A stretch of DNA of 32,989 nt from Prevotella sp. (GTDB taxonomy: Bacteria > Bacteroidota > Bacteroidia > Bacteroidales > Bacteroidaceae), in the NCBI GenBank assembly GCA_017561825.1, contig JAFZBK010000030.1, forward strand, positions 1 through 32,989, read 5' to 3'. Position numbers and translations under genes: made by a program. The notes beneath the pieces are model-generated. The model was given only the letters and a program-made list of their open reading frames with translations. It had not been told where the DNA came from and searched no databases. Of the stretch, positions 1 through 32,989 are shown piece by piece; position 1 is the stretch's first letter; each line of letters begins with the position of its first letter.

Positions 1-30
1 AAATTGAAAATTGAAATTGGAATTGAAAAA
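1..30. repeat. ATTGAAA-type heptamer repeat at window edge
   Basis: Imperfect tandem copies of an ATTGAAA-like unit fill the first 30 bases and overlap the likely TTG start of the DUF5686 gene. It belongs to the same class of short-period repeats seen across the window. The window edge cuts it, so its full length is unknown. Confidence 0.6.
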
Positions 31-2614
31 GTATATTGTATTATTGTTGTCGGTATTCATGATGATGCCGATAATGGCACAAAAACTAACCGGTGTAATC
101 GTTGATGATGACGACGGTGAATGTATCCCTTATGCCAGTGCGGTATATCGTGGAAACCATGTGATGGTAAGTAGTAACGGGGAAGGTCAGTTCTCCATCG
201 ACCGCCATAACGGCTGGAAACTGACGTTCAGTGCTGTGGGCTATCAGCCGCTGACCGTTGAGATCAGCGCGAACACGAAATCGCCCATGCGTATCTCTCT
301 GAAGCCTGAGAAGACGCAGTTGCAGAACGTGACGGTCAGGGGAAGACGTAACCGTTATTCTCGAAAGGATAACCCCGCAGTGGAACTGATGCGACGGGTG
401 ATTGCCGCCAAGAAGAAGTCGGATCTGAGCAACCACGACTATTACCAATATAACAAATACCAGAAGCTGACGCTGGCCTTTAACGATTTAAGTCCTCAGG
501 ACCTGGAAAACGGTATCTTCGGAAAGAAGCAGTGGGCGCTCGATCAGATGGAGCTCTGTCCGTATAACAACAAGCTGATCCTCCCCGTGAGCGTTGATGA
601 GACAGTAACCCGCAAGATCTACAGGAAAGATCCCAAGAGCGAAAAGGATATCATCATGGGACAGAACACCTCAGGACTGAACGATTTGTTTGAGACGGGT
701 GATATCCTCAATACCGTCTTGAAGGATGTGTTCACTGACGTGGATCTGTATGATAACCAGATGCGACTGCTCCAGTATCCGTTTACCAGTCCTATAGCTG
801 ATAATGCCATCAGCTTCTATCGTTATTATATTGAGGATACAACGTTTGTTGACCGTGACAAATGCTATCACCTGCAGTTCATGCCGAATAACCAACAGGA
901 CTTCGGTTTCCGTGGCGATCTGTATATCATTGCCGACAGTACGCTGCATGTACGTAAATGTACACTGACTATCCCCAAGAAGAGTGATGTGAACTTCGTG
1001 GATAACCTGCAGATCATGCAGGAATATCGACAACTCGACAATGGAGAGTGGGTGCTCAGTACGGACGATATGTTCGTGGAGATGTCAGTGGCCAAGTTCC
1101 TCAGTAAGGTGATTGTCATCAGGACAACGCGTACACAGGATTATGACTTCGACGAGATCAACAAAAAACTGTTCAAGGGAAAACAGAAAGAGCGTCATGA
1201 GGCGAATGCACAGATGCGCGATGATGACTTCTGGAACCAATACCGCTCCGTGCAGCTTACCAAGGGCGAGAGCTCCATGGATAGCTTCATCGCAAATATC
1301 GAGAATATCAAGGGCTTCAAGTTCATCATCTTCGGCTTGAGGGCATTGATAGAGAACTTCGTGGATACAGGAACGAAGGAACATCCCAGTAAGGTGGATA
1401 TAGGACCGGTGAACACGATGATTACCAAGAACTTCATCGACGGTCTGAGAACACGTGTCAGCGCCCAGACGACAGCCAACCTTAACCCGCACTGGTTCGC
1501 CAACGGCTATTATGCTCATGGCTGGGATAGCAAGAAGGACTACTATAAGGCGGAACTGATCTACTCGTTCAATAAGAAAGACTATCTGCCGAGGGAGTTC
1601 CCCAAACGGACAGTGACGTTTACCAGTACCTATGATGTGGCCAGTCCTTCGGATAAGTTCGTGCATACGGATAAGGATAATGTGTTCACGGCATTCAAAT
1701 GGGCAAAGGTGGATAAGATGATGTTCTATAACCGTCAGCAAGTGGCCTTTGAATGGGAAGAGGAGTTCGGATTTAAGACAACCGTCTCCTTGAAGACCGA
1801 GGAGAATGAGGCCTGCGGTGGACTGTTCTTTACACCGATGGATCAGTGGCAGTCGGCTGAAACATCGGAAATGCTTTTGGGCGCGCCGCTGTCCTTGCAT
1901 AACGGAAAGATCCGTACCACAGAGCTGATGGCATTGGTGCGCTTTGCACCTGGCGAGACCTTCATCAATACCAAGCAACGACGACTCACCATCAACCTGG
2001 ATGCGCCGGTGTTCACGTTGGGACATACCTTCGGACTGAAGGGTTTCTTGGGGGGTGACTATTCTTATAACCTCACCGAAGCCACCATGTATAAACGGTT
2101 CTGGCTACCTCATAACTGGGGAAAGATCGACTGCTACGTGAAGGGTGGCATCCAATGGAACAAGGTACCGTTCCCACTGTTGATCATGCCCGCAGCCAAC
2201 CTCTCATATATAGTCGAGGATGAGACGTTCAACCTTATCAATAATATGGAGTTCCTGAACGACAGGTATGTATCAGCGGATATGTCGTGGGACATGAACG
2301 GAAAGGTGTTCAACCGTATCCCGTTACTGAAGAAGCTGAAGTGGCGTGAGTATTTTGGTGTGAAGATGTTGTGGGGTGAACTGACAGATAAGAACAACCC
2401 GATGCTGGAGGAGAACCTTCAGGACAAGACCTTGATGATGTTCCCCGAGGGATCGTTCGTCATGGATAGTCATCAACCGTATTTCGAGTTGATCGCCGGT
2501 GTGCATAATATCTTCAAGATTCTGCATGTGGAGTATGTTCGCCGACTGAACTACACGGATCTTCCCACGGCCCATAAGAATGGTATCCGTTTAATGATGC
2601 GTATGACATTCTAA
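23..2614 (+). CDS. DUF5686 outer-membrane protein with carboxypeptidase-like regulatory domain
   Basis: Predicted secreted protein of about 863 residues, probably an outer-membrane beta-barrel; its biochemical role is not known. A signal peptide (KKYIVLLLSVF to PIMAQ) is followed by a carboxypeptidase-regulatory-like beta-sandwich at roughly residues 22-100 (LTGVIVDDDDGECIPYASA) and then a long DUF5686 region rich in alternating aromatic strands, ending in MMRMTF, a barrel-like C-terminus. No ATG lies near the signal peptide. An in-frame TGA at 5-7 limits the gene to TTG codons at 11, 17 or 23, and I chose 23 because it gives the usual MKKY signal-peptide start. The upstream bases are an ATTGAAA-type heptamer repeat, so the true start could have been reshaped by it. 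The next gene follows after 17 nt, suggesting co-transcription. Family assignment is from remembered similarity. Confidence 0.8.
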   Translation: MKKYIVLLLSVFMMMPIMAQKLTGVIVDDDDGECIPYASAVYRGNHVMVSSNGEGQFSIDRHNGWKLTFSAVGYQPLTVEISANTKSPMRISLKPEKTQLQNVTVRGRRNRYSRKDNPAVELMRRVIAAKKKSDLSNHDYYQYNKYQKLTLAFNDLSPQDLENGIFGKKQWALDQMELCPYNNKLILPVSVDETVTRKIYRKDPKSEKDIIMGQNTSGLNDLFETGDILNTVLKDVFTDVDLYDNQMRLLQYPFTSPIADNAISFYRYYIEDTTFVDRDKCYHLQFMPNNQQDFGFRGDLYIIADSTLHVRKCTLTIPKKSDVNFVDNLQIMQEYRQLDNGEWVLSTDDMFVEMSVAKFLSKVIVIRTTRTQDYDFDEINKKLFKGKQKERHEANAQMRDDDFWNQYRSVQLTKGESSMDSFIANIENIKGFKFIIFGLRALIENFVDTGTKEHPSKVDIGPVNTMITKNFIDGLRTRVSAQTTANLNPHWFANGYYAHGWDSKKDYYKAELIYSFNKKDYLPREFPKRTVTFTSTYDVASPSDKFVHTDKDNVFTAFKWAKVDKMMFYNRQQVAFEWEEEFGFKTTVSLKTEENEACGGLFFTPMDQWQSAETSEMLLGAPLSLHNGKIRTTELMALVRFAPGETFINTKQRRLTINLDAPVFTLGHTFGLKGFLGGDYSYNLTEATMYKRFWLPHNWGKIDCYVKGGIQWNKVPFPLLIMPAANLSYIVEDETFNLINNMEFLNDRYVSADMSWDMNGKVFNRIPLLKKLKWREYFGVKMLWGELTDKNNPMLEENLQDKTLMMFPEGSFVMDSHQPYFELIAGVHNIFKILHVEYVRRLNYTDLPTAHKNGIRLMMRMTF

Positions 2615-2631
2615 ACAAAGGTGGCGGTTTT

Positions 2632-3342
2632 ATGGTAAAAGGTATCATCTTTGATTACGGTGGCACGCTTGATACGCGGGGTAACCACTGGGGAAAGGTG
2701 CTGTGGCACGCATACGAGCGTCAGCAGGTTCCTGTCACGGAAGAACAGTTCCGTGAGGCATACGTCTATGCGGAACGTACGTTAGGCAGGAACCCCATCA
2801 TCCTGCCTACCTATACCTTTAAGAAACTCCTGGACGTGAAGCTTCGTTTGGAGATGGAATACTTGTTCACGAAAGGTTATCTGACCTTCGACAAGAACAC
2901 CTATACCAAGGTGGAACTGGCGTTGTTGGATGACCTCTACGGACAGGTACGACAAACAGTGGGATACAGTCGTGAGATCCTCATGCAACTGCATGAACGC
3001 TACCCGATGGTGTTGGTCAGCAATTTCTATGGGAACATCGAGGTGGTGTTGCAGGAGTTCCATCTGGAGGGCTTGTTCCAGAAGATCATCGAGTCGGCAG
3101 TTGTAGGCATCCGTAAGCCTGACCCCCAGATCTTCCAACTGGGTGTTGACGCGTTAGGACTTGCTCCTGAAGAGGTGATGGTGGTTGGCGATAGTATGAC
3201 GAAAGATATCATACCGGCAAAGAATATCGGTTGTATGACTGCTTGGTATAAAGGAGAAGGATGGACGGATAAACAAGAGGATGAGTCTATACCCGATTTG
3301 GTCATCACCGACCTCCAACATCTGCTCACCTCTCATCTCTAA
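2632..3342 (+). CDS. HAD-superfamily hydrolase
   Basis: Cytosolic protein of 236 residues with the haloacid-dehalogenase fold and an alpha-helical C1-type cap at about residues 20-105. Visible motifs are motif I FDYGGTLD (nucleophile Asp8), motif II around Ser130 (VLVSNFYGN), motif III Lys162 (GIRKPDP) and motif IV GDS...D (Asp187, Asp192). Motif I is odd: the second aspartate expected in phosphatases (DxD) is Gly10. In this superfamily that position is the general acid/base, and dehalogenases also lack the Asp, so the reaction cannot be named. It starts 17 nt after the DUF5686 gene. Its last residues (TSHL) and stop codon are encoded by the first units of a CTCATCT heptamer repeat. The fold is secure; the substrate is unknown. 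Confidence 0.85.
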   Translation: MVKGIIFDYGGTLDTRGNHWGKVLWHAYERQQVPVTEEQFREAYVYAERTLGRNPIILPTYTFKKLLDVKLRLEMEYLFTKGYLTFDKNTYTKVELALLDDLYGQVRQTVGYSREILMQLHERYPMVLVSNFYGNIEVVLQEFHLEGLFQKIIESAVVGIRKPDPQIFQLGVDALGLAPEEVMVVGDSMTKDIIPAKNIGCMTAWYKGEGWTDKQEDESIPDLVITDLQHLLTSHL

Positions 3343-3394
3343 TCTTTCATCTTTCATCTTTCATCTCTCATCTCTCATCTCTCATCTCTAATCC
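3325..3394 (+). repeat. Heptamer tandem repeat, 10 units (CTCATCT type)
   Basis: Ten contiguous 7-bp units: CTCACCT, CTCATCT, CTAATCT, three TTCATCT, three CTCATCT and CTAATCC. The tract begins inside the HAD gene. Its third unit, CTAATCT, supplies the TAA stop, so the C-terminus of the protein is made of repeat sequence. A change in copy number of the first units would shift the frame of the last residues. Confidence 0.95.
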
Positions 3395-3420
3395 TCTCAC
3401 TTTTACCACTTTATACAAAC

Positions 3421-3503
3421 AAAAAAGCCAATATTGTTTCACAACAATGTTGGCTCGTACTTTTTTCTAACTAACTTATTATCAACTATTCATTACTCAT
3501 TTT
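3421..3503 (-). ncRNA. Candidate small RNA (promoter plus terminator, no ORF)
   Basis: On the - strand a TAACTTTG box (the complement of 3510-3517) matches the Bacteroidetes -7 consensus. About 80 nt downstream lies the hairpin and T run at 3455-3421. No open frame fits between them. The predicted transcript of about 80 nt is an inference; no -33 box is clear and TGCAAAGTTACG-like strings are common in these genomes. Confidence 0.35.
3426..3466. terminator. Bidirectional intrinsic terminator
   Basis: Arms AGCCAATATTGTT (3426-3438) and AACAATGTTGGCT (3443-3455) pair at 12 of 13 positions around a TCAC loop. On the + strand a T run at 3461-3466 follows after CGTAC. On the - strand the stem is followed at once by six T (complement of A3421-3426), a stronger layout. 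It can end the DUF5686-HAD transcript and also a transcript running leftward. Confidence 0.85.
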
Positions 3504-3560
3504 CCGCTGCAAAGTTACGATGTTTCTTGATATAATTGACATAATTACGCGAAAAAATCT

Positions 3561-3601
3561 ACGTAAACGTTTGCGGAAATGAATTATTTTTGTTATATTT
3601 G
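3561..3601 (+). promoter_or_regulatory. LacI-gene promoter with overlapping palindromic operator
   Basis: TTTG (3570-3573), a 20-bp gap and TATATTTG (3594-3601) form a full Bacteroidetes sigma promoter. The -33 box lies inside ACGTAAACGTTTGCGG (3561-3576), a near-palindrome centred on AACGTT that closely resembles LacI/PurR-family operators. Binding there would block the promoter, so autorepression by the downstream gene is the natural reading. No second copy was found upstream of the glycosidase operon. Confidence 0.7.
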
Positions 3602-3652
3602 CATCATCAATACAAGCAAAAAGCTACTTCGGATTATCCGTCACTGAGTATC

Positions 3653-4678
3653 ATGAAAAAACGAAGGACATCATTAAAGGATCTGGCTGAACAATTGGGG
3701 GTCAGCATCGCAACGGTCTCACGAGCGTTGAGGGATTCATGTGAGGTAGGTGACGAGATGAAACAAAAGGTGCGGGAGCTGGCCAAGAAAATGAATTACA
3801 GGCCAAATCCGTTTGCCCAAGGACTCCGAAGTGAGGCGCCAAAAGTGATTGGTGTTGTTCTTCCCAATCTAGTTACCCATTTCAATGCATCCGTTCTTGA
3901 TGGTATAGAAGACTATGCCACCAGGGAGGGATACTCTGTGATTAGTGCCAATTCCCATGAAGACCATACACGAGAGGAGCAGGCTGTGGATAACTTCGTC
4001 AGCATGCATGTGGAAGGGATCATCGCCTGTCTGGCACAGGACACGGTGGAGTATAAACACTTTGAGGCCATTCACGAGATAGGTATCCCCTTGGTGTTCT
4101 TTGCCCGCACCTGCATGCAAGACCAGTTCTCCAGTGTGACAGGTAACGGGGATGTTGCCGCTCAGGAGGCCACGCAGCACCTGATAGACACTGGCAGTCG
4201 TCGTATTGCCTTCCTTGGAGGACCTAACCACCTGGATATGGTGCAGCGGCGCAAGCATGGCTATCTGGAAGCGCTCCGTGAGAACAAGATCGGTATCGAC
4301 CGCTCCTTGGTGGTCAGCGGGAAGATGGATTTCACAGAAGCCCGCGAAGCCACCCTTCGCCTATTAGATCGAGAGGACCGTCCTGATGCTATTCTTGCCG
4401 TAAACGACACGGTAACGTTTGCTGCCTTTGATGCCATCAAGACCCGTCAGCTGCGTATTCCCGCGGATGTAGCCATTATCGGTTTTACGGAAAGTGATTC
4501 TTCGGCTTTCGTCACTCCGAAGCTCAGCGTCATCATGGATCAGGCACACCAATTAGGAGAGAAGGCCTGCGAGTTACTCCTGCGAAAAATCAATGGCGAC
4601 AACAGGATCTATCGTGAGATCGTTCCTATGAAACTGAAGATCAGAGAGAGTTCTGATAAGAGAATAGACAACCTGTAA
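3653..4678 (+). CDS. LacI-family transcriptional regulator
   Basis: DNA-binding repressor of 341 residues, the usual length for the family. Residues about 5-55 form the helix-turn-helix and hinge helix (SLKDLAEQLGVSIATVSRAL, then YRPNPFAQGLRS). The rest is a periplasmic-binding-protein-like sensor domain (VIGVVLPN, GIIACLA, RIAFLGGP, DAILAVND, VAIIGFTES). A TTG further upstream at 3590 would lie within the -7 box, so the ATG at 3653 is the start. The gene is followed after 32 nt by the hybrid sensor and then by four glycosidases, so the ligand is probably a sugar from the same pathway; that is inference from position. A palindromic site over its own promoter suggests autoregulation. Confidence 0.93.
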   Translation: MKKRRTSLKDLAEQLGVSIATVSRALRDSCEVGDEMKQKVRELAKKMNYRPNPFAQGLRSEAPKVIGVVLPNLVTHFNASVLDGIEDYATREGYSVISANSHEDHTREEQAVDNFVSMHVEGIIACLAQDTVEYKHFEAIHEIGIPLVFFARTCMQDQFSSVTGNGDVAAQEATQHLIDTGSRRIAFLGGPNHLDMVQRRKHGYLEALRENKIGIDRSLVVSGKMDFTEAREATLRLLDREDRPDAILAVNDTVTFAAFDAIKTRQLRIPADVAIIGFTESDSSAFVTPKLSVIMDQAHQLGEKACELLLRKINGDNRIYREIVPMKLKIRESSDKRIDNL

Positions 4679-4706
4679 GCAATAAGATAATTCAACCTGT
4701 AAGCAA
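4669..4706 (+). repeat. 14-bp direct repeat across the LacI stop / HTCS leader
   Basis: CAACCTGTAAGCAA occurs at 4669-4682 and again at 4693-4706, 24 bp apart. The first copy carries the LacI TAA stop and the second ends four bases before the ATG of the hybrid sensor. It looks like a small local duplication that created the intergenic spacer. Confidence 0.8.
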
Positions 4707-4710
4707 AGAG

Positions 4711-7700
4711 ATGAAAAAGATCGGTTATATCATAGCAATAAGTATTTTGGTGATATGCCTTTATCCGTTGCATGGCTTTGGTCAGACAACGGATCGGCAA
4801 TTCCGTACGATAGGCTTGAGGAATGGCCTGTCAAGCAGTCAGGTAACCTGTATGTTAAAAGACAGCAGAGGCTATGTGTGGCTTGGTACCATATCTGGAT
4901 TGAACCGCTTTGATGGCATCCGCTTCAAGAACTACCATGCAAGAACCGATTATCCCGAATCATTGATCAACGACTGGATCAATCGTCTTGAGGAAGATGA
5001 AGAAGGGAATATATGGGTAGAGACGAATGTCGGCTATTGTATCTATCATCCTAACACGGAGTCGTTTGATAAGAATCTGGGTGAATGGATGTGGCAAAGA
5101 GGAATGGTGGATGTGCCCAGCAGGGTGCTTGTTGACTCCCATAAAAACCTATGGATCGTGGTGAACGGTCATGGTGTGTATGTACTGAAGAAAGGTCAGC
5201 ACACGCAGTTCATACCCATCAGTGGACAGCATATCTTCACGGATGTCTGTGAAACGAAGAATGGCGTGGCGGTCATTAACGACCGTGGTACGATCTTCTC
5301 GATCTCACGCTCCGCATCTTCCAACAGATGCAGTATAGCGGTGGAATCATTCCTCTCGAAAAACAGTGCTTCACCACCCAAAGCCTTTCGTCTGCATACT
5401 GACCGTCAGAACCGCTATTGGATTAGTGCCGACGGACTGTCGATGGTTTATTGTCCGTCTGCTACCACCAAGAAATGGTACACCACAGTTGAGGAGTGGT
5501 TTGTCGCACAAGGCATTCACTACGAGGGGGGAAGGATACTGGTCATGGATCTCATTGAGGATAAGGAAGGGAGTCTGTGGATTGCCACGAATCATGCCGG
5601 ACTACTGGAGATTGACAAGGATAAGCACTTGAACATCTACCGGGCAGAGCAGGGAAAGAGCGGCGCGCTGCACGACAATACCCTGCAGTGCTTGATGCTT
5701 GATGACAATGGAGCCCTATGGGTGGGAACCTTGAAGAACGGGGCGGCCTACACCTGGAAGGGGGCAACGAGCTTCCCCCTCATCCCCATGGGGGATATCT
5801 GTACGATTGCAGAAGACCGCTTAGGGAATATCTGGTGCGGAACGAACGATAATGGTATTGTTTGCTATCAACCGTTGACGGGCGCACGAAGTGTTTACCG
5901 GAAAGCTGAGACAGGACTGGGTTCTGATGTGGTGGTGTGCTCATTGCAGGCTTCCGACGGCTCTCTCTGGTTCGGTACCTTCCAGGGAGGTATGGCACAT
6001 TATAAGGACGGTAGGTTCCAGGTGTATCGTGCGAAAGACGGACTGGCTAGTGATAACGTATGGGCATTGGCGGAGTCGTCTGACGGTCATATATGGATAG
6101 GAACATTAGGAGGCGGAATCCAAGAGCTGGATCTCGCAACGGGTCAGTTCAATACCTACAACAACACGAATTCCGACTTGTCATCCAACTACGTTTCTTC
6201 TATCTTTATTGATAATCAGGACAATATCCTGATTGGTCATTCTCAGAATCTCTCACTCATGGACGGGAAGACGCGAAAGATTACCCGTTATGAGAAGACA
6301 CACGACGGACAGTCGTTCATCAGCTCCATGGTGAACCATATCATCAAAGACAGTAGAGGACTGATATGGAGTGCCACTTCTTCGGGCGTGAACGTGTATG
6401 ACCCCGAGACGGATCAGTTGTTGGAGATGGAAGGTATGGCCTGCTCCGTGGCTGAGGATCTGAATCATCATGTATGGATAGTATCCGATAACCGACTGAC
6501 CATGGTGAATGTGATCAAGGATGAGAAGGGATGGAGTCTTGATAACTCCAGTTATGACAGTCTTGACGGCTTGCAGGACCGACAGTTTAACTACCGGAGT
6601 ATTCTGGTTACCCATGCGGGAGATATCCTGATTGGTGGACAGGATGGTATCAATATGGTTCCGCGGAATTACCAGCAGGAACAGCAAACCGACTCGCATG
6701 TCCTTTTCTGTGGATTGGTTCTCTTTGATCATCCCTTGGCAGTGGGTGAGGAGTATAACGGAAGGGTTGTGCTGAAAGAGGCTTTGAATGAAAGCAAACG
6801 GTTGGTATTGGAATACAGCGAGAACGCTTTCACCATTCAGTTGGCCGCCAGCGGCTTCGTCTATCCTTCCCGAAAGAAGTTCCTCTACCGCTTGGTGGGA
6901 TTCAGCGATCAATGGCGCCGTACCAGTCCTTGGCGCAGTGATGTTACCTACACGAACCTATCTCCAGGCAAATACCGCTTGCAAGTACAGGTGCTCGACC
7001 GTTACGGCAAGCCTTATGAGGATATCAGTGAATTGGAGATCATCATCCGTCCTCCGTTCTATCTGTCGATATGGGCTATCCTGTCGTATATCGTACTTGG
7101 CTGTGCGCTGTTGTATTATATCTACTACCGCATCATGAAGCGCCAGAAAGAGAAGTTCGAAATCGAGCAGATGAGGCGTGAAGCAGAACGGAAACGTGAG
7201 ATGGACGAGATGAAGATGCAGTTCTACACCAATGCCAGTCATGAGTTGCGCACCCCGCTTACCTTGATCATCTCACCTTTGTCGCACATGATCCGCAAAG
7301 AGGACAATCAGGAGAAACGTTCACAACTCTCTTTGGTACATCGTAATGCGGAGAAACTGCTCACGCTGGTGAATGACATCCTGGATTTCCGTAAGCTCGA
7401 TGCGAAGATGGTGAAACTGAATCCGCAGATGGGTGACATCGTGGAACGGATCGATGATATCTGTCAGTCGTTCCGTCAGCTACAGGACAAGCCGATACAA
7501 CTGTCGTTTGAGTCGTCTGAGAAATCTTTGTTGATGTCATACGACGATGAGAAGATGACGAAGATCATGAACAACCTCTTATCGAATGCATATAAGTTCA
7601 CGGATAAAGGAGAGGTACGTGTATCTTTGTCAACAGTGGAGCAATCCTCCCAACTCCAAATACAGGTAAGCGATACCGGTAAGGGTATCAGCGATGAGGA

Positions 7701-8709
7701 CAAGCAGCATGTCTTCGAACGGTTCTATCAGGTTCGTTCCAAGGAACAGCAGCCGTATGGTGGAAGTGGGGTAGGACTGAACATGGTGAAGGATTTCGTG
7801 GAGATGCATGGTGGAACGATTTCAGTTGCTGATAATCCTGGTGGCGGTTCGGTGTTTACCATCCTTCTGCCGATATACAAGACCGATGAGGAGTCTGTGA
7901 TGATTCCTGTTACTGATGAGGAAGCTACTGTTTCCCAGAAGCAACAAGGGAGTGTGAAGGCTGATCTGCTGATTGTTGATGACAGTGATGACTTCCTCGA
8001 ATTTATGACGGGTGTGATGATGGACAGCTATCAGGTTCGTGTTGCCCACAATGGTGAGGAGGCGCTGACGATGGTGAAAGAGCGGAAGCCGGATATCATC
8101 CTGAGTGATGTGATGATGCCTGTGATGGATGGTATGGAACTCTGTCGGGCCATCAAAGGGAACCCGGAGACCGAAAGGATTCCGTTTGTGCTCCTTACGG
8201 CACGTATGGCTCAGGAGAACAAGATCGAAGGTATGGAGAGTGGGGCAGATGACTATATCACCAAACCGTTCAACATCGATCTGCTGACCTTACGTATGAA
8301 CAATCTGCTGAAGTGGCGACGCAGTGGAAGAACGGGTCGTCTGGAACCGCAGGTAAAGGAGATAGAGATCACCTCATTGGATGAGAAACTGGTGAAGGAT
8401 GCTACGGATTATGTGGAGCAGAATATCAGTGATGACGAGCTGTCGGTGGAGACCTTGAGCTCCGTCTTGAATATGTCGCGTGTTCATCTGTACAAGAAGC
8501 TGTTGTCATTGACAGGTAATACTCCTTCAGAGTTTATCCGTCTGATCCGTCTTCGTCGTGCGGAACAGCTTTTGCGCCAGAGTCAGCTAAATGTCGCAGA
8601 GATATCCTATGAGGTAGGTTTCAATAATCCCCGTTACTTCTCCAAGTACTTCCGTGAGATGTATGGCATGACTCCGTCGCAGTATAAGGAAAAATACAAG
8701 GAGAATTAA
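4711..8709 (+). CDS. Hybrid two-component system sensor/regulator (HTCS)
   Basis: A single 1332-residue chain joins periplasmic sensing to DNA binding. In order: signal peptide (to about residue 25); two beta-propellers of reg_prop repeats (about 30-665; many W-x-G-T blades such as GYVWLGT and GSLWFGT); Y_Y_Y domain (about 690-780); one membrane helix (about 786-806); HisKA with His844 in NASHELRTPLT; HATPase_c (GSGVGLNMVKDF); receiver with phospho-acceptor Asp1133 (SDVMMPVMDG); and a C-terminal AraC-type helix-turn-helix (about 1225-1332, ending MTPSQYKEKY). All key residues are present. In Bacteroidales such proteins bind an oligosaccharide in the periplasm and switch on the adjacent utilisation genes, here the four glycosidases starting at 8816. 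The sugar sensed cannot be read from the sequence. Confidence 0.96.
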   Translation: MKKIGYIIAISILVICLYPLHGFGQTTDRQFRTIGLRNGLSSSQVTCMLKDSRGYVWLGTISGLNRFDGIRFKNYHARTDYPESLINDWINRLEEDEEGNIWVETNVGYCIYHPNTESFDKNLGEWMWQRGMVDVPSRVLVDSHKNLWIVVNGHGVYVLKKGQHTQFIPISGQHIFTDVCETKNGVAVINDRGTIFSISRSASSNRCSIAVESFLSKNSASPPKAFRLHTDRQNRYWISADGLSMVYCPSATTKKWYTTVEEWFVAQGIHYEGGRILVMDLIEDKEGSLWIATNHAGLLEIDKDKHLNIYRAEQGKSGALHDNTLQCLMLDDNGALWVGTLKNGAAYTWKGATSFPLIPMGDICTIAEDRLGNIWCGTNDNGIVCYQPLTGARSVYRKAETGLGSDVVVCSLQASDGSLWFGTFQGGMAHYKDGRFQVYRAKDGLASDNVWALAESSDGHIWIGTLGGGIQELDLATGQFNTYNNTNSDLSSNYVSSIFIDNQDNILIGHSQNLSLMDGKTRKITRYEKTHDGQSFISSMVNHIIKDSRGLIWSATSSGVNVYDPETDQLLEMEGMACSVAEDLNHHVWIVSDNRLTMVNVIKDEKGWSLDNSSYDSLDGLQDRQFNYRSILVTHAGDILIGGQDGINMVPRNYQQEQQTDSHVLFCGLVLFDHPLAVGEEYNGRVVLKEALNESKRLVLEYSENAFTIQLAASGFVYPSRKKFLYRLVGFSDQWRRTSPWRSDVTYTNLSPGKYRLQVQVLDRYGKPYEDISELEIIIRPPFYLSIWAILSYIVLGCALLYYIYYRIMKRQKEKFEIEQMRREAERKREMDEMKMQFYTNASHELRTPLTLIISPLSHMIRKEDNQEKRSQLSLVHRNAEKLLTLVNDILDFRKLDAKMVKLNPQMGDIVERIDDICQSFRQLQDKPIQLSFESSEKSLLMSYDDEKMTKIMNNLLSNAYKFTDKGEVRVSLSTVEQSSQLQIQVSDTGKGISDEDKQHVFERFYQVRSKEQQPYGGSGVGLNMVKDFVEMHGGTISVADNPGGGSVFTILLPIYKTDEESVMIPVTDEEATVSQKQQGSVKADLLIVDDSDDFLEFMTGVMMDSYQVRVAHNGEEALTMVKERKPDIILSDVMMPVMDGMELCRAIKGNPETERIPFVLLTARMAQENKIEGMESGADDYITKPFNIDLLTLRMNNLLKWRRSGRTGRLEPQVKEIEITSLDEKLVKDATDYVEQNISDDELSVETLSSVLNMSRVHLYKKLLSLTGNTPSEFIRLIRLRRAEQLLRQSQLNVAEISYEVGFNNPRYFSKYFREMYGMTPSQYKEKYKEN

Positions 8710-8764
8710 CATCTCATACATGGTTTGGAAACATTATGCGCTTCTCAAAATGAATTATTATTTG

Positions 8765-8772
8765 TATCTTTG
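8765..8772 (+). promoter_or_regulatory. Probable -7 box of the glycosidase operon
   Basis: TATCTTTG fits TAnnTTTG and lies 43 nt before the ATG of the first glycosidase. No good TTTG is seen at -33, as expected for a promoter that needs an activator such as the adjacent hybrid regulator. The activator site was not identified. Confidence 0.6.
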
Positions 8773-8815
8773 CAACGCTAAAATTGCATAATAAACAGAA
8801 TACCAATAAAAAGTA

Positions 8816-11803
8816 ATGAGAAGCGCTAAGTTTTTTGTCCCGGCCCTTCTGCTGACAGTAGCTACTGTCACACAGGCTGCGGGATTTGAGAAGAATGGAA
8901 ACAGTATCACTATTCATGTAAGCAACCCCTCAAAGGATGGTGCCAAGATGGTGCGACTGCAAGTGATGAATGATCGCATCATCCGTGTGCAGGCCACCTG
9001 CGAAGATGCGTTCCCTGTCAAGAACAGTCTGATGATCGTACCACAGACCACGAAGTCTGTGGCTTTCGACGTATCTGAGGACAATGATCAGGTAACGGTG
9101 AAGGCCAAAGGTGTGAAGGCAGTTGTGAGGAAGTCATCTGGTGAGGTGACCTTCTTCGATGGTAACGGTAACCAGTTGCTGAAGGAGGCAGAGGGTGGTA
9201 AGACCTTCAAACAGTTCACTGTTCCTGAGCGGGAATATGGTATAAAGCAGGGCTTTACTGTCACAGAAGAGATGAAACATGGTCTGCAGTGGCAGATGAA
9301 GTTCGACAGTCCTGCCGATGAGGCTTTCTACGGACTCGGTCAGCATCAGTCGGAAGAGTTGAACATGAAAGGGAAGAATGAGGATCTCTTCCAGTATAAC
9401 ACCAAAGTAAGCATTCCGTTTGTCCTTTCCAACAAGAACTATGGTATCCTGTGGGATTCCTATTCATATTGCCGATTCGGCAATCCCGATGATTATCTCC
9501 AGTTGAACCGTGCCTTCAAACTCTATGACAAGAATGGCAAGGAAGGACATCTTACGGGTACCTATATCGACAGGATGGGAAAGAAAGTGGTGCGCGATGA
9601 GGATTCCATCTACTACGAGTTTGCTTTCCCTGCTGCGTCGGAGATTGCCCGCCAGACAGAGAACGGTGGTATCAAGAACCTGCCGAAGGGTTTCAACCTG
9701 CAAGGAGCCAACGTGGTGTATGAGGGCTTCATCGAGCCTGAATGCTGCGGACATTGCGAGGGGAAGGAGCAACTCTATCAGTTCATCCTTTACTATGCTG
9801 GTTATATCAAGGTGTATATCGATGGCAAGGAAGTGGTGGCTGAACGTTGGCGCACAGCCTGGAACCCCAATACCTACAAGTTCAGCACGATGCTGAAGAA
9901 AGGACACAAGGCACAACTGCGCATTGAATGGCAACCGGATGGTGGAGAAAGTTATTGTGGACTCCGTGTGTCTGCCCCCAGATCAGAGAAGGAACGCGGT
10001 CAACTGAGCATCTGGAGCGAAATGGCCCGTGATATGGACTACTATTTCATTGCCGGAAACAACTTCGATGAGATCATCTCTGGCTATCGTACCCTGACAG
10101 GTAAGGCACCCATCTATCCGAAATGGGTGCTCGGCTTCTGGCAGAGCAGGGAGCGTTACAAGACACAGGATGAGATTGTGGGAACATTGAAGGAGTTCCG
10201 CGACCGTCAGATTCCTATTGATAATATCGTGCAGGACTGGAACTATTGGCCAGAAGACCAGTGGGGTAGTCATCAGTTCGAGGCTTCTCGTTTCCCTGAC
10301 CCCCAGGCAATGCTTGATGACGTACATAAGATGAACGGTCGTTTCATGATTTCCGTATGGCCGAAGTTCTACGTGAATACGGATAACTACAAGGAGCTTG
10401 ATGCGAAAGGATGGATGTACACGCAGGCAGTGAAGGATGATATTCACGACTGGGTTGGTCCTGGATACGTGGGTGGATTCTATGATGCCTACGATGCCGG
10501 TGCCCGCAAGATGTTCTGGCGACAGATGGATGAGAAGCTCTATACAAAGTTCAAGCATGGCATTGATGCCTGGTGGATGGATGCTTCTGAGCCTAATGTG
10601 CGCGACTGTACCCCGATGTGGTACCGCAAGGCATTGTGTGGTCCTACCGCTCTCGGCACATCTACTGAGTATTTCAACGCTTATTCCACGGTGAATGCGG
10701 ATGCTATCTACAATGGCCAGCGATCAGTCTTTAAGGGAGCCAACAACGAACCGCGTGTCTTCCTGCTTACTCGTAGCGGTTTTGCTGGCGAGCAGCGTTA
10801 CTCAACAGCCACATGGAGTGGTGATATCGGTACCCGCTGGGAGGATATGCGTGCACAGATGACCGCCGGACTGAACTATTCCATGAGTGGTATCCCGTTC
10901 TGGGGCATGGATCAGGGTGGCTTCTGTGTGGAGAACCGTTATGTGGCAGCCCAGCAGGAGTTTGACAAGACGGGCGTGGAGAACAGCGATCTGAAGGAAT
11001 GGCGTGAGCTGCAGGCACGATGGAACCAGTTCGGCTGCTTCATTCCCTTGTACCGCACCCATGGTCAGTGGCCGCTGCGTGAGGTGTGGAATATCGCACC
11101 TGAGAATCATCCGTGCTACCAGACTATCGTTTGGTACGACAAGCTGCGCTATCGCTTGATGCCTTATCTCTATTCGATGGCTGGCTGGGCACATTTCAAC
11201 GACTATACCCTGATGCGTGCCCTGGTGATGGATTTCAATGGGGATGAGAACGTGTTGGATATTCCTGATCAATGGATGTTCGGACCCGCACTGATGGCTT
11301 GTCCTGTAGGTTATTACAAAGCCCGTAACCGCTCTGTCTATTTCCCGAAGCAGTGTGGCTGGTATGATTTCTATACAGGCGACTATATCGAAGGTGGTCA
11401 ACGACTGATTGTGGATGCCCCGTATGAGAAGATTCCCGTATTTGTCCGTGAGGGTAGCATCATTCCGTTCGGTCCTGAGATCCAGTACAGTGATGAGAAA
11501 CCGGCTGAGCTGATCAACCTCTATGTCTATGCAGGAGCCGACGCTTCTTTCCAACTCTATGAAGACGAGGGTACGAACTACAACTACGAGAAGGGTAAGT
11601 ATGCTACCATTGATATCCGTTATGAGGATGCCACCAAGACCGTTACCTTTGGTAAGCGGAACGGCTCCTTCGACGGCATGCTGAAGAACCGTCGTTTCAA
11701 CATCGTGCTGATCAGCAAAGATGCTGCCAAACCGCTGAACCTCGACAATCCGGAGGGTAAGTTGGTGAAATACAACGGTAAGGAGATGCGAGTAAATCTG
11801 TAA
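8816..11803 (+). CDS. GH31 alpha-glycosidase (probable alpha-xylosidase) with PA14-like insert
   Basis: Secreted 995-residue enzyme with a signal peptide (about 22 residues, LLTVATVTQA). It has an N-terminal beta-sandwich, a PA14-like insertion at about residues 290-395 (VVYEGFIEP, YAGYIKVYIDGKEV, LRIEWQPDGG), a (beta/alpha)8 catalytic barrel and C-terminal beta domains. The catalytic nucleophile is Asp589 (WWMDASEPN) and the acid/base Asp670 (TWSGDIGTRW), both in expected GH31 contexts. GH31 enzymes with an inserted PA14 domain are known as alpha-xylosidases of Bacteroidetes and Cellvibrio xyloglucan systems, removing xylose from the non-reducing end of xyloglucan oligosaccharides; that activity is inferred here. 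First gene of a four-gene operon, 19 nt before the next. It has no lipobox, so it is probably periplasmic. Confidence 0.9.
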   Translation: MRSAKFFVPALLLTVATVTQAAGFEKNGNSITIHVSNPSKDGAKMVRLQVMNDRIIRVQATCEDAFPVKNSLMIVPQTTKSVAFDVSEDNDQVTVKAKGVKAVVRKSSGEVTFFDGNGNQLLKEAEGGKTFKQFTVPEREYGIKQGFTVTEEMKHGLQWQMKFDSPADEAFYGLGQHQSEELNMKGKNEDLFQYNTKVSIPFVLSNKNYGILWDSYSYCRFGNPDDYLQLNRAFKLYDKNGKEGHLTGTYIDRMGKKVVRDEDSIYYEFAFPAASEIARQTENGGIKNLPKGFNLQGANVVYEGFIEPECCGHCEGKEQLYQFILYYAGYIKVYIDGKEVVAERWRTAWNPNTYKFSTMLKKGHKAQLRIEWQPDGGESYCGLRVSAPRSEKERGQLSIWSEMARDMDYYFIAGNNFDEIISGYRTLTGKAPIYPKWVLGFWQSRERYKTQDEIVGTLKEFRDRQIPIDNIVQDWNYWPEDQWGSHQFEASRFPDPQAMLDDVHKMNGRFMISVWPKFYVNTDNYKELDAKGWMYTQAVKDDIHDWVGPGYVGGFYDAYDAGARKMFWRQMDEKLYTKFKHGIDAWWMDASEPNVRDCTPMWYRKALCGPTALGTSTEYFNAYSTVNADAIYNGQRSVFKGANNEPRVFLLTRSGFAGEQRYSTATWSGDIGTRWEDMRAQMTAGLNYSMSGIPFWGMDQGGFCVENRYVAAQQEFDKTGVENSDLKEWRELQARWNQFGCFIPLYRTHGQWPLREVWNIAPENHPCYQTIVWYDKLRYRLMPYLYSMAGWAHFNDYTLMRALVMDFNGDENVLDIPDQWMFGPALMACPVGYYKARNRSVYFPKQCGWYDFYTGDYIEGGQRLIVDAPYEKIPVFVREGSIIPFGPEIQYSDEKPAELINLYVYAGADASFQLYEDEGTNYNYEKGKYATIDIRYEDATKTVTFGKRNGSFDGMLKNRRFNIVLISKDAAKPLNLDNPEGKLVKYNGKEMRVNL

Positions 11804-11822
11804 AATATTGACGATACTATTC

Positions 11823-13898
11823 ATGAAAAGATTATCTATTCTTGTTGCGGCAACCTTGATGGGAATCTCCGTTAATGCACAAAAGACCGATGTGGTGAAC
11901 AACGGCTATCCGATTGGTCAGGTTCCGTTTACGTCAGTGAAGGTCATGCCCAACACCTTCTGGGGACAGCGTATCAAGGCTGCCCGCGAGGTGACCATCC
12001 CATTGGCATTCAGTAAATGCGAAAGTGAACATCGCTATAAGAACTTCGAGATGGCTGCCTACACCTTGCAGCATCCGGGGCATCCTGGATTGGAAACCGC
12101 GGAGTGGAATGTGGCCAAGTTCATGGGCTTCTCATTTGATGATACCGATGTGTACAAGACCATCGAGGGAGCCAGCTATGTACTGCAGACCTATCCTGAT
12201 AAACGACTCAAAGCGTATATCGACTCGGTGCTGGATATCGTGGCGGCTGCCCAGGAACCGGATGGTTATCTCTATACAGCCCGCACCATCAACCCCAACC
12301 ATCCGCATGGATGGGCTGGAAGGCACAGATGGGAGAGGGTAGAGGTTCTGAGTCATGAGCTCTACAACCTCGGTCATATGGTAGATGCTGCCTGCGCCCA
12401 TTATCAGGCTACGGGGAGTGATAAGTTCCTGAATATCGCCAAGCGCTATGCCGATTGTGTAATCCGTGAGGTAGGACCGAATCCCGGACAGGCATGTGTG
12501 GTTCCAGGTCATCAGATTGCCGAGATGGCATTGGCCCGTCTCTATGTGCTCACTGGTGAGAAGAAGTATCTTGATCAGGCTAAGTTCTTCCTTGACATGC
12601 GTGGTAAGACCTCCATCCATGATATCTATTCCCAAAGCGACAAGCCCATTCTCGAGCAGAAGGAGGCTTGGGGACATGCTGTGAGGGCAGGGTATATGTA
12701 TTCGGGTATTGCCGATGTGGCTGCACTCACAGGTGATCAGGATTATATCCGAACCATTGATGCTATCTGGCAGAACATCGTTGGTCGTAAGTACTATATC
12801 ACCGGCGGTGTGGGTGCCCGTCATTCGGGAGAATCATTCGGGGCTGATTATGAGTTGCCTAACCTGACAGCCTATAACGAGACCTGTGCGGCCATCTCTA
12901 TGGTCTATCTGTTCTATCGTATGTTCCTGCTGCATGGCGAGGCGAAGTACATCGACTGTCTGGAGCGCACCCTCTATAACGGTGTCATCAGTGGCATGTC
13001 CATCGATGGCGGTCGTTTCTTCTATCCCAACCCGTTGAGTGCTGACGGGGAGTATATGTTCAATGCTGATAATACCAATACACGACAGCCGTGGTTCGGC
13101 TGCGCCTGCTGTCCGAGTAACCTCTGTCGTTTCATCCCTTCATTACCTGGCTATATGTATGCCGTTCGTCATGAGGGCACCGATGTGAACATTCCTTCTG
13201 TGTATGTTAACCTCTTTGCGGGTAGTACGGCAACGATGCAGATAAATGGAAAGAAGGTGGTGTTGGAACAGCAGACCAACTATCCATGGAATGGAGATGT
13301 GACTATTCGTGTGAATGCCAATAAGGCAGGTTTGTTCACTCTGAAGGTAAGAATCCCCGGATGGGTGCATGGCGAGGTGGTGCCAACCGATCTCTATACC
13401 TATGCTGACAACGAGCAACTGAGTTATTCGATCAATATCAACGGACAGCAGATTACGAAGGATGGTTCTGCACCTGCTATTGACAAAGATGGCTATGTAT
13501 CCCTCACCCGCAAATGGAAGAAGGGGGATGTGGTGAATGTACATTTCGATATGAAGGTGCGTACCGTTAAGGCTCATCGTCGTGTCACAGCCGACCGTGG
13601 TAAACTCTCCGTGGAACGCGGTCCGCTGGTATATTGTGCTGAGGCTGTTGATAACAGCGGTTTCGACATCTTCAACTTCCTGCTGACAGGTAATCACGCG
13701 TTCCAGGTTATTGACAACCCCACGCTTATCGGAGGTATCCAGCAGATTACTGCTAACGGTCAGGTGCTGGGTTACGACAGCAACGGAAGGGTAACTGTTA
13801 GTGATGCGGTCATCAAACTGATTCCTTACTATGCATGGAACCACCGTGGTGCTGGAAAGATGCAGGTATGGCTCACCAATCAGATCATCAACAATTAA
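11823..13898 (+). CDS. GH127 beta-L-arabinofuranosidase (DUF1680 family)
   Basis: Secreted 691-residue enzyme with a signal peptide (MKRLSILVAATLMG to VNAQ). It consists of an (alpha/alpha)6 barrel followed by beta-sandwich domains. The zinc-thiolate active site of GH127 is intact: acid/base Glu337 in HSGESFG, zinc ligands Glu353 and Cys355 (NETCAA), nucleophile Cys429 and Cys430 (GCACCPS). The spacing of Glu337 to Glu353 equals that of the characterised HypBA1 enzyme. The family releases beta-L-arabinofuranose from plant glycans and hydroxyproline-linked arabinosides. A TTG at 11808 would extend the frame, but the ATG at 11823 gives a clean signal peptide. Located 12 nt before the GH2 gene. 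In this operon a terminal beta-L-Araf on a xyloglucan-type side chain is a plausible target, by inference. Confidence 0.92.
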   Translation: MKRLSILVAATLMGISVNAQKTDVVNNGYPIGQVPFTSVKVMPNTFWGQRIKAAREVTIPLAFSKCESEHRYKNFEMAAYTLQHPGHPGLETAEWNVAKFMGFSFDDTDVYKTIEGASYVLQTYPDKRLKAYIDSVLDIVAAAQEPDGYLYTARTINPNHPHGWAGRHRWERVEVLSHELYNLGHMVDAACAHYQATGSDKFLNIAKRYADCVIREVGPNPGQACVVPGHQIAEMALARLYVLTGEKKYLDQAKFFLDMRGKTSIHDIYSQSDKPILEQKEAWGHAVRAGYMYSGIADVAALTGDQDYIRTIDAIWQNIVGRKYYITGGVGARHSGESFGADYELPNLTAYNETCAAISMVYLFYRMFLLHGEAKYIDCLERTLYNGVISGMSIDGGRFFYPNPLSADGEYMFNADNTNTRQPWFGCACCPSNLCRFIPSLPGYMYAVRHEGTDVNIPSVYVNLFAGSTATMQINGKKVVLEQQTNYPWNGDVTIRVNANKAGLFTLKVRIPGWVHGEVVPTDLYTYADNEQLSYSININGQQITKDGSAPAIDKDGYVSLTRKWKKGDVVNVHFDMKVRTVKAHRRVTADRGKLSVERGPLVYCAEAVDNSGFDIFNFLLTGNHAFQVIDNPTLIGGIQQITANGQVLGYDSNGRVTVSDAVIKLIPYYAWNHRGAGKMQVWLTNQIINN

Positions 13899-13910
13899 AG
13901 ATATCATCTC

Positions 13911-16367
13911 ATGTCAAACCTATTGAAAACAGTAGTAGCGTTTTGTGCAGTCATGATGGGAATGACCGTGCAGGCGAGAGACAGACAGTGCTTTGACAAC
14001 GACTGGCGCTTCATCCTTGGTGATTCCGCCCAGATGTCGAAGGTGGAGTATAATGATTCCTGGTGGCGCAAGCTTGATGTGCCGCACGATTGGGCTATTG
14101 AGGGCGACTTCTACGCTGGCAATCCCAGTGGTGCTGGTGGCGGTGCCTTACCAGGTGGCATCGGCTGGTATCGTAAACACTTCCAGATTTCTCACCTCTC
14201 ACCTCTCACCTCAAAGTTCTATTTGGAGTTCGACGGTGTCTATATGAACTCCACGGTGTATGTCAACGGACAGAAGGTGGGGTATCGCCCTTACGGTTAC
14301 AGCTCGTTTGAGTATGATATCACGCCCTACCTGAAGGAAGGGGAGAACGTGGTGGCTGTACGCGTGGATAACTCCGACCAGCCCAACAGTCGTTGGTACT
14401 CTGGCTGCGGCATCTACCGTCATGTGTGGCTCACCAAGACTCATCCTGTTCATGTGGCTCATTGGGGTACGAATGTAGTATCTACTGTTGCCAAAGGAAA
14501 AGGTAAGGTGAACATCGAGGTAACTCTTGAAGGTAAAGGCACTGTGGAGAACACCCTCCTGGATTCCAAAGGTAAGGTGGTGGGTAAGTCAAAAGGACTG
14601 ACATCAACGATCACCATCAACAACCCGAAGCTGTGGTCGTGTGAGACCCCCTATATATATAAGGTACGTACGGAAGTGAAGAGTGGCGGTAAGGTGGTGG
14701 ATACCTACGAGACCACGACGGGCTTCCGCGACTTTAAGTTCGATCCGCAGACGGGCTTCTGGCTCAACGGTAAGAACTTCAAACTGAACGGTGTGTGTGA
14801 ACACCACGACTTCGGCTGTCTGGGTGCTGCCCTGAATGAGGATGCCCTGCACCGTAAGCTCTCCAAACTGAAGGCGATGGGTGTGAACTCCATCCGCTCC
14901 TCACACAACCCGCCAGTTCCTGAGTTGCTGAACATGTGCGATAGCATGGGACTGATCGTGATGGATGAGTCGTTTGACATGTGGCAGCGCAAGAAGACAC
15001 AGAACGACTATGCCCGCTTCTTCGAGGAATGGCACGAAAGGGATTTGGCGGATTTGGTTTTGCGCGACCGAAATCATCCTTGCATCCTGATGTGGAGCAT
15101 CGGTAATGAGGTACTGGAACAGTGGTCGAGTAACGATGCTGATGAGCTCACCTTGGAGCAGGCGAATCTGCTGCTCAATGCAGCACGTGATGCTTCCACC
15201 TTGGCCAAGGACGGCGAGATGAGTCCTAACTCCCTGCTGACCATCCATCTGGCGGATATCATCAGGAAATACGACAAGTCAAGACCGATTACTGCTGGTT
15301 GCAACGAGCCGTCACCCAACAACCATCTATTCAAGAGCGGTGTGATAGATATCATCGGCTTCAACTATCATCACCAGTGGGTGAAGGATGTGAGGAAGAA
15401 CTTCCCCGATAAGCCTTTCATTTTCAGCGAGAGTGTATCGGCATTGCAGACGAGAGGGTTCTATAAGATGCCTTCCGACTCCGTGTTCTGGGCTCCCAAG
15501 GAATGGTACCTGCCCTATACGGATCCTTCCTATATGTGCTCTTCCTACGACAATATGCATGCTTCGTGGAGTGCTACTCATGAGGAGACATGGGATGTGG
15601 TGAAGCACAATGATTTCGTGGGCGGACAGTATATCTGGACGGGCTGGGACTATATCGGCGAGCCTACGCCTTACGGATTCCCGGCAAGGAGCTCGTATTT
15701 TGGCATCATCGACTTAGCCGGCTTCCCCAAGGATAGCTATTATATGTACCAAAGTGAGTGGACAAACACGCCTGTGCTGCACCTCTTCCCGCATTGGAAC
15801 TGGCTGCCTGGTCAGACCATCGATATGTGGTGCTACTATAACAATGCCGATGAGGTGGAGTTGTTCATCAATGGGAAGAGTCAGGGTGTTCGTAGGAAAA
15901 CAGCCGAGCAACCTGAAGGTCGGTATGATATGCACCAGACAAAGGCGAAGCTGAACAGTGAGTACCATGTGGGATGGCGCGTTACATTCGAACCTGGTGA
16001 GGTGAAGGCTGTGGCACGTAAGAACGGAAAGGTGGTGAACGAACAGGTGATCAAGACCGCTGGTGCACCAGCAAGCATCCGTCTCACCCCTGATTATCAA
16101 GGTAAGACTACCACGTTTGTGAATGTGGAGGTGGTGGATAAGGATGGTAACCTCTGTCCCTTAGCCGAGGATCAGATCTATTTCTCCACCAACGGCGAGG
16201 CAGAGATCATCGGTACGGATAACGGCTGTCAAACCTCCATGGAGAACTTTAAGGCTCCCCAACGCAAAGCCTTCTTCGGTAAGTGCATGGTGGTAGTCAA
16301 AGGAAACGGTATCCTCAAAGCGCAGTCGTCAGTACTTGGAAAGAGTGAATTAAGCATTCTTCATTAA
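13911..16367 (+). CDS. GH2 glycosidase (probable beta-galactosidase) with DUF4982
   Basis: Secreted 818-residue enzyme with a signal peptide (AFCAVMMGMTVQA). Domains in order are a sugar-binding jelly roll (DVPHDWAIEGDF), an Ig-like domain, the TIM barrel (LNGVCEHHDFG to about residue 600), DUF4982 (about 635-700) and a C-terminal Ig-like domain. The acid/base is Glu400 (WSIGNEV) and the nucleophile Glu507 (FSESVSA). Many GH2 enzymes of this layout are beta-galactosidases, but a glucuronidase or other exo-activity is not excluded. Residues about 94-103 (ISHLSPLTSK) are encoded by three exact CTCACCT repeats in the jelly roll, where relatives have a short ordinary loop. The C-terminus (SELSILH) also comes from heptamer-like repeat. 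Lies 12 nt after GH127 and 12 nt before the second GH31. Confidence 0.9.
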   Translation: MSNLLKTVVAFCAVMMGMTVQARDRQCFDNDWRFILGDSAQMSKVEYNDSWWRKLDVPHDWAIEGDFYAGNPSGAGGGALPGGIGWYRKHFQISHLSPLTSKFYLEFDGVYMNSTVYVNGQKVGYRPYGYSSFEYDITPYLKEGENVVAVRVDNSDQPNSRWYSGCGIYRHVWLTKTHPVHVAHWGTNVVSTVAKGKGKVNIEVTLEGKGTVENTLLDSKGKVVGKSKGLTSTITINNPKLWSCETPYIYKVRTEVKSGGKVVDTYETTTGFRDFKFDPQTGFWLNGKNFKLNGVCEHHDFGCLGAALNEDALHRKLSKLKAMGVNSIRSSHNPPVPELLNMCDSMGLIVMDESFDMWQRKKTQNDYARFFEEWHERDLADLVLRDRNHPCILMWSIGNEVLEQWSSNDADELTLEQANLLLNAARDASTLAKDGEMSPNSLLTIHLADIIRKYDKSRPITAGCNEPSPNNHLFKSGVIDIIGFNYHHQWVKDVRKNFPDKPFIFSESVSALQTRGFYKMPSDSVFWAPKEWYLPYTDPSYMCSSYDNMHASWSATHEETWDVVKHNDFVGGQYIWTGWDYIGEPTPYGFPARSSYFGIIDLAGFPKDSYYMYQSEWTNTPVLHLFPHWNWLPGQTIDMWCYYNNADEVELFINGKSQGVRRKTAEQPEGRYDMHQTKAKLNSEYHVGWRVTFEPGEVKAVARKNGKVVNEQVIKTAGAPASIRLTPDYQGKTTTFVNVEVVDKDGNLCPLAEDQIYFSTNGEAEIIGTDNGCQTSMENFKAPQRKAFFGKCMVVVKGNGILKAQSSVLGKSELSILH
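14191..14211 (+). repeat. In-frame heptamer repeat, 3 x CTCACCT
   Basis: Three exact copies of CTCACCT (21 bp, so frame is kept) lie inside the GH2 gene and encode most of ISHLSPLTSK. The unit is the same as the first unit of the intergenic tract at 3325. Confidence 0.95.
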
Positions 16368-16429
16368 GCATGATGAATTATGAAAAGGTTCCTGATAGCA
16401 TTATCATTTATCATTTGTCATTTGTCATT
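16347..16429 (+). repeat. Heptamer tract over the GH2 stop and GH31 signal peptide
   Basis: Degenerate 7-bp units (GAATTAA, GCATTCT, TCATTAA, GCATGAT, GAATTAT) run from 16347 to 16381. Four clear ones (TATCATT twice, TGTCATT twice) lie at 16402-16429. The first part provides the GH2 stop codon and surrounds the GH31 start. The second encodes the hydrophobic core of the GH31 signal peptide (SFIICHLSF). Confidence 0.8.
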
Positions 16430-18725
16430 TAGCAGCGTCGCTGCGCAAATCCAGACTAATGCTGGCATACAGTATCTGCAGTGTATGCCGAAGGATGTGT
16501 CAACCGACTTCAGTGATCTGTCAAACACGTATTTCCTGGCTGACTCGCTGGTGAACTTCGATGTGCAGAAGGGTGTAGGACTGGTGAACTGGAAACGGTA
16601 TAGGATGTCGCCACGACAGGCCTTTAACCTCAACGGTTATTGGCCTGTACGGATGCAGATGCTCGATTTCCCCGATGCAGCCTATGAGAACGATCCGAAC
16701 CTGAAGCTCAGCATCGAGTTTATAACGCCGAGAACTGCCCGTATACGCTTACAGACCACTCCTGTTGAGCCGAAGAACTCGGATCAGGAGGATGTGATGT
16801 TTTGTGACGCTTTCAAAAAGCAAGCCACCCCCAGCCCCTCCATAAGGAGGGGAGAAAATGACAGGACGATCTTCTATAGTAGTGAATATGGTTCTGTTGA
16901 GATTCAGAAATATCCGTGGCGACTGGTAATTAAGGATGCGAAGGGAAAGGTGCTGACACAGACGCGCCATATCATCGATAACGATTCCACCCAGATCAAA
17001 CTGCTGCCGTTCTCGTTCATTAAACGAGGCAGCGACAATAGTCGTTCGGTCAACCCAGTGCTTTCATTGGCTCCTGGCGAGCGTATCTATGGTTGCGGCG
17101 AGTCGTTTACCTCGCTCAACAAGGCAGGACAGAAGGTGCATCTCTCTGTTACTGATCCACAAGGACCAGAGAGCGACGGTCAGTACAAGCCCGTACCGTT
17201 CTATTTCTCTAATCGGGGATATGGCGTGTTTATGCATACATCGGCGCCTGTAACATGCGACTTCGGCGCCTCGTACATCGGAGCGCAGCGTCTGTTCATG
17301 GCTGATGAGCAAATCGACTTGTTCGCCTTTTTCGGTAACCCGAAGGAGATCCTGGATGAATATACCAATATTACGGGTAAGTCACCTATGCTTCCCCTCT
17401 GGAGTTTCGGCACATGGATGAGTCGTATTACCTATTTCTCGCAGGAGGAAGGACTGGAGATTGCAAAACAGCTGCGCGATCATCGTATTCCTGCCGACGT
17501 GATACATTTCGATACGGGGTGGTTTGATGTGGATTGGCAATGCGATTACGAGTTCTCGAAGAACCGCTTCAAGAACCCAGTGAAGATGCTGAAGCAGCTG
17601 GCTGATGATGGCTTCCATACTTGTCTGTGGCAACTGCCGTACTTCACTCCCAAGAACCGCTTCTTCCCAGAGATTATTGAGAAAGGTCTCCATGTGGTGA
17701 ACGCTACAGGTGGAATGCCTGTGGAGGATGCGATTCTCGATTTCTCCAATCCCGAAACCGTTCAGTGGTACCAGCAGAAGATCCTCGGACTGCTCAAGCA
17801 GGGGGTAAGCACGATCAAGTGCGACTTTGGCGAGGCGGCGCCTTATAACGGTTTCTATCATAGTGGTAAGGGTGGATTGTATGAGCATAACCTCTATCCG
17901 CTGCGCTATAACAAGGCGCTCTGGGAAGCCGTGGAGCAGCAGTATCCCGGTAATGGCATCATCTGGGCACGTTCTGCTTGGGCAGGATCACAACGTTATG
18001 CCCTTCATTGGGGCGGTGATGCTGCTACCACAAACATCGGAATGCTGGGTGATCTGCGGGGCGGACTGAGCTTCGGACTCAGCGGCTTCTCTTTCTGGAG
18101 TCATGATATGGGTGGCTTCGTCACCGCCAGTCCTGAGGATGTCTATCGTCGTTGGCTGCCTTTCGGCTTCCTTTCATCGCATACCAGGGCTCATGGCGCT
18201 CCGCCAACAGAGCCTTGGCTGATCTCCGAGAGCTTCACTGATGCGTTCCGCGAATGTGCTGAGATGAAATACAAGCTGATGCCTTATGTGTATGCGCAGG
18301 CAAAAGAGTGCTCGGAAAAAGGTCTGCCCATGCTTCGTGCCCTTCTTGTGGAGTTCCCTGATGACCCAGGTGCTTGGCTGGTAGAGGATGAGTATATGTT
18401 CGGCAGTCAGATTCTGGTTGCCCCATTGCTGGAGAGCGGGAACAGTCGTATGTGCTATCTGCCCAAGGAAGACGATGGTAAGTGGATTGACTATCAGACC
18501 GGTAAGGTTTATGATAGCGGTTATCAGGAGATAGAGGCTGGAAAGATTCCGTGTATTATCTTGGTACGCGACGGCTCACTGATTCCTCATGTACCTGTAG
18601 CCCAGCGTACTGACAAGATCCAATGGGATCAGATCGAGTGGAAGGCCTACCGCGCTAATGCCAAAACTTGCAAAGGCTTACTTTTCAAGCCTGGTGACAA
18701 GAAGTTGCAAGTGGTAGAGGAATAA
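16380..18725 (+). CDS. GH31 alpha-xylosidase, YicI-like
   Basis: Secreted 781-residue enzyme with a signal peptide (MKRFLIALSF to SVAAQ) whose core is made of TATCATT/TGTCATT heptamers. It has an N-terminal beta-sandwich, a catalytic barrel from about residue 330 (LPLWSFGTWMSR) and C-terminal beta domains. Nucleophile Asp482 (KCDFGEA) and acid/base Asp547 (HWGGDAA) match the contexts of the Escherichia coli alpha-xylosidase YicI, as does FDTGWFDVDW. It likely releases xylose from short xylosyl-glucosides such as isoprimeverose, complementing the larger PA14-type GH31 at the head of the operon. Residues about 148-162 (KQATPSPSIRRGEND) come from a GC-rich palindromic insertion in the N-terminal domain. 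Last gene of the operon; a hairpin terminator follows. Confidence 0.9.
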   Translation: MKRFLIALSFIICHLSFSSVAAQIQTNAGIQYLQCMPKDVSTDFSDLSNTYFLADSLVNFDVQKGVGLVNWKRYRMSPRQAFNLNGYWPVRMQMLDFPDAAYENDPNLKLSIEFITPRTARIRLQTTPVEPKNSDQEDVMFCDAFKKQATPSPSIRRGENDRTIFYSSEYGSVEIQKYPWRLVIKDAKGKVLTQTRHIIDNDSTQIKLLPFSFIKRGSDNSRSVNPVLSLAPGERIYGCGESFTSLNKAGQKVHLSVTDPQGPESDGQYKPVPFYFSNRGYGVFMHTSAPVTCDFGASYIGAQRLFMADEQIDLFAFFGNPKEILDEYTNITGKSPMLPLWSFGTWMSRITYFSQEEGLEIAKQLRDHRIPADVIHFDTGWFDVDWQCDYEFSKNRFKNPVKMLKQLADDGFHTCLWQLPYFTPKNRFFPEIIEKGLHVVNATGGMPVEDAILDFSNPETVQWYQQKILGLLKQGVSTIKCDFGEAAPYNGFYHSGKGGLYEHNLYPLRYNKALWEAVEQQYPGNGIIWARSAWAGSQRYALHWGGDAATTNIGMLGDLRGGLSFGLSGFSFWSHDMGGFVTASPEDVYRRWLPFGFLSSHTRAHGAPPTEPWLISESFTDAFRECAEMKYKLMPYVYAQAKECSEKGLPMLRALLVEFPDDPGAWLVEDEYMFGSQILVAPLLESGNSRMCYLPKEDDGKWIDYQTGKVYDSGYQEIEAGKIPCIILVRDGSLIPHVPVAQRTDKIQWDQIEWKAYRANAKTCKGLLFKPGDKKLQVVEE
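16822..16860 (+). repeat. Palindromic repeat element inserted in the GH31 coding region
   Basis: CCCCTCC (16835-16841), ATAA, GGAGGGG (16846-16852) is a perfect 7-bp hairpin preceded by CCACCCCCAG and followed by AGAAAATGA. It is much more GC-skewed than its surroundings. The same style of CCCCAGCCCCTCC...GGAGGGGAG element is, from memory, a dispersed repeat in Bacteroidetes genomes. Here it is read through in frame as TPSPSIRRGEN. Confidence 0.7.
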
Positions 18726-18753
18726 CTAGCTAAGGATATGGAATAAAACAATA

Positions 18754-18785
18754 ATGGGGAAAGAATCTTTCCCCATTTATTTTGT
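18754..18785. terminator. Bidirectional terminator between convergent genes
   Basis: ATGGGGAAAG (18754-18763), AAT, CTTTCCCCAT (18767-18776) is a perfect 10-bp stem with a 3-nt loop, followed by TTATTTTGTT and preceded by an A-rich run. It can end the glycosidase operon on + and the BspA-like gene on -. Confidence 0.9.
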
Positions 18786-18802
18786 TGTTATTCCTTAGGA
18801 CA

Positions 18803-20188
18803 TCATCTCAGAATGACCTTCTTACCATTCACTATATAGACGCCCTTGGCTGTAGGTTTACTGCTTATCTTCCTTCCATCAAGCATGTAGTACTCCTCAC
18901 TTGTAACTTGTGACTTATCTCTTGAAACTTGTTCTATGCCCGTGCCTTCAATAGCTACGATGCTACCGAATTCGCTCCAAGGCTTTGTTGAACGATATAC
19001 CTCTATGGCAGAGGCTGGCACGTGCAGGGTGGCATTTGTTATATATCCCCCCCAAATACTATTAAATCTATCTCTATCTTGTCCGTAAATTGAAGGTAGT
19101 TTCTCACGATAGATATAAACATCCTTCACGTTTTCGCAATTCTCAAAGGCAGCCTGCTCTATCCACATTGTGTTATTGGGGATAATGATGGTCTGTATGT
19201 TAGAACACCCCTTAAAAGCAAAAGGTCCAATATGGGTCACATTTTCTGGTATTTCCAAATCGACCAGACCCGTACAATCCTTGAATGTACAATAGGGAAT
19301 GCTTCCGAAAGGCCATGACAAGATGCTGGTCAATTGTCCGCACCCCATATAAAGATACTGCCCTATTCTTGTAACACTCGATGGGATATTAAATGAGGTG
19401 AGACCACTACCGGAAAAGGCCTTGTCGTCTATTTCTGTTACACTGTTGGGAATGTCCAGACGGGTAAGCGATTCACAGTTCAAAAAGGCTTCCTTTCCGA
19501 TGTAACGGATGCCATTAGGAAGGGTTATCTCGGAAAGCTTAAGACAGGAGTCAAAACAGCCTTTGGGCACACTTGTTATATTGTCAGAAAGACGGACCGA
19601 AACAAGGTTGGTGCAGCCTTTGAAAGCCCATTCCCACAGAGTGCCCACATGGTGAGGAATAACGATGGATGCAAGCGATGTACAATCCAAAAAGGCTTGA
19701 GATTCTATTTCTAAAAGATCCTCGGGTAGCGTAATCGATGATAATGAAGTGCATTGAGAAAAAGCTGCTTTCGTAATATTTCTTAGATGACTTGGCAGAT
19801 GTACATCTGTCAGTTGGGAGCAGAAAGCGCACATGCCCTCGGGCAACTTCTCCATATGATCAGGCAATACCAGCTTACGAAGACTAACACATCCCCAGAA
19901 AGCATTATCTGCAATCTTCGTTACGCTATAGGGAATCGTCAACGATTGGATGTTCATGCAGTCGCGGAAGGCATCTCCATCAATCTCCTTCACCGTATAT
20001 TCGTTTCCGTTATATGTAATAGTTGATGGTAGGTTGATATCACCTTGATAGTTGACCTCACCCTTTGTCACAATAGCTGCTCTCTCCACCGGATTAATAT
20101 TATAGTAAATGCCATTGATCTTAGCATCATACGCATTGGCGGTAATAGAAACCAGCAGAAATACAAACGTAAATAGACTATTCTTCAT
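18803..20188 (-). CDS. BspA-like leucine-rich repeat surface protein
   Basis: Secreted 461-residue protein with a signal peptide (LFTFVFLLVSITANA). From about residue 60 to 385 it carries roughly thirteen BspA/TpLRR-type repeats (LRR_5) of about 23 residues with the pattern I-x-x-x-A-F-x-x-C-x-x-L-x-x-I-x-I-P. Such proteins in oral and gut Bacteroidales are often surface adhesins; the ligand here is unknown. The C-terminus (YYMLDGRKISS to GVYIVNGKKVILR) resembles the sorting-type tails found on many secreted Bacteroidales proteins, possibly for type IX secretion. Between repeats and tail, EQVSRDKSQVTSE is encoded by five ACTTGTA-like heptamers. It is monocistronic, with its own promoter and terminator. 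Confidence 0.88.
   Translation of the reverse strand: MKNSLFTFVFLLVSITANAYDAKINGIYYNINPVERAAIVTKGEVNYQGDINLPSTITYNGNEYTVKEIDGDAFRDCMNIQSLTIPYSVTKIADNAFWGCVSLRKLVLPDHMEKLPEGMCAFCSQLTDVHLPSHLRNITKAAFSQCTSLSSITLPEDLLEIESQAFLDCTSLASIVIPHHVGTLWEWAFKGCTNLVSVRLSDNITSVPKGCFDSCLKLSEITLPNGIRYIGKEAFLNCESLTRLDIPNSVTEIDDKAFSGSGLTSFNIPSSVTRIGQYLYMGCGQLTSILSWPFGSIPYCTFKDCTGLVDLEIPENVTHIGPFAFKGCSNIQTIIIPNNTMWIEQAAFENCENVKDVYIYREKLPSIYGQDRDRFNSIWGGYITNATLHVPASAIEVYRSTKPWSEFGSIVAIEGTGIEQVSRDKSQVTSEEYYMLDGRKISSKPTAKGVYIVNGKKVILR
18899..18933 (-). repeat. Heptamer repeat (ACTTGTA type) in the BspA-like gene
   Basis: Five 7-bp units read on the + strand: ACTTGTA, ACTTGTG, ACTTATC, TCTTGAA, ACTTGTT. They encode the linker between the leucine-rich repeats and the C-terminal tail. 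This unit differs from the CTCATCT family but has the same period. Confidence 0.75.
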
Positions 20189-20296
20189 GATTCTAATTAT
20201 TTGTTACTACTACAATAATGACGGGCATGCATCCTAAACACGTAGAGAGTTCTTTTAACTTTAAACTAAATTAACGAATAATGCATGTTCCGTTTG

Positions 20297-20327
20297 CAAA
20301 TATACATCTTTAATCTGAAACATCAAA
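20297..20327 (-). promoter_or_regulatory. Promoter of the BspA-like gene
   Basis: On the - strand TTTG (complement of 20324-20327), 19 bp, then TATATTTG (complement of 20297-20304) is a canonical Bacteroidetes promoter. It predicts a leader of about 100 nt before the ATG at 20188. No clear riboswitch-like fold was recognised in the leader. Confidence 0.75.
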
Positions 20328-20372
20328 GGAAATACATGAAATCGCGAGAATCTTAGATATACAAAATGGCAC

Positions 20373-20479
20373 AACATACACGATTATCGTTAGAAACTCC
20401 TTTGAATAAAGGGGAAGTGGCCATTTTTAACATACACTCAAGATACACCAACATACACTATACGGGCACCAACATACAC
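20373..20479. repeat. Left AACATACAC repeat family
   Basis: AACATACAC occurs at 20373, 20429, 20450 and 20471. The last three form tandem 21-bp units sharing a second half of the type GATACACC. The motif is the exact reverse complement of GTGTATGTT, which recurs on the far side of the region (20709-20826). Confidence 0.9.
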
Positions 20480-20514
20480 TCATGATACACGCGAGATTCA
20501 CAAACGAGTTATTG

Positions 20515-20600
20515 TCCCCAACATGGGAATAAAATGTTCCCAACGTGGGAATAAAACGTTCCCAACATGGGAATAAAATGTTCCCAACGTGGGAATATCG
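20515..20600. repeat. Palindromic 22-bp tandem repeat, 4 units
   Basis: Four units start at 20515, 20537, 20559 and 20581. Each has a palindrome TTCCCA-ACR-TGGGAA followed by TAAAAYG (shortened in the last). The variable base alternates A, G, A, G, and the linker alternates with it (ATG, then ACG), giving a 44-bp higher-order period. The first unit has one mismatch. Confidence 0.95.
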
Positions 20601-20607
20601 AGAAAGA

Positions 20608-20704
20608 AGCCTAGTTGCTATGAGAAAGTAGCCTAGTTAGAGGTGGTAATCAGCCTAGTTACTATGTGAAAGTGGCCTGGTTTCTATACGCAAGTAGCCT
20701 ACTT
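20608..20704. repeat. AGCCTAGTT repeat, 5 copies at exact 22-bp spacing
   Basis: AGCCTAGTT starts at 20608, 20630 and 20652; GGCCTGGTT at 20674; AGCCTACTT at 20696. Every step is 22 bp. The linkers are partly conserved (CTATGnGAAAGT). The series directly follows the TTCCCA palindromes with the same period. Confidence 0.92.
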
Positions 20705-20708
20705 AGCA

Positions 20709-20826
20709 GTGTATGTTGCGTGTATGTTATAGGGGCTATAGTGTATGTTGGTGTATGTTTAGTGTATGTTGTTTTATATAGGAAGCCCTTTGTTTATCGG
20801 ACTTTTCGGCATTTTGCGTGTATGTT
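20709..20826. repeat. Right GTGTATGTT repeat family
   Basis: GTGTATGTT starts at 20709, 20720, 20741, 20751, 20762 and 20818, giving steps of 11, 21, 10, 11 and 56 bp. It is inverted relative to the AACATACAC copies on the left. A small hairpin TATAG-GGG-CTATA (20728-20740) sits between the second and third copies. The last copy lies 12 bp from the stop of the permease gene. Confidence 0.9.
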
Positions 20827-20837
20827 GCGCAAGTTTT

Positions 20838-21551
20838 TTAGTAAACCCAACAGAAAATGCCAGCCACAATGAACAGTACGGCCACGAAACGGGTGAGCCA
20901 TAACTGGATAAGATGCATGCCGCGCTCGAATCGCTCCATCTTCTGGATGCCGTAGGCAAAGAGGTATGAGAGGAAGAGGACTGGCAGGGCGGCACCAATG
21001 GCAAAGGCTACGGGAATCAGATAAGCCACAGATGACTGTACCGCCATGGGGATGATCATGCCGAAATACACGATGCCGCTTTCAGGACAGAAGGCCAAGG
21101 CAAAGAGTACACCTAACCACAAACTCCCCCATGCGCCACTGAACCGTTGCTGATGATCCTTAGTGGAAGGCACATGGTCGTGATGATGCAGCAGATCGTT
21201 GTATAAAAGGTAGAGTCCGATAACGATCAGCAGCGGTGCTAACAACCGTTCTCCCCATACACTCAACTGATCTCCAATATGCAACACCTTCGCTCCTATC
21301 CGAATCAGAAATACCAAAAGGATACCGAGAAGGGAATAAGCAAGGGTGCGACCGAGAACAAAATACAAAAGATGAGTGATGAGAGATGAGAGATGAGAGT
21401 TGTCATTCTTCGTCGAACGACGAAGAATGAGGCTTATTGCAGCGATGTTGGCGGCAAGCGGACAGGGATGCATCACCACCAAGATGCCAAGGATGAAAGC
21501 AGTGAGTAGCGGGTACTGACTGTTCTCGAAGAACTGCTGAATGATCTCCAT
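20838..21551 (-). CDS. ArsG-like / TauE-DsbD-type membrane permease
   Basis: Integral membrane protein of about 237 residues with six predicted helices. Conserved family features include VMHPCPLAANIAAI in the first helix pair and LAFCPESGIVYFG in the second half, resembling the ArsG-type/cytochrome c biogenesis (DsbD-like) transporters. The substrate is unknown; no arsenic or redox partner gene is nearby. The frame opens at 21563 (MIHGMEII), but the -7 box lies at 21568-21575, so I prefer the second ATG at 21551; a leaderless start at 21563 is the alternative. The loop after helix 2 (about residues 46-59, STKNDNSHLSSLITH) is encoded by a perfect 13-bp inverted repeat plus four GATGAGA-type heptamers, an apparent insertion. 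Confidence 0.75.
   Translation of the reverse strand: MEIIQQFFENSQYPLLTAFILGILVVMHPCPLAANIAAISLILRRSTKNDNSHLSSLITHLLYFVLGRTLAYSLLGILLVFLIRIGAKVLHIGDQLSVWGERLLAPLLIVIGLYLLYNDLLHHHDHVPSTKDHQQRFSGAWGSLWLGVLFALAFCPESGIVYFGMIIPMAVQSSVAYLIPVAFAIGAALPVLFLSYLFAYGIQKMERFERGMHLIQLWLTRFVAVLFIVAGIFCWVY
21371..21398 (-). repeat. Heptamer repeat, GATGAGT + 3 x GATGAGA, in the permease gene
   Basis: Four contiguous 7-bp units. The sense strand reads TCTCATC repeats and encodes SHLSSLITH at the start of a membrane helix. It abuts the 28-bp palindrome at 21403-21430. Confidence 0.95.
21403..21430. repeat. Perfect 13-bp inverted repeat inside a coding region
   Basis: TCATTCTTCGTCG (21403-21415), AA, CGACGAAGAATGA (21418-21430): both arms match perfectly. 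It lies in the cytosolic-loop codons of the permease gene, so it is not acting as the gene's terminator. No T run follows. Confidence 0.95.
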
Positions 21552-21567
21552 ACCATGAATCATGGTG

Positions 21568-21575
21568 CAAAGTTA
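21568..21575 (-). promoter_or_regulatory. -7 box of the permease gene
   Basis: The complement of CAAAGTTA gives TAACTTTG on the - strand, with ATTG as a partial -33 box 19 bp away (complement of 21595-21598). Transcription would begin within a few bases of the ATG at 21563. It lies back to back with the mntP -7 box 32 bp away. Confidence 0.6.
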
Positions 21576-21607
21576 ATGAAAAATTTTCAATTTTCAATTA
21601 TTCTTTG

Positions 21608-21615
21608 TACCTTCG
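21608..21615 (+). promoter_or_regulatory. -7 box of mntP
   Basis: TACCTTCG matches TAnnTTTG at all but one position and ends 5 bp before the ATG at 21621. This implies an mRNA with almost no leader, leaving no room for a manganese riboswitch of the yybP-ykoY type. Confidence 0.5.
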
Positions 21616-21620
21616 CAGCC

Positions 21621-22193
21621 ATGATGGACTTATTTGACCTATTATTCCTGGCTGTAGCCTTGGCGATGGACTGTTTCACAGTCTCGATGGTGAGTGGTGC
21701 CATCCTGCAGAAGAGACTTTGGAAAGTGATCCTGCAGATCAGTTTCCTGTTCGGTTTCTTCCAGGCTATGATGCCCTTGATTGGCTGGTTGGGAACAACC
21801 TATTTCGTGCAGTATATCGAGGCATACGACCATTGGATTGCCTTTGCCATGCTGGCTTTTATCGGTATTAGAATGATTCGCGAGGCGTTCATGCCCGAAG
21901 AGGAGCGTTTCTTCAATCCCCGTAAGTTGCGCACACAGATCCTGCTGGCCATAGCCACCAGTATTGATGCCTTGGCCGTAGGAATCTCATTCGTATGTAC
22001 AGGTTATCACACCCTGAAGAGTCTTACCCTACCCTTATGGATCATCGGTATTGTTTCCTTTGTCTTCGCCATCATCGGAAACCTGCTCGGCATCCGCTTT
22101 GGGAAGATAGGAAAACGGTTCAAGCCAGAACTCATCGGCGGTCTTATCTTGATAGGGATCGGCTGCAAAATACTCTATACGCATCTTTTTTAG
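21621..22193 (+). CDS. mntP: MntP-family manganese efflux pump
   Basis: Inner-membrane protein of 190 residues, the typical size for MntP (about 188). Two homologous halves of three helices carry the conserved acidic motifs AMDCFTVSM and SIDALAVGIS, which in this family line the metal path. It exports Mn2+ to protect against excess. An upstream extension in the same frame (from 21555) overlaps the promoter and is not part of the protein; ATG 21621 gives the usual N-terminus MMDLFDLLFLAVALAMD. It diverges from the permease gene and converges on the amino-acid symporter. No Mn-responsive regulator is visible nearby. Confidence 0.9.
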   Translation: MMDLFDLLFLAVALAMDCFTVSMVSGAILQKRLWKVILQISFLFGFFQAMMPLIGWLGTTYFVQYIEAYDHWIAFAMLAFIGIRMIREAFMPEEERFFNPRKLRTQILLAIATSIDALAVGISFVCTGYHTLKSLTLPLWIIGIVSFVFAIIGNLLGIRFGKIGKRFKPELIGGLILIGIGCKILYTHLF

Positions 22194-22226
22194 ATGTGAG
22201 ATGAGTATTCAAAGAGAAGGAATGAA

Positions 22227-23606
22227 TCACCCCATATCCTTATCCAGCTGATTTTTCCAAAGATATTCGCGGGTTTCCTTTACAAGGATGCCACTGAGGA
22301 AGAGGAGGGAGAGGAGGTTTGGGATGGCCATGAGCGCATTCATACAGTCGGCCAGGTTCCACACCACGGTAAGGTTCATCACGGCACCGAAGAAAATGGC
22401 AAGGATATAGAGAACACGATAGATGTTCTTCGGTTGATACTTGGTCTTGTTCTCTTTCTTCTTCAGGTTCCCTAAGTATTCCACGGCGCGCTCACCATAG
22501 AGTTCCCAACCAAGGATGGTGGAGAAGGCGAAGGTGAGCAGACCGAAGGTGAGCAGGGGCGCACCAATATAGGGAATCTTACTGAATGCCAGCTTGGTGA
22601 GGGTTGCTCCGTTCTCGTAGGAGATATCGGGATAGGCAATGATACTGCTTACAATGACAAGACCGGTAAGGGCACAGATCACGACAGTATCCCAGAAGGT
22701 ACCGCTGGAAGAGACGAGTGCTTGACGCACTGGATTGCGCGTCTGGGCAGCAGAGGCCACGATGGGCGCACTACCCATACCCGACTCATTGGAGAACAGA
22801 CCGCGGGCGATACCATAGCGGGCAGCCATCATCACCGTTCCACCCACAAAGCCGCCACCTGCAGCCTGTGGAGAGAATGCCGATTCGCAGATCAGCTTCA
22901 GGGCCGGCCATACATACGTGCCGTTCATAAAGAGGATGACGATACAGCCAATGACATAGAAGAAGGCCATGAAGGGCACGAGCATGGTACAAACCCTTGC
23001 AATACTCTTGATGCCACCCAATACAACAGCACCTGTAAGCAACATAATCACAATACCAGTGATATAAGGAGAGATGTCATAAGTCTCGAAGGTAAGGGTG
23101 GCGATGGCGTTTGCCTGTACCGTATTACCGATGCCGAAGGAGGCAATAGCAGTGAAAATGGCAAAGAGGATAGCCATGCCTTTCCAACCGAGTCCTTTTT
23201 CCAGAGCATACATCGGACCGCCAAGCATTCTTCCTTCAGGTGTCTTCTCGCGATATTTCACGGCCAGCAAACCCTCAGCATATTTCGTGGAGATACCAAA
23301 CAGACCGGTAAGCCAGCACCATAATACAGCACCAGGACCGCCTAAGGCGACGGCAGTAGCCACACCCACGATATTTCCTGTTCCGATGGTGGCAGCCAAG
23401 GCCGTGGCCAAAGCACCGAACTGTGATACGTCACCTTTCGAACCTTTGTCTTTCCGAATACTCAGCTTGATGGCCGTCCACAGATAACGTTGCGGACAAC
23501 GCAGTCGGATGGTTAGGAAAATATGCGTTCCTAACAACAATATAATCATCGGCCAACCCCAGAGGAGAGATGAAAGATGAGAGAGGAGAGATGATAGATA
23601 TTCCAT
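22227..23606 (-). CDS. AGCS-family sodium:alanine (amino acid) symporter
   Basis: Integral membrane protein of about 459 residues with roughly eleven helices. Family signatures are visible: GALATALAATIGTGNIVGVATA, GGPMYALEKGLG, RGLFSNESGMGSAPIVASAA and STILGWELYGERA. It takes up alanine or glycine with Na+. ATGs occur at 23630 and 23606; I chose 23606 (MEYLSSLL) because homologues begin with an amphipathic helix of that kind. That helix (SSLLSHLSSLL) is encoded by five GAGAGAT-like heptamers, so the native N-terminus has been replaced or extended by repeat DNA. The four-helix-bundle gene ends just upstream and could be co-transcribed. Confidence 0.92.
   Translation of the reverse strand: MEYLSSLLSHLSSLLWGWPMIILLLGTHIFLTIRLRCPQRYLWTAIKLSIRKDKGSKGDVSQFGALATALAATIGTGNIVGVATAVALGGPGAVLWCWLTGLFGISTKYAEGLLAVKYREKTPEGRMLGGPMYALEKGLGWKGMAILFAIFTAIASFGIGNTVQANAIATLTFETYDISPYITGIVIMLLTGAVVLGGIKSIARVCTMLVPFMAFFYVIGCIVILFMNGTYVWPALKLICESAFSPQAAGGGFVGGTVMMAARYGIARGLFSNESGMGSAPIVASAAQTRNPVRQALVSSSGTFWDTVVICALTGLVIVSSIIAYPDISYENGATLTKLAFSKIPYIGAPLLTFGLLTFAFSTILGWELYGERAVEYLGNLKKKENKTKYQPKNIYRVLYILAIFFGAVMNLTVVWNLADCMNALMAIPNLLSLLFLSGILVKETREYLWKNQLDKDMG
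23565..23599 (-). repeat. Heptamer repeat in the N-terminus of the AGCS gene
   Basis: Five 7-bp units on the + strand: GAGAGAT, GAAAGAT, GAGAGAG, GAGAGAT, GATAGAT. The sense strand (ATCTCTC type) encodes YLSSLLSHLSSLL. It lies within 45 bp of the start codon, the place where a copy-number change would most affect expression. Confidence 0.93.
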
Positions 23607-23644
23607 TGCGCCAGACATACTATAACCCATTCTGTTTTGTTGTT

Positions 23645-23980
23645 TTAATTGTTGCGATAATTATTTTTTTTGATTTCCTCGTTATCATTTGTCATAGATT
23701 GATATTGATGGTAGTCAATATAATCGGAACGAAACAAGACATTCAGCCAATATTGAGTTTCATGGTTTTCCTTAAGTGAGATCGACAATTTATTAATAAA
23801 ATCTTTTCTGCTTTGGGCATCTAATGCTTCGCAGATGTTAGCACCGATACTCGTTCCACTCCTAAGCATTTGCATAGATAGTGTTTTTTCGTTTTTTGAA
23901 TTAAGCAGGTATTTATAACAATTCACTATTCTCACTGCAAAATCCTCTCCTTTTTGCTTTAGTATGCTGTTATTTGCCAT
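23645..23980 (-). CDS. Four-helix-bundle protein (23S rRNA IVS / S23 type)
   Basis: Small cytosolic protein of 111 residues. The family pattern is clear: FAVRIVNCYKYLL, then MLRSGTSIGANICEA, then ISLKENHETQYWLNVL. These proteins form four-helix bundles and pentamers. They were first found encoded in intervening sequences of 23S rRNA genes, but in Bacteroidales they are mostly stand-alone genes, often near retroelements or defence genes; their function is not established. No rRNA is present here. The DNA is visibly more AT-rich than its neighbours, with codons such as ATA and AAT favoured, which suggests recent acquisition. The tail (NDNEEIKKNNYRNN) is low-complexity. It ends 14 nt before the AGCS frame and starts 24 bp from a heptamer tract. 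Confidence 0.88.
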   Translation of the reverse strand: MANNSILKQKGEDFAVRIVNCYKYLLNSKNEKTLSMQMLRSGTSIGANICEALDAQSRKDFINKLSISLKENHETQYWLNVLFRSDYIDYHQYQSMTNDNEEIKKNNYRNN

Positions 23981-24003
23981 ATAAATCTTTAATATATAAA
24001 ACC

Positions 24004-24052
24004 CTCATCTCTCATCTTTCATCTTTCATCTCTCATCTCTCATCTCCCATCT
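24004..24052 (-). repeat. Heptamer tandem repeat, 7 units (CTCATCT type)
   Basis: Seven 7-bp units on the + strand: two CTCATCT, two TTCATCT, two CTCATCT and CCCATCT. For the leftward DUF4230 gene the purine-rich strand is sense, and the repeat itself supplies the TGA stop after MGDER. The unit set is nearly the same as the tract at 3325-3394. Confidence 0.95.
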
Positions 24053-24800
24053 CTCCATTCCTCACCCTCACTTTAACGTTATCAAATCCCATGGAACGCA
24101 TGAGTTGGTAGAACTGGCGGGACGCATTCTGTTCTGCACTGGCGATATTTTCGGAAGTCAGACAACGTTCCTTCATACGTTGGTAGGCCCGTTTATACAT
24201 CAACTCACGGTCACCATCAGTCCATTTACCCGATTCAAAGAACGATTGTGTGCGCGCCTCATCGATAAACCGTTCATCCAGAAGCTTGATGGGCGGGAGG
24301 GTGACAAGGATACTGTCCTTATCCTTCTTGATCCAATCGTCAGCCACCTCTTGCATATCAATACCCAACCGCAGCGTTCCGTAATAGATGCGGATAAGCT
24401 GGTCGTCTGAGAAGAAGCCGTTGCGAGTGGTGTCGATCATCTCTTCATCAGCAACCGACAGGAATTCCCACTGTCCGATATCCTTCATCGACTTGATCTG
24501 CGTGGGTGTGATGCCGATACGCTGGTCGATCTCGATGGAAGCAGAAGCATCGGTCATCTTATTGAAGAGGAAGTAGCCTACTCCCAAAACGATGAGAATC
24601 AGGGCAAGAATACCGATGACGGTCCACTTACTGGCTTTACCTAACATCTGGAAGAAGGCGGTGAGCGCATTCTCAATACCCTTCGTGATCTCCTCTTGGG
24701 TGAGCTCAGACGACTGCTGTGTCTGCTGCTTGGTCTTCTTGGTGTTCTTCTTGGTCACCTTGGAGACTTTCTTTGGCGTGTTGGATTCCTTTGTGGTCAT
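24033..24800 (-). CDS. DUF4230 protein with N-terminal membrane anchor
   Basis: Membrane-anchored protein of 255 residues and unknown function. A Lys/Thr/Gln-rich cytosolic tail (residues 1-35) precedes one membrane helix (about 60-83, WTVIGILALILIVLGVGYFLF). A DUF4230 domain then faces the periplasm, with a signature like LPPIKLLDERFIDEARTQSFFESG and a C-terminal helix (AEQNASRQFYQLMRSMGFDNV). Its ATG overlaps the TGA of the upstream DUF4230 gene by four bases (ATGA), so translation is likely coupled and the products may act together. The C-terminus ends in heptamer repeat sequence (NGEMGDER), so the original end may have been lost. Confidence 0.8.
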   Translation of the reverse strand: MTTKESNTPKKVSKVTKKNTKKTKQQTQQSSELTQEEITKGIENALTAFFQMLGKASKWTVIGILALILIVLGVGYFLFNKMTDASASIEIDQRIGITPTQIKSMKDIGQWEFLSVADEEMIDTTRNGFFSDDQLIRIYYGTLRLGIDMQEVADDWIKKDKDSILVTLPPIKLLDERFIDEARTQSFFESGKWTDGDRELMYKRAYQRMKERCLTSENIASAEQNASRQFYQLMRSMGFDNVKVRVRNGEMGDER

Positions 24801-25465
24801 CGTGCTATGGATTTAGCGTCAAACAATGTGGGCAGGTCGGTCACCGAGAACTCCTTGCGGAAGGTCACTGTGATGTTCTCCTCGGGATAGCCCATATCTA
24901 CAATCATTGGGATGATGGTGTTGGCGGCACTGGCTTGTGCCATCGGGATGATACCCATGCGAGGAATGTCGTTGATGATGGCGGCACGCCCTTGGTTCTC
25001 ATAGTTCGCCATCTCGGAATCAGAGAAGTTCGCCCGAAGGATGGACACCTGTTTCTTGATCTCCGCATGGTTGATCTTACTACTGGTGAGTTCCACCTTC
25101 GGATCAGGCAGCACCACTTCAATCTTATCACCATGACGCTTGATGTTCTTTGCAGAGAAGCCACTGAAATCCACTGATGCCTTCAGCGTGGCATCCATGG
25201 GAATGGCAATTTTCCGTTGTCCTACAGGCAGGACGATATTGAACTCCTTCTGCAGGAATGATCCCTTGAGTTTCATCTGGTCGTCGTGGGTGACAATCTT
25301 GTGGACATGCACCTCAGCGGTGTAGAGCTTGGCACATTTCTGGATCTGCATCACCATCATGGGAATGGTATCGATGGGGGCAGTCTCTTGTGAGGGTTGC
25401 GGACTATCCGTGCAAGAAAGCATCAACAGCACGGAAAGGAAGACCATCAACAGCGTTTGTTTCAT
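24797..25465 (-). CDS. DUF4230 lipoprotein
   Basis: Predicted lipoprotein of 222 residues: signal peptide with lipobox LMLSC (Cys at about residue 18) and a Ser/Pro/Thr-rich linker. It is followed by a DUF4230 domain (TAEVHVHKIVTHDD, VLPVGQRKIAIPMDATLKA, VVLPDPKVELTSSKINH). The function is unknown. The protein shares its domain with the next gene, but one is lipid-anchored and the other carries a membrane helix. A promoter lies just upstream (25487-25494). The two form a two-gene unit through the 4-nt overlap at 24797-24800. Confidence 0.82.
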   Translation of the reverse strand: MKQTLLMVFLSVLLMLSCTDSPQPSQETAPIDTIPMMVMQIQKCAKLYTAEVHVHKIVTHDDQMKLKGSFLQKEFNIVLPVGQRKIAIPMDATLKASVDFSGFSAKNIKRHGDKIEVVLPDPKVELTSSKINHAEIKKQVSILRANFSDSEMANYENQGRAAIINDIPRMGIIPMAQASAANTIIPMIVDMGYPEENITVTFRKEFSVTDLPTLFDAKSIAR

Positions 25466-25486
25466 TTTGATGACGTTTTATTGTGC

Positions 25487-25494
25487 AAAGATAG
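25487..25494 (-). promoter_or_regulatory. -7 box of the DUF4230 pair
   Basis: TATCTTTG on the - strand (complement of 25487-25494), with ATTG (complement of 25515-25518) as a partial -33 box 20 bp away. It gives a leader of about 15 nt before the ATG at 25465. Confidence 0.6.
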
Positions 25495-25562
25495 TATTTT
25501 TTCGGGAGCTATCACAATTTTCTTTCAAAATGTTAGTTAATATACTATATAATAAGAACGAT

Positions 25563-26129
25563 ATGAAGAAGAATTACTTATTAGGGATTGTTGTTATGTT
25601 GCTCGTTGGCATGATGATGTCGTGCAACGAGAAGAAGCAGTCGAACGTGATCATCGCCCCCAAACCCGTCAAGCAGGCCCCCAAGGAACCTGTGAAGATG
25701 AGTGAGTACAAGCATGCTGATAATGTGGATTGGTTGGACAAGACCTATAAGGTTGAGGTACACCGCTTCGTGGCAGACAGTCTGCCGAAGGTGAAAGATG
25801 AGCAGGGGAATCCCTATTTCGATAACCTGATCCGGGTTCGTGTTTTACGTGCAGATGGATCGGAGTTCTTCAATCGTGTGTTTTCCAAGAAGAGTTTCAA
25901 TGATTACCTGGATGAGAATACTCGGAAGTCGGGTGCGTTATTAGGTATCGTGTTCGACCATGCCGAAGGGGATGACCTCTTCTTCGGTGCCAGCGTGGGC
26001 TCACCCGACCGTCTCAGTGATGAGTATATCCCGTTGATCCTCACCATCAGTCGTATGGGTGATGTAGGCATCAAGCGGGATACGCAGATTGACTCGGCAC
26101 AGCCTGAGCCAGAAGAAGATGAAATCTGA
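25563..26129 (+). CDS. DUF4738-like lipoprotein
   Basis: Predicted lipoprotein of 188 residues. The signal peptide MKKNYLLGIVVMLLVGMMMSC ends in a lipobox with Cys21. A short Lys/Pro-rich linker (PKPVKQAPKEPVK) is followed by one compact domain (VDWLDKTYKVEVHRF, YFDNLIRVRVLRADGSEFF, LLGIVFDHAEGD, YIPLILTISRMGDV) that I match, with moderate confidence, to DUF4738. The tail is acidic (PEPEEDEI). An in-frame extension back to 25329 overlaps the divergent DUF4230 gene and is rejected because only ATG 25563 gives a signal peptide. It is divergent from the DUF4230 pair. No convincing + strand promoter box was found in the 97-bp gap. Confidence 0.8.
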   Translation: MKKNYLLGIVVMLLVGMMMSCNEKKQSNVIIAPKPVKQAPKEPVKMSEYKHADNVDWLDKTYKVEVHRFVADSLPKVKDEQGNPYFDNLIRVRVLRADGSEFFNRVFSKKSFNDYLDENTRKSGALLGIVFDHAEGDDLFFGASVGSPDRLSDEYIPLILTISRMGDVGIKRDTQIDSAQPEPEEDEI

Positions 26130-26157
26130 GGAATGAGGAATGTGGAATGAGGAATGA
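26130..26157 (+). repeat. Heptamer repeat, GGAATGA type, 4 units
   Basis: GGAATGA, GGAATGT, GGAATGA, GGAATGA follow directly after the TGA stop of the lipoprotein gene (26127-26129). The purine-rich strand is sense for that gene and would give further stops. Confidence 0.92.
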
Positions 26158-26168
26158 GAATTTCACTT

Positions 26169-26552
26169 TCAAGCTCTCTTGAGTGCCCTTTGATTTTCTT
26201 CAAACTCTTTGGGACACTTGCTGATGAAGATGGCGTTGATGATAATATTGGCGGCCATCTCCTCATCGGTGAGGTCCACAAACTTGTCGCGTTTCACTTC
26301 CTTTCCCACCAACACGTCCCATGAGGTGTTGAAATTGGAATCCTGGGCACCGAAGAAATTGTCCTTGGTAGCAGGATCTTCGATGAGCATATAGCGTACC
26401 GTCTTGTTACTGGCGGTCGACTTCATGGTGGTGAGGATATCGAACGCTTCCTTGAACTCCCGCTTATGTCGTTTGGCATTGGGGTACATGATGGCGATGG
26501 TCGGGAAGAGATCATCGAACTCAAAGGTCTGCAATAATTCTTTTACTTTCAT
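26169..26552 (-). CDS. Conserved Bacteroidales protein (DUF6557-like)
   Basis: Small cytosolic protein of 127 residues without signal peptide or membrane helix. Recognisable stretches are LLQTFEFDDLFPTIAIMYP, FKEAFDILTTM, FFGAQDSNFNTSWDVLVGKEV and TDEEMAANIIINAIF. I relate it to DUF6557 from memory; no function is known. A TTG at 26561 extends the frame, but ATG 26552 (MKVKELL) matches the expected start. It lies 9 nt downstream of the exonuclease III gene and is probably co-transcribed with it. Confidence 0.7.
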   Translation of the reverse strand: MKVKELLQTFEFDDLFPTIAIMYPNAKRHKREFKEAFDILTTMKSTASNKTVRYMLIEDPATKDNFFGAQDSNFNTSWDVLVGKEVKRDKFVDLTDEEMAANIIINAIFISKCPKEFEENQRALKRA

Positions 26553-26561
26553 AACTGTCAA

Positions 26562-27317
26562 CTATTTAAGAATAAGCTCCACCGGACAATGGTCGCTGCC
26601 GTATATCTCCGTATGGATCTTGGCATCTTCCATGAGGGGGGTAAGACGGTTGGACACCACGAAATAATCGATGCGCCAGCCCGCATTCTTCTCTCTTGCC
26701 TTGAAACGGTAGCTCCACCACGAATAGATATCCTTCATATCGGGATAGAAGAAACGGAACGAGTCGGTGAAGCCATTGTCTAACAAAATAGTGAACTTCT
26801 CGCGTTCCTCATCGGTGAAGCCTGCATTCTTACGGTTTGTCTTGGGATTCTTCAAGTCAATTTCCTGATGAGCCACGTTCAGGTCACCACACACAATCAC
26901 GGGTTTCTTCGCATCCAACTGCTTCAGGTATGAACGGAAGTCATCTTCCCACCGCATACGATAATCAAGACGTTTCAGTCCATCCTGCGAATTGGGGGTG
27001 TAGCAACATACGAGGAAGAAGTCGTCCATCTCCAAAGTGATCACTCTTCCTTCATGGTCGTGCTCGTCAATACCTATTCCATAGGAAACGCTGAGGGGTG
27101 TATGTCTGGTGAAGATGGCCGTACCGCTATAGCCTTTCTTCTCGGCGTAGTTCCAATAGGATGTATAGCCGTCGAACGCCAGATCCAGCTGACCCTCCTG
27201 CATCTTCGTCTCTTGCAGACAGAAGAAGTCGGCATCCAGGGCTTTGAACGCCTCACTGAAGCATCCTTTGCCTTCACAAGCCCGCAGTCCGTTTACATTC
27301 CAACTGATTAGTTTCAT
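26562..27317 (-). CDS. xth: Exodeoxyribonuclease III (AP endonuclease)
   Basis: Cytosolic DNA-repair nuclease of 251 residues, typical length for ExoIII/APE-type enzymes. It cleaves abasic sites and trims 3' ends. Catalytic motifs of the endonuclease/exonuclease/phosphatase fold are intact: WNVNGLR (Asn7/Asn9), LQETK (Glu36), GDLNVAH, YSWWSYR and the terminal SDHCPVE with the catalytic Asp-His pair. ATG 27315-27317 gives the usual MKLISWN start. It probably belongs to a - strand series with the TPR and lumazine-synthase genes upstream, but a 146-bp gap holding an inverted repeat separates them. Confidence 0.95.
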   Translation of the reverse strand: MKLISWNVNGLRACEGKGCFSEAFKALDADFFCLQETKMQEGQLDLAFDGYTSYWNYAEKKGYSGTAIFTRHTPLSVSYGIGIDEHDHEGRVITLEMDDFFLVCCYTPNSQDGLKRLDYRMRWEDDFRSYLKQLDAKKPVIVCGDLNVAHQEIDLKNPKTNRKNAGFTDEEREKFTILLDNGFTDSFRFFYPDMKDIYSWWSYRFKAREKNAGWRIDYFVVSNRLTPLMEDAKIHTEIYGSDHCPVELILK

Positions 27318-27346
27318 GGGTATCGTAGTAAATGATAAATGAAAAA

Positions 27347-27443
27347 TTAAGAATTAAAAATTATGATTACTGCTGTGGTGCAGGCCTCAAGTATCAGACA
27401 CCAAGGCCTTGACTTGAAGGTTATCATAATTCTTAATTCTTAA
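27347..27443. repeat. Nested inverted-repeat element between ribH and xth
   Basis: Two 21-bp arms (27347-27367 and 27423-27443) pair at 20 of 21 positions and are built from AATTAAG / AATTCTT heptamers. The 55-bp centre contains TCAAGT (27387-27392), the palindrome CAAGGCCTTG (27402-27411) and ACTTGA (27412-27417). It could fold as a long hairpin in RNA or be a tiny mobile element. Confidence 0.8.
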
Positions 27444-27463
27444 TCCTTAATATTATTTGATTC

Positions 27464-27940
27464 TTAGAACTTCGCCATTTTGATGGCTACGACAGCGCAT
27501 TCATCACCTTTGTTACCCAACCGTCCACCAGAGCGGTCCTTTGCCTGCTGCAGGTCGTTAGTGGTAAGCAGTCCGAAGACCACAGGAATGTCGCAAGTAG
27601 CATTCAAACGGGATATCCCGTAGGTTACACCCTGACAGATATAGTCGAAATGGGGAGTCTCACCGCGAATCACACATCCTAAGATGATGACGGCATCATA
27701 TCCGTCGTTGCGAGTCATCTGTCGTGCACCATATACCAGTTCGAAAGAACCAGGAACAGTCTTCACATGGATGTTCTCTGGTAGGGCACCATGTTTCTCC
27801 AGTGTGCTTACTGCTCCTTCGAGCAAGGCATTGGTAATCTCCGGATTCCATTCCGAAACCACGATACCGAAGCACATGTTACTGGCATCGGGCACCTGGT
27901 CGGGGTTGTAATCGGAAAGGTTATGCAGTGCTGTTGCCAT
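27464..27940 (-). CDS. ribH: 6,7-dimethyl-8-ribityllumazine synthase
   Basis: Cytosolic riboflavin-pathway enzyme of 158 residues that condenses the ribityl-aminouracil intermediate with a four-carbon butanone phosphate; it assembles into capsid-like particles in many bacteria. Family motifs are clear: [41 protein letters not shown] with catalytic His97, and [20 protein letters not shown]. Its ATG overlaps the TAA of the TPR gene by one base (TAATG), so the two are translated from one mRNA. No FMN riboswitch is seen upstream of the pair. Confidence 0.97.
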
Positions 27941-28626
27941 TATTGTGCGCGTTCGATGTACTTATCGATCTCCGAAGCGACAGCAGAATTGACGTACTTC
28001 TTCTTGATGTCCTGGTAGATCTTCAGTGCTTCAGCCTTCTTGTTCTGGCTCTCCAAGATGGTAGCAGCCTGGATCAGGAAGGTGGGAGAGAGACTGTTAT
28101 TGGTGTTTTCGAGAGCCTGACTGTCAGCCATCTTAGCAGCTTTCTTCAGAGCCTCCACAGCCTTGTCGAGTTGCTTTACATGAGCGTAGGCATTACCAAG
28201 GGCAGCAACGGCAGCAGGACTAACCATCTCGTCGTTAGCAGGAGAGTACTTGTCGAGGAACTTCACGGCATCTTCCCACTTGTCGAGGTTTGCATAGCAA
28301 AGACCGGCATACAGGTTTGCCAGGTTTCCTGCGGGTGTGCTGCTGTAATCAGAAGCAATCTTCACGAAGCCTGCATAGCCAGTGCTGTCACCGTTGAGAG
28401 CCTGGGCGAACTGCTGGTTAGCGAACATCGTCTGTCCTTTAGCCAACTCTGTGCTAGCTTTAGCCTCACGAGGAGCCTTGACGAAGTTGTTGTAGAGGAT
28501 AACACTTGCGATGATCACTATCAGGGCGATAACCGCATACAAAATGGTTTTCTTGTTCTTCAGCAAGAAAGCCTCACTTTTGCTGATATTCTCAGCATTC
28601 TGTTCTTTAACGTTTACTTTTGCCAT
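27940..28626 (-). CDS. TPR-repeat membrane-anchored protein (YfgM-like)
   Basis: Protein of 228 residues with a Lys-rich cytosolic start, one membrane helix at about 29-49 ([22 protein letters not shown]) and about four tetratricopeptide repeats ([57 protein letters not shown]). The layout resembles YfgM/UPF0070 periplasmic scaffolds, but the exact role in Bacteroidetes is not known. Neighbouring ribH is translationally coupled; a functional link is not obvious. Its promoter lies at 28688-28719, divergent from recF, and the leader contains a 6-bp hairpin. Confidence 0.85.
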
Positions 28627-28656
28627 TTATCGAATGTATTTATTTCCAGTTTTCGG

Positions 28657-28672
28657 GTCTGCCTGAGCAGAC
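28657..28672 (-). promoter_or_regulatory. Hairpin in the leader of the TPR-ribH transcript
   Basis: GTCTGC, CTGA, GCAGAC is a perfect 6-bp inverted repeat just after the predicted start of transcription and 30 bp before the start codon. It may protect the 5' end of the mRNA or be a small operator. There is no T run, so it is not a terminator. Confidence 0.4.
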
Positions 28673-28687
28673 TATCCATTTGGGATG

Positions 28688-28719
28688 CAAAATTACGGAA
28701 TAAATTCCACTTATTGAAA
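28688..28719 (-). promoter_or_regulatory. Promoter of the TPR-ribH unit
   Basis: TAATTTTG on the - strand (complement of 28688-28695) with TTTC (complement of 28716-28719) 20 bp upstream fits the Bacteroidetes consensus with one mismatch in the -33 box. It predicts a leader of about 55 nt. Confidence 0.6.
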
Positions 28720-28735
28720 TTTCTTGCCGACTTTT

Positions 28736-28766
28736 TTCGTTCTACGCTTGTTTTTTCGTACCTTTG
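28736..28766 (+). promoter_or_regulatory. recF promoter
   Basis: TTCG (28736-28739), 19 bp, TACCTTTG (28759-28766). The ATG of recF begins 8 bp after the -7 box, so transcription should start at or next to the start codon and give a leaderless mRNA. Confidence 0.6.
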
Positions 28767-28774
28767 CCCCTGCA

Positions 28775-29926
28775 ATGATACTCAACAAGCTATCCATCAT
28801 CAACTACAAGAACATCCAGGAGGCAACGCTGACGCTGTCGCCCAAGATGAACTGTTTTATCGGTCATAACGGGGCGGGTAAGACCAATCTGTTGGATGCC
28901 GTGTATTACCTGTCGTTCTGTAGAAGTGCCTATAGTAGCATGGATTCGCAGGTAATCCGACATGATCAGGATTTCTTTGTGGTTGAGGGCGAATATACTG
29001 ACGATCGTGGTATGCACAGTGATGATCAGGATGAGTTGCGTAAACTCTCCATCTATTGCGGCATGAAAAGGGGCACGAAGAAACATTTCAAGTGCAACAA
29101 GAAGGAATATAAGCGGTTGTCGCAGCACATCGGACTGATCCCTTTGATCTTTGTCTCTCCTGCTGACACCTATCTGGTGGATGGGGGAGGAGAGGAGCGC
29201 AGACGACTGATGGACATGGTGATCTCGCAGTATGACAACCTTTACCTCGATGCGCTGAACCGCTACAACAAAGCACTCCAGCAGCGAAATACGATGCTGA
29301 AGATGGAGGAGGAGCCTGACTTGGAGCTGATGAGCATCTGGGAAGAGCAGATGGCAGCGGAAGGAGAGATTATCTACCAGAAAAGGAGTGCTTTCGTTCA
29401 GGAGCTGATACCTGTGTTCCAGCAGATCTATCAGCAGATCTCCGATGATAAGGAGTCGGTATCCTTGCGGTATGTGTCGCATGGGCAAAGAGGACCGTTA
29501 TTGGAGGTGATCCAGCGCGACCGGATGAAGGATCGTGCCGTGGGTTATTCCCTCCATGGTGTTCATCGTGATGACTTGGAGATGTTGTTAGGTGACTATC
29601 CGATGCGGCGCGAAGGCAGTCAGGGACAACTCAAGACCTTCGTCATTGCCATGAAACTGGCGCAGTTCAGTTTCCTGAAACGCACCTGCAGTAAGACTAC
29701 TCCGCTGTTGCTGTTGGATGATATCTTTGATAAGTTGGATGCACATCGTGTGGAACGTATCGTCAATCTGGTGGCCAGTGAGGAATACGGACAGATCTTC
29801 ATCACTGATACTAACCGCGATCATCTGGATAAGATCCTGCAGGCCAATAGTTTCGACTATCAATTATTCTATGTGGAAGATGGTGAGGTAAGCGAACGAA
29901 AGGAGAAAGGAGGTAGTGATGTTTAA
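28775..29926 (+). CDS. recF: DNA replication/repair protein RecF
   Basis: Cytosolic SMC-like ATPase of 383 residues that helps load RecA at gapped DNA. Walker A is GHNGAGKT (residues 30-37, Lys36), followed by NLLDAVYYLSFCRS. The signature region is REGSQGQLKTFVIAMKLAQF and Walker B is LLLLDDIFDKLDAHR with Asp315/Asp316. A frame extension upstream to 28724 crosses the -7 box, so ATG 28775 (MILNKLSIINYKN) is the start. The gene overlaps the following DUF721 gene by 8 nt, a pairing seen in many bacteria. It is not next to dnaA, dnaN or gyrB in this window. Confidence 0.96.
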   Translation: MILNKLSIINYKNIQEATLTLSPKMNCFIGHNGAGKTNLLDAVYYLSFCRSAYSSMDSQVIRHDQDFFVVEGEYTDDRGMHSDDQDELRKLSIYCGMKRGTKKHFKCNKKEYKRLSQHIGLIPLIFVSPADTYLVDGGGEERRRLMDMVISQYDNLYLDALNRYNKALQQRNTMLKMEEEPDLELMSIWEEQMAAEGEIIYQKRSAFVQELIPVFQQIYQQISDDKESVSLRYVSHGQRGPLLEVIQRDRMKDRAVGYSLHGVHRDDLEMLLGDYPMRREGSQGQLKTFVIAMKLAQFSFLKRTCSKTTPLLLLDDIFDKLDAHRVERIVNLVASEEYGQIFITDTNRDHLDKILQANSFDYQLFYVEDGEVSERKEKGGSDV

Positions 29927-30209
29927 GCGTGATATTCATGATGTATCAGAACTGGTGAATGTCTTCCTTCGTCAGAATGGCTTGGAAACACCGTTACTGC
30001 AACGACGGTTGATTGATAGTTGGGAAAAGGTGGCAGGGAAGGTCATTGAACGCTATACGGAAGAGAAATATATCCGTAATCAGGTGCTCTATGTCAAACT
30101 CTCACGACCAGCACTCCGCTCTGATCTCTCCATGATGCGCACCGATTTGGTAAACCGCCTCAATCAGGAGGTGGGCGCGAAGATCATTATTGATATACGG
30201 TTCTACTAA
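29919..30209 (+). CDS. DUF721 (DciA-like) protein
   Basis: Small protein of 96 residues matching DUF721, a KH-like fold related to the helicase-loading factor DciA. Visible family features are LLQRRLIDSWEKVAGKVIERYT and LYVKLSRPALRSDLSMMRTDLVNRLN. Its ATG lies inside the recF 3' end (shared bases 29919-29926), so it is translationally coupled to recF. GTG 29916 is an alternative start. The C-terminus converges on the cyclo-ligase gene and the two stop codons share bases 30207-30208. A role in replication is inferred from the family and the recF partner. Confidence 0.88.
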   Translation: MFKRDIHDVSELVNVFLRQNGLETPLLQRRLIDSWEKVAGKVIERYTEEKYIRNQVLYVKLSRPALRSDLSMMRTDLVNRLNQEVGAKIIIDIRFY

Positions 30210-30736
30210 AGCACCTCGTTCATCTTTACATCGTTTTCCTCTGCGGGAATTCCCGGCAGTTTCTGGAAATCGAAGCAAACACCAATCTTATATACTGATG
30301 GCACCTGCGACAAGAAACGGTCGTAGTAGCCCTTACCGCGTCCTAATCGGTTATGACGAGAATCAAAGGCCATACCAGGCACTACCGCCACGTCAATGGT
30401 ATCATATTCCGTGAACACCTTCCCCACAGGTTCCATGAGATGGAAGAAACCACTCTCTAAATCCTGCTGACCGTGATATTCACGCAGTTCCATCTTTTCA
30501 TCATCAACCACCGCGGGTAAGAGAACGGTCTTACCTTGCTTTATAAGTTCATTGATCACCTCGTGGGTGTTCACCTCATCATCCAGCGAATAGTACATTA
30601 GAATGACCTGTGCCTGTTTGATCCTTGGGTGGACAAGCAGACGTTTGATGACAGGAAGGGATAATTCTTCCAGCTGCGCAGGACTGAACTGTCCTTTTTG
30701 CATGCGGATAAACTGCCGCAGGTCTTTCTTGTTCAT
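30206..30736 (-). CDS. 5-formyltetrahydrofolate cyclo-ligase
   Basis: Cytosolic folate enzyme of 176 residues. It converts 5-formyl-THF to 5,10-methenyl-THF with ATP. Motifs are MNKKDLRQFIRMQ (substrate-binding N-terminus), VILMYYSLDDEVNTHEVI, VLLPAVVDD and the conserved ATP-binding GRGKGYYDR (residues 132-140). It begins 2 nt after the stop of the S41 protease gene, so it is co-transcribed with it. The stop codon TAG overlaps the opposing stop of the DUF721 gene. Confidence 0.95.
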   Translation of the reverse strand: MNKKDLRQFIRMQKGQFSPAQLEELSLPVIKRLLVHPRIKQAQVILMYYSLDDEVNTHEVINELIKQGKTVLLPAVVDDEKMELREYHGQQDLESGFFHLMEPVGKVFTEYDTIDVAVVPGMAFDSRHNRLGRGKGYYDRFLSQVPSVYKIGVCFDFQKLPGIPAEENDVKMNEVL

Positions 30737-30738
30737 AA

Positions 30739-32457
30739 CTAACAGATGGCTACTACATGACGGTTACCTCTGATCTCCCAGTTGATGAACGGGGCGTTGT
30801 TGATATGTGCCACCTTCTGGTCCTTCTTCTCTTGCACCTCTGTTTTCTGCGGGAACGCAGCCTTCTCCTTGAACACCTTCTGTGCGGCACGGATCACGGG
30901 ATCGTCAAGATTCAGATACTGCACCCATGCATCCTCGTCCATGATGTTATAGATAATACGACTGTTGATATAGCGCTCCAGGAGGTGATGACTCTTCTGG
31001 ATCATCAGGTTACGCCGTTTCAGTCCTCTGTTATCCGCATACGTGGCGAACTTATCCACGGTATTCTGCTTAACGAGATAATCTGACAGCTCCATCATCT
31101 CGGTGAAGTTATTCAGTTTTAAACGGTTATCATCCGTATAGGTAAATGCGAACTGTAGGATCAGTCCGCTCATGCTGGCCTGCTTATAATACGATGTGAT
31201 GCCGAGCGTATCCTCAGGAACGAAGATATCAGGTGTGATACCACCACCGCCAAAGACTTCACGACCGATACTGGTGTGGTAGGCAGGACCCGTATGCTTG
31301 ATACTGTCCTGACTGAAAAACTCACCATGCTCATAGCGCTCCAGCAGATCCTCCTCGTAGTTCTTGTCACCAGGAGAATAAGGCTTCTGGATGCAACGTC
31401 CAGATGGTGTGTAGTAACGAGCAATCGTCAGTCGGATCATCGATCCGTCGGGGAATCCAATCTGCTGCTGTACCAGTCCTTTACCAAACGAGCGGCGACC
31501 GATAATCGTGGCGCGGTCATTGTCCTGCATGGCACCAGCAAAGATCTCTGATGCTGAAGCACTGCTCTCGTTGATGAGCACGATCAGTGGAATCTTCTGA
31601 TAGCTGCCCTTGCCGTTACTCTTGTATTCCTGACGGGGTGACTTCCTACCCTGGGTATAGACTATCAGTTTGTTGTTCGGCAGGAACTCATTGATGATCT
31701 GCACGGCCGACTGCAAATAGCCGCCTGTATTGTCACGCAGGTCGATAATCAGGTTACTGAAATCCTCTTGTGACAGCTTTGCCAAGGCGATGAGCATCTC
31801 TGGATAGGTGTTCTCGCCGAAGTTCTTGATGCGGATATAACCCGTTTCCTTATCGAGCATATAGGTAGCAGTAACACTCTTGGTAGGAATCTCTCCGCGA
31901 GTCACCACATACTGCTGAATCTTCTTCTCTCCATAGCGCAGAATACCGATCTTCACCTTGGTGTCCTTCGGCCCCTTCAGTCGATGCTGCGCCTCTTCGT
32001 TCGTCACCTCCTTACCCACAAAAGGCTTGTCATCCACGGTCACGATCTTATCACCAGCAATCAATCCCGCCCTTTCTGCAGGACCGTTCTTGATGACGCC
32101 CTGGATATGGATGGTGTCTTCGCGGATCACGAACTCAATACCTACCCCTGAAAACGATCCTTTCAGATCGTCAGTGGCTGTCTGCACATCCTTGGCACTG
32201 ATATAGACAGAGTGCGGATCAAGGTCGCCCAAGATCTGCGGAATAGCTTTCTCCACTAATGAGTCCAGGTTCACCTTATCCACATATTGGTCATCGATGA
32301 TATGTAGCAGGTTATTCAGACGGTTACTTCCGCTGTTGATGATGTTCAGTCGTTGACTGGAGAAGTGGTTGGCGAAAAAGGTGCCAATCACCACGCCGAT
32401 GACGATACAGAGTGCCATCAACAGGGGCATATAGCGGTATTTCTTGCTTTGTCTCAT
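30739..32457 (-). CDS. S41 C-terminal processing peptidase
   Basis: Membrane-anchored periplasmic serine protease of 572 residues. Residues about 10-30 form a signal anchor (MPLLMALCIVIGVVIGTFFA). A PDZ domain follows (about 100-175, GVGIEFV, GPAERAGLIAGDKIVTVD), then the S41 core with catalytic Ser301 (NESSASASEIFAG) and Lys326 (RSFGKGLVQQ), spaced 25 residues as in Tsp/CtpA. A C-terminal extension of about 200 residues is typical of the Bacteroidetes members. It probably trims or degrades envelope proteins; substrates are unknown. It lies 31 nt after the dCMP deaminase gene and 2 nt before the cyclo-ligase gene in one - strand operon. Confidence 0.94.
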   Translation of the reverse strand: MRQSKKYRYMPLLMALCIVIGVVIGTFFANHFSSQRLNIINSGSNRLNNLLHIIDDQYVDKVNLDSLVEKAIPQILGDLDPHSVYISAKDVQTATDDLKGSFSGVGIEFVIREDTIHIQGVIKNGPAERAGLIAGDKIVTVDDKPFVGKEVTNEEAQHRLKGPKDTKVKIGILRYGEKKIQQYVVTRGEIPTKSVTATYMLDKETGYIRIKNFGENTYPEMLIALAKLSQEDFSNLIIDLRDNTGGYLQSAVQIINEFLPNNKLIVYTQGRKSPRQEYKSNGKGSYQKIPLIVLINESSASASEIFAGAMQDNDRATIIGRRSFGKGLVQQQIGFPDGSMIRLTIARYYTPSGRCIQKPYSPGDKNYEEDLLERYEHGEFFSQDSIKHTGPAYHTSIGREVFGGGGITPDIFVPEDTLGITSYYKQASMSGLILQFAFTYTDDNRLKLNNFTEMMELSDYLVKQNTVDKFATYADNRGLKRRNLMIQKSHHLLERYINSRIIYNIMDEDAWVQYLNLDDPVIRAAQKVFKEKAAFPQKTEVQEKKDQKVAHINNAPFINWEIRGNRHVVAIC

Positions 32458-32488
32458 CTTTATAGTGTATCTATTTGTATTCTGGAGT

Positions 32489-32929
32489 TTAGACGTTTGT
32501 TTCCTCTTCGTCGGGATTCAGGTACTGCACCTCGATACCAGCACGTTTAAGCAGGTTGATGCCGTCTTCGAGTCGGTACTGCTCGCCATATACCACCCGT
32601 TTGATACCCGACTGGATGATCAGTTTGGCGCATTCGATGCAAGGAGAAGCCGTGACATAGAGCGTGGAGCCGTCGCTGTTGTTCGAACTACGTGCCAGCT
32701 TGGTGATGGCATTGGCTTCGGCATGCAGGACATAAGGTTTCGTGACGTTGTTCTCATCCTCGCAGACATTCTCAAATCCGCTGGGCGTACCATTGTAGCC
32801 GTCACTGATAATCATCTTGTCCTTCACCACCAGGGCTCCTACCTGACGGCGTTGACAGTAGCTGTTCTCAGCCCATATCCTTGCCATGCGCAAATAGCGC
32901 AGATCCAACTTCTTTTGTTTCTCGTTCAT
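32489..32929 (-). CDS. dCMP deaminase (ComEB family)
   Basis: Cytosolic zinc enzyme of 146 residues that deaminates dCMP to dUMP for dTTP synthesis. The zinc site is complete: HAE (His69, catalytic Glu71) and PCIEC (Cys97, Cys100). GYNGTPSG and the first cysteine-containing helix fit the dCMP-deaminase subgroup. The frame opens with a GTG at 32941, but those extra residues come from TCATCTC-like repeat, and ATG 32929 (MNEKQKKLDLRYLRMA) is the natural start. It is first in an operon with the S41 protease and cyclo-ligase genes. Confidence 0.93.
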   Translation of the reverse strand: MNEKQKKLDLRYLRMARIWAENSYCQRRQVGALVVKDKMIISDGYNGTPSGFENVCEDENNVTKPYVLHAEANAITKLARSSNNSDGSTLYVTASPCIECAKLIIQSGIKRVVYGEQYRLEDGINLLKRAGIEVQYLNPDEEETNV

Positions 32930-32960
32930 CTCACATCTCACTTTGATCTCGTGGAATCAC

Positions 32961-32989
32961 AATTCTTAATTCTTAATTCTTAATTCTTA
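32961..32989. repeat. Heptamer repeat AATTCTT, at least 4 units, cut by window end
   Basis: Four exact AATTCTT units plus one base reach the window end. They lie upstream of the dCMP deaminase gene and have the same unit as the right arm of the element at 27423-27443. Confidence 0.95.

What the first reader, a model, noticed from the sequence alone, without database searches (positions are those of the whole stretch)
20373..20826. Helically phased, four-part non-coding repeat region with inverted flanks
The 649-bp gap between the BspA-like gene and the permease gene holds four ordered repeat families: AACATACAC (21-bp steps), TTCCCA-ACR-TGGGAA palindromes (22 bp), AGCCTAGTT (five copies, 22 bp exactly) and GTGTATGTT (10-11 or 21 bp). 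The first and last are reverse complements. All periods are close to one or two helical turns, so each repeat would face the same side of the DNA. The palindromes also alternate A and G in a 44-bp super-period. This is not a CRISPR (no unique spacers) and has no ORF of its own. It could be a protein-binding array (nucleoid, segregation or regulatory), a structured RNA, or a complex mobile repeat.
Basis: partly seen in the sequence, partly recalled or inferred. Interest (0 to 1): 0.8.

Follow-up and report, generated by a model that had tools for sequence, protein, structure and literature searches.

The report
Orphan iteron origin of VapE helicase
This non-coding stretch looks like a stray copy of the landing pad of a virus-type replication-starting enzyme: two mirror-image sets of six short binding sites around a variable middle, found at about ten places in this bacterium's chromosome.

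Summary
In detail: window 20373-20826 holds two mirror-image sets of six AACATACAC sites (offsets 0, 56, 67, 77, 98, 109 from each end) around 22-bp palindromes and 22-bp AGCCTAGTT units. It is a dispersed intergenic element: 31 loci read in four Prevotella genomes, with fixed arm geometry and variable core. At four of them a gene goes with it, a BT4734-type VapE helicase. Across the genus 23 of 31 VapE upstream regions carry an inverted array of this kind by score, against 0 of 104 regions upstream of other genes. The repeated word differs between VapE clades and follows the protein's last 75 residues (partial r 0.70, p 0.0005). An 83%-identical VapE of another species has AACATACAC too. So the window feature is most likely an orphan iteron region, built like the two-set origins of phage-inducible islands, that has neither VapE gene nor promoter. 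Identity is well supported; binding, replication and the way orphans spread are inferred. Other iteron types also have orphans. Ten searches of the held literature gave no description.

The parts
20373..20826 (.). whole element: two mirror-image iteron arms around a repeat core; orphan VapE-type iteron (origin-like) region
20373..20381 (+). left outer iteron AACATACAC
   Evidence: same offset (55-56) from the inner group in relatives
20382..20428 (.). gap between outer and inner iterons, with TTTGAATAAAGGGG (consensus of 49 arms ATAAATAAAGGG); this gap is the most AT-rich part of the arm (0.66)
20429..20490 (+). left inner iterons at 20429, 20440 (AAGATACAC), 20450, 20471, 20482 (ATGATACAC); offsets 0, 11, 21, 42, 53
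   Evidence: mean information 1.53-1.97 bits per site base against 0.93 elsewhere in 49 arms
20515..20595 (.). core module 1: four 15-bp palindromes [T/C]CCCA-ACR-TGGGAA every 22 bp, R alternating A/G
   Evidence: also found alone or in cores elsewhere in the genus
20608..20704 (+). core module 2: five AGCCTAGTT-type units every 22 bp (three exact)
   Evidence: also found outside the arms elsewhere in this genome
20709..20770 (-). right inner iterons at 20709, 20720, 20741, 20751, 20762 (GTGTATGTT), mirror of the left
20771..20817 (.). right gap between inner and outer iterons, with CCTTTGTTTATC
20818..20826 (-). right outer iteron, just beyond the stop codon (20838-20840) of the ArsG-family permease gene

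Best explanation
It is an orphan copy of the iteron (origin-like) region of a BT4734-type VapE initiator helicase. Shown by comparison: the element consists of two inverted sets of six iterons at fixed offsets around a variable core. The same kind of arrangement, with a different iteron per VapE clade, lies directly upstream of most VapE genes scored in Prevotella; the AACATACAC version lies upstream of one VapE lineage; and most copies in these genomes, the window's included, have no VapE gene beside them. Inferred: the VapE C-terminal domain (DUF3874) binds the iterons, most simply one hexamer per six-site arm, and the helicase opens the DNA between or beside the two sets, as proposed for SaPI/PICI origins. 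VapE plus this region would then be a minimal mobile replicon sitting among housekeeping genes, and copies like the window's would be non-autonomous derivatives that kept the iterons and lost gene and promoter. They probably spread, or are maintained by recombination, with the help of the cognate VapE encoded elsewhere in the same genome. The route of spread is not known.
For: 1) Geometry fixed, sequence between sites free: 49 arms from 27 of 31 loci (22 two-armed, 5 one-armed), sites 1.53-1.97 bits, other positions 0.93. 2) In relatives B and C the first exact site lies 85 bp from a VapE gene; in the own genome two contig ends carry the same array running into the first codons of that gene. 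3) 23 of 31 VapE upstream regions score >=33, 0 of 104 control genes do; 11-bp steps and an outer site or pair about 54-68 bp further out recur. 4) Iterons follow the VapE C-terminus: identity of residues 631-705 is 0.79 for same-iteron and 0.42 for different-iteron pairs; partial r 0.70, p 0.0005 (the floor of 2000 permutations); 22 of 24 proteins labelled. 5) A VapE of another species, 83% identical (C-terminus 73%), has two exact AACATACAC and two exact GTGTATGTT upstream, with near copies. 6) The C-terminal 75 residues are the best-predicted part of the VapE model (pLDDT 75-90 by block) with the order helix-strand-helix-helix-strand-strand, which I read as a winged helix. 7) Nearest solved relative 7pds, 'Similar to D. 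nodosus vapE' (E 5e-15); SaPI Rep helicases recognise iterons by their C-terminal domain (passages); PICI origins are two iteron sets flanking an AT-rich region (passage). 8) Genomes A, B, C with the cognate VapE hold at least 11, 9 and 10 element loci; D, whose nearest VapE is 66% identical, holds 1. 9) A perfect TTTG-N20-TACCTTTG promoter is in 4 of 49 arms, exactly the four next to VapE.
Against: No binding or replication was measured. 8 of 31 VapE upstream regions fell below the threshold (L244 and L250 are next to truncated genes; L226 and L231 have arrays by eye). Of the 23 that passed, L236 is not a clean array and L215 passed only through a stray extra word. The number of sites peaks at six only on the left side (8 of 23); on the right it peaks at four (9 of 23). 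In whole-locus scans 4 of 29 loci not chosen for VapE passed through unrelated repeats, and 5 of 28 palindrome loci passed through the palindromes themselves, so the score alone is not specific. The array lies 5' of VapE, while PICI origins lie 3' of rep. The core is only mildly AT-rich (0.58 against 0.52 for the window). Of 14 viral VapE loci 4 passed the score, none with this layout; the one whose 5' side I read (L274) had no array. No target-site duplication or clean insertion unit was found; at the glgA locus the insert is about 1 kb with other repeats. The link of the second own-genome VapE copy to its array crosses contig ends and is inferred. The first 200 residues also correlate with iteron type (partial r 0.31, p 0.0005), so phylogeny is only partly controlled. 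A Foldseek search with the model gave no match at E 0.001 or better (best 0.1), so the winged helix is not confirmed by fold.
Confidence: 0.76

Rival explanations
1. Operator only: the inverted arrays are autoregulatory sites of the VapE gene, and the orphans are dispersed operators or promoters that put neighbouring genes under VapE control; no replication starts there.
For: Arrays lie 5' of VapE and the outer iteron of the VapE-side arm overlaps its -7 box (TGTGTACCTTTG). Of 27 loci with both neighbours called, 14 lie between tandem, 10 between divergent and 3 between convergent genes (orthologues counted more than once).
Against: None of the other 45 arms keeps the perfect promoter while the iterons stay; the neighbours are mostly unrelated genes; a six-plus-six mirror layout is more than an operator needs (inference).
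Confidence: 0.18
2. Ordinary MITE: a BrickBuilt-like transposable element whose arms are the ends of an unseen transposase gene's element, with minisatellites inside.
For: Multi-copy, intergenic, inverted ends, 22-bp minisatellites; presence/absence at the argC site (A has it, B, C and D lack the arms); nested with other repeat families.
Against: Arrays of the same layout lie at VapE genes with clade-specific sequence, which transposase ends would not explain; no target-site duplication seen; no transposase-bearing element with these ends among the neighbours of the 31 loci.
Confidence: 0.1
3. Binding array of a host nucleoid, segregation or recombination protein.
For: Fixed phasing; three orthologous comparisons (L179 with L191, L111 with L180 and L193, L195 with L185) match on one flank only, which suggests rearrangement at the elements, as does the xylA-side locus.
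Against: Presence varies between close species, D has a single copy, and iteron type follows VapE lineage.
Confidence: 0.04
4. Structured non-coding RNA.
For: Long inverted arms (62 nt, 81% complementary).
Against: No Rfam family at gathering score; conservation is in direct-repeat sites at helical spacing rather than along the stem; no orphan arm keeps the promoter. I made no RNA fold of it.
Confidence: 0.02

Closest known systems
PICI/SaPI replication origins with their Rep initiator helicases (PMC6092414, PMC7581432; passages read)
   Same: Two sets of short iterons flanking a central region next to the gene of an initiator-type helicase; recognition appears to sit in the C-terminal domain.
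   Different: Array is 5' of the gene, not 3'; no integrase, repressor or packaging genes seen beside it; solitary in the chromosome, with many orphan copies; the core is an array of 22-bp repeats. That 7pds, the solved VapE relative, comes from such an island is recalled.
P4 alpha primase-helicase with ori/crr iterons (recalled, not read here)
   Same: Primase-helicase type initiator, iteron repeats.
   Different: Not compared in detail; no satellite-phage genes were seen among the neighbours of the VapE genes listed.
BrickBuilt MITE of Porphyromonas gingivalis (PMC4596501; outline, abstract, passages)
   Same: Multi-copy intergenic element with a 23-nt minisatellite core, leader and tail, copy-number variation between strains.
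   Different: Its 12-bp terminal repeats match IS5-family ISPg elements; no iteron arms and no VapE link in the passages read.
REP/BIME with RAYT transposases
   Same: Short palindromes in intergenic clusters; RAYT-like genes occur in the host and in RUG047.
   Different: No such palindromes or iterons in the 3.1-3.6-kb loci of the three RAYT-like genes read.

Membership tests
PICI/SaPI-type replication origin | two sets of iterons flanking a central region | tested here: met
   six plus six mirrored sites in the window; 23 of 31 VapE upstream regions by score
PICI/SaPI-type replication origin | AT-rich melting region between the sets | tested here: inconclusive
   core AT 0.58, outer gap 0.66, window 0.518
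PICI/SaPI-type replication origin | lies immediately 3' of the rep gene | tested here: not met
   array is 5' of VapE; in the window there is no VapE gene
PICI/SaPI-type replication origin | cognate initiator helicase; C-terminal iteron recognition | tested here: inconclusive
   VapE domain present; C-terminus/iteron covariation; binding itself not testable
PICI/SaPI-type replication origin | island with integrase, repressor, packaging or interference genes | tested here: not met
   no such genes recognised among the ORFs beside 16 VapE loci, most read by eye; HU-HIG gene at 6 of 16
PICI/SaPI-type replication origin | autonomous replication of initiator plus origin | not testable with these tools
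   needs a plasmid assay
MITE (general) | inverted terminal repeats, no coding capacity, multi-copy | tested here: met
MITE (general) | target-site duplication and clean empty site | tested here: inconclusive
   arms absent at argC in B, C, D and at glgA in A, C, D, but no duplication seen
BrickBuilt | 12-bp IS5-like terminal repeats and 23-nt unit | tested here: not met
   units are 22 bp and ends are AACATACAC iterons against the TIRs printed in PMC4596501
REP associated with RAYT | palindromes flank a RAYT gene | tested here: not met
   three RAYT-like genes read, none flanked by these palindromes or iterons
CRISPR | repeats with unique spacers | tested here: not met
   spacers are fixed-length and shared between copies

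The most novel reading that the evidence does not exclude
A recombinase-less class of minimal mobile replicon in Bacteroidota: one VapE initiator gene plus its own six-plus-six iteron origin is the whole autonomous element, and ori-only derivatives (the window's copy among them) are its MITEs, mobilised or copied in trans by the cognate VapE through the replication reaction itself. Each VapE clade would have its own iteron 'language' and its own orphans.
Probability: 0.3. Interest if true: 0.9.

Novelty: new variant of a known kind. Interest (0 to 1): 0.74.

Why it matters
BT4734/VapE homologues are in 82 of 150 genus genomes searched, often several per genome, and my ten literature searches gave no paper that gives them a DNA target. 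The arrays give most of them a readable, clade-specific target, so initiator/origin pairs can be predicted from sequence, and a class of puzzling intergenic repeats (including contig-breaking ones) gets an explanation. If the orphans fire or recombine in trans, they are a new route for rearranging gut and rumen Bacteroidota chromosomes.

Tried and rejected
Transposase origin: looked at the two nearest ORFs on each side of 31 element loci; no transposase-bearing element with these ends seen. RAYT/REP: RAYT-like genes exist but are not flanked by these repeats. Rfam: two hits, both below gathering. Plasmid and phage records: no DNA match. Viral contigs: 0 exact hits for the palindrome array. Two contigs with the same stretch carry AACATACAC at 11, 10, 11 bp beside a CHC2/toprim primase-helicase gene, with inverted GTGTATGT copies nearby; this clue led to the replication idea, but no VapE gene was seen in the stretch read and it may be convergence. 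A second spacing pattern gave two contigs that look unrelated. Viral VapE relatives: 14 loci; 4 pass the score (L278, L281, L282, L284). L278 does so with a GC-rich word; in the other three TGTTACC-type words lie 3' of the VapE match, which I did not follow up. L272 and L273 begin at the gene, so their 5' side is not visible. Structure: the single-sequence model had mean pLDDT 34.8 and was not used; the five-sequence model had mean 51.8, usable only in parts such as the C-terminus, and Foldseek gave 0 matches at E 0.001 or better. RelA: the b-arm beside a RelA/SpoT gene in C and D keeps a -7-like box but not the full promoter, so I do not claim that it drives the gene. Outward promoter as the reason for spread: speaks against it that only the four VapE-side arms have it.

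Dropped rows: L234, L238, L242 (too little upstream) and L223 (436 bp, score 12) were left out of the 31 VapE regions, and re-fetched duplicates were skipped. L236 and L252 were left out of the iteron-label test for lack of a clear iteron; I grouped the words into labels by eye, and took those of L226, L231 and L241 by eye. L179 and L191 among the 31 are orthologues. Further partial pieces (A contigs C6 and C14, B contig C24) are not among the 31 element loci.

Full report
WHAT IS THERE. Window 20189-20837 is a 649-bp gap between a BspA-type LRR gene (18803-20188, minus; PF13306) and an ArsG-family permease gene (20838-21563, minus; NCBIfam NF040495). Read as sites, the flanks are two mirror-image sets of six: from each outermost site the offsets are 0, 56, 67, 77, 98 and 109 bp, ten of the twelve exact AACATACAC/GTGTATGTT and two degenerate on the left. 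The core (218 bp) has four 22-bp palindrome units and five 22-bp AGCCTAGTT-type units. The inverted-array score of the gap is 50 against a maximum of 36 in 500 dinucleotide shuffles (mean 13.2); away from this element the best of 214 windows scores 27.

IT IS A DISPERSED ELEMENT. A search of the window's own genome (2.98 Mb, 69 contigs, 88% complete) with the 481-bp region gave 80 matches. I looked closely at 31 loci, some of them partial: 11 in the host (A), 9 in Prevotella RUG047 (B), 10 in RGIG9694 (C) and 1 in Tb.RUG.501 (D); B and D are in the host's genus by the tool's kinship, and the names are those of the records. These are lower bounds: further partial pieces exist. 22 loci have both arms and 5 more have one scorable arm (49 arms). 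Spacing is fixed; site positions carry 1.53-1.97 bits and other positions 0.93. The core is 108-270 bp in 26 copies and its modules change order, number and orientation. Of the 31, 27 have a called ORF on both sides; they are intergenic, except for one ORF overlap (L192) that I take to be spurious; 14 lie between tandem, 10 between divergent and 3 between convergent genes, orthologues counted more than once. Four B-C pairs match on both flanks (L176/L186, L180/L193, L181/L190, L184/L192); L179 with L191, L111 with L180 and L193, and L195 with L185 match on one flank only, which suggests rearrangement at the element. Presence varies: at argC only A of A-D has the arms; at glgA only B has them, inside a 1-kb insert. 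The core modules also occur without arms in the host, and the palindrome array gives most of the matches in the 30 of 149 other genus genomes that matched (31 of 150 with the host).

THE GENE THAT GOES WITH IT. In B and C the first exact site of one element lies 85 bp from the start of a 705-734-aa gene with BT4734-like_N, VapE-like and DUF3874 domains, beside priA (PriA named on the host copy). In the host, two contig ends carry the array running into the first codons of the same gene, and two other contig ends carry its last 197 codons, one beside priA and one beside tsf. The homology of these two copies (95.3% over 594 bp) ends at the VapE stop codon, and the tsf loci of B, C and D show no VapE. 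So the gene has been copied within the host; which array belongs to the tsf copy is inferred, since contigs end there.

THE RULE ACROSS THE GENUS. VapE homologues are in 82 of 150 genus genomes searched at E 1e-60. I scored 900 bp upstream of 31 of them for a 7-mer that occurs repeatedly, followed by its reverse complement repeatedly. 23 of 31 reached 33 or more; 0 of 104 upstream regions of other genes did. Steps between sites are mostly 11 bp (50 of 136 counted spacings), then 22, 8, 21 and 10, and an outer site or pair lies about 54-68 bp further out in most. Sites per arm, one mismatch allowed, peak at six on the left (8 of 23) and at four on the right (9 of 23). The word differs: AACATAC, CTACAT, CTTCAC, CTGACA, CTCTAC, AACTCTA, GCCATCA. 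Results against: 8 of 31 fell below the threshold; L236 passed without a clean array and L215 through a stray extra word; 4 of 29 loci not chosen for VapE reached the threshold in whole-locus scans through unrelated repeats, and 9 of 28 palindrome loci did, 5 of these through the palindromes alone.

SPECIFICITY. For 22 of 24 aligned VapE proteins with an iteron label (grouped by eye), pairs with the same iteron share 0.79 identity in residues 631-705 and pairs with different iterons 0.42, while the helicase region falls only from 0.88 to 0.77. With the rest of the protein held constant, the partial correlation is 0.70 for the C-terminus and 0.31 for residues 1-200 (both at the permutation floor, p 0.0005), and negative for the rest. 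A VapE from another species, 83% identical overall and 73% in the C-terminus, has two exact AACATACAC and two exact GTGTATGTT upstream with near copies between; the host's CTACAT-type VapE shares only 48% in the C-terminus. In a five-sequence AlphaFold model (mean pLDDT 51.8, so mostly unreliable) the C-terminal 75 residues are well predicted (75-90 by block) with the order helix-strand-helix-helix-strand-strand, which I read as a winged helix; Foldseek found no match at E 0.001 or better. [quoted passage not shown] The nearest solved relative is 7pds, 'Similar to D. nodosus vapE' (E 5e-15 with the profile, residues 405-659); that it is a staphylococcal island initiator is recalled.

ORPHANS. 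Of the 31 loci, 4 are at VapE genes (two in A, one each in B and C). The other 27, the window's among them, show none among the two nearest ORFs on each side; for L110 and L113 one side ends at a contig end and cannot be judged. A perfect TTTG-N20-TACCTTTG promoter (consensus recalled) is in 4 of 49 arms, exactly the four beside VapE: orphans keep iterons and lose the promoter. A, B and C have the cognate VapE and at least 11, 9 and 10 element loci; D, 99% complete, has one, and its nearest VapE is 66% identical with 35% in the C-terminus. Arrays of other iteron types without a VapE in the roughly 3-kb loci read occur in the host (L010 CTACTAA; L026 and L030 ACCTAAC) and in other genomes (L039, L046, L054); L046 has TTCCCAACGTGGGAA-type palindromes in its core.

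MECHANISM. Most likely VapE binds six sites per arm, perhaps one hexamer each, and opens the DNA to start replication; the 22-bp core repeats may position an architectural protein, since an HU-HIG-like gene lies on the far side of the array at 6 of 16 VapE loci (three of the six confirmed by Pfam). Steps shown: architecture, VapE linkage, covariation, orphan status. Steps inferred: binding, unwinding, replication, mobilisation. The operator-only rival is weakened but not excluded.

KNOWN OR NEW. I would not file it as a PICI origin: position (5' not 3') and island context fail. It looks like one in layout. Ten full-text searches listed no paper that I recognised as linking BT4734/VapE genes of Bacteroidota to iterons or to these repeats; most subscription papers are not in that library. 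BrickBuilt (PMC4596501; abstract, outline, passages) is the nearest described repeat; PMC5771137 (passages) adds nothing on iterons.

Noticed in passing
window 3319-3399, 21370-21399, 23561-23599, 24004-24055: Several 7-bp microsatellites (CATCTCT / AGATGAG type).
   Followed up: no
L213 1238-1365 and L214 5168-5295 (IMG/VR): A phage replication module carries AACATACAC at 11, 10, 11 bp with an AT-rich TATAAATAAGG stretch and inverted GTGTATGT copies, beside a CHC2/toprim primase-helicase gene.
   Followed up: partly
L281 5062-5326, L282 4760-5028, L284 2122-2289 (IMG/VR): TGTTACC-type words in both orientations cluster 3' of the VapE match in three viral loci, perhaps phage iterons on the other side of the gene.
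   Followed up: no
L117 1079-1202, L119 1373-1499, L176-L184, L186-L195: Tandem arrays of exactly 22 bp (or 44) with unrelated sequences recur in Prevotella intergenic regions; in the A, B and C element loci 22 is the commonest tandem period of 8 bp or more.
   Followed up: partly
L008, L010, L011, L020, L021, L023: Another multi-copy repeat (ATTTCTCCGCTAAACTC...GGCGGAG type) sits beside the AGCCTAGTT arrays in these host loci.
   Followed up: no
L116 2215-3189, L174, L175: REP-associated tyrosine transposase-like genes in the host genome and in RUG047, without flanking copies of these repeats.
   Followed up: yes
L185 4235-4600, L195 3905-4280: A b-type arm lies 66 bp from the start of a RelA/SpoT gene in two species and keeps a TGTGTACCTTTG box, so an orphan array may have become part of its regulatory region.
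   Followed up: partly
L249 1950-2339, L256, L257, L259, L262, L266: An HU-HIG-like gene lies on the far side of the iteron region from VapE at 6 of 16 VapE loci.
   Followed up: partly
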